Part shown: positions 1 through 64,000 of the stretch, piece by piece
How positions within the stretch are numbered: position 1 is the first letter of the stretch
Layout of the letters: each line of letters opens with the position of its first letter
Origin: Bacillota bacterium
GTDB lineage: Bacteria > Bacillota > Clostridia > Lachnospirales > Bianqueaceae
DNA length: 64,000 nucleotides
Assembly (NCBI GenBank): GCA_017620135.1
Contig: JAFZQZ010000027.1
Span: forward strand, 1 to 64,000
Direction of reading: 5' to 3'
Notes under the pieces: model-generated
Told to the model about the DNA's origin: nothing
The model's input: the letters and a program-made list of their open reading frames with translations, nothing else
Database searches by the model: none
Translations under genes and position numbers: made by a program

Positions 1-147
1 TAAAGGTAGCGGCAATACACTCCTATTGAGTAGTCAAGCTACAGGGAAAAATCAATTGTCCACAGTATCTGAGTTGTATTGAACCACGAAATCAAACGAA
101 AGGAAATATGATGGATCTGCTTCTGATTACATCATACAAGACGAAGA

Positions 148-885
148 ATGAAAAAACTGCTTGCGCTTGTCCTGGCTCTTTGCATGGTATTCGCGATGAC
201 TGCCTGCACCAAGAAAGCCGAAGAAGACCCCAATCAGAAAAGCGAAGGCGTCATGACCTTCGATGAGTACTGGGCTGCCGCTCAGTATGACAACGTAGTC
301 GTTGAGACCTATGTTCAGGGCAAAGAGTCCTGGTGGCAGGATGCCGCGGTCGTCTATACACAGGACGGAACCGGCGCCTACTTCCTTTACAACCTTCCCT
401 GCACGCAGGAACAGTATGATAAGCTGACGGTCGGTACCAAGATCAAAGTCACCGGCTTCAAAGATGCTTATTCCGAGATGATCGAGATCTCCCCCGAGTC
501 CTTCGAGATCGAAGAAGGCAGCTATGTCGCTTCTCCCGCTGATTACACCAGTATCCTGGCGAATACCGATGAGCTGGCGAAACACATGGGCGAATATGTC
601 ACCTTCAAGGGCCTGGTCGTAGAGCCCTGTGAAGAAGTCGGCGGTGCTCCCTTCATGTACAACTGGGACGGTTCCGGTGAAGAAGGCAGCGATGTTTACT
701 TCTATGTATCCTTGAACGGACAGAAGTACAGCTTCAACGTACGTTCCTATCTGTGCGGCCCCGAGACCGAAGTCTACAAAGCGGCTCAGGCTCTGGAAGT
801 CGGACAGACCATCGACGTCGAGTGCTTCCTGTACTGGTACTACGGACCGCAGCCTCGCGTCACCAGCATCACAGTCAACAAATAA
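148..885 (+). CDS. putative lipoprotein with two OB-fold-like halves
   Basis: A 245-residue secreted lipoprotein. Residues 1-20 form a short signal peptide ending in a lipobox (MTAC), so Cys20 should be lipidated and the protein anchored to the outer face of the membrane. The rest looks like two beta-rich segments, about 50-115 and 130-245, each with the alternating pattern of OB-fold (nucleic-acid or oligosaccharide binding) domains; this is inferred from pattern only. No catalytic motif is visible. The start has a weak ribosome site, whereas a good AAAGGAAAT lies before an out-of-frame ATG at 108. A rho-independent terminator follows, so the gene is probably monocistronic. Confidence 0.8.
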   Translation: MKKLLALVLALCMVFAMTACTKKAEEDPNQKSEGVMTFDEYWAAAQYDNVVVETYVQGKESWWQDAAVVYTQDGTGAYFLYNLPCTQEQYDKLTVGTKIKVTGFKDAYSEMIEISPESFEIEEGSYVASPADYTSILANTDELAKHMGEYVTFKGLVVEPCEEVGGAPFMYNWDGSGEEGSDVYFYVSLNGQKYSFNVRSYLCGPETEVYKAAQALEVGQTIDVECFLYWYYGPQPRVTSITVNK

Positions 886-905
886 GGTTCATTCTCAGAA
901 GATGA

Positions 906-931
906 CCCGGCAGTGATCTGCCGGGTTTTTC
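906..931 (+). terminator. rho-independent terminator of the lipoprotein gene
   Basis: The perfect 8-bp stem CCCGGCAG/CTGCCGGG with a TGAT loop is followed by TTTTTCTT, which is a classic intrinsic terminator. It separates the lipoprotein gene from the topoisomerase operon. Confidence 0.9.
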
Positions 932-934
932 TTA

Positions 935-963
935 TTGCCAGAGGCTTCTTCCTATGGTACTAT
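935..963 (+). promoter_or_regulatory. sigma-A type promoter of the FRG-parE-parC operon
   Basis: TTGCCA, a 17-base spacer and TACTAT lie directly after the terminator and about 30 bases before the FRG start codon. Because this promoter covers the upstream in-frame TTG, it argues for the internal ATG at 995 as the real start. Confidence 0.75.
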
Positions 964-994
964 AGTGAGAGATATTTTTCTGATGGAGTGCAAG

Positions 995-1795
995 ATGATC
1001 AAAGTTATCCGTATCGAAAAAATAGAAGACCTGATGCCCCTTCTGTCCGAGCAGGACTGGAGGGAAGATATCCATCGCAACCGGAGCTCCTATGTATACC
1101 GCGGCATGCCGAATACCGAATTCAAGATGGTCACGACCTTAAGACGCTGCTGCAAGGATCTGCAGAAGAGTCTGGAGCCCGCGATCCTCAACAATTTCGC
1201 GAAATACGCCGTGATCGAGGATCCCACGATCGCTCAGTCGATCTGGCGCCAGATGATCCTCGGACAGCACCACAGCCTGCCCACCAGGCTGCTGGACTGG
1301 ACACATTCGGCCCTGGTAGCGCTTCATTTCTCGGTAGAGGAGGATAATCTCGATGCCATGGAAGACCACGACTCGATGGTCTGGCGGATCGATATGAATG
1401 AGATCCATTCGCTCCTGCCCGAGCCCTATCAGGAAGTCATCCGGAAAAACGTTTCCAGTGTCTTTTCGGTGGATATGCTGACGGAAGTCACGAACAGCCT
1501 CGATCAATATGACGCGGATATGGGCAAAGACTCGATGGTCGTGATCGAGCCGCCGTCGATCGGACCTCGCATCGTGAACCAGTACTCGTTCTTCTCGATC
1601 ATTCCGACCGAGATGGATGACGTCGAAGGGTTCCTCGACAAGAATACGGAAAACACGGTCGTCTATATCATCGACCGGCATCTTCGCTGGAGAGTCCGCG
1701 ACATGCTGGACCAGCTGAATATGTCCGAACGGATCGTCTATCCCGGACTGGACGGGTTATCCAAATGGATCGCCCGGCACTACTTTGTGAAATAA
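995..1795 (+). CDS. FRG-domain protein
   Basis: A 266-residue protein with an FRG domain, named for a conserved Phe-Arg-Gly-like motif seen here as YVYRGMP near residue 30. A second hallmark, the segment QHHSLPTRLLDWT with a following hydrophobic helix, lies around residues 91-112. FRG proteins are widespread in bacteria and phages; their activity is not well defined and some are linked to defence loci. No signal peptide or membrane segment is seen. The ATG at 995 is preceded by GGAG at a good distance, while upstream in-frame starts fall in the promoter. It is the first gene of the operon, ending 14 bases before the topoisomerase B subunit. Confidence 0.85.
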   Translation: MIKVIRIEKIEDLMPLLSEQDWREDIHRNRSSYVYRGMPNTEFKMVTTLRRCCKDLQKSLEPAILNNFAKYAVIEDPTIAQSIWRQMILGQHHSLPTRLLDWTHSALVALHFSVEEDNLDAMEDHDSMVWRIDMNEIHSLLPEPYQEVIRKNVSSVFSVDMLTEVTNSLDQYDADMGKDSMVVIEPPSIGPRIVNQYSFFSIIPTEMDDVEGFLDKNTENTVVYIIDRHLRWRVRDMLDQLNMSERIVYPGLDGLSKWIARHYFVK

Positions 1796-1809
1796 CGGAA
1801 GTAAACCTT

Positions 1810-3756
1810 ATGCCTAAAGCAACGAATGTATATAACCAGGATTCGATCGAGGTCCTGGAAGGACTCGAACCGGTCAGACGCCGTCCCGGCATGTACATCG
1901 GTTCGACCGGGACCAAAGGCCTGAACCATCTGATCTACGAGATCGTGGACAACTCCGTCGACGAGCACCTGGCCGGCTTCTGCAGTGAAGTCAAAGTCAC
2001 CCTCGGGAAGGACGGATCCTGCACGGTGCAGGACAACGGCCGCGGGATCCCCGTAGGTCTTCACAAGAAAGGCGTGCCGGCTGTGCGGGTCGTTCTGACG
2101 ACGCTGCATGCCGGCGGCAAATTCGGCGACGGTGCCTACAAGACGTCCGGCGGTCTGCACGGCGTCGGCTCCTCAGCCGTGAACGCACTGTCCACCTGGA
2201 TGGATGTCGAAGTATCGCAGGACGGTTTTGTCCATCATGATCATTATGAGCGGGGCGTCCCCACGGAAAAACTGGACAAGGATCATCTGCTTCCCAAGCT
2301 TCGTCCGACCCGTGCGCATGGGACGAAGATCAGCTTTCTGCCGGACGAGACGATCTTTGAGAAAACGCGTTTCCGTGAAAGCGATATCAAGTCGCGTCTG
2401 CATGAGATCGCGTATCTGAACCCGGGCCTGACGATCTATTTCAAGGATCTTCGGGAAGACGGGCAGGAGCCGAGGGAGTGCGTGTTCCACGAAGAGGGCG
2501 GTATCAGCAAGTTCGTGAAAGACCTGAACGTCTCCTCGACAGCGCTGCACGACCCGATCTACTTTAAAGGACAGTCCGAAGACATCGAAGTTGAATGCGC
2601 GATCCAGTATACCGATGATTTCCATGAGAACGCGCTTGGCTTCTGCAATACCATCTACAACTCGGAAGGCGGTACCCATCTGACCGGCTTCAAGACAGCG
2701 CTGACGACGATCCTGAACAGCTATGCCCGTACCATCGGCGTTCTGAAGGAAAAAGATGAGAATTTCTCCGGTACGGACGTGCGGACCGGTCTGACAGCGA
2801 TCGTATCGGTCAAACACCCGGATCCGCGCTTTGAAGGTCAGACGAAGACCAAGCTGGACAACCCGGATGCCGCCAAGGCGGTCTCCAAGGTCACTTCCGA
2901 ACAGCTGGAGCTGTTCTTTGACCGGAACCTGGATACGCTGAAGACAGTGCTCGGCCAGGCGGAAAAAGCGGCGAAGATCCGTAAGTCGGAAGAAAAATCC
3001 CGCCAGAACCTGCTGACGAAAAAGAAGTTCTCCTTCGATTCCAACGGGAAACTGGCGAACTGCGAATCCAAAGACCCGAAAGAATGCGAGATCTTTATCG
3101 TGGAAGGTAATTCAGCCGGAGGCTCCGCCAAGACAGCAAGAGACCGGTATTATCAGGCGATCCTTCCGATCCGCGGCAAGATCCTGAATGTAGAAAAAGC
3201 CTCTATGGACAAGATCCTGGCGAACGAAGAGATCCGCACCATGATCTATGCCTTCGGCTGCGGATTTTCCGAGGGGTATGGCAATGACTTCGATATCGCG
3301 AAGCTTCGCTATAACAAGATCATCATCGCTACCGACGCCGATATCGACGGCTGCCATATAGATACGCTGGTGCTGACGCTGTTCTACCGGCTGATGCCCG
3401 AGCTGATCTATGAAGGACACGTGTATATCGCCATGCCGCCGCTTTACAAGGTGATCCCTTCGAGAGGAGGCAGCGCGAAGGAAGAGTACCTCTATGACGA
3501 CTCCGCGCTGATCAGCTACCGCAAAAAACATAAGGAAGGTTCCTTTAAGCTTCAGCGCTACAAGGGCCTTGGAGAGATGGATGCCGATCAGCTCTGGGAG
3601 ACGACGATGAATCCAGAGACCCGGCAGCTCAAGCGGGTGAGCATTGACGATGCCGCGATGGCCGCGGAGACCACCTCCATGCTGATGGGCAGCGATGTCC
3701 CGATCCGCAAGGAATTCATTTACAAAAACGCCAATCTAGCCGAACTGGATCTATAA
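1810..3756 (+). CDS. parE: type IIA topoisomerase subunit B (ParE-like)
   Basis: This is the ATPase subunit of a type IIA DNA topoisomerase, 648 residues. The GHKL ATPase motifs are present: EIVDNSVDEH (N box), DNGRGIP and GGLHGVGSSAVNALS. The TOPRIM domain shows the acidic metal-binding DADIDG, and the family signatures IRGKILNVEKA and YKGLGEMDADQLW are intact. Length fits GyrB/ParE without the proteobacterial insertion. The A subunit follows after 29 bases. Clostridia usually carry a gyrBA pair near the origin and a second pair elsewhere; the partner lacks a properly placed GyrA box, so topoisomerase IV (chromosome decatenation) is favoured, but gyrase cannot be excluded. The ATG at 1810 matches the usual N-terminus. 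Confidence 0.9.
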   Translation: MPKATNVYNQDSIEVLEGLEPVRRRPGMYIGSTGTKGLNHLIYEIVDNSVDEHLAGFCSEVKVTLGKDGSCTVQDNGRGIPVGLHKKGVPAVRVVLTTLHAGGKFGDGAYKTSGGLHGVGSSAVNALSTWMDVEVSQDGFVHHDHYERGVPTEKLDKDHLLPKLRPTRAHGTKISFLPDETIFEKTRFRESDIKSRLHEIAYLNPGLTIYFKDLREDGQEPRECVFHEEGGISKFVKDLNVSSTALHDPIYFKGQSEDIEVECAIQYTDDFHENALGFCNTIYNSEGGTHLTGFKTALTTILNSYARTIGVLKEKDENFSGTDVRTGLTAIVSVKHPDPRFEGQTKTKLDNPDAAKAVSKVTSEQLELFFDRNLDTLKTVLGQAEKAAKIRKSEEKSRQNLLTKKKFSFDSNGKLANCESKDPKECEIFIVEGNSAGGSAKTARDRYYQAILPIRGKILNVEKASMDKILANEEIRTMIYAFGCGFSEGYGNDFDIAKLRYNKIIIATDADIDGCHIDTLVLTLFYRLMPELIYEGHVYIAMPPLYKVIPSRGGSAKEEYLYDDSALISYRKKHKEGSFKLQRYKGLGEMDADQLWETTMNPETRQLKRVSIDDAAMAAETTSMLMGSDVPIRKEFIYKNANLAELDL

Positions 3757-3785
3757 GATCCGCGGCTTTCAGATAAGGATACATT

Positions 3786-5999
3786 ATGCCAAGGAAAACA
3801 AAAGGGCGCACTCAGATGGCCCTGGAACTGCTGGAAGAAAAGATCATCGACGTCGAGTATTCCGATGTCATGCGCAAAAGCTACATCGATTATTCGATGA
3901 GCGTCATCACTTCGCGTGCGCTGCCCGATGTGCGGGACGGCCTGAAGCCCGTTCAGCGCCGCATCCTCTATGATATGGCCGAGCTTGGGGTCACCTCGGA
4001 TAAGCCCTACCGGAAGGTCGCGCGTATCGTGGGCGATACGATGGGTAAATACCATCCCCACGGGGACTCGTCCATCGGCGAGGCCATCGTGGTCATGGCC
4101 CAGGACTGGAAGAAGATGGCGCCTATGGTCGACGGACACGGCAACTTCGGTTCCATCGAGGGCGATGAAGCCGCGGCGTCGCGTTATATCGAATGCCGCA
4201 TGACCGATTATACCGAAAATGTCCTGCTGGCCGACCTTCGTGAGAATACGGTCGATTTTATGCCGAACTACGACGAGCAGGAGAAGGAGCCGGTGATCCT
4301 TCCCTGTAAGCTGCCGAACCTGCTGATCAACGGGTCCGAGGGCATCGCGGTCGGTATGGCGACCAACATCCCTACCCACAACGTAGGCGAGACCATCGAC
4401 GCGGCGATCTATTATCTGGATCATCCGGACGCCACGACCGAAGAACTCATGCAGTTCATCCCGGGACCGGATTTCCCGACCGGCGGCATCATCGCAAATC
4501 AGGACGCGCTGAGAACGATCTATGAAACCGGGTCCGGCAAGATCCGGCTGCGCGGGAAAGTCAGTGTGGAGTCGGAGAAAGGCAAGGACCGGATCGTCGT
4601 ATCCGAGATCCCCTATACGATGATCGGTGAGGGGATCGGCAAGTTCCTGCAGTCCGTCGCGGACCTGGTGGAAAACAAGACGCTGGCGGATATCACCGAT
4701 ATCTCCAACCAGTCCAGCAAGGAAGGCATTCGGATCGTCTTTGATCTGAAAAAAGGCGCGGACGCGCAGAACATCATCAACATCCTGTATAAGAAGACCA
4801 AGCTGGAAGATACCTACGGCTATAACCTTCTGGCCATTTCCAACGGCAAGCCGGAAACGATGAGCCTGGCGGCGGTGTATTCGGACTACGCGGACTTCCA
4901 GTATGAGATCTACTCCCGGAAATTCCAGAACCTGCTCAGAAAAGCCGCCCGCCGCAGGGAGATCGACGAAGGTCTGATCACGGCGATCGATGTGATCGAC
5001 GCGGTAGTGGAAGTCATCCGCGGATCCAAGACCGTGGCGCAGGCGAGAGCCTGCCTGATGACCGGCGATACCTCCGGGATCATCTTCAAGACCGGGACAT
5101 CCATGAAACAGGCCAAAAAGTTCTGCTTCACGGAGCTTCAGACGGACGCCATCATGGAACTTCGGCTGCAGCGGCTCGTGGGACTGGAACTGGACGTACT
5201 GACGGAGGATTACCGGAAGATCTCCAGGAATATCGCCCGGTATGAGAAACTGCTGGATTCGAATGCCGAGATGACCAAAGAGATCAAAAAAGGTCTCCTG
5301 GAACTGAAAGAAAAATACAGCCGTCCTCGCCGGACAGAGATCGTCAATGCCGCGGAGATCGTGATCGAAGAAAAGCCGGAAGAGATCCTTCCGGTGGTGG
5401 TACTGGCCGACCGGTTCCACTATATTCGTTCGGTCGATCCGGCTGTCTACGAGAAAAACCGCGAGAGTATCGAAGCGGAAAACAAGTATATCATCCTGGC
5501 TTCCACGGATCAGAAGCTGATCCTCTTCACGGATAAAGGAAAGGCCCATACCCTGAAGGTAAAGGATATCCCGTACGGACGATTAAGAGATAAGGGCGTG
5601 CCGGTCGACAATATCACGTCCTATGACAGTAAGACCGAGAATATCGTGTCGATCCTGCTGCTCATGCCGCTGGAGGAGTGGATCTTCGTTTCCTCCGACG
5701 GATATGTCAAGCGCGTCGACTCCGGTGAGTTCGATGTGACCAGACGGGCCGTCGACGCGACCAAGCTGGCGGACGGAGCGGCATTGGTCGCGGTGGCGCC
5801 GTTTACCGGAGAGAATATCGCGCTGGAGACGGAAAAGGGCTATTCTATCTGCTTCAAGCAGGAAGAGATCCCGCATCAGGGAAAGGTCGCCAGAGGCGCG
5901 ATCGGGATCCATCTCGGCACGGGAGACCGCGTCCGGCTGATCGATATGGCAAGTTCCATCCGTGCAAGCAAGCGCGGCGGAAAAGGAAAGAAAAGATAA
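3786..5999 (+). CDS. parC: type IIA topoisomerase subunit A (ParC-like)
   Basis: This is the DNA breakage-reunion subunit, 737 residues, partner of the preceding ATPase. The winged-helix region contains the quinolone-determining stretch [12 protein letters not shown] (Ser at about 95) and the catalytic tyrosine in [10 protein letters not shown] (about Tyr134). The coiled-coil tower spans about 370-500, followed by a beta-pinwheel domain with blades ending near 725. The canonical GyrA box (QRRGGKG) that enables supercoiling is not found on the first blade. Instead a similar [10 protein letters not shown] occurs at the extreme C-terminus. Together this suggests a topoisomerase-IV-type enzyme, though sequence alone is not decisive. 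A second ATG at 3819 also fits the family N-terminus. Confidence 0.88.
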
Positions 6000-6017
6000 A
6001 GGTCAAGGAGGTAACAG

Positions 6018-6857
6018 ATGGAGATCTTAAGCCGTCTGAACAGCCCGGTGATGTATATCATCTGCGGCAGTATCGTGTTATTCGTGGCGATCGTGTGCAT
6101 CGTGTTCGCGGTGCGTGCCTACCGCGCCGGCAAGGCGATCGGGATGGACGTAGCGAAGATGAAGCGGACCATTATTGCCAGCGCGACCTTCGCGGTGCTT
6201 CCCAGCGTGGGGATCCTGCTGGGCGTCATCGCTCTGTCCGGAAGCCTGGGTACGCCCTGGCCATGGCTGAGACTGTCGGTCATCGGCGCGCTGCACTATG
6301 AGACGCAGGTTGCGGAAGCGGCCGCGGAACAGACCGGCCTTACCAGTCTTTCGGCTTCTCAGATGACGCCGGAAGCATTCAGTACGATCGCGCTTGTCAT
6401 GAGCACCTGCATCATGTGGGGCATGGTGCTGGCTTTCTTCCACTGCAAGACCTATACGAAGAAACTCAGCAAACCTGCAGAGCGGGATGCCGGACAGGAG
6501 ACAAAAGAAGACAGCGCGGCAGGGCAGGAAACAGCGGAAGCCGGTCCGGAAAAACCGACCAAAAAGAAGAAACTGGATCTTTCCGGTTTCGGGGACAAGG
6601 CCATGACAGCGATGTTCATCGGTCTGGTCTCCGCATATATCGGCAGCTATATCGGCTCCCTCATTTCCGGCGAGGGCATCTTCACATTCAAAGGCAGCGC
6701 CATTCCGCTGGCCGTAGCTATCGTCGGCGCGGCGGCCATGGCTCTTTTCCAGTATCTTCGTAACCGTTTCAAAGCCGAATGGCTGGACAGCTTTTCCATC
6801 GCCGGCAGTATGCTCTGCGCGATGACCGCGGCCATCTTTCTGGCCCGGATCCTGTAA
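6018..6857 (+). CDS. DUF5058 family membrane protein
   Basis: An integral membrane protein of 279 residues recognisable as DUF5058 by the segment around GMDVAKMKRTIIASATFAVL and the following PSVGILLGVIALSG and WLRLSVIGALHYE. About six transmembrane segments are seen, near residues 12-34, 50-75, 118-141, 195-215, 224-245 and 255-277. A charged Lys/Glu-rich linker of about 40 residues (145-190) interrupts the middle and is absent from the paralogue at 28.3 kb. It has an excellent AGGAGG site. A second membrane protein and an M20 peptidase follow with 12 bases and a 4-base overlap, so the three are probably translated together. A transport role for peptides or amino acids is an inference from this context; no function is established for the family as far as I know. 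Confidence 0.8.
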   Translation: MEILSRLNSPVMYIICGSIVLFVAIVCIVFAVRAYRAGKAIGMDVAKMKRTIIASATFAVLPSVGILLGVIALSGSLGTPWPWLRLSVIGALHYETQVAEAAAEQTGLTSLSASQMTPEAFSTIALVMSTCIMWGMVLAFFHCKTYTKKLSKPAERDAGQETKEDSAAGQETAEAGPEKPTKKKKLDLSGFGDKAMTAMFIGLVSAYIGSYIGSLISGEGIFTFKGSAIPLAVAIVGAAAMALFQYLRNRFKAEWLDSFSIAGSMLCAMTAAIFLARIL

Positions 6858-6869
6858 GGAGGTGAGATC

Positions 6870-7562
6870 ATGAGCGAAGAGATGAAAAAACAGGAAATCT
6901 ATGAGCGCTATATCGCCTCTACCCATCATATCGGACGGATCCTGACGATCATTACCCTGGTCCTTCTGCTTGGCGCGCCGTTCGTGATCGGCGCCTATCT
7001 GGGCGCCATGCCGAACATGGCCGCCTTCGGCAAGGCAATGCTGGCCATCGGCATCATCTACCTGATCAGCGGTATCGTTGAATACCTGATCTATGTACCC
7101 ATGCTGGGAGCCGGCGGGAGCTATCTTGCCTTTATCACCGGCAATTTGATCAACATGAAGATCCCGTGTGCCATGAACGCGAAGGACATCGTCGGCGCGA
7201 AATCCGGTACGCCGGAAAACGAGATCATCAGTACGCTTTCCATTGCGACCTCGTCACTGGTGACCATCATCGTGCTGGCGCTCGGCGTCATGCTGATGAT
7301 CCCGCTGCAGCCGGTCCTGCAGTCACCGGCTCTGCAGCCCGCGTTTGAAAATGTCGTACCGGCGCTGTTCGGCGCGATGGCCTGCAAATACTATAAAGGC
7401 AACTTCAAAGTAGCGGTGATCACCCTGTTTGTGATGACGCTTCTGTTTACGCTGGTCCCGTCTCTGACCGGGTCCACCAGTTTTATGATCATTCCCAGCG
7501 GCGCGATCGCCATCGGGCTGGCGCTGCTGCAGCATCTGAAAGAAAAGGAGGCAAAGGCATGA
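6870..7562 (+). CDS. membrane protein, partner of DUF5058
   Basis: A 230-residue polytopic membrane protein with about six hydrophobic segments. It shares several motifs with the protein at 29.1 kb that also follows a DUF5058 gene: HIGRI near residue 23, then PMLGAGGSYLAFITGN around 84-99, a basic-x-Pro region, and an E-I-x-S-T segment before a long hydrophobic helix. The pairing and conserved loop suggest the two membrane proteins form one complex. It starts 12 bases after the DUF5058 gene with a strong AGGAGG site, and its stop overlaps the start of the M20 peptidase gene (ATGA). I do not recognise a named family. Confidence 0.75.
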   Translation: MSEEMKKQEIYERYIASTHHIGRILTIITLVLLLGAPFVIGAYLGAMPNMAAFGKAMLAIGIIYLISGIVEYLIYVPMLGAGGSYLAFITGNLINMKIPCAMNAKDIVGAKSGTPENEIISTLSIATSSLVTIIVLALGVMLMIPLQPVLQSPALQPAFENVVPALFGAMACKYYKGNFKVAVITLFVMTLLFTLVPSLTGSTSFMIIPSGAIAIGLALLQHLKEKEAKA

Positions 7563-8992
7563 AGAAACCATGGCTGATCCCCGGCGTTCTCGCGCTGCCG
7601 CTACTCTTAGGCGCCGCGCTGGGTAATACCCTCGCGAAGGGGAAAAAGACTTCTGAGTGGGAACCGAAGGCGGATCCGGAAAGGGAAGAGGCCTACGCGA
7701 AGAAGCTGGCCGCGATGGTACAGTATGAGACCGTCTCACGCATCGGAGAGGTCCAGCGGGAGAAATTCCTGGGCTTTCATAAAGTGCTGGAAGAACTGTT
7801 CCCGTTGCTGCATCAGAATCTTGAGAAGACCGAGATCGACGGAAGCCTTTTATATTACTGGAAAGGCAGGAATTCGGATAAGCCCGTCATATTGATGGGA
7901 CATCAGGATGTGGTCCCGGCGGAAGGCAAGTGGGAGCACGAACCCTTCTCCGGCGATATCGAGAACGGCAAGATCTGGGGACGCGGCAGTTCTGACGACA
8001 AATGCTCGGTCCTCGCTTTCATGCAGGCCGTGGAGGAACTGCTGGCAGAGGGTTTCGTTCCGGAGCAGGATATTTACCTTGCTTCTTCCAGCGGCGAAGA
8101 AGTGGACGGTCCCGGCGCGCGGAAGATCGTGGAGGAACTGGAGAGACGCGGAATCAAACCGTTCCTGGTCTGCGACGAGGGCGGCGCGATCGTCACCGAG
8201 CCGATCAGCGGGATCAAGGGCAATTTCGCGATGGTCGGCGTACTGGAGAAGGGCATGGGCAACCTGACCGTCTCCGCGTACTCGAACGGCGGCCACAGCA
8301 GTTATCCGAAGAAGAATTCCCCGATCGCCCGGCTTGCGAAGTTCGTCGCGGATATCGAGAAGCATGATCCCATGACCGTGGAATTCGAGCCGGAAACAGA
8401 AGCCATGTTTAAGGCGCTGTCCGGCTACGGCCCCTTCTATATGCGTTTTCTCTTCGGCAATCTCTGGCTCTTCAAACCGCTTCTGAAAGTACTGCTTCCG
8501 AAGATATCCCCGCAGGCCGGCGCGCTTCTGAAGACGACCATCGCTTTCACGCAGCAGAGCGGTTCCGACGGAGCGAACGTGATGCCGCAGGAAGCGACGC
8601 TGAACATCAACCTTCGCTATATCCCGCACCAGGGGAAGGAAGAGAGCGACAGGATCATCGAAGAGATCGCGAAGAAATACGATCTGGTGATCTCAAAGAA
8701 TTTCGGGTATGACGCGCTCGAACCGGTCAGTACGAAGAGCGAAGCCTATCATCTGGTGGAAGAGGTCATCCATGAGACGTTCCCCGGACTTCCGGTATGT
8801 CCGTACGTGATGACCGGCGGTACGGACGCCCGCAATTACCAGAAGATCTGCGACGCCTGCATCCGCTTCTCACCGGTACTCTTTGGCCCGGATCAGATGA
8901 AAGGTATGCATGGTCTGAACGAATACCTGGATACTGTTTCCCTGCCCGGTGCGGTGGACTTCTACCGCGGCATTATCCAGAAGATCCGGTAA
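7559..8992 (+). CDS. M20 family metallopeptidase (dipeptidase/deacylase)
   Basis: A zinc-dependent M20 peptidase of 477 residues, probably acting on dipeptides or N-acyl amino acids. Zinc ligands are visible: His115 and Asp117 in GHQDVVP, the bridging Asp in GRGSSDDK, and the catalytic Glu pair at 180-181 in SSSGEEVDG. The lid/dimerisation domain occupies the middle (SNGGHSSYPKKNSP) and TGGTDARNY carries the C-terminal active-site part. The first 25 residues are hydrophobic with a KK start, suggesting a membrane anchor or export signal, which is unusual for typically cytosolic PepV-like enzymes. Translational overlap with the DUF5058 pair suggests that it processes the solute they handle. Confidence 0.88.
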   Translation: MKKPWLIPGVLALPLLLGAALGNTLAKGKKTSEWEPKADPEREEAYAKKLAAMVQYETVSRIGEVQREKFLGFHKVLEELFPLLHQNLEKTEIDGSLLYYWKGRNSDKPVILMGHQDVVPAEGKWEHEPFSGDIENGKIWGRGSSDDKCSVLAFMQAVEELLAEGFVPEQDIYLASSSGEEVDGPGARKIVEELERRGIKPFLVCDEGGAIVTEPISGIKGNFAMVGVLEKGMGNLTVSAYSNGGHSSYPKKNSPIARLAKFVADIEKHDPMTVEFEPETEAMFKALSGYGPFYMRFLFGNLWLFKPLLKVLLPKISPQAGALLKTTIAFTQQSGSDGANVMPQEATLNINLRYIPHQGKEESDRIIEEIAKKYDLVISKNFGYDALEPVSTKSEAYHLVEEVIHETFPGLPVCPYVMTGGTDARNYQKICDACIRFSPVLFGPDQMKGMHGLNEYLDTVSLPGAVDFYRGIIQKIR

Positions 8993-9005
8993 AGGAGGTA
9001 CCTTA

Positions 9006-9308
9006 ATGGACACGATGTCGATGAATCCCGTTTCCATTTTACTGTTTATCTTCTCCGCGGCACTGCTGATCTATGCCGGCTGGCTGGCCAGGTCGAAGGA
9101 TCCGCGCATGATACCCCGGCACTATGCGGCGAAGATGGATCACCCGGAGCGGTATGCTGTGCAGATGGCCAAAGTGATCGCGCTGGCGGCCATTGCTCCG
9201 TTCCTTGGCGGTCTGGTAGGGATCTTCAGCACGGCTGCCGGTCTCATCGTTATGATCGTGGGCTTTGTCGTGATCCTTTGGCTCAGCACGAAGATCATCA
9301 ACAAATAG
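9006..9308 (+). CDS. small membrane protein
   Basis: A 100-residue protein with two clear hydrophobic segments, about residues 8-28 and 52-95 (the latter probably two helices). The ATG has an ideal AAAGGAGG ahead of it, which rules out the longer upstream reading into the peptidase gene. It sits 13 bases after the M20 gene and so belongs to the same transcript. I do not recognise the family; a role as a small accessory subunit is only a positional guess. Confidence 0.7.
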   Translation: MDTMSMNPVSILLFIFSAALLIYAGWLARSKDPRMIPRHYAAKMDHPERYAVQMAKVIALAAIAPFLGGLVGIFSTAAGLIVMIVGFVVILWLSTKIINK

Positions 9309-9326
9309 TGATAGAAAAGGAAAATT

Positions 9327-9794
9327 ATGGAGATCAGAAAAGCGCAGCTGGGTGATTTTGAGATCGTCAGGTCGATCACGCAAACGACGATCCGCAGCGT
9401 ATATCCAAAGTATTATCCGGCCGGAGCGGTAGAGTTTTTCTCAGAGCATCATTCTGACGAGCGGATCCTCCGGGATATCGAAGCCGGGATCGTTTATCTT
9501 CTGACAGAGGAAGGAACATGCGCCGGGACGGTGACCGTCGCCGGTAATGAGATCAACCGTCTGTTCGTACTGCCGGAAATGCAGCATAAAGGTTTCGGAC
9601 AGGCGCTGCTTAACTTCGCGGAAGAGAAGATCAGTGCCTCGTTTGATACGATCCGGATGGACGCGTCTCTTCCGGCCAAGAAGATCTATCTGCTCCGCGG
9701 ATACAAAGAAACAGAATACCACATCATTCCGACCGGGAACGGCGACTATCTCTGCTATGATGTGATGGAAAAAACAGTCGATAAAACGATGTAA
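9327..9794 (+). CDS. GNAT family N-acetyltransferase
   Basis: A 155-residue GNAT acetyltransferase using acetyl-CoA. The fold is seen from the N-terminal strand (MEIRKAQLGDFE), through the beta4 strand with INRLFVLPEMQHKGFGQALL, where the Q/R-x-x-G-x-G/A acetyl-CoA-binding loop lies near residues 86-92, to the C-terminal YLLRGYKETEYH. The substrate cannot be told. It lies in the operon after the small membrane protein. Confidence 0.85.
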   Translation: MEIRKAQLGDFEIVRSITQTTIRSVYPKYYPAGAVEFFSEHHSDERILRDIEAGIVYLLTEEGTCAGTVTVAGNEINRLFVLPEMQHKGFGQALLNFAEEKISASFDTIRMDASLPAKKIYLLRGYKETEYHIIPTGNGDYLCYDVMEKTVDKTM

Positions 9795-9805
9795 GGAGGC
9801 AAGGA

Positions 9806-10474
9806 ATGTTCAAGTTCTGGGGTGACGGTTCGCCCGAATCGATGGGCTGGGTGAACAGTATTGTTGTCAGAAGCACGGAAAACTTCAACTGGACTTTTAT
9901 CTTTATTCTGGCGGTGGTCTTCTATGTGTACTGGACCGAGATCCATAAGAAAAACTACGAAATGATCTACGCGGCGCTGGCGCTTTACGGTGTCCACTGG
10001 CTTTACGAGATCTGCAACGCTATTATCGCGAAGATCTTCGGATATCCGCTCTGGGCCGTATCGAACGAATCCACGACCTTTATCCTGCTGATCGGTGTAT
10101 GCTGGGAGCTCTCGATGATGTTCTCTCTGGCCGGCATGATCTCCTTCAAGATGCTGCCTGCCGACCGCAGTAAACGCTATTTCACCAAAGGCGGAAAGAA
10201 AGGTATCAGCTGCAAACTTCTCGGCGCGCTGGAGATGGCGCTTCTTTTCGCGCTGGTCGAATCCTTCCTGGCTGGCACCAGCAATCATTCCTTTATCTGG
10301 GTCTACAAGTGGTGGGGCGTTCTGCCGGTCTTTATCACCACCTACATTCCTTTTTTCCTGGCCAGCAACTACGTGCCCGACATGGCGCCGGAAAAGCGGA
10401 AAAAGTTCCTGATCGGCATCTGGGGTCTGGACGCGCTTTTGCTCGTCATCCTGATTCCCCTCGGCGTTATCTGA
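9806..10474 (+). CDS. polytopic membrane protein of unknown function
   Basis: A 222-residue protein with about six hydrophobic segments (near 28-46, 52-75, 82-110, 135-155, 165-186, 200-222) and an aromatic-rich composition. An AAGGAGG site lies just before the ATG. It is the last gene of the operon that begins with the FRG gene and ends at the terminator that follows. I do not recognise a family and see no catalytic signature. Confidence 0.75.
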   Translation: MFKFWGDGSPESMGWVNSIVVRSTENFNWTFIFILAVVFYVYWTEIHKKNYEMIYAALALYGVHWLYEICNAIIAKIFGYPLWAVSNESTTFILLIGVCWELSMMFSLAGMISFKMLPADRSKRYFTKGGKKGISCKLLGALEMALLFALVESFLAGTSNHSFIWVYKWWGVLPVFITTYIPFFLASNYVPDMAPEKRKKFLIGIWGLDALLLVILIPLGVI

Positions 10475-10487
10475 GAGAAACAAATAC

Positions 10488-10522
10488 AAAAAGCCAGCGA
10501 CCAAACGGCCGCTGGCTTTTTT
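10488..10522 (+). terminator. rho-independent terminator ending the 1-10 kb operon
   Basis: A strong stem, AAAAAGCCAGCG paired with CGCTGGCTTTTTT, with a short loop and a T-run. The A-tract on the other side could allow weak function on the opposite strand too. Confidence 0.9.
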
Positions 10523-10566
10523 GCATCCTTCCTGAAGGTGCGTTTTCTTTATTCTCGTTGCGAAAA

Positions 10567-10752
10567 TGGCAAGGTATGCTCAAAAATACCCTCTACCTTG
10601 CTAACTGAGAGCCGTGAGGTAGCAAGGTTAATTCAAAAAAGCACACCACCTTGCTAGAATGGTAGCAAGGTATGCTCAAAAATGCCCTTCACCTTGCTAG
10701 TTGGCAGCTGTAGGGTAGCAAGGTTAATTCAAAAAAGCAACTCACCTTGCTA
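10567..10752. repeat. array of four 37-bp inverted-repeat units
   Basis: This gene-free gap holds four hairpin units, each exactly 37 bases: 10567-10603, 10620-10656, 10663-10699 and 10716-10752. Each has 9-base arms TAGCAAGGT and ACCTTGCTA (the first left arm is imperfect) around an AT-rich centre containing TCAAAAA. Units 1 and 3 share a centre beginning ATGCTCAAAAAT and units 2 and 4 share TAATTCAAAAAAGCA, giving a 96-base higher-order period. No reading frame, promoter or T-run is associated. The role is unknown; possibilities are protein-binding sites, 3'-end RNA structures or a non-autonomous repeat element. Confidence 0.85.
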
Positions 10753-10765
10753 CTAAGGAAAAGGC

Positions 10766-10808
10766 CTCCTCCGTGCTCTGGGAAAAACCCAGTCTACGGA
10801 GGAGACTT
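10766..10808 (-). terminator. terminator of the leftward TIM-barrel gene
   Basis: A long stem with arms CTCCTCCGT and ACGGAGGAG and an inner CTGGG/CCCAG helix. On the minus strand it lies about 45 bases after the isomerase stop and is followed by GCCTTTTCC; on the plus strand it is followed by ACTTTT. The direction is inferred from the gene it follows. Confidence 0.7.
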
Positions 10809-10851
10809 TTAGATTGTGAAAAACGTTCTGGGGATGAATGACAAAAAGCTG

Positions 10852-11712
10852 CTAGAACTCGACGCCTTTGAACTTTCTGAAGGCATCCATGCTCACTTCG
10901 ATAGATTTCAGCTCAGGCAGCTGGGTGTGATCCTGCTCCAGGATGATATACTCAAGGTTTGGAGCGTCGGAAGCGGCATCGATGATATCCTGAATGGGCA
11001 GGATACCGGTGCCGATCTCGGTGAAGCAGCGCTCTTCCTTCGTATCCTGGAAGATCTGACTGGTCACTTCTTTCGATTCGTCGACGATGCCGTCGTACAT
11101 ATTCATAACCTGAGGGGCATCCTTGGGGAAATCCTTCTGGTGGAGAAGGACCAGCCTATCCTTATATTTCCGGATGTAATCCACAGCGTCAAATCCGCCG
11201 CGATAGACCCAGTAGGTGTCCAGTTCGATGAACACCAGATCCGGATCTGTATTTTCCATGATAATGTCATAGATGGGTTTTCCGTCGATCCGCTGGAATT
11301 CCATATAGTGATTGTGATAATAGTAGCGCATGCCGCGTTCTTTGCATATCCGGCCGACTTCATTGAAGAATTCGCAGCGCCGATAGATGTAATCGAGATC
11401 ATTCAGCGGAAAGAACTCTATGTCGCAGCCGATCTGTTTGTTGCCCAGTTCCTGATGATAATCCAGGACGGCGGGCAGACGGTCGAGACGCAGCGGGTTG
11501 ATATGGCTGCCTACGATCTGCAGACCAAGGTCCGCGAGATTCTTTTTCAATTCTTTCGCCGGAAAGCCGAATCCGACGCCGTCATCCACCGCGGCATTGT
11601 GATTCGCGGCTTCCACATAATGATAGCCGGTATCGGACAGTTTTTTGAGTGTTCCGAAACGGTCCTGCTGGAAAGAGCCTCGGACAGAGTAGAGCTGAAT
11701 TCCAAGTTTCAT
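10852..11712 (-). CDS. TIM-barrel sugar phosphate isomerase/epimerase
   Basis: A 286-residue xylose-isomerase-like TIM-barrel (AP endonuclease 2 clan) protein. It starts MKLGIQLYSVRGSFQQD, typical of the family, and shows the metal-ligand positions expected of sugar isomerases/epimerases: HNHYMEF around residue 133, an ELDTYW strand near 168, HQKDFP near 195 and a late Glu in EQDH near 260. The substrate is unknown; IolE/IolH-like and tagatose-epimerase-like activities are both possible. Its start overlaps the stop of the upstream PLP enzyme by 4 bases, so the two are co-translated. It is one of four such domains in this window. Confidence 0.85.
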   Translation of the reverse strand: MKLGIQLYSVRGSFQQDRFGTLKKLSDTGYHYVEAANHNAAVDDGVGFGFPAKELKKNLADLGLQIVGSHINPLRLDRLPAVLDYHQELGNKQIGCDIEFFPLNDLDYIYRRCEFFNEVGRICKERGMRYYYHNHYMEFQRIDGKPIYDIIMENTDPDLVFIELDTYWVYRGGFDAVDYIRKYKDRLVLLHQKDFPKDAPQVMNMYDGIVDESKEVTSQIFQDTKEERCFTEIGTGILPIQDIIDAASDAPNLEYIILEQDHTQLPELKSIEVSMDAFRKFKGVEF

Positions 11713-12719
11713 AAGAGTTCCTCCATTTTTTCTATGTCGTTGATCGTTGTTTCATGGCTGCAGCAGAGCCGGACAGCTTTTGTTTTCTGATCCCAGTAAT
11801 GAAGGTCAAATACAGTACGGACGCGGGAGAGCTGATCTTCTGAGAGCTGAACGAAGACCATGTTGGTGTCGACGGGATAGACGGGACGGATCCCCTTTTC
11901 CGCGAGCCGGGAAGCCAGCGCCCCGGCGGTCTCGTTCATCTGTTTCGCGATACGGCGCCAGTTTTCGTCTTCCAGCAGATATTCCAGCTGGACGCCCAGA
12001 AATTTGGACTTGTCGAAGTGCTGAAGGGTCTGTTTCTGCAGATACTGAAGATGGTCCTTATCCTTTTCACGGCGGAAGACGACCATCTCCGCGAACATGG
12101 CCCCGCATTTGGTCCCGCCAAAGGAAAAGGCGTCGATATCGGGTTCTTCAATCATCTCCTTGAGGCCGATCCCCAATGCCTGAAGGGCGAAGGGAAGTCT
12201 GGCGCCGTCGATATAGACTTCCATCCCGTTCTCGTGAGCCATTTCGGTCAGCTCTCTCAGTTCCGGAACAGAATAGAGCACACCGTATTCCGTGGGCTGT
12301 GTCAGGACGAGCACTGTCGGCATCAGATGATAAGCCCGGTTTTTGTCCAGGACATCTTCGACGAGAGCCGGTGTCAGCTTACCGGCCGGTGCCGGAACGG
12401 ATAACACCTTGGCGCCGAGATTGAACTCGGCGGCGCCGCATTCATGGGTGTTGATATGCGTGACATCCGCGCAGACGATACTGCTCCAGGGCTTCAGCAG
12501 ACATTTCAGCGCCAGAATGTTCGCGGCGGTCCCATTGACCGTTTCGGTGATCCAGACCGGGCCGTCAAACTGCGCCTGCATGAGCTCTCTGGCTTTTTTC
12601 GTATAACTGTCATGACCGACCTTGCCATCCACAGGTACCGAATTGATCTCAAACAGCCGCTCCATGATGTCCGGATGAACGTTTGTCCAGACTTCGCCGC
12701 TGAAAACCGTAGATCCCAT
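11709..12719 (-). CDS. threonine-aldolase-like PLP enzyme
   Basis: A 336-residue fold-type I PLP enzyme of the beta-eliminating lyase/low-specificity threonine aldolase group, which cleaves beta-hydroxy amino acids to glycine and an aldehyde. The PLP lysine is in SFGGTKCGAM near residue 208, the Asp that contacts the pyridine nitrogen in YIDGARL near 173, and the N-terminal region has the expected ETVNGTAAN cofactor loop. It is first in a two-gene operon with the TIM-barrel gene. Related amino-sugar or tryptophanase-like lyases cannot be excluded, and the exact substrate is not shown by the sequence. Confidence 0.8.
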   Translation of the reverse strand: MGSTVFSGEVWTNVHPDIMERLFEINSVPVDGKVGHDSYTKKARELMQAQFDGPVWITETVNGTAANILALKCLLKPWSSIVCADVTHINTHECGAAEFNLGAKVLSVPAPAGKLTPALVEDVLDKNRAYHLMPTVLVLTQPTEYGVLYSVPELRELTEMAHENGMEVYIDGARLPFALQALGIGLKEMIEEPDIDAFSFGGTKCGAMFAEMVVFRREKDKDHLQYLQKQTLQHFDKSKFLGVQLEYLLEDENWRRIAKQMNETAGALASRLAEKGIRPVYPVDTNMVFVQLSEDQLSRVRTVFDLHYWDQKTKAVRLCCSHETTINDIEKMEELL

Positions 12720-12750
12720 TCCAAGCCTCCCTCAGAAGATTCTTTTTCTT

Positions 12751-12779
12751 ATTATCGCAATTTTCCCGGTCTTTTTCAA
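12751..12779 (-). promoter_or_regulatory. promoter of the leftward aldolase-isomerase operon
   Basis: On the minus strand TTGAAA, a 17-base spacer and GATAAT lie about 32 bases before the aldolase start, which has a GGGAGG ribosome site. It is divergent from the LUD promoter. Confidence 0.7.
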
Positions 12780-12813
12780 CCACTTTCTGGCCTGATTCCA
12801 TCATAGCTTTCTA

Positions 12814-12842
12814 TGGACAAATGCGCTTCAAACTGATATGAT
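12814..12842 (+). promoter_or_regulatory. promoter of the LUD gene
   Basis: TGGACA, a 17-base spacer and TATGAT lie about 47 bases before the LUD start codon, which has an AGGAGGATATCCTG Shine-Dalgarno region. Confidence 0.7.
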
Positions 12843-12889
12843 AAAAAGGATAGAAAAGCATAAGTCTAAGCACATAGGAGGATATCCTG

Positions 12890-13519
12890 ATGAACGAAAA
12901 TATACTGAAAAGAAACGAACTTCTGGCGCAGAAAGTCATCAAAGGACTTGCGTCACGCAATATGACCGGTTATTACTGCGCAACCAGACAGGATGCGCTC
13001 GAGAAAGCGCTCAGTCTCATCCCGGAAGGCAGCAATGTCACCATGGGTGGCGGTATGAGTGTCCATGAGATCGGACTGGTCGAAGCGCTGAAAGCTGGCA
13101 ACTACAACTTTATCGACCGGGATGAATACGAAGACAAGCGCAAAGCCATGCTCTTCGCTTATGACGCGGACGTGTTCCTGTCCAGCACTAACGCCATTAC
13201 GGAGGACGGTGTACTGATCAATATCGACGGCAACGCGAACCGTGTTTCCGCGATCGCGCAAGGACCAAAGAAAGTCGTGATGATCGTGGGCATGAACAAG
13301 GTCTGCAGCGATGTCGACGGTGCTCTGAAACGTGCCAGGAACGTGGCGGCGCCGATCAACGCGCAGCGCTTTGGTCTTAACACACCCTGTACCAAAACCG
13401 GCGCATGCTTTAACTGCAAATCTCCGGATACGATCTGCTGCCAGTTTCTGATCACCCGCTTTTCCCGGCATAAAGACAGGATCCATATTATCCTGGTGAA
13501 TGATAATCTGGGATTCTGA
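12890..13519 (+). CDS. LUD domain protein (lactate utilisation LutC-like)
   Basis: A 209-residue LUD-domain protein (formerly DUF162/DUF1121). The hallmarks are the N-terminal helix KRNELLAQKVIKGL, NVTMGGGMSVHEIGLVEAL around residues 46-64, ADVFLSSTNAITEDGVLINI near 100-119 and the ANRVSAIAQGPKKVV strand. A C-terminal Cys-rich stretch, TKTGACFNCKSPDTICC, may bind metal. Stand-alone LUD proteins occur widely in Clostridia without the LutAB partners, as here, so lactate oxidation is not implied. It starts the run of genes that continues to 21.2 kb. Confidence 0.85.
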   Translation: MNENILKRNELLAQKVIKGLASRNMTGYYCATRQDALEKALSLIPEGSNVTMGGGMSVHEIGLVEALKAGNYNFIDRDEYEDKRKAMLFAYDADVFLSSTNAITEDGVLINIDGNANRVSAIAQGPKKVVMIVGMNKVCSDVDGALKRARNVAAPINAQRFGLNTPCTKTGACFNCKSPDTICCQFLITRFSRHKDRIHIILVNDNLGF

Positions 13520-13557
13520 ACAAGGAACGTAACACGAAACGTGTGGAAAGGAGCGAA

Positions 13558-14220
13558 ATGATCAAGTTTATTCTGATTCCCATCTGTCTGGTGGTCGCCT
13601 ACCTGTTTCTGATGCAGGAGAAGAAGGAAAACTATGTCACTGCCGTTTGCCTGAAGGGCCTGGCTTCTCTGTGTTTCGTGCTGCTGGGCATTTTATCAAG
13701 TCCCGGTACGCCCATCGCCCGACTGATCGTGATCGGCCTCATCCTGGGACTGATCGCGGATGTCCTGCTGAATCTTCGCTACGTGTTTAAGGAGAAGGGC
13801 CAGCTGGTCTTTCTGGTGGGGATCCTGGTGTTCCTTTCCGGACACATCCTGTATCTGGCGGCTGTCCTGCCCATCAGCGGGAAGTGGCTGATCTGCCTGA
13901 TCGCTGCCGTGATCCTGACAGCGCTGCTGATGTGGTGGATCCTGTCGAAGATCACCGCCAAGATGGCTTTCAAGATCTTTGGGATCGTTTATATCGGCGC
14001 GATCGTTTTCCTGAACTGTGCCGCCATCTGTAATCTGATCGTGAAGAGTTCCGCCTTTACCTGGCTGTTTGCTGCCGGCGCGGTACTGTTCCTGATCAGT
14101 GACGTCGTGCTGATCCTGAATACGTTCGGAGGAAAGTCGCGCTTTACCCTGCGCGTCACGAACATCGGACTTTACTATATTGGACAGATGCTGATCGCCC
14201 TCAGCCTGATATTCCTGTAA
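13558..14220 (+). CDS. YhhN/TMEM86 family membrane protein (lysoplasmalogenase-like)
   Basis: A 220-residue membrane protein with about eight hydrophobic helices. The YhhN family pattern is visible in GLILGLIADVLLNLRYVFKEKGQL (two short pieces: IADVLLN and FKEKGQLVFLVGI) and in the C-terminal FLISDVVLILNTF, which together carry the paired Asp residues proposed as catalytic in TMEM86B lysoplasmalogenase. Many clostridia make plasmalogens, so vinyl-ether lipid turnover is a reasonable but unproven role. The ATG at 13558 with GGAG upstream is preferred over the GTG 15 bases earlier. Confidence 0.8.
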   Translation: MIKFILIPICLVVAYLFLMQEKKENYVTAVCLKGLASLCFVLLGILSSPGTPIARLIVIGLILGLIADVLLNLRYVFKEKGQLVFLVGILVFLSGHILYLAAVLPISGKWLICLIAAVILTALLMWWILSKITAKMAFKIFGIVYIGAIVFLNCAAICNLIVKSSAFTWLFAAGAVLFLISDVVLILNTFGGKSRFTLRVTNIGLYYIGQMLIALSLIFL

Positions 14221-14232
14221 AGGAGGCCGGAA

Positions 14233-14904
14233 ATGAAGAAAGAATACTGGATCGCGATCATCGTGACGATCTGCGTGGTCATGGCGGGAGTCGCGATCGG
14301 AACCTATTTCATTGGCAGAAACCAGTCGGAGCCCGTGAACCACCACAAGAACGAATCGGTCGATCTGGAAGAGCCGGCAGATGAGGTCGTTGAAGAACAG
14401 AATTCCAAGCTGGAGATCCGCTACCTGAAGGAAGTGATCGCGCCGGCCAGCGACCTGGTGACGACACGCTATTACTACAAGGACGCGGATTCGTTCCAGT
14501 CCTACAAGGAGATCAACGGATTCAAGATCCCGCTGACGACGGACGAGGTCGTTTTCACCTATGAAGGCACGGTCAGCCTGGGGATCGATTTCAGCAAGAT
14601 CGTTTTTCTGGTCGATGAAAAAGATAAAAAGATCACCGTCGATCTGCCGGAGGTGAAGATCGTCGCGAATGAGATCGACTTTCATTCCTTCGTCTACTAT
14701 GAGATCAAGAATTCGATCTTTACGGAGCAGACGATGGAAGTGACCACGGATCTGCTGGCGGTACTGCAGGAGAAAACCGCAAACCGGGTCATGAACGATC
14801 AGGAACTTCTGGACAGCGTCAGGGATAACGCGGAAAACCTGATCCGTGGGCTCCTTAATTCAGCAGAATACTCCAGCGGGTATGAGGTGGTTTTTAAAGA
14901 GTGA
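14233..14904 (+). CDS. DUF4230 family membrane-anchored protein
   Basis: A 223-residue protein with one N-terminal membrane anchor (about residues 5-27) and an extracytoplasmic DUF4230 domain. The domain is recognised by the L-x-T-x-x-Y-x-Y-x-D segment near residue 76 and by KITVDLPEVKIVANEID around 136-152. The function is unknown. It follows the YhhN gene by 12 bases with an AGGAGG site, and its stop overlaps the GTG start of the VanZ gene. Confidence 0.8.
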   Translation: MKKEYWIAIIVTICVVMAGVAIGTYFIGRNQSEPVNHHKNESVDLEEPADEVVEEQNSKLEIRYLKEVIAPASDLVTTRYYYKDADSFQSYKEINGFKIPLTTDEVVFTYEGTVSLGIDFSKIVFLVDEKDKKITVDLPEVKIVANEIDFHSFVYYEIKNSIFTEQTMEVTTDLLAVLQEKTANRVMNDQELLDSVRDNAENLIRGLLNSAEYSSGYEVVFKE

Positions 14905-15449
14905 GTTTTGAGATACCTTTTATTGCGGCAGAGCTGATTTTCGCGGTCTTTTGGATCCTGCTGGGGGTGGTTCGATCCTTGCGGCAGCACCGGATCAACT
15001 GGAAGAGAAAAGCGCTGCTGCTCCTGATGTACGTGAATCTGGCGGTCTTACTTCGGCTGACCTTTTTCCCCATGGCCCGCCTGAACGGACAGGTTCAGCC
15101 TTTACCTTTTGACTCGGAGCAGATCCTGCCGCTCCGGGTGAACCTGATACCCTGGATCCATCTGTTTTACTTTGAAACGAGAAAAGATCTGCTGCTGAAC
15201 CTGATCGGCAACGTCACGATGTTTATTCCAACCGGTATCATCCTGCCGATCCTCTACAGGAAACTGGACCGGTTCTGGAAAGTGTTCCTTGTGGGCACGG
15301 GAATGTCGCTGCTGATCGAGATCCTGCAGCTTCCCTTCTATACAAGGGCTTCCGATGTGGATGATCTCATCCTGAACAGTATCGGTGTGGCGATCGGTTA
15401 CGGGATCTACTGCATTTTTGCGAAAAGAAAGAAGAAGAATCATGAATAA
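14901..15449 (+). CDS. VanZ family protein
   Basis: A 182-residue membrane protein of the VanZ family, with about five helices. The signature NLIPWIHLFYF, NLIGNVTMFIPTGIILP and the ILQLPFYTRASDVDDLILNSIG segment are all present; the last carries the conserved R-x-x-D-x-D-D-x-x-x-N motif. VanZ gives low-level teicoplanin resistance in some enterococci, but most clostridial homologues are of unknown role. It starts with GTG inside the stop codon of DUF4230 and overlaps the GNAT gene by 8 bases. Confidence 0.88.
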   Translation: MSFEIPFIAAELIFAVFWILLGVVRSLRQHRINWKRKALLLLMYVNLAVLLRLTFFPMARLNGQVQPLPFDSEQILPLRVNLIPWIHLFYFETRKDLLLNLIGNVTMFIPTGIILPILYRKLDRFWKVFLVGTGMSLLIEILQLPFYTRASDVDDLILNSIGVAIGYGIYCIFAKRKKKNHE

Positions 15450-15915
15450 CGTAAGAAGAGCTGTTAAAGAAGATATTCCCCGCATCCTGGAACTGCTCGT
15501 GCAGGTCGATATGGTGCATCACACGGGAAGACCGGATCTGTTCAAGGGGCCGGCGACCAAGTATAACGCACAGGAACTCGAACAGATCCTGGCAGACGAT
15601 ACGACACCGGTTTTTGTCTGTGCGGATGAACAGGGTAGAGTGAACGGACACGCTTTCTGTATCCACAAACAGATCCTCGGCGATCATGTCCTGACCGATA
15701 TCCGTACCTTGTATATCGACGATATCTGTGTGGATGAGGCCTGCCGCGGACAGGGCGTCGGCAAGGCGCTGTATGAGCATGTCCTGGCCTACGCGAAGGC
15801 GGAAGAATTTTACAATATCACACTGAACGTGTGGAGCTGCAACCCCGGTGCGCAGCGGTTTTACGAGGCCATGGGCCTGGTGCCGCAGAAGATCGGAATG
15901 GAAAAGATCCTGTAA
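15442..15915 (+). CDS. GNAT family N-acetyltransferase
   Basis: A 157-residue acetyltransferase. The acetyl-CoA site is VDEACRGQGVGKALYEHVL near residues 96-114, preceded by the strand LYIDDICV and followed by LNVWSCNPGAQRFYEAMGL, the typical C-terminal half of the fold. The protein substrate or small-molecule acceptor cannot be told. The ATG at 15442 overlaps the VanZ coding end, so the longer upstream reading is rejected. Confidence 0.88.
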   Translation: MNNVRRAVKEDIPRILELLVQVDMVHHTGRPDLFKGPATKYNAQELEQILADDTTPVFVCADEQGRVNGHAFCIHKQILGDHVLTDIRTLYIDDICVDEACRGQGVGKALYEHVLAYAKAEEFYNITLNVWSCNPGAQRFYEAMGLVPQKIGMEKIL

Positions 15916-15941
15916 TTGTCCGACTGGACGGGAGAAGAAAA

Positions 15942-17063
15942 ATGGCAGTCGTTTACGGAAAAGACACGCCCAAGCTGGGATTCGGCCTGATGCGTTTGCC
16001 GAAAAAGGGACTGGGGATAGACGTGGAGCAGGTGAAGACCATGGTCGATCTGTTCCTGGAAGCGGGATTTACCTACTTTGATACCGCGTATATCTATCCG
16101 GGTTCGGAGAAAGCGACACGAAAAGCGCTCGTGGAACGGCATCCCAGAGATTCCTATACGCTGGCGACCAAACTGAACTCGATGATCACGCCAACGACCA
16201 AAGCCGCAATCAGGCAGTTCGAGACCAGTCTGGAGCGAACCGGCGCGGGGTATTTTGATTACTATCTGCTTCACGCGCTGATGGAGAATAATTACTCCAA
16301 ATATGACCGGCTGAAACTCTGGGAATTCATTGGCGAGCAGAAAGCCAAGGGGATCATCCGCAACGTGGGCTTTTCCTTTCACGCGGGCCCCGAGCTTCTG
16401 GACAGGCTTCTTACCGATCATCCCGAGGTGGATTTCGTCCAGCTGCAGCTGAACTACGCGGACTGGGAGAACCCGAGAGTCACTTCCCGCGCGAACTATG
16501 AAGTCGCCCGTAAGCACGGCAAACTGATCACGGTCATGGAGCCGGTGAAGGGCGGGAATCTGGCGAATCCGCCGGAAGAAGTGAAAAAGCTTTTCAAAAA
16601 GATCCATCCGGATATGTCCTACGCTTCGTGGGCGATCCGTTTCGTCGCCTCCCTGGACGGCATTCTGACCGTCCTTTCCGGCATGTCCAACATCGATCAG
16701 ATGAAAGATAATCTATCCTACATGAAGGACTTCCGGCCGCTGGACGAAGAAGAACAGAAAGCGATCTATGAAGCCCAGCGCATCCTCGGCCGGGCGGCGA
16801 CGATCCCCTGTACGGCCTGCCGTTACTGTGTGGAGGGATGCCCCAAACAGATCCCCATCCCGGAAATCTTTGCCGCGATGAACAAACAACTCGGAGGCGG
16901 ACAGATCGAGGAAGCGAAGGCCGCTTATCAGACGGCCACGGCGGACGGAAACTTAGCAAGTACGTGTATCGAATGCCGTCAGTGTGAAAGGGCTTGCCCG
17001 CAGCATCTTCCCATCACGGATCATCTGAAAAAAGCGGCGGAGATGTTCGACAATAAAGCATAA
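15942..17063 (+). CDS. aldo/keto reductase with two 4Fe-4S clusters
   Basis: A 373-residue enzyme with an N-terminal aldo/keto reductase barrel (1-280) and a C-terminal ferredoxin-like domain. The barrel keeps the catalytic Asp and Tyr in FDTAYIYPGSE (about 45-50), the Lys in ATKLN and the His in LLHALMENNY. Two cysteine clusters, CTACRYCVEGCP near 289 and CIECRQCERACP near 344, should bind two 4Fe-4S centres and pass electrons to or from the barrel. This class is common in anaerobic Clostridia; its substrates are mostly unknown. It is closely related to the tandem pair at 49.3-51.6 kb. Confidence 0.9.
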   Translation: MAVVYGKDTPKLGFGLMRLPKKGLGIDVEQVKTMVDLFLEAGFTYFDTAYIYPGSEKATRKALVERHPRDSYTLATKLNSMITPTTKAAIRQFETSLERTGAGYFDYYLLHALMENNYSKYDRLKLWEFIGEQKAKGIIRNVGFSFHAGPELLDRLLTDHPEVDFVQLQLNYADWENPRVTSRANYEVARKHGKLITVMEPVKGGNLANPPEEVKKLFKKIHPDMSYASWAIRFVASLDGILTVLSGMSNIDQMKDNLSYMKDFRPLDEEEQKAIYEAQRILGRAATIPCTACRYCVEGCPKQIPIPEIFAAMNKQLGGGQIEEAKAAYQTATADGNLASTCIECRQCERACPQHLPITDHLKKAAEMFDNKA

Positions 17064-17080
17064 ATTTAAGGAGGAAGGTT

Positions 17081-18352
17081 ATGATGGATCGTACAGGTAA
17101 TTATCAGCTGGATATCGTGAAAGCGATGAGCTTTGTACGCTGGGGAGGCACCCCGGAAGAAGAGAAAGCAGCCAAGATCCTTACGGATGAGATCGAAAAA
17201 GCCGGCGGAAGCTATGAACTGATGCCGTTCCAGATCCCGGCCTATGAATGCTTCACTTGTGAGATGTCGGTAACAGAGCCCTATGAGAAGAAGATCGAAG
17301 CGGTTCCCTACGGCAGAAGCGGCGAGATCGAAGGCGAGTATAAATTGCTGTATCTGGAACGCGGAGAGGCGATCGACTATTTGGGAAAAGGAGATCTGTC
17401 CGATACGATCGTTATGATCGATATGCTTTCCTATGACGCCTATAAAATGATCTGCGAGAAAAAGCCAACGGCGTTTATCACGATCAGCGGCAAATGGTAC
17501 GATACCCCGGATGATTCAGATCTGATGCCGCGGCCCATGCGGGACCCGTTCCTGGAACTTGGTAAGGTCCCCGGGTTTATGATCCGCGCGTCTGACGCCA
17601 TGGAAATGGTCGGAAAAGACGTCACAATGATACGCGTGAACCTGAAACAGCGTGAATATGAAGCAACGTCACATGACATCCTGGCAGTCGTACCGGGTAC
17701 GGAAGAAGGGAAAGAGGATATCGTCCTGACCGCCCACTATGACAGCGTGCTTTTCGGTACCGGCTCCTGGGATAACGCGACCGGTTCCGCTAATCTGCTG
17801 TATCTGTATCAGTATTTCCTGAAGCATCCTACAAAGCGAACACTTCGCTTCATCTGGTGCGGAAGCGAGGAGCAGGGCCTTCTGGGCAGCAAAGCGTATG
17901 TTGCGCAGAATCCTGATCTGGTGGAACAGATCAAATTCTGTTTCAACTTCGATATGTGCGGCACGACCCTCGGTTCCAACCTGGTCTTTATCACCGGAGG
18001 GGATGAACTGAAAAACTATGCTGAGCAATACTGCAAAGAGATCGGCTGGTCGACGGCCTTCCGGACAGGCGTTCATTCCAGCGACTCCGCGCCGTTCTGT
18101 GACAAAGGGATCCCGGCCCTTGGCCTTTCCCGCGGAACGAAAACGGCTGAGATCCATACGAGATATGATCTGGCGACAGTCTTGTCCGCTCAGAAAATGC
18201 AGGAGATGGGTGAGTTCTCCGCGAAATTCATCGAGAAAGTCGCGAACAGCGCCGTCCTGCCGATCGAAACCGGTATGAACGACGAGATGAAGAAAGAACT
18301 CGACAAGTATTTCCTTCGTGATAAGAAGAAAAAGGACGAAAAGAAAGATTAA
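17081..18352 (+). CDS. M28 family zinc aminopeptidase
   Basis: A 423-residue M28 metallopeptidase. The two-zinc centre is read from TAHYDSV (His, Asp) near residue 223, DNATGSANLLY, the WCGSEEQGLLGS Glu pair near 265, FNFDMCG Asp near 291 and a late His in AEIHTRYDLA near 366. An insertion of about 120 residues before the catalytic core fits a PA-like domain. No signal peptide is seen, so it is probably cytosolic and degrades peptides from the amino end. The next gene is a second M28 enzyme 24 bases downstream. Confidence 0.88.
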   Translation: MMDRTGNYQLDIVKAMSFVRWGGTPEEEKAAKILTDEIEKAGGSYELMPFQIPAYECFTCEMSVTEPYEKKIEAVPYGRSGEIEGEYKLLYLERGEAIDYLGKGDLSDTIVMIDMLSYDAYKMICEKKPTAFITISGKWYDTPDDSDLMPRPMRDPFLELGKVPGFMIRASDAMEMVGKDVTMIRVNLKQREYEATSHDILAVVPGTEEGKEDIVLTAHYDSVLFGTGSWDNATGSANLLYLYQYFLKHPTKRTLRFIWCGSEEQGLLGSKAYVAQNPDLVEQIKFCFNFDMCGTTLGSNLVFITGGDELKNYAEQYCKEIGWSTAFRTGVHSSDSAPFCDKGIPALGLSRGTKTAEIHTRYDLATVLSAQKMQEMGEFSAKFIEKVANSAVLPIETGMNDEMKKELDKYFLRDKKKKDEKKD

Positions 18353-18376
18353 TGACAGCTGCGGGGAGGAAGATCC

Positions 18377-19891
18377 TTGAGTTGTATTGATGAAATCAAC
18401 GAACAGTTTCCTGTTCGTCGTTCCGGTGAGCAGAAAAAGGCTTTTCGGAAGTTCGCCGCGGAGCAGGCGGCAAAAGCCGGATTCGAGGCACGGGAAGAGG
18501 AGAACGAGGGCCATATCAATCTGGTGATCGGAGACCCGGAAAACGCGAAAGTGCTTTTTACGGCACATTACGATACACCGAGGCGTGCGCTCGTGCCCAA
18601 TATCCTGATGCCGACGAACCGCATCCTGCATCTTGTTTATGTTGCCGGTACGATCGGGACTATCATTCTGATCGCTCTCGTGGCGGGACTGCTGGTCAGA
18701 CAGGCCCTGGGAGGTCCAGGCACCGTTCAGGCGAGAGCCGGATTCGTAACAGTCTATCTGGGCGTCTATCTGATCCTTTGCTATATTGCCTTCTTCGGTC
18801 CGGCCAATAAGAACAACAAAAACGATAACACTTCCGGTACCGCGGCGGTGCTTGATCTCATCCGGATGCTCAGCGGGCGGAAAGAGTTCGCTTTCATCCT
18901 GTTCGATGACGAGGAAAAAGGAAGGAAAGGATCCCTTGCATGGACAAAAGCGCATCCGGATCAGCAGGAAAAGCTCCTGACCATCAACATGGACTGTGTG
19001 GGCAACGGAGATCATTTTGTGATCAGTATCCCGGACAGCGCGGAGGACGATCCGTCCTGCAAGGCGCTTAAGCAGGCGTTGGAGGCGATCGGCGCGCACA
19101 TCTATTCTTCAGATCATGCCAAAATGAACAGTGATCAGAAGAGCTTCCGGAAAGGCATCGGTGTGTGCGCGGGATTCTATCGGAAAGGCGTCGGATATTA
19201 TACGCCAAGGATCCATACATCCCGTGACACGGTGGCTTCCGGCGAAACGATCGATAAGCTCACGGGCGCGCTGGGAAAGTTCGTCGAATTGATCAATGAA
19301 GGAAAGCCGAATATCAATTATCTGGTACTGGTGAATCAGGACCATCCCCTGCCAGAAGGATGGGAAGAGAAACTGGAAACCATCACGGTCACGAATTCCA
19401 TGGGCAATCCGATCGATGTAGAAAAAAAGACCGGCGAGGCATATCAGCGCATGAAGGCCAGTCTGGAGGTAGAAGGGATCTTCATCGATATCGATTCTGC
19501 CTACCGGTCCGTGGAGGACCAGCGGGAACTGAAAGAACGTTTTCTTGAGAAATACGGGGAAGATTATACCGCGAAGACAGTCGCGGAACCCGGATTTTCC
19601 GAGCATCATACAGGCCTGGCTGTCGATCTGTATTTCCGGCTGAAAGAAGGCAGCGGAACTTTCACTGATATCGTGGAGAATGAGGATCTTGTAAAATTTC
19701 CCGAGATCTGGAAAAAGATCCACCAAAAGCTTCCGGAGTTTGGCTTCATTCTCCGATTCACGAAGCATTATGAAGATCTTACCGGCGACAGCTATGAACC
19801 ATGGCACATCCGGTACGTGGACAGTCCGGAAATTGCCAAAGAAATGACAGAAAAAGACCTGACACTGGAAGAATACCTGAAAAACTCTTAG
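18377..19891 (+). CDS. M28 peptidase fused to a VanY-type D,D-carboxypeptidase domain
   Basis: A 504-residue two-domain enzyme. Residues 1-315 are an M28 peptidase with all zinc ligands: TAHYDTP, NKNDNTSG, FDDEEKG, NMDCVGNGDH and RIHTSRDT. Two transmembrane helices (about 88-110 and 119-138) are inserted between the first and second ligands. Residues 335-500 are an M15B/VanY domain with SAYRSVEDQ, FSEHHTGLAVDLYF (His and Asp zinc ligands) and EPWHIRYV (catalytic Glu-x-x-His). M15B enzymes cleave D-Ala-D-Ala ends of peptidoglycan stem peptides. It starts with TTG, backed by GGGGAGGA six bases upstream. The fusion is unusual, and topology must place the two active sites on particular faces. Confidence 0.85.
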   Translation: MSCIDEINEQFPVRRSGEQKKAFRKFAAEQAAKAGFEAREEENEGHINLVIGDPENAKVLFTAHYDTPRRALVPNILMPTNRILHLVYVAGTIGTIILIALVAGLLVRQALGGPGTVQARAGFVTVYLGVYLILCYIAFFGPANKNNKNDNTSGTAAVLDLIRMLSGRKEFAFILFDDEEKGRKGSLAWTKAHPDQQEKLLTINMDCVGNGDHFVISIPDSAEDDPSCKALKQALEAIGAHIYSSDHAKMNSDQKSFRKGIGVCAGFYRKGVGYYTPRIHTSRDTVASGETIDKLTGALGKFVELINEGKPNINYLVLVNQDHPLPEGWEEKLETITVTNSMGNPIDVEKKTGEAYQRMKASLEVEGIFIDIDSAYRSVEDQRELKERFLEKYGEDYTAKTVAEPGFSEHHTGLAVDLYFRLKEGSGTFTDIVENEDLVKFPEIWKKIHQKLPEFGFILRFTKHYEDLTGDSYEPWHIRYVDSPEIAKEMTEKDLTLEEYLKNS

Positions 19892-19907
19892 GAAAGAGGG
19901 AAATATC

Positions 19908-21236
19908 ATGCAGAAAAAGATCACGTTTATGGGCGCCGGCAGCACCGTCTTCGCCAGGAATGTACTTGGTGATGTCATGTGTACGCCAGCCCTTCAGGAC
20001 AGCACGATCGCGCTCTATGATATCGATGAGCAGCGTCTGAACGAGAGCTTGATCATCATCCGGACACTGAATCACAACGTCAATCAGGATCGTGCTCGCA
20101 TCGAGGCCTATCTCGGCGTAGATGAACGAAAAGAGGCCCTGAGAGGAGCGACTTTCGTCGTCAACGCGATCCAGGTGGGCGGTTATGAGCCATGCACGGT
20201 CATCGATTTTGAGATCCCGAAAAAATACGGTGTCCAGCAGACCATTGCCGATACGCTCGGGATCGGCGGTATCATGCGCGGCCTTCGTACGATCCCGGTC
20301 ATGGAAGGATTCGCGCGTGATATGGAAGAGGTCTGTCCGAATGCCCTGTTTCTGAACTATACGAATCCCATGGCGATCCTGACCGGCTATATGAACCGCT
20401 ATACGAAGATCCGGACCGTCGGCCTGTGCCACAGTGTACAGGTCTGTTCCGAACGGTTGCTGAAGGATCTGGGGATGGAAGACAAACTGGAAGGACGCAA
20501 GGAACTGATCGCTGGCATCAACCATATGGCATGGCTGCTGAAGATCCAGGACGCGGAAGGCAATGATCTGTATCCTGAAATCAAAAAGCGTGCCAAAGAG
20601 AAGAATCAGGGAGAGAAGCATCACGATATGGTCCGCTATGACTATATCGACAAGCTTGGCTATTACTGTACGGAATCCAGTGAACACAATGCGGAATACA
20701 ATCCGTTCTATATCAAGTCCCGTTATCCGGAAATGATCGAGGAATTCAATATCCCGCTGGACGAATATCCCAGACGCTGTATCCGCCAGATCGAGCGCTG
20801 GAAGGAACTGAGCAAGACCCTGACCGAAGATTCGAATCTGACGCATGAACGCTCAAGGGAATACGCTTCCTACATTTTGGAAGCCGTGGTCACGGGCAAA
20901 CCATATGCCATCGGCGGCAATGTACTGAATACCGGCCATCTAATCAGCGATTTCCCGGAGCAGGCCTGCGTGGAAGTGCCTTGTCTTGTGGATGGCATGG
21001 GGATCCATCCTTCCTATGTCGGAGCGCTGCCGCCTGTACTGGCCGCGATGAATATGACCAACATCAACTGTCAGCTGCTGACCATCGAAGCGGCCCGGAC
21101 GCGCAGTAAGGATGACATCCTTCGTGCCATCATGCTGGAACCGCATACAGCGGCAGAGCTGTCCGTCAGCGATATGAAAAAGATGATGGATGAGCTCATT
21201 GAAGCCCACGGCGAATATATGGCGATGTATCACTGA
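19908..21236 (+). CDS. GH4 family glycosidase (alpha-galactosidase/alpha-glucosidase type)
   Basis: A 442-residue NAD- and Mn-dependent glycoside hydrolase of family 4. The Rossmann start ITFMGAGSTVFARNVLGD, NYTNPMAILTGYMNRY (about residues 148-163) and the metal-binding Cys-His of GLCHSVQ near 174 are diagnostic; the last motif is shared with MelA-type alpha-galactosidases. The catalytic Tyr region and the C-terminal conserved block PSYVGALPP are present. The enzyme acts in the cytoplasm by an oxidation-elimination mechanism. Exact sugar specificity cannot be fixed from sequence. Last gene of the run, followed by a repeat-rich gap. Confidence 0.87.
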   Translation: MQKKITFMGAGSTVFARNVLGDVMCTPALQDSTIALYDIDEQRLNESLIIIRTLNHNVNQDRARIEAYLGVDERKEALRGATFVVNAIQVGGYEPCTVIDFEIPKKYGVQQTIADTLGIGGIMRGLRTIPVMEGFARDMEEVCPNALFLNYTNPMAILTGYMNRYTKIRTVGLCHSVQVCSERLLKDLGMEDKLEGRKELIAGINHMAWLLKIQDAEGNDLYPEIKKRAKEKNQGEKHHDMVRYDYIDKLGYYCTESSEHNAEYNPFYIKSRYPEMIEEFNIPLDEYPRRCIRQIERWKELSKTLTEDSNLTHERSREYASYILEAVVTGKPYAIGGNVLNTGHLISDFPEQACVEVPCLVDGMGIHPSYVGALPPVLAAMNMTNINCQLLTIEAARTRSKDDILRAIMLEPHTAAELSVSDMKKMMDELIEAHGEYMAMYH

Positions 21237-21290
21237 CATAAAAAAGCGGTACAGTGAGGCATTTGGGGCGTTTAGCTTTTTTTCGCGTTC

Positions 21291-21563
21291 CGCCACCCAA
21301 AATCCCATGTGATTTTTGGATGAGATATCAACCGGACGAGCTATCTTATCCAAGGATTGGAAAGGATGGTCGTGAAAGAAATCTTCTCGCCCAGACGAGC
21401 TCTCCGTTCATTGAAAATCCTGGGCGAGAAAGTAACATATATGCTCCGCTCGCCCAGGAATTAGAAAGAATAGCTTGTCAAATTGATGCGCCGCCCAATA
21501 ATGCAAAAATGTACTGGGTGGCGAAGCTTAAAAATGCACGATTCGCCCCAACGCGTTGGGGCG
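21291..21563. repeat. cluster of inverted repeats in a gene-free gap
   Basis: The 377-base gap between convergent genes contains several hairpins. These are TTGGATGAGATA/TATCTTATCCAA (21316-21327 and 21342-21353), the 11-base perfect arms TTCTCGCCCAG/CTGGGCGAGAA (21384-21394 and 21420-21430), CGCCGCCCA/TGGGTGGCG (21489-21497 and 21515-21523), and the 20-base perfect palindrome CGCCCCAACGCGTTGGGGCG (21544-21563). Extra half-arms occur at 21291 (CGCCACCCA) and 21448 (GCTCGCCCAG). Some loops contain GAAAATC or CAAAAAT. No convincing gene is present and none has a proper terminator T-run. Confidence 0.75.
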
Positions 21564-21613
21564 GATAAGAAAAAACATGAGAATAGGCCCAAATTTCTTC
21601 AAGTGAGGCCATA

Positions 21614-22813
21614 TCATTTTGCTACAGCTTTTTTGACTTTGATCGTCGCGGCATAGGCACTGTTGCAAAGGCCGAGGATCGCGGAAAGAATGAATAAAGT
21701 CTCGATGCCGAGCACCTGCCAGATCCAGCCGCCGAAGAGCGCGATCAGGATCGTGATCAGATGATTGACGGAAACGCCGGTCGATATCGTCGCACGGACT
21801 TCGTCGCCGGAATCGGCGAGATCCTGGACGTACACATTCGAGGCCAGCGAAGCCAGAGAAATGATCGAATCCAGAATGTAGTTCACACAGCAGACGATGA
21901 ACGCGACGTTCATCGGGAAAATGTGATGAGCGAACCCGTAGAAGAAGCAGACGATGACCAGGATCAGGGTATCCATGATCATCACGATCTTATAGCCAAA
22001 GCGATCGATGATCCGCCCGACGAGCGGAGCGGCGAAGAAAGTGCAGATCGAAGAAATCGCGAACAGCAGACTGATCACCATCGCGTTGGCACCATAGAAG
22101 AGCACCAGGACATAAGGCCCGAAAGTAAAGAAGATCTGTTTACGAGCGCCGTAGAACACTTCCAGCATATAGTATTTCGTATACTTTTTGTGGAAGTAGA
22201 AGCGGCGCTTTTCCTTGTCCGTCTGGCTGTTGCCTTTCATTCGGGTCGTAGAGAAAAAGCCCAGTACGATAATGCCCGTGCTGACCGCGAATACGATCCG
22301 GTACAGGGTCGTGGAAGGATCCAGGAAAAAGAAGGCTGCGATAATGATCAGATAACCCGTGAGCGTCCCGATCTGACCTACCGAGCTCTGCAGGCCCAGC
22401 GCGGCGCCGCCGTGACCCTCCTTCGCGTACTGCAGAGAAAGCGTATTGCGCATGCCCAGCTGGATATGCTCGCCCAGCGAATGGACAAAGATCGCAAGAA
22501 TGACCATGACCCTCGTCGCGGGTACGACAGCCTGCATTCCCATGCCGACCATCATGATCAGGGCGCCGATCCTATAGATCTTTTCAGCGGAAAGCGTGTA
22601 GAAAACGGCCAGGATCAGGACCAGCAGAAGCCCGGGAAGCTCGCGGAAAAACTCCGAAACGCCCTTGTCAAACGACGTCATCGAAACGACCTCGGCCAGA
22701 TAATTGTCGATGACGCCTTTATAAAGCCCGTAAGAAAGCCCGAAGGTGACCATCGAGATAAGAAACATTCGATACCCGGAACCTTCTTTAAAAACCTGCG
22801 ATAATTTCTGCAT
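21614..22813 (-). CDS. MFS transporter
   Basis: A 399-residue major facilitator superfamily permease with twelve predicted helices in two halves and a charged middle loop (about 195-215, MKGNSQTDKEKRRF). The first half contains the loop after helix 2 and a QSSVGQIGTLTGYL helix; the second half has APLVGRIIDRFGYK, a typical MFS loop 8-9 motif. The transported substrate is unknown; neighbours give no clear hint. The ATG at 22813 with AAGGGGAA upstream is preferred to an in-frame start 12 codons earlier. A palindrome and -10 box upstream suggest regulation. Confidence 0.85.
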   Translation of the reverse strand: MQKLSQVFKEGSGYRMFLISMVTFGLSYGLYKGVIDNYLAEVVSMTSFDKGVSEFFRELPGLLLVLILAVFYTLSAEKIYRIGALIMMVGMGMQAVVPATRVMVILAIFVHSLGEHIQLGMRNTLSLQYAKEGHGGAALGLQSSVGQIGTLTGYLIIIAAFFFLDPSTTLYRIVFAVSTGIIVLGFFSTTRMKGNSQTDKEKRRFYFHKKYTKYYMLEVFYGARKQIFFTFGPYVLVLFYGANAMVISLLFAISSICTFFAAPLVGRIIDRFGYKIVMIMDTLILVIVCFFYGFAHHIFPMNVAFIVCCVNYILDSIISLASLASNVYVQDLADSGDEVRATISTGVSVNHLITILIALFGGWIWQVLGIETLFILSAILGLCNSAYAATIKVKKAVAK

Positions 22814-22860
22814 AGAACAAATTCCCCTTGTTGTCAGCCAGATGTACACTTCACCAGACT

Positions 22861-22903
22861 ATTATAGCTCATATCCTCCCGATTGGATACCGACAATATT
22901 GTC
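22861..22903 (-). promoter_or_regulatory. MFS promoter -10 box and GACAATATTGTC palindrome
   Basis: On the minus strand a perfect TATAAT (22861-22866) lies about 47 bases before the MFS start. The 12-base perfect palindrome GACAATATTGTC (22892-22903) lies roughly 30 bases further upstream, overlapping a TTGACA that is too far away to be the -35 box. No good -35 is spaced 17 from the -10, so the palindrome may bind an activator; this is an inference. Confidence 0.5.
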
Positions 22904-22909
22904 AAAAAA

Positions 22910-23224
22910 ACGTGATGATCAGGCCGGGGCCATGATAATCACGTGTCATCGCTCAAAATATCGACTTTTTCAAAATCGCGCGGCGTTCAAAATCGGACAT
23001 TTTTCAAAACCACGTGTGTGAGCTCCGTATAAGCCGGTTTTATCAAATTTGAACGCAACCGGTGCGGCGTGAAAAAGGGATTTATCAAAACCGCACGTAA
23101 TAAAGGCCGGAAATAGGCAAAAAGTACGCGTGAATTTGATAAATCCCTAATCTGCGGAGCAACCGATACGCGTGATTTTGAAAAACACGTCTTTCAGGGA
23201 GCAGGTGCGCGTGATATTGATAAA
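22910..23224. repeat. array of a 17-base motif in both orientations
   Basis: The gap between the MFS and epimerase genes carries about eight copies of a motif near TTTWTCAAAAYCRCGYG. Forward copies begin at 22966, 23000, 23038 and 23081, with a shorter one at 22985; reverse copies are at 23127, 23169 and 23208. Two of them pair as a 13-base perfect inverted repeat, GGGATTTATCAAA (23077-23089) with TTTGATAAATCCC (23135-23147). A separate hairpin, ACGTGATGATC/GATAATCACGT, lies at 22910-22944. No gene is seen in this stretch. The function is unknown. Confidence 0.75.
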
Positions 23225-23267
23225 AGTGCCTTTTAAGGCGCAACTGCTGTTGTGACAAGTATCAGGA

Positions 23268-24182
23268 TCACAGGCTGCGAAGATACTCGTAGTCGTCCCT
23301 GGCGCAGACGATCTCGTCGTCCTCGGGAGAATAGCCGTAGTGTTCACGTTCGTTGATAAAGCCGACCGTTCCCTGAAGGAGACAGGTTTCAGCCAGTTCC
23401 TTCCAGTCGATGATCCCCGTGCCGAGGCGGCCGTTCCACTTGCGGCGGTTATACAGGATCCTCGCCTGTTCTTCTGTGAAGAATGAGATGTATTTCAGAT
23501 GGCCTTCGGTCGCAGCTTTCGGATTGCGCGGCTTGATTGGCGGGCCCATCTTCAGTACGTCAGCGGGGAAGTGTTCCAGTTCTTCGTCGCTGATGGCGGA
23601 ACGCAGCACTTCTTTCACATGGATCAGCGGGAAACGCCCCGGATATTTCCGGATGAAATCGATCGGTTTCGCTCCGGAGAAGGCTCCCCAGCCGACATCG
23701 AACTCAAACCCGACCAGAGCAGGATCGGTGTTCTGGATCATCACATCATAGACATAAAGATCATCCTGACCTTCGATCTTGCGGAATTCCTGCGAATGAT
23801 TGTGGTAGACCGCGTGGATCCCGTATTTCTGACGGATCCGGCCATCTTCATTCATCTTTTCACAGACGCGCAGGATCGTATCCATCTTGCTGTCGGGCAG
23901 TTCCGCGCGGATATCTCCGTAATGGATGCCCATTCCTTCCGCGAACTCAAAGTGTTCTTCGGTAGTCAGGTTGTGGGAAGAGATAGGAATAAGGTGCAGA
24001 CCTTCCAGATGCTTCCGGAAGCCTTCCACGCTCATACCGCAGGTATTCGCTCCCATCAGCTCGACGCCGTCATATCCGATCTTCGAAAGGATCTCCAGCG
24101 CCGGCAGGACGTTTTCGGTCGCGTTATTGGTGGAGATCAGAGAATAGAGCTGAGCAAAAACTTTGCCGTCCAACATTCCCAT
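23268..24182 (-). CDS. TIM-barrel sugar phosphate isomerase/epimerase
   Basis: A 304-residue xylose-isomerase-like TIM-barrel protein. It shows VELMGANTCGMSVEGFRKHL near residues 36-55 (only a short part is diagnostic), YHNHSQEF near 126 with the metal-site His, FEFDVGWGAFSG near 164 and LIHVKEVL near 188, with a C-terminal Glu in NEREHYG near 285. It is a paralogue of the gene at 10.9 kb and the two barrel genes further right. The substrate is unknown. Its own promoter lies just upstream and its neighbours are not obviously metabolic partners. Confidence 0.83.
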   Translation of the reverse strand: MGMLDGKVFAQLYSLISTNNATENVLPALEILSKIGYDGVELMGANTCGMSVEGFRKHLEGLHLIPISSHNLTTEEHFEFAEGMGIHYGDIRAELPDSKMDTILRVCEKMNEDGRIRQKYGIHAVYHNHSQEFRKIEGQDDLYVYDVMIQNTDPALVGFEFDVGWGAFSGAKPIDFIRKYPGRFPLIHVKEVLRSAISDEELEHFPADVLKMGPPIKPRNPKAATEGHLKYISFFTEEQARILYNRRKWNGRLGTGIIDWKELAETCLLQGTVGFINEREHYGYSPEDDEIVCARDDYEYLRSL

Positions 24183-24223
24183 GACAGGTTCCTCCTTGCG
24201 TGATTAATATAACGATCATGCCA

Positions 24224-24252
24224 ATTATAACGGACCTTGCTAAGTTTATCAA
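24224..24252 (-). promoter_or_regulatory. promoter of the leftward TIM-barrel gene
   Basis: On the minus strand TTGATA, a 17-base spacer and a perfect TATAAT lie about 40 bases before the start codon, which has AAGGAGG upstream. The spacer contains TTAGCAAGGTCC, which includes the 9-base arm of the repeat array at 10.6 kb. Confidence 0.75.
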
Positions 24253-24265
24253 GATAGCAACGAGC

Positions 24266-25987
24266 TTAGAACTCGATGCTTTCTTCCGTAGGAACCTTTT
24301 CTACCTGCTCTTCTTCATCTGCCTCGCTGATCGTTTCATAGCTGGAGGAACGACTCGGATTCTTTTCTTCCACGATGCCTTTCTCTTTCTTGACGGCATC
24401 GTTGAAGAAACTCTGCTGCGTCTTGTTGCTGATTTCCCAGGTGATCTCTTCCGCGGCATCTTTGGAAAGGCCGGAGAGGGGAGACGGACTGGCCAGAGCA
24501 CTGTCGATCTTGCTGTAGGGCACATCTTTCAGGAGGTTCTTATCCAGGTCTTCATAATTGTAAGTCCCATCCTGGTTTTTCTTCCCGGAGACTTCGTTCA
24601 GCACATAATACTCTTTTGTGAGTTTCTCGACACTGCCGATCCTTTCCTGCTGTTCTTCTTCGTCATATTCGAAATCGTCCATCAGACTGTTCCTGATCTT
24701 TCCGGCAGTTTCCTGGATCTCCCGGATCCTTGCGCCGATCGTGTTGGCATTCATGACTTTTTTGGCAGGCTCGCCCACGCCGGCGACAGACTCGAGCTTG
24801 CGCATTTCTTCGATCATTTTGCCGCCGTGGCCTTTGGCAAACAGCTCTCTGGCTGTACGGCTGTTGGCGATACGCTTATAGGCCTTATCGGAAACCAGCG
24901 TATTCACCTTCTCCGCTAACGTTCCGTCGGTGGGGATCTTCCGGTTCAGGGTGGCTTTATGATCCCGCTCGGCTTTGATCATATTCCGCAGAACGAGTAC
25001 TTCCGCAGAAGCCTTCGCGTAATCGAATTTCGGCAGTTTGGAGCCGGGACGGGGACCGGTCGCGGTAAGAAGTTCGCCCCATGTCGCATCTCCGCGGCTG
25101 TGCATTTCCTGAAGCTGCAGGGCTTCGATCCGCTGTTTGGCTGTCGGCATATAGCGTTCCAGGGACGGATCATTCGGCATCTTGCCAGGTGCATATTCTT
25201 CCGCGATAAACTTGGTGAACAGCGTGTCCAGACCGCCGGCATGGCCGGTTCCCATCGCCTTTTTGACAGCGGCGTTCCAGCCTTCGCTCCGGCTTACTTT
25301 TTTCATAAAGTCCTTAAAAGTAGGATCATTTTTTAGTTTAGCAGCTTCTTCGCGAATCTGGCTTTCCGTAAGATCAGTGCCGATGAGGGTCGCCTTGTCG
25401 TCTCTCTTGCATCCGGAAAGCTTTCTAGCCGCCATGATCAGCGCGATCTTTTCTTCGAGATAGGCAGGATTCGCTTCTCTTTCCGCTCTGGTATTTCCCA
25501 TTTTCATGTAACCTTTGATCCAGGCGGAAGCGGACTGAGAACGGGCAAGCTCATCATCCGTCAGTTTTTCCAGAGCAGCTTTGTCGGTCGTAGCGATGGT
25601 CTTGCCGGGCTTGGAAAGAGTGGTACCGAAAAACGTATCAAACTGTTTCAGATGGTTTTTGTTGCCAGCCTTTACATCATCTCCGCCAAGCAGAGCGTCA
25701 CGGAAGGTCTTCTCGCCCAGACTGACATCGAGCAGCTTCTGGGTATTCAACATCTGCTGAAACGCTTTTTCGAGTTCTTCGTCTGTCTTTTCTTTATTGG
25801 ACGCGAGTTTGCTGACGGTATTTTCCAATCGGATGAAACCCAGATGCGCGTCGACCGGCAGATCCAGGGTATCGTAAATGACCGGTCTGAGACCCATGAG
25901 CTGGGTCTGAAGGAAAGTCAGGTGTCTTTTCGCGGTCTGGGGATCGTTTTTATATTTGCGAACTAATTCTTTTGCTGTGATTGCCAT
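24266..25987 (-). CDS. large hydrophilic protein of unknown family
   Basis: A 573-residue Lys/Glu-rich, largely helical protein without signal peptide or membrane segments, so probably cytosolic. I do not recognise a domain. Visible features are an N-terminal helical region (1-120); the stretch TDLTESQIREEAAKLKNDPT near 205 followed by SEGWNAAVKKAMGTGHAGGL, resembling a repeat seen in other uncharacterised large clostridial proteins (from memory); and an acidic Ser-rich tail (about 540-573, EEEQVEKVPTEES). The GTGHAGGL loop is Gly-rich, but a nucleotide-binding role is not supported. It has a good promoter, a GGAG site and stands alone. Its style (size, charge, disordered tail) resembles the kinase-like pair at 44.7 kb, but I see no clear homology. 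Confidence 0.7.
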   Translation of the reverse strand: MAITAKELVRKYKNDPQTAKRHLTFLQTQLMGLRPVIYDTLDLPVDAHLGFIRLENTVSKLASNKEKTDEELEKAFQQMLNTQKLLDVSLGEKTFRDALLGGDDVKAGNKNHLKQFDTFFGTTLSKPGKTIATTDKAALEKLTDDELARSQSASAWIKGYMKMGNTRAEREANPAYLEEKIALIMAARKLSGCKRDDKATLIGTDLTESQIREEAAKLKNDPTFKDFMKKVSRSEGWNAAVKKAMGTGHAGGLDTLFTKFIAEEYAPGKMPNDPSLERYMPTAKQRIEALQLQEMHSRGDATWGELLTATGPRPGSKLPKFDYAKASAEVLVLRNMIKAERDHKATLNRKIPTDGTLAEKVNTLVSDKAYKRIANSRTARELFAKGHGGKMIEEMRKLESVAGVGEPAKKVMNANTIGARIREIQETAGKIRNSLMDDFEYDEEEQQERIGSVEKLTKEYYVLNEVSGKKNQDGTYNYEDLDKNLLKDVPYSKIDSALASPSPLSGLSKDAAEEITWEISNKTQQSFFNDAVKKEKGIVEEKNPSRSSSYETISEADEEEQVEKVPTEESIEF

Positions 25988-26050
25988 GATTATTTCTCCT
26001 TTAATTGACAGTTATGTGATTTGTTATTATTATTTGAACTAACGGAGCTT

Positions 26051-26084
26051 ATTTTATACTTGCTCTTTTGCTTATGCAAGAGCA
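26051..26084 (-). promoter_or_regulatory. promoter with overlapping inverted repeat for the 573-residue protein gene
   Basis: On the minus strand TTGCAT, a 17-base spacer and TAAAAT form the promoter. The inverted repeat TGCTCTT/AAGAGCA (26061-26067 and 26078-26084) covers the -35 box and spacer, a plausible repressor site. Confidence 0.6.
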
Positions 26085-26120
26085 TCACCTAAGATGGCAT
26101 AAGAAAGGCATATTTTCTCC

Positions 26121-27242
26121 ATGATGTGGTTGATTATAATAGGAAGTCTGATCCTGATGGTTGCCGGAGGGATCGCGTATCTCACTTTCCGAAGCGCGAA
26201 ATTCAGTTTTGTTCAGAAGATCTCCCGCGGAAAACGCTGGCTCGCGCGGTTGATCTGTCTTGGTTTTTTTATCAGCCTGACGAGTCTGCTTTATATCCTC
26301 ATGAACCTGATGAACGCGCTGGTCTGTCTGATCCACCTGGTGATTTTCTGGATGATCTGTGACCTGACCGGCTGGATCGTCTCGCTGATCCGGAAAAAGA
26401 AAGCGCACCGGTACTGGGCAGGCGCGGCAGCCATTCTTCTGTGCGTCGTTTATCTGGCTTACGGATGGTATTCGGCGCATCATATCCGGCAGCAGAGCTA
26501 TCAACTGGAAACAGAGAAAGGGACAGGACATCTGCGGATCGTACAGATATCGGATTCCCACCTGGGCACGACATTCCACGCGGACAAATTCGGAACTTAT
26601 ATCGATCAGATCAATGCTCTTTCTCCCGATGTCGTGGTCATTACCGGGGACTTTGTCGATGACGATACTTCCCGGGAAGACATGCTGAGCGGATGCGGCG
26701 CACTGGGAAAGCTTCAGACGAAATACGGTGTTTTCTTCGTCTTTGGGAATCATGACAAAGGTTACAACAGTGAATCGTCCCGCGGCTGGTCAGGTAGGGA
26801 ACTGAAAGAACAGCTGGAAGCGAATAACGTCATCGTATTGCAGGACGATGTCCGGCTGATCGACGGACGGTTTTATATCGTCGGCCGGCGAGACCGATCG
26901 GAAGAACAGCGGGGAAACGGGCGGATAGAAGCAGATCAGCTGCTCGGTGAACTGGATCATGACGAGTATATCATCGTACTCGATCACCAGCCCTACGATT
27001 TTGAGGCGGAGGCGGCGGCCGGGGCGGACCTGGTGCTCTGTGGCCATACCCACGGAGGACAGCTCATTCCGATCCGCCATGTGGGAGAATGGATCGGGGA
27101 AAATGCTCTTCGATACGGTTATGAGAGGATCGGAGGGACCGATTTCATCGTCACATCCGGGATCGGCAGCTGGGCGATCCGGTTCAAGACCGGGTGCTGG
27201 AGCGAATATGTCGCGATCGATATCCGGCAGGAACGACGATAG
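26121..27242 (+). CDS. membrane-anchored metallophosphoesterase
   Basis: A 373-residue calcineurin-like phosphoesterase. Three to four N-terminal helices (about 2-22, 42-62, 64-85, 98-115) anchor it. The catalytic domain has every metal-binding block: QISDSHLG near 141, VITGDFVDDD near 172, FGNHDKG near 210, the His of LDHQPYD near 289 and LCGHTHGGQL near 309. This layout resembles the YkuE/YaeI group, whose members include phospholipid-headgroup or UDP-sugar-lipid hydrolases, but the substrate is not identified here. The ribosome site is weak. A kinase-like gene follows 28 bases downstream. Confidence 0.87.
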   Translation: MMWLIIIGSLILMVAGGIAYLTFRSAKFSFVQKISRGKRWLARLICLGFFISLTSLLYILMNLMNALVCLIHLVIFWMICDLTGWIVSLIRKKKAHRYWAGAAAILLCVVYLAYGWYSAHHIRQQSYQLETEKGTGHLRIVQISDSHLGTTFHADKFGTYIDQINALSPDVVVITGDFVDDDTSREDMLSGCGALGKLQTKYGVFFVFGNHDKGYNSESSRGWSGRELKEQLEANNVIVLQDDVRLIDGRFYIVGRRDRSEEQRGNGRIEADQLLGELDHDEYIIVLDHQPYDFEAEAAAGADLVLCGHTHGGQLIPIRHVGEWIGENALRYGYERIGGTDFIVTSGIGSWAIRFKTGCWSEYVAIDIRQERR

Positions 27243-27270
27243 AAAGCTGTTTGAATAGAGGAGGTTCGCC

Positions 27271-28170
27271 ATGGTCAAACAAACGATCGACGGGATCGAA
27301 TACCGGCTGAAAGTGCCGCGGGACCTAACATTTATCAGAAAATATGGTACAGTATTTACTGTGATCGATGAGACCGGTTCCGGATGTATCTGCTTCGGTG
27401 TGGGGCAAAACGATCAACGGTTTTTTATCAAGATCGCAGGCGCCGATACGATCGAAGGAGAAGTTTCGCCGGAAGAGGCGGTCCTTGATCTGAAACGAGC
27501 GGTGGGCCTGTATACGGCGCTGACACATCCGAGCCTGATCCGCCTTGTGGAGCATTATCCTAAGGACGATCTGTATGTGGCTGTTTTCGAATGGGTGGAA
27601 GGCGAAGGACTGTTCGACCACTGGAATTTCGAAAAATATGAGAGGCTGGGGATCCGGTCGCCGAACGAGCGTTTCAAAGCACTCCCGGCAGAAAAGAAGA
27701 TAGCCGCGGCGTTGGATATTCTTTCATTTTTTGAAAATGTCGCGGCAAAAGGATACCGTGCCTGTGATTTCTATGACGGAAGCCTGATCTATGATTTCGA
27801 CCGGGACCGTCTGATGATCTGTGATATCGACCTGTTCCGTCCGGCTCCTGTGATCAATGAGACGGGAGAAGATTACTGGGGGACCAAACGGCTGAAAGCG
27901 CCGGAAGAATATCAGAAAGGCGCGGTGATCGACGAGGCCACCAACGTCTTCACCCTTGGTGCATTATTTTTCGACTTTTTTGGAAAATATACAGAAGATC
28001 AGATCCGGCTAAGATATAAAGAAAATGCCTTTTCTCCGTGCAGACCGGAGCAGTGGACACTCTCCGGGGATGTCTACCGGGTCCTCCTCAAGGCGACGAT
28101 GCCGGACCGGGAAAAACGCTATCAGTCGATCCGCGAATTTGCGGAAGATTTCAGGGCTGCTGTCCACTGA
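27271..28170 (+). CDS. divergent Ser/Thr protein kinase-like protein
   Basis: A 299-residue protein-kinase-fold protein. The ATP-binding Lys is likely in FFIKIAG near 52. The catalytic loop reads ACDFYDGSLIYDF near 168, with the HRD Asp kept but the usual Asn replaced by Ser, and the metal-binding DFG is replaced by DID in ICDIDLF near 188. An APEEYQKG segment near 209 matches the end of the activation segment. Similar proteins occur in many Bacillota (from memory) and may be active atypical kinases. No membrane segment is present. Its pairing with a phosphoesterase gene upstream is suggestive but not proof of a shared pathway. Confidence 0.8.
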   Translation: MVKQTIDGIEYRLKVPRDLTFIRKYGTVFTVIDETGSGCICFGVGQNDQRFFIKIAGADTIEGEVSPEEAVLDLKRAVGLYTALTHPSLIRLVEHYPKDDLYVAVFEWVEGEGLFDHWNFEKYERLGIRSPNERFKALPAEKKIAAALDILSFFENVAAKGYRACDFYDGSLIYDFDRDRLMICDIDLFRPAPVINETGEDYWGTKRLKAPEEYQKGAVIDEATNVFTLGALFFDFFGKYTEDQIRLRYKENAFSPCRPEQWTLSGDVYRVLLKATMPDREKRYQSIREFAEDFRAAVH

Positions 28171-28227
28171 TCAGGACTGGCAAAAAGCGTCGATCCACGA
28201 CTTTTTAAAGTTTTTTATATCACTGCA

Positions 28228-28256
28228 TTGACAGTCTCTTTTTCTCGTGATAACTT
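28228..28256 (+). promoter_or_regulatory. promoter of the second DUF5058 operon
   Basis: A consensus TTGACA, a 17-base spacer and TAACTT. The predicted leader of about 80 bases contains the hairpin GTCCTGT-TCATC-ACAGGAC (28284-28302), which matches no riboswitch I know. Confidence 0.7.
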
Positions 28257-28344
28257 ACAATTATAAGAAACTTGCCACAGATCGTCCTGTTCATCACAGG
28301 ACCCTGCGGTTGGAAAAATATTCACGAAGGGGGAATTTTGTACC

Positions 28345-29058
28345 ATGTCTGCTATCAAAAGCATGAATCCAACTCTATGGATCTTCGCGGCTATCCTGAT
28401 CGCACTCGTTCTGGTCCAGTCCTTCCTTTTCCTGCGGCTTGCGCTTCGCTTCAACGATAAGCACAAGCTCCTGAAGAAGGAAGAGATCAAGAGCGCAGTA
28501 CGCACCGGCTCTATCGCTGCGATCGGCCCATCGATCTCCAGCATCGTCGTGGCGCTCAGCCTGATCGCTATGGTCGGCTCAGCTACCACGTTCATGAGGT
28601 GCGGCGTTATCGGCGCACCCGGCTGGGAACTGCTCATGGCCAACATCGCCGCAGGTACTGCCGGTGTGGATTTCAACAGCGAAGGTTTCACCACAGCCGT
28701 CTTTACCTTCTGCCTCTTCTGTATGGTACTTGGTTCAGCTCCGTATTTCCTGAACACTTTCATCATGTTGAAGCCCATGGATAAGATGGTGGAGAAATCT
28801 AAAAAGAAAAATGCCAAACTGTCCTTCATGCCCTATCTGAGTGCCAGCGCCATGTTCGGTCTTCTTACCTACAGCCTGTTCGACCAGTACAAAGGTATCC
28901 CCAGTCTGGTCGCCCTGGTCGCAGCATTCATCGGTTATTATCTGTTCAACAAGCTTGCCAAGAAAGTCGGCAGCAACCTGATGGGAAGCTTCTCCCTCGC
29001 AGTCGCGATGGTCGTAGGCATGTTCTTCGGTCAGCTTACGTCTTCGCTGATCGCTTAA
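28345..29058 (+). CDS. DUF5058 family membrane protein (second copy)
   Basis: A 237-residue membrane protein with about six helices, paralogous to the protein at 6.0 kb. It keeps the order of features: an N-terminal helix after NPTLW, then LLKKEEIKSAVRTGSIAAIG corresponding to the GMDVAKMKRTII region, then PSISSIVVALSLIAMVG. It lacks the long charged linker of the first copy, having only SKKKNAK there. An AGGGGGAA site precedes the ATG. A partner membrane gene follows after 15 bases and an M19 dipeptidase after that, the same order of functions as at 6-9 kb. It probably forms a complex with the partner. Confidence 0.8.
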   Translation: MSAIKSMNPTLWIFAAILIALVLVQSFLFLRLALRFNDKHKLLKKEEIKSAVRTGSIAAIGPSISSIVVALSLIAMVGSATTFMRCGVIGAPGWELLMANIAAGTAGVDFNSEGFTTAVFTFCLFCMVLGSAPYFLNTFIMLKPMDKMVEKSKKKNAKLSFMPYLSASAMFGLLTYSLFDQYKGIPSLVALVAAFIGYYLFNKLAKKVGSNLMGSFSLAVAMVVGMFFGQLTSSLIA

Positions 29059-29073
29059 TAGGAGGTAATGATC

Positions 29074-29832
29074 ATGAGCGAAAATAAAAACAATACTGTC
29101 CTGACCGCTGAGGAAGATTATACTTTAAATTTCGTCGATAACGTACATCGCATCGGACGTATTACCATGGCGATCGCCCTGGTCCTCAGCTTCCTTCCCA
29201 TAGCCTATTTTGCTTTCATCCAGGGATATCTGCTTCCCGGAAGCACTTATCTGGCCGGTATCCTTTCGATCTCCGCGATCGGTATCGGTATGTGGCTGAG
29301 TGAGCCTGAAGCTTACTGGCCGGTCCTTGGCAGTGCCGGCACCTATATCGCGTATCTGTCCGGTAACGTCGGTGGCATGCGTTTCCCCGTCGCGACCACC
29401 GTTCAGAAAGATATGAACGCCGATATCACGACCCCCAAAGGACAGGTCGTTACGATCGTCGGTATCGTTGCTTCGGTCGTTGCCAACCTGATTATCCTGC
29501 TGATCATCGTTCTGGCAGGTGATTTCATCCTTTCGATCCTTCCCCAGGTCATCATTTCTTCCTTCAGCTTTGTCGTCGTTTCCATGCTAGGCGCTATGCT
29601 GCTGATGAATATCCAGTCCAAGGGCGGCCTCAAGGGTATCCCGAAAGTGCTGCCGTATATGCTGATCGGTACCGCTGCCTGGTTCGTCTGCAACAAAGTA
29701 TTCCCCAACATGTTCGGCTGGGGCATGGCGATCGCCGTCGGTCTTTCCGTTCTGGTCGGCTACTTCATCTACAAGAATGATCTGAAGAAGGCCGAAGCGG
29801 AAGCAAAACCGGAAACACCCGCGGAAGAATAA
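29074..29832 (+). CDS. membrane protein, partner of DUF5058 (second copy)
   Basis: A 252-residue membrane protein with about six helices and a charged C-terminal tail. It shares with the protein at 6.9 kb the HRIGRI motif before the first helix, the loop PVLGSAGTYIAYLSGN, an R/K-x-P-V/C-A motif and a following long hydrophobic segment. The ATG at 29074 is seven bases from GGAGGT; the in-frame ATG at 29068 is too close to it. It is placed between the DUF5058 and dipeptidase genes. Confidence 0.75.
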   Translation: MSENKNNTVLTAEEDYTLNFVDNVHRIGRITMAIALVLSFLPIAYFAFIQGYLLPGSTYLAGILSISAIGIGMWLSEPEAYWPVLGSAGTYIAYLSGNVGGMRFPVATTVQKDMNADITTPKGQVVTIVGIVASVVANLIILLIIVLAGDFILSILPQVIISSFSFVVVSMLGAMLLMNIQSKGGLKGIPKVLPYMLIGTAAWFVCNKVFPNMFGWGMAIAVGLSVLVGYFIYKNDLKKAEAEAKPETPAEE

Positions 29833-29847
29833 GGAAGGTATCCCGTA

Positions 29848-30834
29848 ATGTATCATGCGATAGATATGCACTGCGATACACTGATGCACGCATTCCTGCA
29901 CGGCGGGGACCAGGCGGATGTGTATCAGAAGCCGGATCTCAACCTTGATGTCGCTCGCCTGATACAGGGCGGCGCTCTGGCACAGTTCTTCGCGATCTTC
30001 ATCGTCCCGGAAGGCGTTTATCACTATTTCGGTATGGAGCCTGTTCCGGTGGACAAGTATATCGCCGGATGTGCCCAGGTATTTGAAAACACCCTGGCCC
30101 GTTATCCCGAGATTACGGCGAAAGCCCTGAACGCGGCGGACGTCGAGCGTAATCATCGGGACGGCAAACTCTCCATGATCCTTACCATGGAAGACGGCGT
30201 CGCGGTAAACGGTGATATGAAGGTGCTGGACAAGTTCTACGACATGGGCGTTCGCGCGCTCAGCCTCACCTGGAACGCGCCGAACTGTTTCGGCGCGCCG
30301 AACTCCCGTGATGCCGCGATCATGCAGACAGGACTGACGCCTTTCGGAAAGGAAGCGGTCAGCCATATGCAGGATATCGGTATGCTGGTAGACGTCAGCC
30401 ACCTGTCTGACGGAGGCTTCTGGGATGTCTGTGAGCTGGCCAGAGTACCTTTTGTCGCGACGCATTCCAACTGCCGCGCGCTTTGCAATCATCCCCGCAA
30501 CATGACGGACGACATGATCAAAGCGCTTGCTTCCAAGGGCGGCGTCATGGGTCTGAATTTCGGACCTGAATTCCTGGATGACACTCCGGATAACCATGTC
30601 AGCGCGATCGAGCGTATGGTCGCGATGGCGCTGCACATCAAGAAGATCGGCGGATCCGACACGATCGGCATCGGTACCGATTTCGACGGTATCGAAGGGC
30701 AGCTGGAGATCGGAAGCCCCGATAAAATGCATCTGCTGGCGGATGCACTGGCATGTAATGGTTTCTCGTCTGATGAGATCGACAGGATCTTCTCCGGAAA
30801 CGTCATGCGTGTCATGAAAGAAGCTATGAAATAA
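29848..30834 (+). CDS. M19 membrane dipeptidase family zinc peptidase
   Basis: A 328-residue M19 (renal dipeptidase type) enzyme with a TIM barrel and two-zinc centre. Ligands are seen in AIDMHCDT (His, Asp) at residues 5-10, TMEDGVAVNGD (bridging Glu near 114), VDVSHLSD near 180 and FVATHSNCR near 202, with GIGTDFDG near 275 as the C-terminal Asp motif. These enzymes cleave dipeptides, including some with a D-residue at the carboxyl end. No signal peptide is present, so the substrate must be brought into the cell; the two preceding membrane proteins are candidates for that. A terminator-like hairpin follows. Confidence 0.9.
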   Translation: MYHAIDMHCDTLMHAFLHGGDQADVYQKPDLNLDVARLIQGGALAQFFAIFIVPEGVYHYFGMEPVPVDKYIAGCAQVFENTLARYPEITAKALNAADVERNHRDGKLSMILTMEDGVAVNGDMKVLDKFYDMGVRALSLTWNAPNCFGAPNSRDAAIMQTGLTPFGKEAVSHMQDIGMLVDVSHLSDGGFWDVCELARVPFVATHSNCRALCNHPRNMTDDMIKALASKGGVMGLNFGPEFLDDTPDNHVSAIERMVAMALHIKKIGGSDTIGIGTDFDGIEGQLEIGSPDKMHLLADALACNGFSSDEIDRIFSGNVMRVMKEAMK

Positions 30835-30838
30835 CAGG

Positions 30839-30872
30839 ATCAGCGGGACGAAATATTCTTCGTCCCGCTGAT
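30839..30872 (+). terminator. hairpin after the M19 dipeptidase gene
   Basis: A 14-base perfect stem, ATCAGCGGGACGAA/TTCGTCCCGCTGAT, with a 6-base loop, followed only by TTTATG. It is likely a terminator despite the short T-run. Confidence 0.7.
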
Positions 30873-30906
30873 TTATGCCCGTAAAATATAATACAGGAAG
30901 TGATGT

Positions 30907-32118
30907 ATGATGAAATACGATTTTACATCCATTATGGACCGGCGCGGTAAAGACGCGATCGCGATCGACGGCCTGGGAGCCATCCCGGGCTTCACCCCGG
31001 ACGCCCCGAAACCGGGTTTTGACCCGATCCCCATGTGGGTCGCGGATATGAACTTCCCGACGGCACCGTCGATCCAGGAAAAGATCAAGGCCCGCGTCGA
31101 GCATCCTGCCTACGGATATTTCTTTACCCCTGACGAATACTATGATTCGATCATCAACTGGCAGACAAAGCGCAACGGCGTCAAAGGACTGGAGAAGAAG
31201 CACATCGGATACGAGAACGGCGTCCTCGGCGGCGTGATCAGCGCGCTGAATGTCATGTGCTCCCGGGGCGACAAGATCCTGGTGCACAGCCCGACCTATA
31301 TCGGGTTTACCATGTCGCTGGAAAACAACGGCTATGTCCTGGTCCACAGCCCTCTGAAACGCGATGAAGAAGGCGTGTGGCGCATGGACTATGACGACAT
31401 GGAGAAGAAACTGAAAGACAACAACATCCATGTCGCGCTTTTCTGCTCGCCCCATAACCCCACCGGACGTGTCTGGGAGAGGGAAGAGCTGGAAAAGGCC
31501 ATGGCTCTCTTTGAAAAATACGAGGTCCAGATCGTTTCCGATGAGATCTGGTCCGATATCATCCTGAACGGAAACAAGTTTATCCCGACACAGTCCGTGA
31601 ACGAATATGCCCGTCAGAACACCGTGGCGATGTACGCGCCGAGCAAGACCTTCAATCTGGCCGGCCTGATCGGGTCCTATCATATCATCTATAACGACCG
31701 CCTGCGCGACCGTGTGCTGAAGGAGTCTTCCCTCACCCATTACAACAGTATCAACGTTCTTTCCATGCACGCGCTCATCGGCGCTTACTGCACGGAAGGG
31801 CAGGAGTGGGTCGACGAGCTGTGTGAGGTGCTGAGCGGGAATGTGAATTTCGCATATGACTATATCCTGAAGAACTACAAAGGCATTTCGCTGGCCAAGC
31901 CGCAGGGCACCTACATGCTATATCTGGACTGCGCGGAATACCTGAAAGAAAAAGGGATGACGACAGACCAGCTGCTCAAGGCAGGATGGGATGTGGGCGT
32001 TGTCTGGCAGGACGGTCGTCCTTTCCTCTATCCGGATACCATCCGCATGAACCTCGCGCTGCCCTATTCCCGTGTGCAGGAAGCCTTCCGGCGCCTGGAT
32101 GAATATGTCTTAAAGTAA
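30907..32118 (+). CDS. MalY/PatB-type aminotransferase (C-S lyase)
   Basis: A 403-residue fold-type I PLP enzyme. The N-terminus MKYDFTSIMDRRG and the block PMWVADMNFPTAPSIQEKI are typical of the MalY/PatB group, which cleave cystathionine or other cysteine conjugates. The PLP lysine lies in YAPSKTFNLAGL near 248, the Asp in SDEIWSDI near 216, and the phosphate-binding Arg near the C-terminus in TIRMNLALPYSR. Cystathionine beta-lyase or peptide-derived cysteine-conjugate lyase activity would suit the peptidase context. The hairpin upstream suggests a separate transcript, although a TATAAT at 30887 has no good -35. Confidence 0.87.
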   Translation: MMKYDFTSIMDRRGKDAIAIDGLGAIPGFTPDAPKPGFDPIPMWVADMNFPTAPSIQEKIKARVEHPAYGYFFTPDEYYDSIINWQTKRNGVKGLEKKHIGYENGVLGGVISALNVMCSRGDKILVHSPTYIGFTMSLENNGYVLVHSPLKRDEEGVWRMDYDDMEKKLKDNNIHVALFCSPHNPTGRVWEREELEKAMALFEKYEVQIVSDEIWSDIILNGNKFIPTQSVNEYARQNTVAMYAPSKTFNLAGLIGSYHIIYNDRLRDRVLKESSLTHYNSINVLSMHALIGAYCTEGQEWVDELCEVLSGNVNFAYDYILKNYKGISLAKPQGTYMLYLDCAEYLKEKGMTTDQLLKAGWDVGVVWQDGRPFLYPDTIRMNLALPYSRVQEAFRRLDEYVLK

Positions 32119-32136
32119 AAATCAAAGGAGATTTCT

Positions 32137-33156
32137 ATGAAATATACAAAATTAGGCAAATCCGATGTCATCGTTTCCAGGATCTGTATCGGATGTATGG
32201 GCTTCGGCGTACCGGTACCCGGCGGACATCAGTGGACGCTGGACTATGAGAGCTCGAAAACGATCATCGCGTACGCACTGGAAAAAGGCATCAATTTCTT
32301 CGACACGGCCATGGCCTATTCCGGAGGCACCAGTGAAGAGTTTATCGGCAGAGCCTTCCGTGAACTGACCACCCGTGACAAGGTCGTGATCGCGACCAAG
32401 TATTCCCCCAGAAATCCGGAACAAAGACAGAATATCGGAGGAAAAGAATGGATCCGTCAGTGCCTGGACAACTCCCTTAAGCGGTTAGGAACTGATTATG
32501 TGGATCTTTATATCATGCATAGCTGGGACTACGCGACACCCGTCGAGGAATCGCTCGAAGCCCTTGATGAAGCGGTGAAAGCGGGAAAAATCCGGGCGAT
32601 CGGCGTCAGCAACTGCTATGCCTGGCAGCTGGCACAGGCGAATGCCCTCGCGGAAAAGAATGGATGGACCTCGTTTGTTTCCATTCAGGGACACTACAAT
32701 CTGATCGCCAGGGAAGAGGAAAGAGAAATGGCGCCGTTCTGCTATGCGAATGGGATCGCCATGACGCCCTACAGCGCGCTGGCAGCGGGCCGACTTTCAA
32801 GAAAACCCGGCGAGACGACCAAACGTCTGGAAATGGATGCCTATGCCAAGTTCAAATATGATTCCACGGAAGAACTGGACGGCAGGATCATTGCGAGAGT
32901 CGCGGAGATCGCGGAAAAACGCGGTGTGACAATGACAGAAGTCTCTCTGGCATGGCTGCTTTCTAAAGTGACAGCTCCGGTCGTCGGCGCGACCAAGCCG
33001 CATCATATCGATGGTGCTGTGGGCGGTGTGGAGCTGGAGCTGACGCCGGAAGAAATGAAATACCTTGAAGAACCCTATGTTCCTCATGAACTGGCGGGTA
33101 TGCTTGCCGGAACCAAAGGGATCATTCCCGTAAAGAATATCTTCCCAATAGAATAA
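32137..33156 (+). CDS. aldo/keto reductase (AKR family, no Fe-S domain)
   Basis: A 339-residue NAD(P)H-dependent reductase. The catalytic set is complete: Asp and Tyr in FFDTAMAYSGG (about 54-60), Lys in IATKYSPRN near 87 and His in YIMHSWD near 128. The C-terminal cofactor site shows PVVGATKPHHIDGAVGG near 284. It resembles YajO/Tas-like oxidoreductases. The substrate is unknown. It follows the aminotransferase gene by 18 bases with AAAGGAG and is followed by the TIM-barrel fusion gene 12 bases on, so these genes form an operon. Confidence 0.9.
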   Translation: MKYTKLGKSDVIVSRICIGCMGFGVPVPGGHQWTLDYESSKTIIAYALEKGINFFDTAMAYSGGTSEEFIGRAFRELTTRDKVVIATKYSPRNPEQRQNIGGKEWIRQCLDNSLKRLGTDYVDLYIMHSWDYATPVEESLEALDEAVKAGKIRAIGVSNCYAWQLAQANALAEKNGWTSFVSIQGHYNLIAREEEREMAPFCYANGIAMTPYSALAAGRLSRKPGETTKRLEMDAYAKFKYDSTEELDGRIIARVAEIAEKRGVTMTEVSLAWLLSKVTAPVVGATKPHHIDGAVGGVELELTPEEMKYLEEPYVPHELAGMLAGTKGIIPVKNIFPIE

Positions 33157-33168
33157 AAGGAATATACT

Positions 33169-34788
33169 ATGAAAATCGGAGTACAGCTTTTCGGTGTCCT
33201 GAGAGACAGACAGGGAAAAGTATGGGAAACACTTGGATCGCTTGCGGACGCGGGGATCCGGGTGTTGGAGCCTTGCGTCAGCCCTAAAGCGATTCCCGGC
33301 TTTGACCATGTGATCTGGTCTGCAGCCTGGCTTGGTGAAAACATGGATCGAATCAGATCGATGGGCTTTGAGATCCGTTCGATCCACCTGATGGCCAGAG
33401 ATCTGAGCGGGATCGCGCCTCTTTTAAAAGACCTGGCGGCAAAGACCGGATTCAGCCAGGTCGTACTGAAATCGCCCAGAGAACTGTCTGATGTGATGAT
33501 GCAGCAAAGCGCGCTTCAGTACATGAAGCTTGCGGATGAACTGGAAGAGGCCGGTATTCAGGTACTGCTGCATAATGAAGGAACTGATATTTCCACAAAA
33601 ATCGGCGGAAAGACTGCTTATGAGCACATGCTTGATCTGTGTCTCGGGAAAGTCCAGGCGCAGGTGGATGTTGGCTGGATCGTGTATGCCGGTGAAGATG
33701 TGAAGGATTTCCTCTGGCGAAACGCTTTCCGGGTCCGTAGCCTTCATTATAAGGACTATCCGGAAAACGCTGCTGAGCCTAAGGATACAGCAATCGGAAC
33801 CGGCGCGCTGGATATCAGGACTTGTGTCCGGTTTGCCCGCGCGAACAATGTTCCACAGATCATCGACCAGGAACATTTCGAAGATCCGGGAAAGGAACTC
33901 GGACAGATCTGCGGGATCATCAACAGCTATAAAATGGATTGGCAGGATACGGTCAGTTATATCAACACCTATGATATCACGACCGGACAGATCAAAACGC
34001 TGGTAAAGATCGATATGCCGATAGAATCTCCGAATTGGCTGAAAAACAGCGACCGGATGCTGATCGATGGGAAAGGAAAACTGTATTTCTTCTATCCTAA
34101 GACAGGAGAACTGAAACTGATCGAGACCGGTGGGCTCGCTGAATTCGGAAACGCCCATGTACCAAGTCCTGACGAAAAACTGATCGCTGCCAGCTGCGGT
34201 TTTACGAATACCAACGTTTATGTAATGCCCATAGAGGGCGGCGAGCCCATCTGTATGACAGATAAGAGCCCCAGCTATTTCCACGGCTGGTCTCCCGACG
34301 GGAAATATCTGATTTATCTGGGCTACAGAGATGACATGCCCGGCGCACTGAATATCTTCCGCCGAGCTGTGGATGGCGGTGAAGAGGTCCGTATCACGAA
34401 CGGAGGATTCCACGACGGACCGGAATACTCTCCGGACGGTCAGTATATCTGGTGCAATGCCAACTATTCAGGAAACATGCAGATATGGCGGATCAAGGCG
34501 GACGGAAGCGAAGCTACGCAAATGAGCCGGGAAAACGGGCGAGTCAATATGTTCCCGCATATCTCCCCTGACGGAAAGAAGGTCGTTTTTACTTCCTATC
34601 CAGTCGGATGTCTGGAAGAGACCGAACACCTGCCGGATGTTCCGGTAGAGATCTGGATGATGAATTCAGATGGAAGTGATATGCACAGGATCCTGTCGCT
34701 GTTTGGAGGTCATGGCGTTATGCATGTGAATACATGGTCCGGTGACAGCAAGTCGTTTGCCTTCGTCAGTTATGAAATGAAAAACTGA
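33169..34788 (+). CDS. fusion of TIM-barrel isomerase and TolB-like beta-propeller
   Basis: A 539-residue two-domain protein. Residues 1-255 form a xylose-isomerase-like TIM barrel (MKIGVQLFGVLRD, LLHNEGTD near 127, QVDVGWIVYAG near 165, LHYKDYP near 190, QEHFEDPG near 232). Residues 258-539 are a TolB/WD40-like propeller with repeated S/N-P-D-G-K/E/Q motifs, for example HVPSPDEKL, GWSPDGKYL, EYSPDGQYI and HISPDGKKV. No signal peptide is present, so unlike TolB the propeller is cytosolic. An oligogalacturonate-lyase-like propeller is an alternative reading of the second half. I know of no described protein with this architecture. Confidence 0.8.
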   Translation: MKIGVQLFGVLRDRQGKVWETLGSLADAGIRVLEPCVSPKAIPGFDHVIWSAAWLGENMDRIRSMGFEIRSIHLMARDLSGIAPLLKDLAAKTGFSQVVLKSPRELSDVMMQQSALQYMKLADELEEAGIQVLLHNEGTDISTKIGGKTAYEHMLDLCLGKVQAQVDVGWIVYAGEDVKDFLWRNAFRVRSLHYKDYPENAAEPKDTAIGTGALDIRTCVRFARANNVPQIIDQEHFEDPGKELGQICGIINSYKMDWQDTVSYINTYDITTGQIKTLVKIDMPIESPNWLKNSDRMLIDGKGKLYFFYPKTGELKLIETGGLAEFGNAHVPSPDEKLIAASCGFTNTNVYVMPIEGGEPICMTDKSPSYFHGWSPDGKYLIYLGYRDDMPGALNIFRRAVDGGEEVRITNGGFHDGPEYSPDGQYIWCNANYSGNMQIWRIKADGSEATQMSRENGRVNMFPHISPDGKKVVFTSYPVGCLEETEHLPDVPVEIWMMNSDGSDMHRILSLFGGHGVMHVNTWSGDSKSFAFVSYEMKN

Positions 34789-34824
34789 TCTTTGAAGATC
34801 GATTTAGAACGAAAGGGATAAAGG

Positions 34825-35859
34825 ATGCAGGAATTATTGTTTACAGAAGGAAGGATCGGAAAAAAACGCGCGAAGAACCGGATCGTGCGCAGCGCTACGA
34901 ACGATCACCTGGCAAATCTCGACGGGACGATCAGCGATGAGCAGGTCGCCCTTTACGAGACCATGGCGAAGAACCATGTCGGTACGATCATCACAGGCCA
35001 TTTCGGAATAGATGAAAACCATAAAGCAGCCATTAACCAGCCGCTGCTCACGGACGACAGGTTCATTGCGGGCGCGAAGCGGCTGGCGGACGCCGTGCAC
35101 CTGTATGGAAGCCTGATCTACGGACAGCTCTCCCAGGGCGGTATCAAATGTTATGATCGTCCTTTTGATATCAATACAGTCTCCGTGGATGAATTGGAAA
35201 AGACAGTAGGACAGTTCGCGGATGCCGCGTTCCGGCTCAAACAGGCAGGCTACGACGGCGCGCAGATCCATCTGGCGCACGGATATTTCCTTGCCAACGT
35301 GCTGGATGATACGGTCAATCTTCGTACCGACGCCTATGGCGGCAGTCCTGAAAACCGATTCCGGCTGGTGGGGGAGATACTGGAAGCCGTCCGGGAAAAG
35401 TGCGGAGAGGATTTCAGCGTGATCGTGAAGCTCAGCGCGAACAACGAACAACTGACGCCTTATGACGATACGCTTTTGTACTATGCGAAGAAACTGGCTG
35501 AGTGCGGGATCGATGCGATCGAACTGAGCGGGTCGAACTTCTCGAAGTTCCCGCGGGATGCGAGCAAATACTTCCTGCGGGAAGCGCTTTTGATCAAAGA
35601 GCAAGTCGATCTACCGATCATATTGGTGGGCGGCGTTTCAGAAAAAACAGCGATGGAAGAAGTCCTCGCGCAGGGGATCGAGTTCGTATCCTGTTCCAGG
35701 GCGTTCATCTGCGAACCGGAGTTCGTGACAAATCTCATGAACGGCGCGGAGAAGTCCCGGTGTGTGAAATGCTGGGGCTGTTTCCGGCTGTACAATACCA
35801 AGCATAAGAATTGTGTGTTCCTGAAAGAAAGCGAGCAACTGAAGAAGGTCTTTGGATAA
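34825..35859 (+). CDS. old yellow enzyme family flavin oxidoreductase
   Basis: A 344-residue FMN-binding barrel of the NADH:flavin oxidoreductase/OYE family. Recognisable parts are KNRIVRSATNDHLA near 14, YGQLSQGGIK near 97, GAQIHLAHGYFLANVLDD near 148-165 (catalytic His pair replaced by His-x-x-His), NLRTDAYGGSPENRFRL near 169 and LVGGVSEKTAMEEVL near 269. The C-terminal CVKCWGCFRLYN-type cluster with a later Cys resembles the 4Fe-4S site of 2,4-dienoyl-CoA reductases, but the NAD-binding domain that normally follows is missing. It has a GAAAGGG site and is 36 bases after the fusion gene. Confidence 0.87.
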   Translation: MQELLFTEGRIGKKRAKNRIVRSATNDHLANLDGTISDEQVALYETMAKNHVGTIITGHFGIDENHKAAINQPLLTDDRFIAGAKRLADAVHLYGSLIYGQLSQGGIKCYDRPFDINTVSVDELEKTVGQFADAAFRLKQAGYDGAQIHLAHGYFLANVLDDTVNLRTDAYGGSPENRFRLVGEILEAVREKCGEDFSVIVKLSANNEQLTPYDDTLLYYAKKLAECGIDAIELSGSNFSKFPRDASKYFLREALLIKEQVDLPIILVGGVSEKTAMEEVLAQGIEFVSCSRAFICEPEFVTNLMNGAEKSRCVKCWGCFRLYNTKHKNCVFLKESEQLKKVFG

Positions 35860-35865
35860 GCGACG

Positions 35866-37470
35866 ATGATTAAAAGAATTGGATTGCTTTTGCTGGGTGT
35901 ATTTCTCGTCCTTTGCGGACTGGGAATGATCGAGATGGCGTTTACGGATCCGGACTTTGAAACAGCTTCTGTGATCTTTGCCGTGATCTGCGGAGTGCTT
36001 TTCGTGGGCGGCGGCATAGCTTTGACAATCCTGCAATGGCAGGAACTGTTTCCGAAGAAGAAAAAAGGCGCCAAGCAAGGGGAATACCTGAAAGCGCTGA
36101 AGAGCGATATCAACCCGAACTTTATCAAAGTAACGGAGGACCATAATGAGACAGAGCATCTGATCCGTGTCTTCCGAAAAGATTACTCTGACTTCTTCGG
36201 TGAACGCCGGAGTATAGAGAATGCGGGCATCCAGAACGATGTGACGCAGATGTACTGGCATACACTTTTTCTTCAGAAGAAGCGAATGGACCGGAAGGGG
36301 ATCCTGCACGGCCTGGAATCAGAGCGGCTACATTACGGGAGTCTGGAATCCGTTCGTCAGACGGGATTCTTTGACGGGAAATACCAGGTGCGGGATGTTT
36401 CTGAAACTATAGAGGCTAAGCAGACTTTCTACGATAAAAGGACAGGAAAGCCGGTATTTAAGCGAAAAAGTCTTCAGACAGCCTGGTACCAGCTCGTGAA
36501 TGCCGCTTCCAGCGGACCGAACCAGATCATCTGTCCGAACTGCGGGCAGATCTCCACCCGGGAAAACCTTCTGGACGGCTGTGACTGGTGCGGGACGAAA
36601 TTCACGGTGGAAGATCTGGGGACGAGAGTCTCGGATTTCTGCTTCCGGCAGGACTATGAAGCGGAATATGCCCGCTATACGGACATCCGGGAAAACTATG
36701 GCAGATATGTAGCTATGGCAGTGGGGATCCCGATATTTCTCCTTTGCCTGGTCATGGCGATCAAATATGTCGAAGTGAGCAGCCCTTATGTCCTGAGTGT
36801 CGCGGGAATTCTGTTTGCGGCGGCTTTCCCCACGGCAGCGGTAGTGCTGCTTGCCGAGATCGCTTTCTTCCTGTGGATTTTTCCTCTTCTGCAGGCTAGG
36901 GCCTCTATCACATATTACAGCAAGAAAAAGCTAAGTGCTATGAAAGCAGCCCAGATCAAAGACTCGGCGGCGGAAAAACGAGTACGGGCTTTTGATCCGC
37001 TGTTTTCACTAAGCGGTTTCTATGCGGGGGTTCAGAATATCCTTTCCGTGATCCATTTCGCGGATACACCGCAGGAAGCAGCCGCCTTCGCGGACTCGCC
37101 GCAGGCGGAAGGACAGATCGGGGCATGTCTGGGATATTATCAAAATTTGATCGACGTGAGAACGGAAGAGATCAGCCTGGTGAATTATCAGGCAGGACCG
37201 TTACTGCAGGAGGCCTTGGTGAATGCTTCTCTGGAGCTTGTGCATGAAAATACCGGCTCCGTAAAACGAAGCCGGGAAAATGTACAGCTGTATCTGGTGA
37301 AATCTTCTGCCTGCAAAACCCAGGCGGTCTGCGCGCCTTCCTTTATGCGGTGCAAGGGCTGCGGCGCGCCTATGTCCCTGATGGACGGCAAGCGCTGCCA
37401 TTACTGCGGACGGGAACGGAACCTTTCCGAGTCCGACTGGGCCGTGAGGGGATATACGATATACAAGTAA
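35866..37470 (+). CDS. membrane protein with two zinc ribbons
   Basis: A 534-residue protein of unknown function. Two N-terminal helices (about 5-23 and 31-52) and a second pair (about 285-305 and 312-345) cross the membrane. A zinc ribbon, CPNCGQ with CDWCG, lies near 224-246, and a second one, CKGCGA with CHYCG, near 495-515. Between the last helices and the end, DPLFSLSGFYAGVQNILSVI resembles a Tim44-like domain, a weak suggestion. The gene is six bases after the flavoprotein gene with only a weak ribosome site. Its terminator appears to lie inside the 3' end of the convergent aldolase gene. Confidence 0.7.
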   Translation: MIKRIGLLLLGVFLVLCGLGMIEMAFTDPDFETASVIFAVICGVLFVGGGIALTILQWQELFPKKKKGAKQGEYLKALKSDINPNFIKVTEDHNETEHLIRVFRKDYSDFFGERRSIENAGIQNDVTQMYWHTLFLQKKRMDRKGILHGLESERLHYGSLESVRQTGFFDGKYQVRDVSETIEAKQTFYDKRTGKPVFKRKSLQTAWYQLVNAASSGPNQIICPNCGQISTRENLLDGCDWCGTKFTVEDLGTRVSDFCFRQDYEAEYARYTDIRENYGRYVAMAVGIPIFLLCLVMAIKYVEVSSPYVLSVAGILFAAAFPTAAVVLLAEIAFFLWIFPLLQARASITYYSKKKLSAMKAAQIKDSAAEKRVRAFDPLFSLSGFYAGVQNILSVIHFADTPQEAAAFADSPQAEGQIGACLGYYQNLIDVRTEEISLVNYQAGPLLQEALVNASLELVHENTGSVKRSRENVQLYLVKSSACKTQAVCAPSFMRCKGCGAPMSLMDGKRCHYCGRERNLSESDWAVRGYTIYK

Positions 37471-37485
37471 TAAAACGGCTGTTTA

Positions 37486-38322
37486 TCAGAGCCCTGCGAA
37501 AACGCGCAGGGCTTTTTCCGCGTCCTGCTCCATAGCTTTCTGCGCGGCGAAAGCCAGATCGTGGAAAAATGTCACATCCTGATGATCAAGAAGATCTTTC
37601 ACAGCGGTGGTACCTGCTTTGGACATGTAGCTGTAGTAGTTGATCTTACGAAGGCCGTTCGCGATGCCCGTACGGTAGTCCTCCGGAGAAACACCGCTGC
37701 CTCCGTGCATCACGAGAGGAAGGCCGGTCTTTTCCGCGATCGTTTTCACGCGGGGAAGGTCCAGCACCGGTTTGGACTTGTAGATGCCATGGGCGGTACC
37801 GAAGCTCGGAGCCAGGGCGTCGATTCCGGTCTCTCGGCAGAACACGACCGCTTCTTCCGGATCGGTATAGACAGGACCGGAAGCTACAGCGCTTCCGCCT
37901 TCGCGGGACGCCAGAGCGCCAAGTTCCGCTTCTACGCCGCAGTTGTAGTTCTTCGCCATAGCCACGGCCTTTTTGGTGTTGGACAGGTTTTCTTCGTAGG
38001 GCAGCGTACTGCCGTCATACATCACGCCTGTAAAGCCAAGGTCCAGGGCTTTTTGCATGTAGCTGAGGGTCTCGCAGTGATCCAGATGGACACAGACCGG
38101 CACCTTGGCCGCTTTCGCGGCCTGAATCATCACCGGACCGATAATGCGCAGCGGCGCGACGTCCTCGTGAAGCTGGGCGTGGGACAGGATCACTGGGACA
38201 TTCAGTTTCTCCGCGGCGCAAAGGACCGCGGTAACGCATTCCAGATTAGGCGTGTTGAACGCGCCGACGGCACATTTCTTCTCTTCGGCGAGAGCCAGGA
38301 TCTCTTTCAGATTAACAAGCAT
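37486..38322 (-). CDS. class II fructose/tagatose-bisphosphate-type aldolase
   Basis: A 278-residue zinc-dependent class II aldolase that splits a ketose phosphate into dihydroxyacetone phosphate and an aldehyde. Visible are GAFNTPNLE near 20, the zinc-site HLDHCE near 81, MYDGSTLPYEEN near 104, VEAELGAL near 135, FGTAHGIYK near 178 and HGGSGVS near 207. The late KINYYSYM replaces the usual KINV/I-x-T-x phosphate-binding segment, hinting at an altered substrate. It is the last gene of the isomerase-kinase-aldolase operon, 12 bases after the kinase. The single- versus bis-phosphate substrate cannot be told. Confidence 0.88.
   Translation of the reverse strand: MLVNLKEILALAEEKKCAVGAFNTPNLECVTAVLCAAEKLNVPVILSHAQLHEDVAPLRIIGPVMIQAAKAAKVPVCVHLDHCETLSYMQKALDLGFTGVMYDGSTLPYEENLSNTKKAVAMAKNYNCGVEAELGALASREGGSAVASGPVYTDPEEAVVFCRETGIDALAPSFGTAHGIYKSKPVLDLPRVKTIAEKTGLPLVMHGGSGVSPEDYRTGIANGLRKINYYSYMSKAGTTAVKDLLDHQDVTFFHDLAFAAQKAMEQDAEKALRVFAGL
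37490..37517 (+). terminator. terminator for the rightward gene inside the convergent aldolase gene
   Basis: The stem AGCCCTGCG/CGCAGGGCT with loop AAAACG and TTTTT lies 20 bases after the stop of the zinc-ribbon gene and within the last codons of the opposite-strand aldolase. Confidence 0.75.
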
Positions 38323-38334
38323 AATGAATATACC

Positions 38335-39795
38335 TCACATCAGCGGGCGGACCGCGTGATAGACGCGCTGGTACCGCTCGTATATTTTCATATATTTTTC
38401 GTGCATTTCAGCTCTGGGATAGTAGGTCTCCATTTCCCGGACCATGTGGACCGCGGCGTCCGGAAGGTCTTTGAAAAGCCCGGTCGCCAGTCCGGTCAGC
38501 ATAGCGGATCCCACCGTACCGGCGTCTGAAGTTTTCAGTGCTGTGATGGGAAGATCCAGCATATCCGCCTTCATCTGCATCCATACCTTGGAACGGGCGC
38601 CGCCTCCGGTGGCGTTCAGCTTCCTGAAACGGATCCCCGAGGCTTTAATGGCATCATAGTTGACGCGCATTTCATAGGCCACACCTTCCATCGCGGCGCG
38701 GTAAATATCCGCTGCCGTCGTGCCGGTGGTAAGCCCGAGGATCGCGCCTTTGGAACCGGTATCCATGTACGGGGTAGCGGCTCCGGCAAAGTGCGGGAGG
38801 ATCAGAAGTCCGGTAGGTTCATCTTTTCCGTAGGCAGCTTCCATGCTGTCGTACGTTTCCCCTTTGCCGAAGGTCTCCATGGCCCACTGGATGAGCGCGC
38901 CTCCTGTATAGGAAAAGGCGTAGGCAACATATTTCCCGGGGACCACGTACGGTACCACGGAGAAGAACCCCTTCGATATCACCTCGATGTCCGGCAGACT
39001 GTCAAAGATCGGCGTGAGACATTCCACGGTCCCCGCGCCATCGACCGCCACACTCCCGTCAAAGGCACCGGCGCCGACCGCGGCGGCTACCTGATCGTGG
39101 GAGACTGATACGATGATGCATTCCCGGCTGAGCCCTGTTTTCTGAGCGGCCTCTTCGGTAACGGTACCGGCGCTGGTCCCGGTGGGAACAGGCTCGCTCA
39201 TCAAGGCCTTGTCGATCCCCGCGGCCTCGAAGATATCATGGCTCCAGGTAAGAGCGCGGATATCGAAAGCCATAGTTCGGGAGGCCAGAGAGTAGTCGAT
39301 CTGGGCCTTATGGGTCAGATGCCAGACGACAAAGTCCTCAATCAGATGGACACGTTTAGCAGCCATATACACTTCAGGCCGGTGTTTTTTGATCCACATC
39401 AGCTTGCTGATAGAATACATTTCATGTGGCCTAAGACCAGTGATATTCGCAATATGGTCCGCGCCGAGCTTTTCTATGAGCTCCTCGCATTCCTCCGCGC
39501 CGCGCGGGTCCGTATAGAGCATGGCGTTGTGCAGAGGATGACCTTCGCTGTCTGTCATCACGAAGGTCTCACCGAAGCTGGTAACGCCGATCCCGGCGAT
39601 ATCCGGATACTGAGAAGCCATTTCTTCAATGACAGCGTAGACGCTTTCCATCATAGTGGAAATATCGATCTCATGACCGCTTACCTGGCGGCGAACCGGA
39701 TAGTCGCGGTAAGCTTTACCCAGATACTCACCCGTTTCATTGAACACCGTCAGCTTGCAGCCGGTGGTGCCTATGTCCAGTCCAGCGATCTTCAT
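38335..39795 (-). CDS. FGGY family carbohydrate kinase
   Basis: A 486-residue FGGY sugar kinase (xylulokinase/gluconokinase-like). The phosphate-1 motif GLDIGTTGCK is at residues 5-14, the catalytic Asp lies in AVDGAGTVE-preceding SVSHDQVAAAVGAG near 230, and the adenosine-binding LNATGGGARSKVW is near 395. It phosphorylates a ketose or polyol using ATP; the position in the operon between an isomerase and an aldolase supports a ketose substrate. The stop of the isomerase gene is two bases upstream, so translation is likely coupled. Confidence 0.88.
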   Translation of the reverse strand: MKIAGLDIGTTGCKLTVFNETGEYLGKAYRDYPVRRQVSGHEIDISTMMESVYAVIEEMASQYPDIAGIGVTSFGETFVMTDSEGHPLHNAMLYTDPRGAEECEELIEKLGADHIANITGLRPHEMYSISKLMWIKKHRPEVYMAAKRVHLIEDFVVWHLTHKAQIDYSLASRTMAFDIRALTWSHDIFEAAGIDKALMSEPVPTGTSAGTVTEEAAQKTGLSRECIIVSVSHDQVAAAVGAGAFDGSVAVDGAGTVECLTPIFDSLPDIEVISKGFFSVVPYVVPGKYVAYAFSYTGGALIQWAMETFGKGETYDSMEAAYGKDEPTGLLILPHFAGAATPYMDTGSKGAILGLTTGTTAADIYRAAMEGVAYEMRVNYDAIKASGIRFRKLNATGGGARSKVWMQMKADMLDLPITALKTSDAGTVGSAMLTGLATGLFKDLPDAAVHMVREMETYYPRAEMHEKYMKIYERYQRVYHAVRPLM

Positions 39796-39796
39796 C

Positions 39797-41200
39797 TTAT
39801 TCGATCTCCGTCCAGTCGTAGCGCAGATAAGTGGTGAAGGCTTCTTTCAGAATGTCTTTCACATGGCCGTTACCAATGGCGGTATGATGCTTGAAGCCGC
39901 CCTTCGCCAGTCTGATCAGTTTGTTCTGAAGATCCGGAATCTCAGCCACGCCGGCTACACCGAAGTAGCCTTCTTCAATGGGATCATCCGTAAATTTCGC
40001 TTCAGAAGCGTAGATCACGATCTTACCGTCTTTGGTCTGGCAGTTGGAAATGGTGATGGGCATAGGTTTGATACGGCCTTCGTTGCAGCCCCAACCGGAA
40101 CCGGGATCGGTCTTGTCAAACATCTTGTGGTTGGTGACGGTGCCCTTGCAGGTCATGAGGCCCTGTGCTACCGGACCGCAGTGGAAGAGGATGACTTTGT
40201 TTTCGTCGTCGCCGTAGTTGTTGTTCCAGTCCAGAACAGCGGTGGGCTCTTCGGTGGCCAGATTCATGGCGCGCATGCAGACCGCTGAGCACATGTCGAT
40301 CTCACAGGAGGCTACGATGCCCCGGTCATTCAGCTCGGACAGCAGAACGCACGGGCAGATCCGCAGGTGGCTTTCCATCTCGTTCCAGCAGCGCAGAGCC
40401 AAAGCGTCCAGATGATACTCTTCGATATATTCATCGATCACTACGGCAAGTTTGCCGAGGTTCAGCATGTTCTTTTCCGGGACCAGAGAGAAGTCGGTGT
40501 AATTTTTCAGGTGCTCGATCTTCGCGGCGACGACAGGATCGTCATCACGCTTCGCGGCGATCTTGTCAAAGACCTCGGAGAGGTCGAAACTCTCTACGTT
40601 GATACCATGCTTCTGCAAGGCGATCTCGTCGAAGCGCACGGTCTTGAAAGCGGTGGTGCGGGCGCCGATGCAGCCCAGGTTGAAGCGTTTCATACCGTTT
40701 ACCACACGGCAGATCGCGGCGAAGTCGCGCAGGTTTTCCTGGAACTTCGGGCTCAGGGGATGGACTACATGCGGTTTGAGGACGGTGAAGGGTACACCGT
40801 ACTGGGTGAAGACGTCGGTGACGGAGAATTTACCGCAGTAAGCGTCGCGGCGATGGGCGAAATCCATTTTGCCGATCTCATCCGGGTAGGCCTGCATAAG
40901 GATGGGTACACCCGCGTCCTGCAGGGCGGTGATGGCGCCGTTCTCGTCCGCGAAGATGGGCATGGAGAAGATCACACCGTCATACTGCCCTTCATGCTCT
41001 TTGAGCCATTTGGCGTAGAGCAGGCCCTCGTCACGGGTCTCGATACCGCCGTAGCGGGTCTTGTCGGCATCCATCATAATATAGTCATAGCCGGCGTCCG
41101 TGACAGCCTTGACCATGTCGTCGCGCGCACCGAAGATCAGCTCGCCGGGCATGAAGCCGCGGTTGCAAAAGGCCAGTGCAAAAGTCATTTTCTTTCCCAT
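39797..41200 (-). CDS. L-fucose/L-arabinose isomerase family protein
   Basis: A 467-residue metal-dependent aldose-ketose isomerase. Metal-site candidates are the Glu in ALRCWNEMES near 302, the Asp in ASCEIDMCSAV near 331, and the His in GGFKHHTAIGNGH near 444. FHCGPVAQGLM near 367 also matches the family. The protein is closer in length to L-arabinose isomerase than to FucI (about 590). The substrate sugar is unknown, since relatives act on fucose, arabinose, and various deoxy or sulfo sugars. It follows the epimerase gene by three bases. Confidence 0.83.
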   Translation of the reverse strand: MGKKMTFALAFCNRGFMPGELIFGARDDMVKAVTDAGYDYIMMDADKTRYGGIETRDEGLLYAKWLKEHEGQYDGVIFSMPIFADENGAITALQDAGVPILMQAYPDEIGKMDFAHRRDAYCGKFSVTDVFTQYGVPFTVLKPHVVHPLSPKFQENLRDFAAICRVVNGMKRFNLGCIGARTTAFKTVRFDEIALQKHGINVESFDLSEVFDKIAAKRDDDPVVAAKIEHLKNYTDFSLVPEKNMLNLGKLAVVIDEYIEEYHLDALALRCWNEMESHLRICPCVLLSELNDRGIVASCEIDMCSAVCMRAMNLATEEPTAVLDWNNNYGDDENKVILFHCGPVAQGLMTCKGTVTNHKMFDKTDPGSGWGCNEGRIKPMPITISNCQTKDGKIVIYASEAKFTDDPIEEGYFGVAGVAEIPDLQNKLIRLAKGGFKHHTAIGNGHVKDILKEAFTTYLRYDWTEIE

Positions 41201-41203
41201 TTT

Positions 41204-42187
41204 TCAGTCCTCCTTGAATTCGATCGTTACTTTATTTGTGATGCTTTCCCAGGCTTTCAGCACGGGAAGGGTACCGTTCTTTCTTTCTTCGCTGCGTCCC
41301 ATGATATAGCTGTTGGTAGGTTCCAGACCCAGGACATAATCGCCGCCGGCCATACAGCGCCACTCGGAGAGGATCGGCAGGGTATCCCCGCTCCAGGAGA
41401 TCTTCATCCGGACACCGAGATCCGGGTTTTCGAGGCTGGCCCAGAACTCGGCCTGCATTTTCTGGAAGAAAACACGTTCCTCCTCGCCATGTACAGGTTT
41501 GTCGAATTCGCACTCGCGGCCAAGACCGGTCCGGGCGAACTCGGTGCGTGGAACCGTTTCATGTTTCTCCGGCAGGATCAGTCGCGCTTTTTCGCTGAGC
41601 AGCGGATAGCCGAAGTTGCAGTGGTAGATCTGCATGATCTCCTCGTCCCGGGCGGTCTGGTTGGAAATGGTATCTTCCACACTCACGCTCGCTCCGAAAA
41701 GCGGAACGCGGATCGTGCGGCTGACTTCCAGCACATGACCGAAGAGCGCACTCTCACGGATCGTTCCTTTGATGAGGATCTCCTCATCGGTGATCTCACT
41801 GCTGACATGATCCGCGGCCAGGCTGTGGTAGCGGCCGTGCAGGGGATGCCATTCATCGCCGTCCCGGTTTGCGGGGCCGGTGCTTCGAAGGCCGCAGGTA
41901 TAAAGGAGGCCTCCGGGGAAGGTGTTGACGAATTCTGTTTCATAGGGTGAGATGATCACCGGGCTGTCATAGCCGTTTTTGCTCATCCAGCTCATGTTGA
42001 TGCCTTTGAAACGGCACTGCCCGATATCCAGTCCCGCGTCCGGCAGGATATCCAGTTCCAGACCACCAGCGGTCTTGACTTCGATGATCTCGGTGCTTTT
42101 GGCTTTTCCTTCGTTTACTGTTACACGGCGCAGCGTGACCAGCTGGGCCGGGTTGCCGATATATCCCTCTTTGATGAGATTTTTCAA
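41204..42187 (-). CDS. DUF4432 family aldose-epimerase-like protein
   Basis: A 327-residue galactose-mutarotase-fold protein of DUF4432. Markers are LDILPDAGLDIGQCRFKGIN near 50-69, a short FPGGLLYTCGL strand near 92, and HPLHGRYHSLAADHV near 114, where the two His residues match the mutarotase active site. It probably interconverts anomers of the sugar used by this operon. It starts with TTG at the end of a seven-base spacing from AAAAGGAGG, which is stronger evidence than any internal ATG. It is the first gene of the leftward sugar operon. Confidence 0.83.
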   Translation of the reverse strand: MKNLIKEGYIGNPAQLVTLRRVTVNEGKAKSTEIIEVKTAGGLELDILPDAGLDIGQCRFKGINMSWMSKNGYDSPVIISPYETEFVNTFPGGLLYTCGLRSTGPANRDGDEWHPLHGRYHSLAADHVSSEITDEEILIKGTIRESALFGHVLEVSRTIRVPLFGASVSVEDTISNQTARDEEIMQIYHCNFGYPLLSEKARLILPEKHETVPRTEFARTGLGRECEFDKPVHGEEERVFFQKMQAEFWASLENPDLGVRMKISWSGDTLPILSEWRCMAGGDYVLGLEPTNSYIMGRSEERKNGTLPVLKAWESITNKVTIEFKED

Positions 42188-42204
42188 ACGAGTCGCCTCC
42201 TTTT

Positions 42205-42297
42205 ACAGTTTCTGATTCTATTGTATAGGAAATGAACTGGAGAAGATATAGAATTTCGTTCGTTTTACTTTGATTTTGTTCGCGATAATGATATAAT
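42205..42297. promoter_or_regulatory. divergent control region of the sugar operon and its regulator
   Basis: Rightward, TTGATT, a 16-base spacer and TATAAT (42270-42297) precede the PocR-AraC gene. Leftward, only a TACAAT-like -10 is seen with no good -35, as expected for an activator-dependent promoter. Between them TTCGTTCGTTTT and TTTTGTTCGCG form imperfect direct repeats that are candidates for regulator binding. The assignment is an inference from position. Confidence 0.55.
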
Positions 42298-42338
42298 ATC
42301 AATGTTCCATCAAGTGCGCTCTGGGGAGGTGACAAGGG

Positions 42339-43196
42339 ATGATATCGATGTTCGATCTGGACCAGCTCCAGGGGCTTCTAAGGGATTTTTATGAGATCAG
42401 CCATATCCGCATCACCGTATTTGACGAGGATCTGAAAGAACTGGTCTCTTATCCGGAAGAGGTAGCGCCGTACTGCGCGGTGATCCGCGGGACGTTATCC
42501 GGGTTTGAAGCCTGTATGCGGTGTGACCGCGAAGCCTGCGCGAAAGCCGCGAAGAAAAAAACGACTCATGTCTACCGCTGCCATGCCGGGCTTACAGAGG
42601 CGGTGACCCCGCTCTATGTGGGCGAAGTGCTGGCGGGGTATCTGCTGTTCGGACACGTCTTTTCCTACCCTGACCACGAAAAGGGCTGGACAGCGGTGGA
42701 TCAGAAGACAGCCTCTCTTCCGCTGAACCGTCGTATGCTGAAGGACGCTATCTTTGAGGCGCCGATCATCGGGGAAAGCTACACCCGCTCCGCGGCAAAG
42801 ATCCTGCACGCGGTGGCCTCTTACCTGATCATGGAACGGATGGCGACTCTCCGGGAAGATATGCTGGCAGTACGGTTGGACAGCTATCTTTCCGCGCATT
42901 ATACGCAGAAGCTGAGCTCCTCCGCGGTAGCGGAATATCTGGGGATCGGCCGGACACAGCTCTATGAGCTGTCCCGGCAGATGTACGGCTGCGGGGTCGC
43001 TGAGCATATCCGGGATCTACGGGTAGGAAGGGCTAAGGAGCTACTTAAGGGACACAGGGATCTTTCCATCGCGGAAGTGGCCGAACGATGCGGATTCAGC
43101 GACTACAACTATTTTATTACGGTGTTCTCAAGGGAGACGGGCTGTTCGCCAGGGGCTTTCCGGAAGGAGACAGTTGCGCTGAAGAGGCGGCTGTGA
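42339..43196 (+). CDS. PocR-sensor AraC family regulator
   Basis: A 285-residue transcription factor. The N-terminal half (about 1-155) is a PocR-type ligand-binding domain with Cys-rich CMRCDREACAKAA near 64-76 and TTHVYRCHAGLTEAVTPLYV near 80-99 (typical H-x-C-x-A-G-L-x-E). The C-terminal half is an AraC DNA-binding domain with two helix-turn-helix motifs, including VAEYLGIGRTQLYEL near 202 and IAEVAERCGFSDYNYF near 243. It is transcribed divergently from the sugar operon, so it most likely activates that operon in response to the sugar or a derivative. GGGGAGGTG precedes the ATG. Confidence 0.9.
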   Translation: MISMFDLDQLQGLLRDFYEISHIRITVFDEDLKELVSYPEEVAPYCAVIRGTLSGFEACMRCDREACAKAAKKKTTHVYRCHAGLTEAVTPLYVGEVLAGYLLFGHVFSYPDHEKGWTAVDQKTASLPLNRRMLKDAIFEAPIIGESYTRSAAKILHAVASYLIMERMATLREDMLAVRLDSYLSAHYTQKLSSSAVAEYLGIGRTQLYELSRQMYGCGVAEHIRDLRVGRAKELLKGHRDLSIAEVAERCGFSDYNYFITVFSRETGCSPGAFRKETVALKRRL

Positions 43197-43223
43197 TAGG
43201 ATGAATAAAAGGAGGAATTTGTC

Positions 43224-43670
43224 ATGAAAGCTTTAGTTGTATATTTCAGTGCAGAGAGCGGCAGGACAGCCAGAGTAGCCAAAGAACTGGCCGAGAGGAT
43301 CGGAGCGGATCTTCATGAGATCGTTCCGGAGAAGATCTACTCTAAAGCGGATCTTAACTGGATGAATCCCATGGCCAGATGCAACCGGGAACATATGCTG
43401 AAGAAGGATGTGCCGGTCGTGGGTGAGGTGAAAAATTTTGCTCAGTATGATACGGTGTATGTCGGTTTTCCCATCTGGTACGGATGCGCGCCAAATGTGG
43501 TCAATACCTTCTGCAAAGCTTATGATTGGGCAGGAAAGACGGTCCATGCCTTCGCAACTTCCGGCGGCAGCGGGATCGGAAAGTCAGCGGAAAAACTGAC
43601 ACCATACGTAAGCGGCGCGAGCTTAGTGGACGCGATCCTTGTGAGAGACGCTTCGGAAATCAAAGCCTGA
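43224..43670 (+). CDS. flavodoxin family protein
   Basis: A 148-residue flavodoxin-like protein. It starts VVYFSAESGRTARVAKELAE, where the phosphate loop (S-A-E-S-G-R-T) binds FMN, and has VYVGFPIWYGCAPN near 75 and FATSGGSGIG near 109 as the isoalloxazine-contacting loops. It transfers electrons to an unknown partner or acts as a small NADPH-dependent reductase. An AAAGGAGG site precedes it. It follows the regulator gene by 27 bases. Confidence 0.9.
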   Translation: MKALVVYFSAESGRTARVAKELAERIGADLHEIVPEKIYSKADLNWMNPMARCNREHMLKKDVPVVGEVKNFAQYDTVYVGFPIWYGCAPNVVNTFCKAYDWAGKTVHAFATSGGSGIGKSAEKLTPYVSGASLVDAILVRDASEIKA

Positions 43671-43681
43671 AAGGGGCTGTC

Positions 43682-44176
43682 ATGAGACTGTTTATCGCGA
43701 TCCAGCTGGATCCGCAGATGAAAGAATACCTTTCATCGGTGCAGGATCAGTTCCGGGACAGGAATATCCGCGGGAACTTTACTCCGGAAGAAAACTTTCA
43801 CCTGACACTGGCTTTTATCGGAGAATATCCCCGGCCGGAAGATGTACTGGACGTCATCAGAGAAGTAGAGTTTGAACCTTTCGGGATCACACTGGATCAG
43901 GTGGGATGTTTTGACAATCTGTGGTGGATCGGACTCAAGGAGAATCCGACCCTTACTCAGGTGGTAAAAAGACTTCGCTACGGGCTCACTCAGGCGGGGA
44001 TCCCTTTTGATAAGAAACGCTTCAAGGCGCATATCACGCTCCTTCGAAGAGCGGACTACGCCAAAGGACAGATCGGAGCGATCACATCCAAACCCATTTG
44101 TATGAAAGTGGACCGCATTTGCCTTATGCGCTCCACCAGGGGAAAGCATGGTATGATCTATACAGAAATCAACTAA
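43682..44176 (+). CDS. thpR: RNA 2',3'-cyclic phosphodiesterase (2'-5' RNA ligase family)
   Basis: A 164-residue 2H phosphoesterase. The two H-x-T/S motifs are NFHLTLAFIGE near 40-44 and KAHITLLRRA near 121-124. The N-terminus MRLFIAIQLDPQMKEYL is typical of ThpR. The enzyme hydrolyses 2',3'-cyclic phosphate ends of RNA. The ATG at 43682, with AAGGGGCTG upstream, is preferred to the longer reading that runs into the flavodoxin gene. A small monooxygenase gene follows. Confidence 0.88.
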   Translation: MRLFIAIQLDPQMKEYLSSVQDQFRDRNIRGNFTPEENFHLTLAFIGEYPRPEDVLDVIREVEFEPFGITLDQVGCFDNLWWIGLKENPTLTQVVKRLRYGLTQAGIPFDKKRFKAHITLLRRADYAKGQIGAITSKPICMKVDRICLMRSTRGKHGMIYTEIN

Positions 44177-44192
44177 ACACAGGAGGAAAAAG

Positions 44193-44483
44193 ATGCTTAA
44201 GATCGTCGCGAAATCTAAGATCAAAGAAGGAATGCTGGATCAGTACCTGGCGGCCGTGAAACCGCTGGTCCTGGGATCCCAGGCAGAAGAGGGCAACGTG
44301 TCCTACACGATGAACATCCTTCGGGGAAGCGAGAATGTGGTCGCGTTCATTGAAGTATGGAAAGACCAGGCGGCCTTCGAATATCACATTAAGACCGAAC
44401 ATTTCACCACCATCCTTCCCACCCTGAAGGACTTTGTGGAAGAAGGCTTCCCAGCTGAGTTCTACGAAGAGGTGGAGTTCTGA
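44193..44483 (+). CDS. ABM-domain (quinol monooxygenase-like) protein
   Basis: A 96-residue antibiotic-biosynthesis-monooxygenase domain protein of the YgiN type: a small dimeric ferredoxin-like fold. The characteristic run is EEGNVSYTMNILRG, VVAFIEVWKDQAAFEYHIKTEHF and the C-terminal helix. The second segment carries the conserved E-x-W-x-D-x-x-A-x-x-x-H. Members oxidise quinols or remove reactive aldehydes; the role here is unknown. It is the last gene before a terminator. Confidence 0.88.
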   Translation: MLKIVAKSKIKEGMLDQYLAAVKPLVLGSQAEEGNVSYTMNILRGSENVVAFIEVWKDQAAFEYHIKTEHFTTILPTLKDFVEEGFPAEFYEEVEF

Positions 44484-44521
44484 AACCATCGATCGTAATT
44501 TTGCATTTACAAACTATTTTG

Positions 44522-44560
44522 AACCGCGGTCAATCCCGAACAGGGATCCCGCGGTTTTTT
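44522..44560 (+). terminator. rho-independent terminator after the ABM gene
   Basis: AACCGCGG pairs with CCGCGGTT, followed by a run of T; the loop contains a smaller ATCCC/GGGAT helix. Confidence 0.88.
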
Positions 44561-44603
44561 CTAGCTTTTCTATGCCGCATTTATGCCGAATGTGGTGTTT
44601 GGC

Positions 44604-44632
44604 TTGTAATTCGCCTGCTTGTGCGATAGAAT
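44604..44632 (+). promoter_or_regulatory. promoter of the kinase-like pair
   Basis: TTGTAA, a 17-base spacer and TAGAAT lie 43 bases before the first kinase-like gene, which has CAAGGAGATAT ahead of its ATG. It follows the terminator, so the pair is an independent transcription unit. Confidence 0.75.
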
Positions 44633-44675
44633 AAGCCCATACTAAAACGTTCAAACGCAAGGAGATATATAGATC

Positions 44676-46940
44676 ATGCCACAGGAACAAATGCAGGAAC
44701 TCTACAACGAACTGAAAAATACTCAGTCGACCTCGGAATATTACGCTCCGTTTCTTGCGGCTATGGAGACTTTGGATACAGAGATGAAGTCTCTCATGGA
44801 GCCGGATGAGAACGGATGGAAACTGCTGGACCCGGAGAGATTTCGATCCTTCTCCGAAAAATACCGCGACGCCGGTATCAAGCTGGAACAGTATCTGACC
44901 AGAACAGCGGATACGGAGGATCCCGCGGAGCTTCAGACCAGGGAAAAGGCGAACAAGCTGGCGGCGCTCATGGCACAGGACGCCGCAGTTTTTCGTCACT
45001 ATGATCCCCGGAACCCGGACACACAGCGTTCTCTTCCGTCCCTCCTGGAGGAATCCCGTAATCCTGTCGTGGACATTTCCACCGCGAAGATCCAGTCGAT
45101 CGGGGGCGCGCAGAGCAGCCGTATGCCTATGACGATCATCGGTCCGAACGGAGAAGCAATGCCGGGTGTCTTTACAAAGGCAGAAATCTTCGATCCGCTG
45201 GGAAGCTTTGACCGAGCGACGAATCTGGCGGCCAACAGTAAAGGCGTCACACAGCAGGGAGCAGACCTTCTTCGGAACTTCAGCACTGCCTATAAGAATT
45301 ATTACACCGCCAATCCGGACCCGAACAGGCCGGTAGATAACAACCCGAATATGATCAATCAGCTCCTGCTGCAGTCCAGGAGCAATACGGACAGCAGTAC
45401 CAGCTGGACCATGTCCACGGACAAGATCGCGCAGGAGATCGCGAAGGTCAACGGACTGAACGTGGAAGAGGTCAAGACCGCCTGCGGCAAAAAAGCACTG
45501 AGTGACCTTGCCGGCCGGATGAAAAACATGGCCTTCGATACCTATATCAAGGCCTCGGAGATCCAGATGGAGGATAAGACCCGTGTCGATCGCAAGAATA
45601 CGGGCATGAGCATCGTTGCGGACGTGCTGGGGATCTCCCATGTGATCTGCCATTCCGAAGCCATGAAGATCAAAACGGCGGACGGGAAGATCATCGATGG
45701 GACCTTCATGGCGATGGCCAAAGGCGTCGACCCGAACAATCCCGGCGCGGAAGCCAGAAACGCGGGCAAAAAGTCTCTGAAAAACACCGACGGCCGCGCT
45801 CTGGAAGCGATCGCGGATCTGCAGGTCCTGGATTACATCTGCGGCAACGTAGACCGTCACGGCGGCAATCTCTTCTATCAATTTGACGAGGAAACCGGAA
45901 AACTGATCGGCGTTCAGGGGATCGACAACGATTCCTCTCTCGGAACCAGGGTGCCCCAGCTTAAGAATGAACGGGTCCGGAGGTTACCGGTGTGCCATAC
46001 CATGGGCGTCATCAGCAAGAAGACAGCAGACAAGATCATGAATCTGACGCCGGCGGAACTGGCGTTCGCACTTCGGGGAACGGTCGATGAGAAATCCATC
46101 CAGGCATGCGCCAACCGCCTGCGGGTGGTACAGGGAAACATCCAGCACAGCCGTGAAAAACTGGATCCCAATTCCAAAGAGATCAAGTATCCATATCTCC
46201 AGGAACTGACGACAGAAGAATTTGCTACCGCAGATCTTAGCAAGCTGACCGATAAGCGGGTGGACAATCACTTTAAAGAAATATACGATACATTGCCCCG
46301 GGTAGGCGCCAGGGCCAGGGTCGCTGTGGAATCGCTGAAGGCCAAGACCGTCGGTTCCGAGAACCGTGCGACGATCAGCGGCGTGACCGGTCAGGTACTG
46401 AAAGCTGGACAGATGAAAAAGATGCTCAGTGATAAGACGAGCTTCTGGCGGGGATCCTCTTCTCAGAACTATAAGGATATCGAAGAGGCTGTGAAAGAGT
46501 ATGAAGCTTATCAGAAAAAGCTCCTGACACGGATGCAGAACGGCCAGAAGAGTTTCGAAAAGGGCGAGACTACGCCGGAGGCGGTATTTGGTCGCCATGT
46601 GACCTCTTTCGACATGAACCAGATGAATGCCGGACTGAAAAAGATCAAGAACGCGGCTGACAAATACGCGACAGAAAAGCTTGCGGAGCTCGCTGCGAGC
46701 GGCAAAACGCCGGAAGATGATCCATATATCAAGAAAAGGATCGAGCTGGCTCAGGAGATCTCTGCCTACGCGGGAGAACGTCTGCAGCCTTCGAAGGAAG
46801 AGCGTGAGACGGTCGCGGCAAGTGAGCGCCGCGCTGCGGAAGAGATCGTAAGAAAAGAAAACAAACCGGCGCCTGCCAGACAGGAAGTAGTCGAAGACCA
46901 ACAGATCGAAGGAAAGAAAGGGCCGGAAGCCGGCCATTAA
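44676..46940 (+). CDS. PI3/4-kinase-like protein 1
   Basis: A 754-residue soluble protein of no family I can name, with atypical-kinase motifs. After an all-helical region (1-125), a small lobe is suggested by GGAQSSRMPM and GVFTKAEIFD, with Lys168 as the possible ATP-contacting residue. A helix with DRKNTGMSIVADVLGI near 306 resembles the alpha-C region, and FMAMAKGVD near 344-352 a hinge. The catalytic loop reads CGNVDRHGGN (Asp393, Asn398) and the metal site GIDND (Asp417-Asn-Asp419), the order D-R-H-x-x-N then I-D-x-x typical of phosphatidylinositol 3/4-kinases. A long helical, charged tail (470-754) follows. No signal peptide or membrane helix is seen. Lipid or protein substrates are both possible. 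Confidence 0.75.
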   Translation: MPQEQMQELYNELKNTQSTSEYYAPFLAAMETLDTEMKSLMEPDENGWKLLDPERFRSFSEKYRDAGIKLEQYLTRTADTEDPAELQTREKANKLAALMAQDAAVFRHYDPRNPDTQRSLPSLLEESRNPVVDISTAKIQSIGGAQSSRMPMTIIGPNGEAMPGVFTKAEIFDPLGSFDRATNLAANSKGVTQQGADLLRNFSTAYKNYYTANPDPNRPVDNNPNMINQLLLQSRSNTDSSTSWTMSTDKIAQEIAKVNGLNVEEVKTACGKKALSDLAGRMKNMAFDTYIKASEIQMEDKTRVDRKNTGMSIVADVLGISHVICHSEAMKIKTADGKIIDGTFMAMAKGVDPNNPGAEARNAGKKSLKNTDGRALEAIADLQVLDYICGNVDRHGGNLFYQFDEETGKLIGVQGIDNDSSLGTRVPQLKNERVRRLPVCHTMGVISKKTADKIMNLTPAELAFALRGTVDEKSIQACANRLRVVQGNIQHSREKLDPNSKEIKYPYLQELTTEEFATADLSKLTDKRVDNHFKEIYDTLPRVGARARVAVESLKAKTVGSENRATISGVTGQVLKAGQMKKMLSDKTSFWRGSSSQNYKDIEEAVKEYEAYQKKLLTRMQNGQKSFEKGETTPEAVFGRHVTSFDMNQMNAGLKKIKNAADKYATEKLAELAASGKTPEDDPYIKKRIELAQEISAYAGERLQPSKEERETVAASERRAAEEIVRKENKPAPARQEVVEDQQIEGKKGPEAGH

Positions 46941-46958
46941 GCAGAAGGAGAAAACAAC

Positions 46959-49202
46959 ATGCCAGATCCAGTGAGAGATGAATTACTGAAGACTTTAGGC
47001 GAAACCGAGATCAACACGCCGGAGTTTACCAAGTTGAAAAACGATCTTGCCGCGCTGAATGCGGAGATGGATTCTCTGATGCAGGTAGACGAAAACGGCT
47101 GGAAGATGCTGAATCAGGAACGGTATATCAGTCTGATGCGTAAATATACCGCGGTCGGCACCAGTATGGAACAGTTTCTGGAAGCCGCGGAAGGTTCTGA
47201 GGATCCTGCCGTGCAGGCCGGAAGGGAGCTGACACTGAAGGTCAGCGCGATCCTGTCTCAGGATATGAATACCCTTCGCCGGTATAATCCTACGGATGAA
47301 GCCGGGCAAAAGTCCCTGGAGGCGGTCCTTAACGAATCCAGGATCCCGGTCCTCGACCCCGGTCAGGAAAAAACGACCCGGGTAGGCGGACAGCTGTCTT
47401 CGAGGATCCCACTTTCTTTTATCGATTCGAACGGACGCAGAGTTTCCGGCGTATTTACCATGCCCAAATACTTCGATCCGGAAAGCGAGCTGAAGTCTGC
47501 ACAGCAGACAGCCGGCGCCGGGGCTAAGACGCCGGAAGGGAAACAGCTGTTGGAAGGTCTTTACGAGAAATATAAAGAGTATTACCGGAATCGTCCGGAC
47601 AAGGACCATCAGATCACAGGGAACGAAGTGAACAATATCATGCGGTTTTACAAGGATCTTTGTGAGCCGGGCAGCGACGCGGTTTCCGGGCCGCGCGTCC
47701 TCCGGATGATGGCAAGGCTCAACCACAGAAGTGAAGCCTACATCCTGGATAAATGCGGATCCAAAGCCATCAAAACGATGACTAAGGAAACGACAAAGCT
47801 CTACAACAACGGTCTGTTCGTAAACGGCAGCGCGGGGATTCCGGCCAAGGCTCGGATCGACAAACGCAATGCCGCTATGAGCAGCGTAGCGGATCTTCTG
47901 GGCATGCCGAACATCATCGCCCGCTCCCGGACAATGAAGATCCGAACGAAAGACGGGCAGGACGTGGAAGGCGTGTTCATGGAAGAGGCGAAAGGGTTCG
48001 ACGCGAATCATCCCCCGGCCAGCGCTTTGACAATCAATTCAAAATCCATGCAGGGAACCAACGGGCGGGCATTCAGACAGCTGGCGGATATTCAGGCGCT
48101 GGATTATATCTGCGGCAATGTGGACCGTCACGGCGGGAACATGCTCTATACCTTTGACAAGAAAGATAAGCTCATCGGGATCCAGGGAATCGACAACGAC
48201 TGTTCCTTCGGTACGGTGGAAACACTGGAGAAGCCGGTGAACCGTATGGTAGCACCGGTCGATATGCTGGTTATCAGCAAACGCACCGCGAACCGGATCC
48301 TGGCTACGACGCCTGAAATGCTTCGCTTCGCTCTGCGGGGCCAGGTGGAAGAGAAGGCTATTAAGGGAGCGGAGAACCGGCTGATGGTCATGCAGGCCAT
48401 GATCCAGTCCAGCCGGAAGAAGCTGGATCCGAACAGGAAGGATATCCAGAGACCTTATATCCGCGAACTGGACGACAAGGATTTTGCCTCTCTGAAGATG
48501 ACGGATCTGACACATCCTGGTGGCACGTCGGTGCTGAACACTTTTGCCATCGCGAATGCCACAGTGTCCAAGATGCACCTGACGGCTTCCACACAGAACC
48601 GAGGCTTAAGGACGACGCAGATCGGGACCACGGACCGCGGTACCATGGCCGGACTTCAGAACGAAGCCAGGCGGACCGCGCTGATGTCTAAGAAGCTCTC
48701 CGACCGTACAAGCCTGAATTTCACCTCCGGGCGCTATCAGGATATTCAGAAAGCGCTGAAGGATTATTCGGATTTCCAGAAACAGCTGACAGACCGCATG
48801 ACAGCCTGCCGCGAACGGGTAAAGAAGGGCGACATGAGTCCGGACGCCGTTTACGGGCAGTATGTGACGCAGTGGGATCTGGACCAGATGCAGGCAAAAC
48901 TCAAGAAGGTCAAATCGACCGGTGAGGAGTATCTGAATAAAAAGAACGAAGACCTGAACGGCGCGGATCCGTCCCGCTATACCAAGAAGAGAATGGATGC
49001 GGTGCAGGACGTTCTGGACTTCGCGGACAACGCGCTGAAGTTCTCCGAGGAGGAACGAAAGACCGTACAGGAGAATCAGCGGGTCGCGACTGAACAGTTC
49101 GTCAAGCATGAAGTGAAGAAACAGGCCCAGGCGCCGAAAGCGCCGGAAGATCCTCAGATGAAAAACAAGCAGGGCGAAGGTATGGACGGCCCGAAAGTCT
49201 GA
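46959..49202 (+). CDS. PI3/4-kinase-like protein 2 (tandem paralogue)
   Basis: A 747-residue paralogue of the preceding protein, 18 bases downstream with an AGGAGAA site. It aligns from the N-terminus (MDSLMQVDENGWKMLNQER) to the tail. The catalytic loop is CGNVDRHGGN at Asp389 and the metal site is GIDND at 412-414. In the small lobe the residue matching Lys168 of protein 1 is Met (GVFTMPKYFD), with Lys170 two residues on, so nucleotide contacts may differ or one protein may be a partner rather than an active kinase. The alpha-C-like KRNAAMSSVADLLGM and hinge-like EEAKGFD are kept. The helical C-terminal tail is charged and ends QGEGMDGPKV. Confidence 0.75.
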   Translation: MPDPVRDELLKTLGETEINTPEFTKLKNDLAALNAEMDSLMQVDENGWKMLNQERYISLMRKYTAVGTSMEQFLEAAEGSEDPAVQAGRELTLKVSAILSQDMNTLRRYNPTDEAGQKSLEAVLNESRIPVLDPGQEKTTRVGGQLSSRIPLSFIDSNGRRVSGVFTMPKYFDPESELKSAQQTAGAGAKTPEGKQLLEGLYEKYKEYYRNRPDKDHQITGNEVNNIMRFYKDLCEPGSDAVSGPRVLRMMARLNHRSEAYILDKCGSKAIKTMTKETTKLYNNGLFVNGSAGIPAKARIDKRNAAMSSVADLLGMPNIIARSRTMKIRTKDGQDVEGVFMEEAKGFDANHPPASALTINSKSMQGTNGRAFRQLADIQALDYICGNVDRHGGNMLYTFDKKDKLIGIQGIDNDCSFGTVETLEKPVNRMVAPVDMLVISKRTANRILATTPEMLRFALRGQVEEKAIKGAENRLMVMQAMIQSSRKKLDPNRKDIQRPYIRELDDKDFASLKMTDLTHPGGTSVLNTFAIANATVSKMHLTASTQNRGLRTTQIGTTDRGTMAGLQNEARRTALMSKKLSDRTSLNFTSGRYQDIQKALKDYSDFQKQLTDRMTACRERVKKGDMSPDAVYGQYVTQWDLDQMQAKLKKVKSTGEEYLNKKNEDLNGADPSRYTKKRMDAVQDVLDFADNALKFSEEERKTVQENQRVATEQFVKHEVKKQAQAPKAPEDPQMKNKQGEGMDGPKV

Positions 49203-49238
49203 TTCATTTGAGACATTTAGAATAAGTAGAACTTATCA

Positions 49239-49287
49239 ATAAGTCCCGGAAGTCAAATTGATTGATTTTCGGGACTTATGTTATAAT
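49239..49287 (+). promoter_or_regulatory. promoter with inverted repeat before the tandem reductases
   Basis: TTGATT (49258-49263), an 18-base spacer and a perfect TATAAT (49282-49287). A 10-base perfect inverted repeat, ATAAGTCCCG/CGGGACTTAT (49239-49248, 49270-49279), overlaps the -35 and spacer and could be an operator or the terminator of the kinase genes, though it lacks a T-run. Confidence 0.6.
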
Positions 49288-49330
49288 AAGCGTAGAATAG
49301 ACTCAATATGCTATTTCAGGAGGAATCGAA

Positions 49331-50455
49331 ATGAGCGACTACTTAGGGAAAGACACCTTTAAGCTGGGCTTTGGCCTGATGCGCCTGCCCAAAAATCAGG
49401 ACGGAAGCACGGACATTCCTCAGGTCTGCGAGATGGTGGATCAGTTCATCGCCGCGGGCGGTACCTACTTCGATACCGCATATGTCTATGACATGGGCAG
49501 AAGTGAGGAAGCATTCAAAAAAGCTGTCGTGGACCGTTATCCCCGTGACAGATTCACCCTGTGCACCAAGATCAATGCCTGGGAGCAGTGCACGGACGAG
49601 GCCAGCTGCAAGCAGCAGTTCTATACCAGTCTGGAGCGTACCGGCGCGGGATATTTCGACTACTATCTGCTTCATGGTCTGATGCCCAACAATTACACAA
49701 AGTTTGACGACTACCATATCTGGGATTTCGTCAAGGAACAGAGAGACAAAGGTCTGATCCGTCACTGGGGATTTTCCTTCCATGCCAGCCCGGAACTGCT
49801 GGACGAACTGCTGACCAAACATCCGGACGTGGATTTCATTCAGCTTCAGATCAACTATGTGGACTGGGAAGATGAAGGGATCGCCGCGCGTCGCTGCTAC
49901 GAGGTAGCCAGAAAGCACGGCAAACCCATCACAGTCATGGAGCCCATCAAAGGCGGAGCGCTGGCGGATCCTATCCCCTCTGTAAAAGAGATCTTTAAAA
50001 AGGCTGCTCCGGAGCTTTCTCCGGCTAGCTGGGCGATCCGGTATGTGGCCAGTCTGGATGGTATCATCACGGTCCTTTCCGGTATGAGCAATCTGGCGCA
50101 GATGGAAGATAATCTTTCCTACATGAAAGATTTCAAGCCCCTCAGCGATGCGGAACAGCAGGTCATCGAAGAGGCCAAGGCGGCTATTGCCGCGGTCGAC
50201 AGCATCAAGTGTACCGGCTGCCGTTATTGCGTGGAAGGCTGCCCCATGAGCATTCCGATCCCGGATGTTTTCTCTGCCCGGAACCAGCAGCTGATGTACA
50301 ACAATACGACCGGCGCCAAGCGGATGTACGGATGGCGCACCAACGGTAAAGGAAAAGCCAGCGACTGCATCCAGTGTGGTCAGTGTGAAGGCGCGTGCCC
50401 GCAGCACCTGCCGATCATCGAACTCCTGCAGTCCTGCGCCGCGAACCTTGAATAA
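49331..50455 (+). CDS. aldo/keto reductase with two 4Fe-4S clusters (tandem copy 1)
   Basis: A 374-residue reductase of the same class as the enzyme at 15.9 kb. Barrel residues include YFDTAYVYDMG (catalytic Asp and Tyr near 47-52), CTKIN (Lys) and YLLHGLMPNNY (His). The C-terminal ferredoxin part has CTGCRYCVEGCP near 297 and CIQCGQCEGACP near 346. It probably couples ferredoxin or a similar donor to reduction of an unknown carbonyl compound. It has a CAGGAGG site and is followed by a near copy of itself after 22 bases. Confidence 0.9.
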   Translation: MSDYLGKDTFKLGFGLMRLPKNQDGSTDIPQVCEMVDQFIAAGGTYFDTAYVYDMGRSEEAFKKAVVDRYPRDRFTLCTKINAWEQCTDEASCKQQFYTSLERTGAGYFDYYLLHGLMPNNYTKFDDYHIWDFVKEQRDKGLIRHWGFSFHASPELLDELLTKHPDVDFIQLQINYVDWEDEGIAARRCYEVARKHGKPITVMEPIKGGALADPIPSVKEIFKKAAPELSPASWAIRYVASLDGIITVLSGMSNLAQMEDNLSYMKDFKPLSDAEQQVIEEAKAAIAAVDSIKCTGCRYCVEGCPMSIPIPDVFSARNQQLMYNNTTGAKRMYGWRTNGKGKASDCIQCGQCEGACPQHLPIIELLQSCAANLE

Positions 50456-50477
50456 GATCTGAAGACAGGAGGAAAAG

Positions 50478-51602
50478 ATGAGCGATTACTTAGGAAAAGA
50501 CACATTTAAGCTGGGATTCGGTCTCATGCGTCTGCCCAAGAACCCGGACGGCAGTACGGATATTCCGCAGGTCTGTGAAATGGCGGACAAATTCCTTGCC
50601 GCCGGCGGTACCTATTTCGATACTGCCTATGTATATGATGAAGGCCGCAGCGAGGCTGCTTTCAAAGCGGCTGTAGTGGATCGCTATCCCAGAGACAGAT
50701 TTACGATCTGCACGAAGCTTTGTGCCTGGATGCACTGCCATGACGAAGAAAGCGCGAAGCAGCAGTTCTTCACCAGCCTGGAACGTACGGGAGCCGGTTA
50801 CTTCGATTACTATCTGCTTCACGCGCTTCAGCGCAACAACTATCATTACTATGATGATTATCACATCTGGGAATTCCTTCAGGAGCAGAAGGAAAAAGGC
50901 CTGGTCAAACACTGGGGCTTCAGCTTCCATGCGGATGCCGCGCTCCTGGACGAACTGCTTACCAAACACCCGGAAGTGGATTTCGTGCAGCTTCAGATCA
51001 ACTACGCGGACTGGGAGAACCCGGGCGTAGAAAGCCGTAAGTGCTGGGAAATCTGTAAAAAGCACGGCAAACCGGTCACGGTCATGGAGCCGATCAAAGG
51101 CGGTGCTCTGGCGAATCCTATTCCTTCCGTGAAAGCAGTCTTCGATGAAGCGAATAACGGCCTGAGCTACGCCAGCTGGGCGATCCGGTATGTGGCCAGT
51201 ATGGACAACATCATCACGGTCCTGTCCGGTATGAGCAACCTGGCACAGATGGAAGACAACCTTTCCTATATGAAAGACTTCCAGCCCCTGAACGAAGAAG
51301 AACAGGCTGTCATCGCAAAAGCGCAGAAAGCACTCAGCGAAGACAAATCCATTCCCTGTACGGCCTGCCATTACTGCACGGAGGGATGTCCCATGAGCAT
51401 TCCGATTCCCGAGATCTTCGCGGTACGCAACCGTGTTCTGAGCTTCAAACCCTGGGACGGCGGCAAACGCGACTATGTGATCGCTACCACCGGCAAAGGC
51501 AAAGCCAGCGACTGTATCCAGTGTGGTCAGTGCGAAGGCGCGTGCCCGCAGCACCTGCCGATCATCGAACTGCTGGAGCAGTGCAGAGTGATGGAATCAT
51601 AA
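50478..51602 (+). CDS. aldo/keto reductase with two 4Fe-4S clusters (tandem copy 2)
   Basis: A 374-residue paralogue of the preceding gene, same length and nearly the same first 35 residues (MSDYLGKDTFKLGFGLMRLP). Catalytic features are YFDTAYVYDEG, CTKLC (Lys kept) and LLHALQRNNY; cluster motifs are CTACHYCTEGCP and CIQCGQCEGACP. Differences cluster in the substrate-facing loops after the barrel strands, so the copies may have different substrates. A recent tandem duplication is the simplest explanation. A strong terminator follows. Confidence 0.9.
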   Translation: MSDYLGKDTFKLGFGLMRLPKNPDGSTDIPQVCEMADKFLAAGGTYFDTAYVYDEGRSEAAFKAAVVDRYPRDRFTICTKLCAWMHCHDEESAKQQFFTSLERTGAGYFDYYLLHALQRNNYHYYDDYHIWEFLQEQKEKGLVKHWGFSFHADAALLDELLTKHPEVDFVQLQINYADWENPGVESRKCWEICKKHGKPVTVMEPIKGGALANPIPSVKAVFDEANNGLSYASWAIRYVASMDNIITVLSGMSNLAQMEDNLSYMKDFQPLNEEEQAVIAKAQKALSEDKSIPCTACHYCTEGCPMSIPIPEIFAVRNRVLSFKPWDGGKRDYVIATTGKGKASDCIQCGQCEGACPQHLPIIELLEQCRVMES

Positions 51603-51626
51603 GATAATAAAAAGATCAAAAGATAT

Positions 51627-51667
51627 GGCTCCGGAAAGGCAGCAATGCCTACCGGAGCCGTTTTTTT
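51627..51667 (+). terminator. rho-independent terminator after the tandem reductases
   Basis: GGCTCCGG pairs with CCGGAGCC, with an inner AGGCA/TGCCT helix, followed by GTTTTTTT. Confidence 0.9.
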
Positions 51668-51729
51668 AAACTATCCATCACATATATAGTGGATTCACTG
51701 AAATCGCAGTTGACATTCCCTCTTTTTCC

Positions 51730-52353
51730 TTACTTCCCGTAGCCCAGGCCTCTTACCCATTCACGGACCGTATCCTCGGAAGCATCGACCTTTCCGCCGC
51801 GGATCGACAGAACGTCATCTCTCTTTACATCCGCTCCTTTCGCCAGGCTTACCAATGTGTCAAGACTGCTCGCTCCGTTGGAGCTTCCCTCATGAGAGAA
51901 GAAGGGGATCACAGTCTTGCCGGACAGATCGACACTCTCCAGGAAAGTCCACATGGGCATCGGAAGATCATACCACCAGACAGGGAACCCGAAGAATATG
52001 GTGTCATATTTGGCAAGTTCCTCAGCGGAAAGAGACAGGGTGATCTCGGGACGGATCCCTTCGTTCTTCTCGTTCTTCGCGCGGTCCGCGGTAGCGTTGT
52101 AGTCTTCGGGATAGGCTTCCTTCGCGATCACACGGACGATGTCCGCGCCGGTCTCATCTGCAATCCAGTGGGCCATGGACTGCAGATGCCCGGACCAGGT
52201 GAAATATACTACCAAGATATTGGTATCCTTCGTCAGATCCATTTCTTCTGTCTGTTTCACGTTCGTTGCCCGATTACCGCACCCTGTCAGTGCCGTTAAA
52301 ATGATCAGGGCGGTAAGAAGCAGGGAAAAGATTCTTTTGAATGTTGTATTCAT
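51730..52353 (-). CDS. flavodoxin-domain lipoprotein
   Basis: A 207-residue lipoprotein with a signal peptide ending LTALTGC, so Cys24 is lipidated and the protein sits outside the cell. The mature part is a flavodoxin fold: ILVVYFTWSGHLQSMAHWIA near 44-63 binds FMN phosphate, FFGFPVWWYDLPM near 118 and FFSHEGSSNGASSL near 148 form the flavin loops. Extracellular flavodoxin-like lipoproteins of this type are found near other redox genes in Bacillota. The ATG at 52353 is chosen because it begins the signal peptide; a longer reading adds 24 charged residues. Confidence 0.87.
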   Translation of the reverse strand: MNTTFKRIFSLLLTALIILTALTGCGNRATNVKQTEEMDLTKDTNILVVYFTWSGHLQSMAHWIADETGADIVRVIAKEAYPEDYNATADRAKNEKNEGIRPEITLSLSAEELAKYDTIFFGFPVWWYDLPMPMWTFLESVDLSGKTVIPFFSHEGSSNGASSLDTLVSLAKGADVKRDDVLSIRGGKVDASEDTVREWVRGLGYGK

Positions 52354-52429
52354 ATGATACCTCTTTCTATGATAGTCTTTATGAGCAGGATATACGCTGA
52401 TCTCATGGCCTGCGTTTCCTGACACTGAT

Positions 52430-52458
52430 ATTCTACATGGAAACCCCGGGAAAGTCTA
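52430..52458 (-). promoter_or_regulatory. promoter of the flavodoxin lipoprotein gene
   Basis: On the minus strand TAGACT, a 17-base spacer and TAGAAT. The spacer contains TTTCCCGGGGTTTCC, a GC-rich, partly symmetric element that could bind a redox-responsive regulator; that is only a suggestion. Confidence 0.5.
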
Positions 52459-52551
52459 ATGCTTCTCTTTTATAACGGTATACGCAGGATGAATACTATC
52501 GATATCATCGGGACGACCCCACGCCCTGCCGCACAAAATCTGCGAAAACTG

Positions 52552-52580
52552 CTGACAAGCGGCGATGAATGCGCTATACT
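52552..52580 (+). promoter_or_regulatory. promoter of the TIM-barrel/ABC exporter run
   Basis: CTGACA, a 17-base spacer and TATACT lie 34 bases before the TIM-barrel start, which has a GAAAGGAG site. Confidence 0.7.
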
Positions 52581-52614
52581 TCATTTTACAAGCCATTCCT
52601 GAAAGGAGAATACC

Positions 52615-53577
52615 ATGCGTACGGGATTGAGTATCTATAGTCTTTGGAATGCCTGGAGAAAAGGGCTGATGACAGTAGAGGAAGAATTTGCCGCCATGCG
52701 AGAGATGGGATGCGAAGCTACCGAGATCGCGAATTTCGCGGTACCGCTGCATAAAGGTCCCAAAGGGGCGGAGTTTAAAGGACCCCCGGATTTTGAAATG
52801 GCGAAACGTTTTGTAGAGCTGTCCGAACAATACCAGGTGCCCATAGGCGCTTACAGCTGCGGCTCCAATATAGCCCGGGTGAGCCGGGAAGAATACCCGG
52901 TTATGCTGGAGCGCCTGTACGCGGAGATCGAATTGGCACGCGCCTTAAAGGCGCCGCTGATCAGGATCGATCTGGTCACCGTCATGGCAGGAAGGGACGA
53001 GGTAGGGGTCGAAGCCTTTGACGCGATGTTCCCACAGGCGGTGGAAGCCGCCCGTGCGCTCGCGGATTACGCGAAGCAGTATGATATGTGGGTAACCGTT
53101 GAAAACCACGGGACTTTCATGAACGGCGCCGACCGGGTACGCAAACTGATCAAAGCTGTGGATCGGGAAAACTACGGCCTTACGATGGATATCGGCAACA
53201 CGGTCTGCGTGGATGAGGATCCTATGGTGCTGGCCAGTGAGCTGATCGACCTGGCCAAAGAAATCCATGTGAAGGACTTTTATATTCGTAATGATCCCTA
53301 TGCCATCGGTGCAAAATACGTAGATGGTTATACTGTCGCGGATCCCTCTGTCCTGGGCAACGGCAGCTGGCTGACTACCAAGCATCAGCGATATCTGCGC
53401 GGAGCTATCGTGGGTCACGGAGATCTGCCCATGAAGGACCTGATCAGCCTGATCGTACGGTCCGGTTTTGATGGTGATGTGCTGATCGAGTTCGAAGGGA
53501 TGGAAGAACCTGTTCTGGCGAGCCAGATCAGTTTGAACAATCTCCGGCAGATGATCCGGATGGCAGAGAAAAAGTAA
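52615..53577 (+). CDS. TIM-barrel sugar phosphate isomerase/epimerase
   Basis: A 320-residue TIM-barrel protein of the xylose-isomerase-like clan. It begins MRTGLSIYSLWNAWRKG and shows TVENHGTFMNGADRV near 162 (catalytic Glu and metal-site residues), LTMDIGN near 189, IHVKDFYIR near 219, a GAIVGHGDLP loop near 265 and IEFEGMEEP near 294 with the late Glu. The pattern is that of active metal-dependent epimerases or isomerases. The substrate is unknown. It heads a transcript that continues into an ABC exporter 14 bases later. Confidence 0.85.
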   Translation: MRTGLSIYSLWNAWRKGLMTVEEEFAAMREMGCEATEIANFAVPLHKGPKGAEFKGPPDFEMAKRFVELSEQYQVPIGAYSCGSNIARVSREEYPVMLERLYAEIELARALKAPLIRIDLVTVMAGRDEVGVEAFDAMFPQAVEAARALADYAKQYDMWVTVENHGTFMNGADRVRKLIKAVDRENYGLTMDIGNTVCVDEDPMVLASELIDLAKEIHVKDFYIRNDPYAIGAKYVDGYTVADPSVLGNGSWLTTKHQRYLRGAIVGHGDLPMKDLISLIVRSGFDGDVLIEFEGMEEPVLASQISLNNLRQMIRMAEKK

Positions 53578-53591
53578 GGAGAGGATTCGTC

Positions 53592-54299
53592 ATGCTGATC
53601 ATAGAGCATTTGACTAAACGTTACGGAGAAAAGACAGCGGTAGATGATCTGTCGCTTCATATCCAGCCCGGCGAGATCTACGGATTTATCGGGCACAACG
53701 GCGCGGGAAAGACGACCACGCTGAAAAGCATCGTAGGGATCCTGCGCTTCGAAGAGGGTAGGATCACGATCGACGGCCATTCCGTTATGGAGGAGCCGGT
53801 TGCCTGCAAGAAGATGCTGGCCTATATTCCGGACAATCCGGATCTGTACGATTTCATGAGCGGGATCAAATACCTGAACTTCATCGCGGATGTGTTCGGG
53901 ATCCCGGCGGACGTGCGGCAGGAGAGGATCCGCAAATACGCAGACCTTTTAGAACTCACGAACGACCTGGCCCAGCCCATTTCCGCTTACTCCCACGGCA
54001 TGAAGCAGAAACTAGCCGTGATCGCGGCGTGGATCCATTCTCCGAAGCTCATCGTCATGGATGAGCCGTTCGTGGGTCTGGATCCGAAGGCTTCCCATCT
54101 GCTTAAAGAGATGATGCGGGAACACTGCGACGCGGGCGGCGCGATCTTTTTCTCCACCCATGTACTGGAAGTGGCCGAGAAGCTGTGCGACAAAGTCGCC
54201 ATCATCAAGCAGGGGCGCCTGATCAAAGCCGGCACGATGGAAGAGGTGAAGGGCGATGATAGCCTGGAAGAGGTCTTCCTGGAACTGGAGGCCGAATAA
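53592..54299 (+). CDS. ABC transporter ATP-binding protein
   Basis: A 235-residue ATPase subunit. Walker A is GHNGAGKTT near 36-44, the signature motif is SAYSHGMKQKL near 135, Walker B is LIVMDEP near 154-160 followed by FVGLDPKA, and the switch His is in STHVLEV near 193. It resembles ATPases of ABC-2 type exporters such as lantibiotic-immunity or antimicrobial exporters. Its stop codon overlaps the start of the permease gene by one base (TAATG), so the two are co-translated and work as a pair. Confidence 0.9.
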   Translation: MLIIEHLTKRYGEKTAVDDLSLHIQPGEIYGFIGHNGAGKTTTLKSIVGILRFEEGRITIDGHSVMEEPVACKKMLAYIPDNPDLYDFMSGIKYLNFIADVFGIPADVRQERIRKYADLLELTNDLAQPISAYSHGMKQKLAVIAAWIHSPKLIVMDEPFVGLDPKASHLLKEMMREHCDAGGAIFFSTHVLEVAEKLCDKVAIIKQGRLIKAGTMEEVKGDDSLEEVFLELEAE

Positions 54300-55897
54300 T
54301 GCTGAAATTTCTGATAAAAAAGCAACTGCTGGAGGTGTTCCGCGGTTACTTTTATGACGCGAAGAAAAACCGCATGCGATCGAAGGTGCAGGTCGCTTTG
54401 TGGATCGTTTTCTTTATCGTTTTGATGGTCGGAATGATGGGCGGCCTGTTCACGGCGATGGCCCTGAGCCTGTGTGAAGGGCTGAACGCTGCAGGTGTAG
54501 GCTGGCTGTACTACACGCTGATGGGATTCGTCGCGATCGTGCTCGGTGCGTTTGGCAGCGTGTTCAGCACTTATTCCAGTCTGTACCTGGCAAAAGACAA
54601 CGACCTGCTGCTTTCGCTCCCCATTCCGGTCCGTACGATCATCATCTCCCGGCTGATCACGGTGTTCCTCATGGGCGCCATGTATTCCGCCGTCGCGACG
54701 ATCCCTGCCGTCATCGTGGACTGGATCATAACCCGTGCCGGCGTGGTTCGGATCCTGGGCGGACTGATCTGGCTTCTGATCATCACAGTGATCGTCATGC
54801 TGTTGTCTGTGACGCTCGGCTGGGTGGTCGCGAGGATCAGCCTGAAGCTGAAAAACAAGAGTATCGTCACCACTCTGATCGCGATCGCGTTCATCGGCCT
54901 TTACTATTATGTCTATTTCCAGGCGATCGATCTTATCAGGGATCTGCTCGCGAACGCGGCTTCGTACGGCGGCCGGATCAAAGGTGCAGCCTATGGTATT
55001 TACCTGTTCGGACGGACCGGTGAGGGCGATTTTACGGCGATCGCCATCTTCCTGGCGGTCACGGCGGTACTGTGCGTGCTGATCTGGAGACTGCTTTCGA
55101 GAAGTTTCCTGAAGATCGCCACGACGAAAGCATCGGCGCCCCGTGTCCGCTATCAGGAAAAAACACATCGCGCGCGCGGCCCTCTTGCCGCACTGGTGCT
55201 GAAAGAACTCGGCCGGTTCACGTCCAGCTCGAACTATATGCTCAACTGCGGACTTGGCGTCCTGCTGATTCCGGCGAGCGGTATCTTTTTGCTCGTCAAA
55301 GGCGGGGAGATCTGCGAAGTGCTGGATCTGGTCTTTACGGCGAGACCGGACACGTCAGCCCTGCTGATCCTCACGATGGTGTTCATGCTTTCGATCATGA
55401 TCGATAACGCGGCTCCGGCAGTCTCGCTGGAGGGAAAGAGCATCTGGATCCCGCAGTCCCTGCCGGTTTCTCCGGGGACAGTGCTGCGCGCGAAGATGGT
55501 TTCCCAGCTGATCCTCAGTGCGCCGCTCATGCTGTTTGCCGCCATCTGCGGAGCGGTTATCCTGAAGACATCTGTAGCTGTCCGGATCCTGCTGGTGCTG
55601 ATGACGCTTGCCTTCTCAGTTTTTTCGGCCCTCTTCAATACGGTGATCGGAACCAAGCTTCCTGTACTTACCTGGACCAGCGAACTGGTCCCTATCAAGC
55701 AGACGGCCGCGGTCGCGATCGCGCTGTTCGGCGGCTGGTTCGCGAGCATCCTTCCCGTGGGACTGTATCTGCTGATCGGTTACCAGTTGGGAGCGGCTCT
55801 GTATCTTGCTATCTGGACCGTGCTCCTTTGCGGGATCGATTTACTGCTCCTTCGCTGGATGGACTCAAAAGGCGCCGCGATCTTCGCAGCGCTGTAA
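54299..55897 (+). CDS. ABC-2 type exporter permease
   Basis: A 532-residue permease with about twelve hydrophobic segments in two halves joined by a hydrophilic loop near residues 265-300. The DNDLLLSLPIPVRTIIISR stretch near 100-118 and the matching SLEGKSIWIPQSLPVSPGTV in the second half (a short part around 375-395) are typical of large ABC-2 exporter permeases of Bacillota. The transported compound is unknown. No extra biosynthetic or resistance gene is adjacent, so export of a peptide or lipid-linked compound is only a possibility. Confidence 0.87.
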   Translation: MLKFLIKKQLLEVFRGYFYDAKKNRMRSKVQVALWIVFFIVLMVGMMGGLFTAMALSLCEGLNAAGVGWLYYTLMGFVAIVLGAFGSVFSTYSSLYLAKDNDLLLSLPIPVRTIIISRLITVFLMGAMYSAVATIPAVIVDWIITRAGVVRILGGLIWLLIITVIVMLLSVTLGWVVARISLKLKNKSIVTTLIAIAFIGLYYYVYFQAIDLIRDLLANAASYGGRIKGAAYGIYLFGRTGEGDFTAIAIFLAVTAVLCVLIWRLLSRSFLKIATTKASAPRVRYQEKTHRARGPLAALVLKELGRFTSSSNYMLNCGLGVLLIPASGIFLLVKGGEICEVLDLVFTARPDTSALLILTMVFMLSIMIDNAAPAVSLEGKSIWIPQSLPVSPGTVLRAKMVSQLILSAPLMLFAAICGAVILKTSVAVRILLVLMTLAFSVFSALFNTVIGTKLPVLTWTSELVPIKQTAAVAIALFGGWFASILPVGLYLLIGYQLGAALYLAIWTVLLCGIDLLLLRWMDSKGAAIFAAL

Positions 55898-55909
55898 AGA
55901 GAGAGAAAA

Positions 55910-56560
55910 ATGGAAAAGAAATATAAGGTCGCTGTCATCCATACCAGCACAGGACTGGTCGGACAGCTCAAAGAACTGTTTGACGAGATGCTGCCGGACG
56001 TGGAAATGATCAATCTCATCGATGACAGTCTTCTGGAAGAAGTAAAGAAAAACGGACGTATCACGCTCGGCGTGATCAGACGCATCTGTACTTATGCGCA
56101 GACGGCCCAGGAAATGGGTGCAGAGCTCATCATGTGCCAGTGCTCTTCGGTAAGCAGAGCAGGAACGGTGGCCAGAGAAATGCTTTCGGTCCCATACCTG
56201 AAGATCGATGAACCCATGATGCAGAAAGCGGTCATGATGGGTGAAAAGATCGCACTCGTCGCGACCGCGGCTGTCACGATAGAGCCAAGCACCGGCCTGA
56301 TCCGTGAAATGGCGGCGAAAGCCGGGAAAAAGGTCGAGGTTACACCGTATCTTTCTGAAGGAACGCCGGAAAAGATCCTGGAAAAGATCAAAGAAGCGGA
56401 AAAAACGAATGATGTCATCGTTCTGGCGCAGGGCAGCATGACCTGTGTCCTTCCGTATCTGGAAGGGATCAGCAGACCCGTCCTGTCCAGTCCAGGACTG
56501 GCGCTCGAAAGGATCCGCGAAATACTGAACGAGAATGGAACGGAACGAGCCTATGTCTGA
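55910..56560 (+). CDS. Asp/Glu/hydantoin racemase family protein
   Basis: A 216-residue protein of the aspartate/glutamate racemase superfamily. The two-domain alpha/beta fold with a catalytic cysteine in each half is visible: LIMCQCSSVSRAGT near 76 and VLAQGSMTCVLPYL near 171-184. VAVIHTSTGLVGQLKEL at the N-terminus is typical. Substrate could be an amino acid, a hydantoin or a maleate-type acid. Expression with the preceding exporter seems likely because only 12 bases separate them. Its last codons overlap the next gene. Confidence 0.83.
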   Translation: MEKKYKVAVIHTSTGLVGQLKELFDEMLPDVEMINLIDDSLLEEVKKNGRITLGVIRRICTYAQTAQEMGAELIMCQCSSVSRAGTVAREMLSVPYLKIDEPMMQKAVMMGEKIALVATAAVTIEPSTGLIREMAAKAGKKVEVTPYLSEGTPEKILEKIKEAEKTNDVIVLAQGSMTCVLPYLEGISRPVLSSPGLALERIREILNENGTERAYV

Positions 56561-58058
56561 TTTTCAAATAGAGAACGGAGTTCTGATCGCCTATCACGGA
56601 CCCGGCGGGAAGATCAGCATCCCGGAAGAGGTCACGGTCATCGGCGACAACGCTTTTGCAGGCTGTCACAGCCTGACGGAGGTCAATATTCCGGACAGCG
56701 TCAGAGAGATCGGCGACAGAGCCTTTTCCCGCTGCACAAGACTAAGGGATATCACCGTTCCCGGAAGTGTCGAACGCATCGGCGAAATGGCCTTTCATTT
56801 CTGCATCCATTTGGTTTTGGTCATACTGGAAAAAGGGATCCGGGAACTGGGAGACCTGGTGTTCATGGACTGCCGGGAGCTGACATATGTGTCTCTGCCG
56901 GACAGCCTGGTCTCTCTGGGCAGCAAGGCTTTCTACGGCTGTGAGCGAATGCTCCGGGTCATGATCCCATCGGGGATCACCGAAATCAAGTACCAGACCT
57001 TCACGAACTGCAGAGCACTTAACAATGTGTTCCTGCCGGAAACGGTCACCACGATCGAAGAACAGGCGTTTTACGGTTGCTGGGGCATGAAACATATCGA
57101 GCTTCCGGCTCGGGTGACCGAGATTCGCCACCAGACCTTTGGCTACTGTATGGCCCTTCAGAGCATCAGTTTTCCCCCGAAACTTGAGCGGATCGGGGAC
57201 ACTGCTTTTCTGGCCTGCAAAGCGCTGACGGACCTGACCCTTCCTGAAAGCCTGCGACAGATTGATTCGAACGCTTTTCACGGCTGCTTGAATCTGACCA
57301 GCGTGAATATCCCGAACAGTGTAATGAAAATAGGCGGATTCGCGTTTTCCGGCTGCACGGGACTGACACGTGCCACATATTCCGACAGAATCGAAAATAC
57401 AAATGTTTTTTCCGGCTGCACCGGATTACGGGAGTTCGTGCCATCGGCTCGGTCACGATGTTATACAGTCGTGGATGGCGTTATCCTAAGCCGGGATGGA
57501 CAGAAGCTCATCGCGTATCCTCCCGGACGGTGCTGTGTTCGCTACGACATCCCGGAAACGGTCACAGAGGTCAGCCCCTGGGCTTTTTCCGAAGCGCCGG
57601 TGAAGGTGATCTATGTGCCTGAGAGCGTGAAAACCTTCTCCAGAGCCGCAACGGATGGAGCAAAGGAAGAGGATCCCTTCGTGGCCACTGCCTGCGCTGA
57701 GTTCATGCCATTCCTGGACAAGCCCATCTTTCTCGGTCCTCCGGAAGCCCTGCCGCCCCGTCATCAGAAGAGGGTAGTGGAAGGCTTCCTGGTCGCAAGA
57801 CAGATCGGCATGCCGGAGATCGAGCCATGGAAAGAAAACTATACCGAATACATACGGCAGACGTACCGGACCTGTGAAAAGAAGGCCTGGAACAACGAAC
57901 TGATGCTCCGTTTCCTGATGGAACAGGGTATGCTGAGGACGGAAGCAGCAGAGCTCATGCTGCAAAAATACGATGCCGCTGAACGGCCCCAGCTGACCGC
58001 AGAGCTCACTGCCTATCTTGAAAAACATTCGGAGAATGATACCCATGTCCCTTCTTAG
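56553..58058 (+). CDS. BspA-like leucine-rich repeat protein, cytosolic
   Basis: A 501-residue protein with about 10 BspA-type leucine-rich repeats of roughly 23 residues, spanning residues 10-290, each near the pattern I-G-D-x-A-F-x-G-C-x-x-L-x-x-V-x-I-P. After a break, another repeat near 305-350 is followed by a helical C-terminal region (390-501). BspA proteins are usually surface proteins, but no signal peptide, membrane helix or anchor is seen here, so this one is predicted to be cytosolic. The ATG at 56553 overlaps the racemase stop; the ATG six codons earlier cannot be excluded. The helical tail overlaps the next gene, which starts before it ends. Confidence 0.8.
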   Translation: MSDFQIENGVLIAYHGPGGKISIPEEVTVIGDNAFAGCHSLTEVNIPDSVREIGDRAFSRCTRLRDITVPGSVERIGEMAFHFCIHLVLVILEKGIRELGDLVFMDCRELTYVSLPDSLVSLGSKAFYGCERMLRVMIPSGITEIKYQTFTNCRALNNVFLPETVTTIEEQAFYGCWGMKHIELPARVTEIRHQTFGYCMALQSISFPPKLERIGDTAFLACKALTDLTLPESLRQIDSNAFHGCLNLTSVNIPNSVMKIGGFAFSGCTGLTRATYSDRIENTNVFSGCTGLREFVPSARSRCYTVVDGVILSRDGQKLIAYPPGRCCVRYDIPETVTEVSPWAFSEAPVKVIYVPESVKTFSRAATDGAKEEDPFVATACAEFMPFLDKPIFLGPPEALPPRHQKRVVEGFLVARQIGMPEIEPWKENYTEYIRQTYRTCEKKAWNNELMLRFLMEQGMLRTEAAELMLQKYDAAERPQLTAELTAYLEKHSENDTHVPS

Positions 58059-59370
58059 TAAAATGCTCCAGACCTACCGGGGAGATCATTGGTCGAGAGA
58101 AAAGATCGAAGCCGTACAGAGAAAGCGGCTTCTTTCTCTTGTCAGATACGCCAGAGAAAATAGTCCGTTCTATCAGAAACGGTACGCGGATATAAAAGAT
58201 GACTTTTCTCTGACAGATCTCCCGCCCGTCAGCAAGCCTGAACTGATGGCACATTTTGACGATGTGCTGACGGATCGCGGGATCACGATGGACCAGATCG
58301 ACGGCTTTACGCAGGATCTCGATCACATTGGGAGAATGATCGACGATAAGTATCTGATCTTTAAAACATCAGGATCGACCGGGAACCCGGCCATCGTCCT
58401 GTATGATCAGCAGAGCATCGACGTTTCTTCCGCCATAGCGGCATTCCGGACGTTTGCCAGAAAAGAAGACTTCAAAAGGTTTATGAAGCACGGAAAGAAA
58501 ACGGCCGGCGTCTTTGCGGATTACGGATTTTATCTTGCCTGTGGGATGTCCCGATACCTTCAACTGAAAATGCCGCGGCAAAAGACAAAGATCACGGTCG
58601 ATGTAAACGCGCCGGAGCAGGAGATCATCCGGGCTCTGAATGATTTCCAGCCTGCGATGTTAAGCGGTTATCCTTCCAACCTTGCCCTCCTTGCCGACTT
58701 TGCAGAACTGAACATCCATCCCGACGTCGTGATCACCGGCGGCGAGCTCCTGACCGACGATATCCGGGAGAAACTTAAGCGGAAGTTCGGTTGCTATGTC
58801 CAGACACATTATTCCTGTACCGAGGGCGGCGAGATCGCCTGTGAGTGTGAAGAAAAGCATCTGCACATCAATGAGGACTGGGTGATCGTGGAACCGGTGG
58901 ATGCTGGCAATGCCCCTGTGCCGTACGGCGAAATGTCCGACAAAGTTCTGATCACCAATTTATCGAATTACATCCAGCCTTTCATCCGCTATGAACTGAC
59001 CGACAGGGTGATCGTTCATAACGAGAAATGCAAGTGCGGCAGGACCACCCGGTGGCTGGAGATCGAAGGAAGAACGGATGACATCCTGGAATTTGATCAG
59101 GGCATTCGCATCGCTCCGATGTCACTGTATAAGGTTCTGGAGGAAGTGAAAGCGATCCGCCGCTTCCAGCTGGTACAACGATCTCCTTCGAAAGTGGAAC
59201 TTAGACTGGTATCGGATCAACCGGACGAGGCTTTTGAACAGGCCAGACATGACCTGCTAGACTTCTTCGAGAGTAAAGGGCTGACGGTCGAGGTCACACA
59301 TTCCGATGTTCCGCCGCAGGCCGATCCGGTCAGCGGAAAATTCAAGCATATCTATAAACAGTTTGAGTAG
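58045..59370 (+). CDS. PaaK/CapK-like adenylate-forming enzyme
   Basis: A 441-residue member of the phenylacetate-CoA ligase/coenzyme F390 synthetase-like group. The adenylation P-loop is FKTSGSTGNPAIVLYD near 109-124; the second core motif is YSCTEGGEIACE near 255-265; the hinge region with RTDDILEF is near 343-350. The C-terminal small domain follows. It activates a carboxylic acid with ATP; the acid is unknown. A Cys pair, NEKCKCGRTTRW near 327, is typical of this group. The ATG at 58045 has GGAG upstream; it overlaps the LRR gene by 14 bases. Confidence 0.83.
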   Translation: MSLLSKMLQTYRGDHWSREKIEAVQRKRLLSLVRYARENSPFYQKRYADIKDDFSLTDLPPVSKPELMAHFDDVLTDRGITMDQIDGFTQDLDHIGRMIDDKYLIFKTSGSTGNPAIVLYDQQSIDVSSAIAAFRTFARKEDFKRFMKHGKKTAGVFADYGFYLACGMSRYLQLKMPRQKTKITVDVNAPEQEIIRALNDFQPAMLSGYPSNLALLADFAELNIHPDVVITGGELLTDDIREKLKRKFGCYVQTHYSCTEGGEIACECEEKHLHINEDWVIVEPVDAGNAPVPYGEMSDKVLITNLSNYIQPFIRYELTDRVIVHNEKCKCGRTTRWLEIEGRTDDILEFDQGIRIAPMSLYKVLEEVKAIRRFQLVQRSPSKVELRLVSDQPDEAFEQARHDLLDFFESKGLTVEVTHSDVPPQADPVSGKFKHIYKQFE

Positions 59371-59384
59371 AAAAGAGAAAAACC

Positions 59385-59786
59385 GTGAATTACAGAATCG
59401 TTGAAGGTCAGGAAAAACTAGAGGCAGAAGAAGTGGCAAGACTTCTGAAGATGACATACTGGGCAGCCTCGCGTTCGGTGGAGAAAATCAGGAAGTCGAT
59501 GGATAATTCGGACTGTTTCGGGTTATTCGTTGATGGTGTGGATCAGCTTGTAGGATTCGCAAGAGTGATAACCGACCATGCCACGACATATTATCTGTGC
59601 GATGTCATCATCGACGAAGAGTATCGGGGTAACGGATTGGGAAAAGCATTGGTATCCTATGTCGTATCGTCGCCGGAATATGCACAGCTCAGAGGCCTGC
59701 TGCTTACAAAAACCGCTCATGACCTGTATAGAAAATACGGATTTGAAGTGATCGATAACCGGGCTATGCTGAAGACAAATTCGTGA
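59385..59786 (+). CDS. GNAT family N-acetyltransferase
   Basis: A 133-residue acetyltransferase starting with GTG (AGAGAAAAACC upstream). The acetyl-CoA loop is EEYRGNGLGKALVSYVV near 78-94 after the strand YLCDVIID, and the C-terminal TAHDLYRKYGFE (about 113-124) matches the fold. The short N-terminal part shows WAASRSVEKIRKSMDNSD. The length fits the small tGCN5-like GNAT group. Substrate unknown. Confidence 0.87.
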   Translation: MNYRIVEGQEKLEAEEVARLLKMTYWAASRSVEKIRKSMDNSDCFGLFVDGVDQLVGFARVITDHATTYYLCDVIIDEEYRGNGLGKALVSYVVSSPEYAQLRGLLLTKTAHDLYRKYGFEVIDNRAMLKTNS

Positions 59787-59883
59787 CCGGTTAGACGTGA
59801 AAACAGACCTTCTTAGCTACGATCATGCGGATGGCACTTTGCTGGTGATAGAATATCCGTATAATCTTATGAAGGAGGTCACA

Positions 59884-60114
59884 ATGATTGACTATAATAA
59901 AGACAAATTTGTTCTTCGCTGCCCCTACTGCGGCGGGGAAGAGATGATCGAAACCTTTCAGTCCTGCTATGGTGCGGTTTCTGCAACGAGCAACAAACTG
60001 GGAGGCAGGACCTTGTATCACATGGTTTGCAGAAACTGTGGAAGTGTTGTCAGAAGCTTTGTCAAGGAACCTGAAAGACTGCTGAAACGAAGAGACAGAA
60101 GAAAGAGTTTTTGA
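59884..60114 (+). CDS. small zinc-ribbon protein
   Basis: A 76-residue protein with a zinc ribbon made of CPYCGG near residues 12-17 and CRNCGS near 51-56. The rest is basic at the C-terminus (KRRDRRK). The ATG at 59884 has the ideal AAGGAGG, so the longer reading from 59797 is rejected. A TATAAT at 59860 with a weak TTGCTG at a 15-base spacing may be its promoter. No named family is recognised; a regulatory or nucleic-acid-binding role is possible. Confidence 0.72.
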   Translation: MIDYNKDKFVLRCPYCGGEEMIETFQSCYGAVSATSNKLGGRTLYHMVCRNCGSVVRSFVKEPERLLKRRDRRKSF

Positions 60115-60127
60115 AAGAGGAAAAGCC

Positions 60128-60349
60128 ATGAAAAATACACATCGCTGCCCGAAATGCGGCAGTATGGATATTCTGTTTGTCAAAGGTTATTCCGGCGCTT
60201 ATGGATCCGGAAACAACATTCCGACAGGATGGACGATTTTCAGTGCTGTAAAAGTGGATCGGTATGTTTGCGGTTACTGCGGATATTCCGAAGAATGGAT
60301 CCGGAAGGAAGATATCCCCAAACTTCGTGAAAAGTTCCCATCAGCCTGA
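60128..60349 (+). CDS. small zinc-ribbon protein
   Basis: A 73-residue protein with one zinc ribbon: CPKCGS near residues 7-12 and CGYCGY near 48-53. Between them is a Gly-rich, Tyr-rich stretch (GYSGAYGSGNNIPTGW). It follows the previous zinc-ribbon gene by 13 bases and they are probably one operon, ending at the terminator that follows. The function is unknown. Confidence 0.75.
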   Translation: MKNTHRCPKCGSMDILFVKGYSGAYGSGNNIPTGWTIFSAVKVDRYVCGYCGYSEEWIRKEDIPKLREKFPSA

Positions 60350-60380
60350 GGACTTTATCGCTGCAAGATTCAGGATGAAA

Positions 60381-60414
60381 AAAGGAGCCATAGCATTTTG
60401 CTACGGCTCCTTTT
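60381..60414 (+). terminator. rho-independent terminator after the zinc-ribbon genes
   Basis: GGAGCC-A-TAGC pairs with GCTA-C-GGCTCC, with an ATTTT loop and TTTT tail. It lies between convergent transcripts and the A-tract may also serve the tRNA operon. Confidence 0.85.
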
Positions 60415-60422
60415 ACTTGATG

Positions 60423-60493
60423 AGGTGCCAATCAGAATCGAACTGATGATAGAGGTGTTGCAGACCTTTGCCTTACCGCTTGGCTATGGCACC
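60423..60493 (-). tRNA. tRNA-Cys (GCA)
   Basis: A 71-base cloverleaf on the minus strand: acceptor GGTGCCA pairing with TGGCACC, a D arm GCCAAGCGGTAAGGC, an anticodon loop CTGCAAC giving anticodon GCA, and a T arm with GTTCGATTC. The discriminator base is T, as is usual for tRNA-Cys. No CCA is encoded. It is transcribed after tRNA-Glu, 5 bases apart. Confidence 0.93.
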
Positions 60494-60498
60494 AAAAG

Positions 60499-60570
60499 TG
60501 ACCCCTGCGGGAATTGAACCCACGTTACCGCCGTGAAAGGGCGATGTCTTAACCTCTTGACCAAGGGGCC
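60499..60570 (-). tRNA. tRNA-Glu (TTC)
   Basis: A 72-base cloverleaf on the minus strand: acceptor GGCCCCT pairing with AGGGGTC, a TGGTCAAGAGGTTAAGACA D arm, an anticodon loop CTTTCAC giving TTC, and a T arm with GGTTCAATTCC. No CCA is encoded. It is the first gene of the two-tRNA transcript. Confidence 0.94.
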
Positions 60571-60598
60571 ATATGTCTTTGCTGATAAAAGCCTGATT

Positions 60599-60627
60599 AG
60601 TATATCATGAGGCCCCGGTAATGTCAA
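60599..60627 (-). promoter_or_regulatory. promoter of the tRNA-Glu/tRNA-Cys operon
   Basis: On the minus strand a consensus TTGACA, 17-base spacer and TATACT. Its -35 box lies 16 bases from the -35 of the divergent SGNH promoter. Confidence 0.9.
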
Positions 60628-60643
60628 GAAGAAAATATTTTTC

Positions 60644-60672
60644 TTGTGTATTTGGCGAAAATGGCGTATAAT
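60644..60672 (+). promoter_or_regulatory. promoter of the SGNH hydrolase-Mrp operon
   Basis: TTGTGT, a 17-base spacer and a perfect TATAAT, divergent from the tRNA promoter. Confidence 0.78.
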
Positions 60673-60744
60673 ACATGGCTGTATATTACTTGGCCGAACG
60701 GAAGATGAAATCATACACGCCAAAACAGTAAAAAAGGATTGCAT

Positions 60745-61917
60745 ATGAAAGGATGGAAATTACAGGCCGGGACAGAAAAGATCCTGTCACTGGTCGTGTT
60801 CGGAATCCTGATTATCGCCGGGGTTGGACTGCTGGTTTTGATCATGCAGGACAAAAAAGTCCTGGCAATGGAAGAAGAAAGTTCCGTCGTTCTTGAGATG
60901 AACATGGAAGAATCTTCTCCGGCTGAATCCCGAAAGGGTTCGGATCAGGAATCTTCTGAGCACATCGATTCTGTTTCTGAACAGTCTTCGAAGGCGGAAT
61001 CTTTGGAAAAGTCCGAAAGACCAGACGAATCAAAGAACGATTCGGAAAAGAAAGACGAATCCTCGGAGGAAAGTTCAGACGACCCGGGGCAACAAAGCTC
61101 TGAGCAGTCACAAACAGAATCAGAAGTAGATTCTGAAACTTCACAGGAAGAATCAGAAGAAAGCAGCGAAGAGGAATCGATCGAAGAGTCCTCTGAAGAA
61201 GAGTCGTCTGAGGAGGAAAGTTCCGAAGAAGAATCGTCGGAGGAGGAATCATCCGAAGAAGAATCTGAGGAATCTGAAGAATCATCCGAGGAAGAAGAAA
61301 GCGGTGAGACGGAGGAGGAGTCCTCAGATGTTGCTCCGTCCGGAGAGCTGGTCATGACATCCGTCGATGACGATTATTTCGCGGACGCTCTGTTTATCGG
61401 CGATTCACGGATCGTCGGATTGTCCGAATACGGAACGATCCGCAACGCGACGTTTTACGCGCAGATCGGTATCTCGAACGCCGGCCTGCTGGAAAGCGGA
61501 GCGCTGCCGGGCGTTCTTTCTTCCGGCAATTACGGTAAGGTCTATCTTTGCTGCGGCATCAACAACATCGGCATGGGTGCTGATACCTGTTTCTCGGATT
61601 TTCTGGACATTCTCGATCTGGTCCGCACCTATCAGCCGGACGCCATCGTCTATGTGATGTCGAATGCTTACGTGACCCCGGAATACTGGTCTGAGCACCC
61701 GGACTTCAATAACGATGAGATCCGCTCTTACAATTACATGCTCGCTTCGCTGGATGACGGAGACCGGACGGTATTCCTGAATATCGCTGGCCTGTTTGAG
61801 AGCGATTACGGTTTCCTGGAATATGAGTCGACCTTTGACGGTATTCACCTGACAGTCGACGGATATGAAACCTGGTCATACTACCTGAAAAACCATGCGA
61901 TGGTTGAAGATAACTAA
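60745..61917 (+). CDS. SGNH hydrolase on an acidic Ser/Glu-rich stalk
   Basis: A 390-residue protein with one N-terminal membrane helix (about 13-35), then a stalk of about 150 residues (45-198) made mostly of Ser, Glu and Asp in short repeats such as ESSEEESSEEE, then a SGNH/GDSL-type domain. The active-site blocks are LFIGDSRIVG (catalytic Ser near 217), CCGINNIG (Asn block near 268) and DGIHLTVDG (Asp and His near 370). It should sit outside the cell with the hydrolase held away from the membrane. Substrate may be an acyl or acetyl ester of a wall polymer. The ATG at 60745 is preferred to a TTG two codons upstream. Confidence 0.85.
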   Translation: MKGWKLQAGTEKILSLVVFGILIIAGVGLLVLIMQDKKVLAMEEESSVVLEMNMEESSPAESRKGSDQESSEHIDSVSEQSSKAESLEKSERPDESKNDSEKKDESSEESSDDPGQQSSEQSQTESEVDSETSQEESEESSEEESIEESSEEESSEEESSEEESSEEESSEEESEESEESSEEEESGETEEESSDVAPSGELVMTSVDDDYFADALFIGDSRIVGLSEYGTIRNATFYAQIGISNAGLLESGALPGVLSSGNYGKVYLCCGINNIGMGADTCFSDFLDILDLVRTYQPDAIVYVMSNAYVTPEYWSEHPDFNNDEIRSYNYMLASLDDGDRTVFLNIAGLFESDYGFLEYESTFDGIHLTVDGYETWSYYLKNHAMVEDN

Positions 61918-61928
61918 AGGAGAAAAAC

Positions 61929-62783
61929 ATGAGTGACGAAAAGAACATGCAGGAAACTGCGATCGAGAATTGCACCCACGACTGTTCGACCTGCAGCGCG
62001 AACTGTGCTTCCCGTGATCCGGGCAGCCTGCTGGAGCCCGCGAACGCGTACAGCAACGTAGGGAAAGTGATCGGTGTCGTCAGCGGCAAGGGCGGCGTCG
62101 GCAAATCATTGGTATCCGGCCTGATCGCTTCCATGCTGCAGAAGCAGGGACTTCACACCGGTATTCTGGATGCGGATATCACCGGCCCCTCGATCCCACA
62201 GGCTTTCGGTGTTCATGAGCAGCTGATGGGTTCTTCCATGGGTATGCTTCCGGCGAAAAGCCGCGGCGGCGTCGATATGGTGAGCATCAACCTGCTGCTG
62301 GAAGACGAGACGGATCCCGTCGTATGGCGCGGCCCCGTGCTGGGCGGCGTGCTGAAACAGTTCTGGGGCGAGACCGTCTGGCACGATGTTGATGTTCTCG
62401 TGGTGGACATGCCTCCCGGAACCGGTGATGTGGCGCTGACTGTATTCCAGTCTCTGCCGGTCGACGGACTGATTATCGTGACCTCTCCGCAGGACCTCGT
62501 CTCGATGATCGTGACCAAAGCGATCAAGATGGCGAAACTGATGAATATCCCGATTCTCGGTATCGTTGAGAATATGAGTTATCTGACTTGTCCAGACTGC
62601 GGAAAGCAGATCAAGATCTTCGGCGAGAGCCATCTGGAAGAGGTAGCGCTGAAGAATGGACTGAAAGTGCTTGGCCGGCTGCCGATCGATCCCGCGATCG
62701 CTGAAAAGGTCGATGCCGGAAAGATCGAAGAAGTCGAAGGCCAGTGGCTGGATGAGTGCCTGAAGGCGATCCGCGAGCTGTAA
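61929..62783 (+). CDS. Mrp/Nbp35 family Fe-S cluster carrier ATPase
   Basis: A 284-residue P-loop ATPase of the ApbC/Mrp group. The deviant Walker A is VVSGKGGVGKSLVSG near 40-54. An N-terminal cysteine set, CTHDCSTCSANC (about 17-28), resembles the extra Fe-S site of Nbp35, and a C-terminal YLTCPDCGKQIKIFG (Cys-x-x-Cys near 221) is the bridging cluster site. These proteins carry 4Fe-4S clusters to apo-proteins, in keeping with the many Fe-S enzymes in the window. A terminator follows. Confidence 0.92.
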   Translation: MSDEKNMQETAIENCTHDCSTCSANCASRDPGSLLEPANAYSNVGKVIGVVSGKGGVGKSLVSGLIASMLQKQGLHTGILDADITGPSIPQAFGVHEQLMGSSMGMLPAKSRGGVDMVSINLLLEDETDPVVWRGPVLGGVLKQFWGETVWHDVDVLVVDMPPGTGDVALTVFQSLPVDGLIIVTSPQDLVSMIVTKAIKMAKLMNIPILGIVENMSYLTCPDCGKQIKIFGESHLEEVALKNGLKVLGRLPIDPAIAEKVDAGKIEEVEGQWLDECLKAIREL

Positions 62784-62793
62784 AGATATCAGG

Positions 62794-62838
62794 ATCCGAC
62801 GTGGAGCGGTGAGGAGCCGCCGAGCGTCGGATTTTTTT
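62794..62838 (+). terminator. rho-independent terminator after the Mrp gene
   Basis: ATCCGACG pairs with CGTCGGAT, with an inner GCGG/CCGC-like helix, then a run of seven T. Confidence 0.9.
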
Positions 62839-62860
62839 GTTTTTATTCGATGAATAGCTA

Positions 62861-62889
62861 TTGAACTAAATGTCGGCGCGTGCTAAAAT
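62861..62889 (+). promoter_or_regulatory. promoter of the hprK-glk operon
   Basis: TTGAAC, a 17-base spacer and TAAAAT, 43 bases before the HPr kinase start codon. Confidence 0.7.
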
Positions 62890-62932
62890 TGATTTCAAAT
62901 GTAGTTGAAAAAAATGTGACAGGGAGGTGGCT

Positions 62933-63895
62933 ATGGCTGAGGGAAATTCTGTATCTCTGAAAAAACTCGCCGAGCAGTTTCAACTGCGTGTTGTCACTTC
63001 CGAGGATCTGCTTCAAGGCCGGGAGGTCACGAATGCCGAGATCAACCGCCCGGCGCTTCAGCTGACCGGTTTTTATGAGTATTTTGAGCCTTCCCGTGTA
63101 CAGATCGTCGGGAAGGTGGAATATTCTTACCTGCAGTCTCTCACGCACGAAGAACGGGTTCGGATCCTGGAACGCCTTTTTAGTACAAATATATCGTGCC
63201 TGATCGTCTGCCGAGGCGTCGCGGACCAGATCGATGAAGACTTTGTCAGGATCGCCGAGAAGTACGCGACCCCGGTACTGGAGACGCAGGAGGCGACGAG
63301 CCGATTTGCCTCCAAACTGATCCAGTATCTGACGGATGAACTTGCCCCTCGCATTTCCATGCACGGCGTTATGGTGGATGTCTTTGGTGAAGGGGTGCTG
63401 ATCCTTGGAGAAAGCGGCGTCGGGAAAAGTGAGACGGCGCTGGAACTCGTTGAGCGCGGCCATCGTTTGATCGCGGATGATATCGTCGAAGTCCATAAGA
63501 CTTCACAAAATGAGCTGATGGCACGCGGCGTCGATGTGATCCGGAACCTGATCGAGCTGAGAGGGGTAGGCGTTCTGAATGTGAAAGAGCTGTACGGCGT
63601 ACAGGCGGTCCGTATCAACAAGACGATCGATATGGTCGTCCAGCTGGAGCCATGGGTCCCCGACAAACTTTATGACAGGGTAGGACTGACGACTGAGACA
63701 ATGACGATCCTGGAAACGGAAGTGGCACTGTATCAGGTACCGGTCATGGTAGGTCGTAATCTGGCGATGATCATCGAGGCGGCGGCGCTGAATCACCGTC
63801 AGAAAAAAATGGGCTATAACGCGGCCGAGGAGCTTCGTGACCGCGTCAATGAAAGTATAAAAAGAAAAAAGCAGAAGAAAGATCTGCAAAACTAA
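62933..63895 (+). CDS. hprK: HPr kinase/phosphorylase
   Basis: A 320-residue bifunctional enzyme that phosphorylates HPr at Ser46 and removes the phosphate, controlling carbon catabolite repression. The Walker A loop is GESGVGKSE at about 159-167, with the conserved His in MHGVMVDVFG just before it; the HPrK signature around IRNLIELRGVGVLNVKELYG (about 200-219) and the C-terminal MVGRNLAMIIEAAALNHR helix are intact. The N-terminal domain spans 1-130. The ATG at 62933 has AGGGAGGTGG upstream. The next gene is a glucokinase, the arrangement seen in many Clostridia. Confidence 0.95.
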   Translation: MAEGNSVSLKKLAEQFQLRVVTSEDLLQGREVTNAEINRPALQLTGFYEYFEPSRVQIVGKVEYSYLQSLTHEERVRILERLFSTNISCLIVCRGVADQIDEDFVRIAEKYATPVLETQEATSRFASKLIQYLTDELAPRISMHGVMVDVFGEGVLILGESGVGKSETALELVERGHRLIADDIVEVHKTSQNELMARGVDVIRNLIELRGVGVLNVKELYGVQAVRINKTIDMVVQLEPWVPDKLYDRVGLTTETMTILETEVALYQVPVMVGRNLAMIIEAAALNHRQKKMGYNAAEELRDRVNESIKRKKQKKDLQN

Positions 63896-63910
63896 AGGAG
63901 GACAGGCATC

Positions 63911-64000
63911 ATGATTTATGCAGGCATCGACCTGGGGGGCACCACGATCAAAGCGGCTCTTGTGACGGAAAACGGTGAGATCCTCTGCAAGAAGAGCATC
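63911..64000 (+). CDS. ROK family glucokinase, 5' end only
   Basis: The first 30 codons of a ROK sugar kinase, cut by the window edge. The N-terminus MIYAGIDLGGTTIKAALV contains the phosphate-1 ATP-binding motif D-L-G-G-T-T. It follows hprK by 15 bases with an AAAGGAGG site, the usual hprK-glk order of Clostridia. It should phosphorylate glucose with ATP; this is inferred from the start and its position. Confidence 0.88.
   Translation, partial: MIYAGIDLGGTTIKAALVTENGEILCKKSI

What the first reader, a model, noticed from the sequence alone, without database searches (positions are those of the whole stretch)
44676..49202. Tandem pair of large soluble proteins with PI3/4-kinase-like catalytic motifs
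Both proteins carry CGNVDRHGGN followed about 20 residues later by GIDND, the order of the catalytic and metal loops of phosphatidylinositol 3/4-kinases and related atypical kinases, inside 750-residue proteins with long helical flanks and no signal peptide. Their Lys positions in the small lobe differ (Lys168 against Met/Lys170), so the pair may be an active kinase with a divergent partner. They form an isolated two-gene operon with a strong promoter. I know of no described bacterial system of this kind; a new signalling, effector or defence kinase system is a fair hypothesis.
Basis: partly seen in the sequence, partly recalled or inferred. Interest (0 to 1): 0.72.

Follow-up and report, generated by a model that had tools for sequence, protein, structure and literature searches.

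The report
Paired Fam20/PI4K-like bacterial kinases
Two neighbouring genes in a bacterium whose closest sequenced relative comes from a goat's stomach encode large soluble proteins of an uncharacterised family of unusual kinases, which seem to have moved a key ATP-holding residue to a new place and often keep working and broken kinase copies side by side.

Summary
KinA (44676-46940, 754 aa) and KinB (46959-49202, 747 aa) are real tandem paralogues (about 38% identical) with DRHGGN and IDND loops that are invariant across the family. AlphaFold models of both match two-lobed PI4K-II, Fam20 and CtkA kinases (Z 12.6-15). By sequence profile the nearest solved relatives are Fam20C/Fam20A (E about 1e-8 to 1e-7), ahead of PI4K-II (6e-4). 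Neither protein passes the Fam20 family cut-off, so this is a separate family in that branch.

Three additions. Both proteins have Thr in the canonical beta3-Lys column and a conserved beta2 Arg (R149). Among intact relatives, 23 of 23 with the beta2 Arg have Thr there, while 9 without it keep Lys/Arg: a WNK-like relocation. (2) Kinase/pseudokinase pairing recurs, in two-domain proteins where different domains have decayed and in a conserved 446-aa pseudokinase of the same genome. (3) A sister clade sits in operons with GNAT acetyltransferases and giant proteins, one ending in a toxin-like domain.

Best reading: cytosolic, probably Ser/Thr protein kinases acting as a pair. Substrate unknown. 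Defence or lipid-kinase roles have little support.

The parts
44676..46940 (+). KinA, 754-aa atypical kinase with intact catalytic and metal loops
   Evidence: ORF; Pfam; model; fold comparison
46959..49202 (+). KinB, 747-aa paralogue with intact catalytic and metal loops
   Evidence: ORF; 37-38% identity to KinA; model; fold comparison
44676..45059 (+). KinA N-terminal helical domain, residues 1-128; shared by ten full-length relatives
   Evidence: model; profile search
45066..45179 (+). KinA small lobe beta1-beta3, residues 131-168, with beta2 Arg149 (45120-45122), beta3 Thr167 (45174-45176) and the non-conserved Lys168 (45177-45179)
45195..45560 (+). KinA helical insertion between beta3 and helix C, residues 174-295
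   Evidence: model; profile; absent from the 446-aa pseudokinase
45588..45626 (+). KinA helix C, residues 305-317 (family pattern D-x-R-N-x-A-M-S)
45852..45869 (+). KinA catalytic loop DRHGGN, residues 393-398
45921..45932 (+). KinA metal loop IDND, residues 416-419
46173..46865 (+). KinA C-terminal helical domain, about residues 500-730; the 446-aa pseudokinase keeps it
47403..47405 (+). KinB beta2 Arg149 codon
47457..47468 (+). KinB beta3 Thr167-Met168-Pro169-Lys170
48123..48140 (+). KinB catalytic loop DRHGGN, residues 389-394
48189..48200 (+). KinB metal loop IDND, residues 411-414
44522..44561 (+). Hairpin followed by a T-run, probable terminator of the upstream unit
   Evidence: read directly from the sequence
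44604..44632 (+). Weak sigma-70-like site upstream of KinA (9 of 12); not better than chance expectation

Best explanation
KinA and KinB are paralogous cytosolic atypical kinases of a previously uncharacterised family found mainly in two related bacterial families (same order). They use the PI4K-II/Fam20/HipA-type phosphotransfer machinery: D393 as catalytic base, N398 and D417/D419 for metal binding. In the KinA clade the basic residue that anchors the ATP phosphates appears to have moved from beta3 (Lys, kept in the sister clade) to beta2 (Arg149), as a lysine did in WNK kinases. The likeliest activity is ATP-dependent phosphorylation of proteins on Ser/Thr. The two products probably work together as homo- or heterodimers through the helical domains, comparable to Fam20C with its pseudokinase activator Fam20A. 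Shown computationally: fold, active-site conservation, the Arg/Lys exchange, purifying selection, recurrent kinase/pseudokinase pairing. Inferred: catalytic activity, protein substrate, pairing of KinA with KinB, the role of Arg149.
For: Models pLDDT 83 each (pTM 0.77 and 0.63). Fold matches: PI4K-IIbeta Z 14.2/15.0, Fam20C and Fam20B-type 13.0/13.9, CtkA 12.6/14.1, CotH 10.0/11.9, HipA 10.8/10.7; in the KinA list the best unrelated helical-bundle match is Z 9.9, in the KinB list 10.3. Profile of 32 cores: Fam20C 3e-8, Fam20A 1.4e-7, PI4K-II 6e-4, CtkA 0.11. Catalytic and metal residues are invariant in 34/34 intact rows. Beta2 Arg with beta3 Thr 23/23, against beta3 Lys/Arg without beta2 Arg 9/9; the column pairing was reproduced by HMM-HMM alignment. 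dN/dS about 0.16-0.18 for KinA against the G006 orthologue. Pairing: fused two-domain proteins fall into parallel d1 and d2 clades, with d1 degenerate in L110 and L023, d2 degenerate in L116, both intact in L114; the 446-aa pseudokinase is 95% identical and in conserved gene order between two species. WNK precedent: PMC4718504. Fam20A/C precedent: PMC5865150.
Against: No biochemical data. KinB is absent from the matching locus in a sister species that keeps KinA (G006), so KinB is not obligatory there, although that KinA copy also carries a one-base deletion in the assembly. The Arg/Lys exchange may be a single evolutionary event, so the Fisher value (1e-6) overstates independence. A protein substrate is inferred only from Fam20, CtkA and HipA kinship; PKL-fold enzymes can also AMPylate or glutamylate.
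Confidence: 0.5

Rival explanations
1. They are effector kinases of a polymorphic-toxin-like or host/competitor-directed repertoire, released or delivered into other cells, where they phosphorylate targets.
For: Multiple diverging paralogues per genome. The sister clade lies in operons with GNATs and giant proteins, one with a C-terminal Ntox11 domain and one with an ABC1 kinase domain. Closest fold relatives include the secreted CtkA and the effector MavQ. The KinB N-terminal helices resemble the helical N-terminal part of a clostridial glucosylating toxin domain (Z 9.2, 86 residues).
Against: No signal peptide, membrane segment or secretion gene nearby; the KinA clade is not in such operons; a Z of 9 for helical bundles can be a common arrangement; no immunity-like partner gene.
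Confidence: 0.2
2. They are lipid or inositol kinases like PI4K-II.
For: PI4K-II is the top fold match (Z 14.2/15.0); PF00454 is the best Pfam match.
Against: Sequence profile favours Fam20 by about four orders of magnitude; the PI4K-II catalytic Lys column is Thr; most Clostridia are not known to make phosphoinositides (general knowledge).
Confidence: 0.1
3. They are anti-phage defence kinases, similar to the PADLOC candidate PDC-M03A or to HipA-type toxins.
For: PDC-M03A models match KinA (1.6e-4) and 13 of 32 family cores at E <= 0.01.
Against: The KinA match covers only the catalytic/metal loop region; KinB has no match; neighbours are aldo/keto reductases, flavodoxins, a LigT-like phosphoesterase and an ABC transporter, not defence genes; no HipA_C match for KinA or KinB; no relatives found in the phage records searched.
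Confidence: 0.08
4. The fold is a kinase fold but the chemistry is another transfer, such as AMPylation or polyglutamylation, as in SelO or SidJ.
For: PKL-fold proteins can have these activities (PMC10870513, abstract); the altered small lobe (Thr at the beta3 Lys column) is unusual.
Against: DRHxxN and IDND are in normal kinase order and invariant, unlike SelO and SidJ (general knowledge).
Confidence: 0.1

Closest known systems
Fam20 secretory-pathway kinases (Fam20C Ser/Thr kinase, Fam20B xylose kinase, Fam20A pseudokinase)
   Same: GNxDRH catalytic loop, DN..FG metal loop, best sequence-profile match in the PDB, fold Z about 12-14, active/pseudokinase pairing as a theme
   Different: No signal peptide, Pfam Fam20C cut-off not reached, about 120-residue helical insertion between beta3 and helix C, large N- and C-terminal helical domains, Thr instead of Lys in beta3 with a conserved Arg in beta2
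Type II phosphatidylinositol 4-kinases (PI4K-II alpha/beta)
   Same: Top fold match, Z 14.2/15.0; Pfam PF00454 match around the cut-off
   Different: GVF-K-P beta3 Lys replaced by GVF-T; weaker sequence profile match (6e-4); no palmitoylation-type motif region examined
CtkA of Helicobacter pylori and HipA/HipT kinases
   Same: Bacterial atypical Ser/Thr kinases of the same branch; CtkA Z 12.6/14.1, HipA Z 10.8/10.7
   Different: No HipB-like partner, no HipA_C Pfam match for KinA or KinB, twice the size
WNK kinases
   Same: Basic ATP-anchoring residue moved from beta3 to beta2 (PMC4718504)
   Different: Arg rather than Lys; unrelated kinase branch; the role here is inferred
PADLOC candidate PDC-M03A
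   Same: Weak match over the catalytic/metal loop stretch
   Different: No match over the rest, no match for full-length KinB, no defence-type neighbours

Membership tests
PI3_PI4_kinase (PF00454) | Curated Pfam score cut-off 27.1 | tested here: inconclusive
   KinA 27.1 full length and 29.2 core; KinB 24.8
PI3_PI4_kinase (PF00454) | Two-lobed PI kinase fold | tested here: met
   PI4K-II Z 13-15 over about 230 residues
PI3_PI4_kinase (PF00454) | Lys in the beta3 ATP-anchoring column | tested here: not met
   Thr167 in both proteins; column pairing checked by two alignments
PI3_PI4_kinase (PF00454) | Phosphoinositide kinase activity | not testable with these tools
   needs an assay
Fam20 (PF06702) | Curated Pfam score cut-off 26.8 | tested here: not met
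   18.3 and 17.9 full length, KinA core 21.6
Fam20 (PF06702) | GNxDRH and DN..FG active-site motifs | tested here: met
   alignment to Fam20A/C; DN 31/34 or more and FG 29-31/34 in the family
Fam20 (PF06702) | Secretory signal | tested here: not met
   no hydrophobic N-terminal stretch, hydropathy only
HipA toxin family | HipA_C domain match | tested here: not met
   absent for KinA and KinB at E up to 10; 2 of 32 relatives match weakly
HipA toxin family | HipB-like antitoxin gene beside it | tested here: not met
   neighbours are an ABM-domain protein and aldo/keto reductases
PDC-M03 defence candidate | Full-length match of subunit A model | tested here: not met
   KinA matches only over model positions 126-178 of 280
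PDC-M03 defence candidate | Phage protection | not testable with these tools
   needs phage challenge in a laboratory strain
WNK-like relocation of the ATP-anchoring basic residue | Basic residue in beta2 with loss of the beta3 Lys | tested here: met
   23/23 against 9/9 reciprocal pattern, reproduced by HMM-HMM alignment
WNK-like relocation of the ATP-anchoring basic residue | The relocated residue contacts ATP phosphates | not testable with these tools
   model coordinates and ligand models not available

The most novel reading that the evidence does not exclude
A bacterial kinase family of the Fam20/PI4K branch that independently moved its ATP-anchoring basic residue from beta3 Lys to beta2 Arg, and in which kinase/pseudokinase pairs (fused, tandem or unlinked) act as an intracellular allosteric signalling module, with a sister clade built into GNAT/giant-protein effector operons.
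Probability: 0.3. Interest if true: 0.8.

Novelty: new variant of a known kind. Interest (0 to 1): 0.6.

Why it matters
If active, this is an untested bacterial branch of the Fam20/PI4K-II group. It offers a second, independent case of the WNK-type solution to losing the beta3 lysine, with both states preserved in sister clades so that the swap can be tested by mutation. It also offers two-domain proteins in which different halves have become pseudokinases, a natural experiment on why kinases keep dead partners.

Tried and rejected
Single-sequence pattern scans of genome contigs and viral contigs found one near-identical orthologue and no viral relative; phage and plasmid tblastn found nothing beyond one short plasmid match to an annotated PI4-kinase. 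BFVD fold search gave only weak hits, best a haloviral PI3K/PI4K-domain protein at E 4e-3. Plain Foldseek against the PDB gave one good hit, PI4K-IIbeta at 9e-5. Promoter strength: rejected as evidence. Lys168/Met168 as active/inactive marker: rejected. HipA toxin-antitoxin: rejected. A link with aldo/keto reductases (three kinase loci have one within about 5 kb; 21 in 3.0 Mb of the genome) was considered but left as possible chance, since orthologous loci lack it. The placement of the degenerate G045 domain 1 in the tree is unreliable (very long branch; 14.6 bits). PDC-M03 literature: none held.

Full report
OBSERVATION. Both genes are real and at the stated coordinates. KinA and KinB align over their whole length at 37-38% identity. 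The catalytic loop CGNVDRHGGN and the metal loop GIDND are exact in both. The KinA orthologue in a sister genome (G006, the goat-omasum MAG RGIG2931) is 91-96% identical with dN/dS of about 0.16-0.18, so the protein is under purifying selection. That copy carries a one-base deletion, which may be recent decay or an assembly error.

FOLD. AlphaFold models built from window and relative sequences are good (KinA pLDDT 82.9, pTM 0.77; KinB 83.0, 0.63). The order in KinA is: N-terminal helical domain (1-128), beta1-beta3 (131-168), a helical insertion (174-295), helix C (305-317), beta4-beta5 (327-346), helix E (374-389), catalytic and metal loops, and a C-terminal helical domain (about 500-730). 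Structural comparison gives PI4K-II (Z 14.2 for KinA, 15.0 for KinB), Fam20 (13.0, 13.9), CtkA (12.6, 14.1), CotH (10.0, 11.9), HipA (10.8, 10.7) and actin-fragmin kinase (9.1, 9.2). In the KinA list the best unrelated helical-bundle match is Z 9.9; in the KinB list it is 10.3.

FAMILY. Sequence libraries give only weak names: PF00454 around its cut-off, Fam20C below its cut-off, no NCBIfam family, PADLOC PDC-M03A over a short stretch of KinA. A profile of 32 family cores finds Fam20C at 3e-8, Fam20A at 1.4e-7, PI4K-II at 6e-4 and CtkA at 0.11 in the PDB; of the 32 cores, 24 match Fam20C and 22 match PI3_PI4_kinase weakly. The family is sparse: 6 of 391 genomes of the class with a first profile, and 26 of 250 genomes of one related family with a second, of which about 15 are strong. 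Several genomes hold multiple copies; the window's own genome has four: KinA, KinB, an 833-aa paralogue and a 446-aa pseudokinase.

ACTIVE SITE. Aligning the small lobes of 34 relatives with an intact DRHxxN loop shows that this column is free to vary. The column that holds the catalytic Lys in PI4K-II (GVFKP, general knowledge) is Thr167 in both proteins. Every one of the 23 sequences with an Arg at the start of beta2 (Arg149, in SSRxP) has Thr in that beta3 column, whereas the 9 sequences with Lys or Arg in beta3 all lack the beta2 Arg. A separate HMM-HMM alignment of the two groups gives the same column pairing. One lineage has therefore exchanged the beta3 basic residue for a beta2 Arg. 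WNK1 does the same with a beta2 lysine (PMC4718504). The rows are related, so this may be one event; and the position of Arg149 relative to ATP is inferred, not seen.

PAIRS. A tree of kinase cores separates a KinA-type clade from a second clade (support 94/79). In the KinA-type clade, four two-domain proteins fall into parallel first-domain and second-domain groups, which points to one ancestral fusion. The first domain is degenerate in L110 and L023, the second in L116, and both are intact in L114. The 446-aa pseudokinase of the window's genome groups with KinA and KinB, lacks the N-terminal domain and the insertion, keeps the C-terminal domain, and is 95% identical in conserved gene order in another species. 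Retention of dead copies beside live ones recalls Fam20A/Fam20C, where the pseudokinase activates the kinase by dimerising (PMC5865150). KinA and KinB themselves both look competent. KinB is missing from the corresponding locus of G006, so any KinA/KinB partnership is not universal.

CONTEXT. KinA and KinB form a plausible two-gene unit after a terminator, with no strong promoter by consensus. Neighbours are ordinary: flavodoxins, a LigT-like phosphoesterase, an ABM-domain protein, aldo/keto reductases and an ABC transporter. No conserved partner gene was found for the KinA clade. The second clade differs: in six loci (L065, L104, L121, L067, L068 and the G045 locus L071/L024) the kinase-related genes lie beside GNAT acetyltransferases, sometimes alternating with giant proteins, one of which ends in an Ntox11 domain (3.5e-17) and another of which carries an ABC1 kinase domain (4.9e-17). 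That keeps an effector role open for the wider family, but nothing ties KinA or KinB to export.

CONCLUSION. Kinase fold: about 0.97. Catalytically competent transferase: about 0.85. Protein Ser/Thr kinase: about 0.5. Functional pairing of KinA with KinB or the pseudokinase: about 0.35. These are judgements, not computed values. The family is new in the sense that no library names it; it is a variant of a known kind of enzyme, not a new kind. The sharpest testable claim is the beta2-Arg/beta3-Thr exchange.

Noticed in passing
L104 6232-19190 (G863); L065 1049-18969 (G275); L121 612-10572 (G949); L071 and L024 (G045); L067 8006-12590; L068 7153-12189: A sister clade of these kinases lies in operons that alternate giant proteins (up to 2843 aa) with GNAT acetyltransferases; one giant protein ends in an Ntox11 domain, another carries an ABC1 kinase domain.
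   Followed up: partly
L110 8574-12497, L023 13931-17214, L116 3335-7057, L114 4626-8609: Fused double-kinase proteins in which different halves have lost the catalytic residues in different lineages.
   Followed up: partly
L017 12404-13744 and L025 4681-6021: A 446-aa pseudokinase of the same family (ERSSSD/GKTGE in place of DRHGGN/GIDND), 95% identical and in conserved gene order in two species.
   Followed up: partly
window 27271-28170; L016 8894-9805: A Pkinase-like gene (PF00069 at 1.6e-4) lies directly upstream of KinA in G006 but 16.5 kb upstream in the window; the stretches 28.2-44.6 kb and 46.96-53.58 kb (KinB included) are absent there.
   Followed up: partly
L066 9437-10693: A degenerate relative of the kinase core sits inside a run of glycosyltransferase-like, surface-polysaccharide-type genes.
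   Followed up: no
window 49331-51602: Two tandem aldo/keto reductases with 4Fe-4S domains, 74% identical; aldo/keto reductases also lie within about 5 kb of two other kinase loci (L018, L019), possibly by chance.
   Followed up: partly
KinB residues 2-111, window 46962-47291: In the structural comparison the N-terminal helices match the helical N-terminal part of a clostridial glucosylating toxin domain (Z 9.2, 86 residues); for helical bundles this may be only a common arrangement.
   Followed up: no
window 60423-60570: Two tRNA genes on the minus strand.
   Followed up: no
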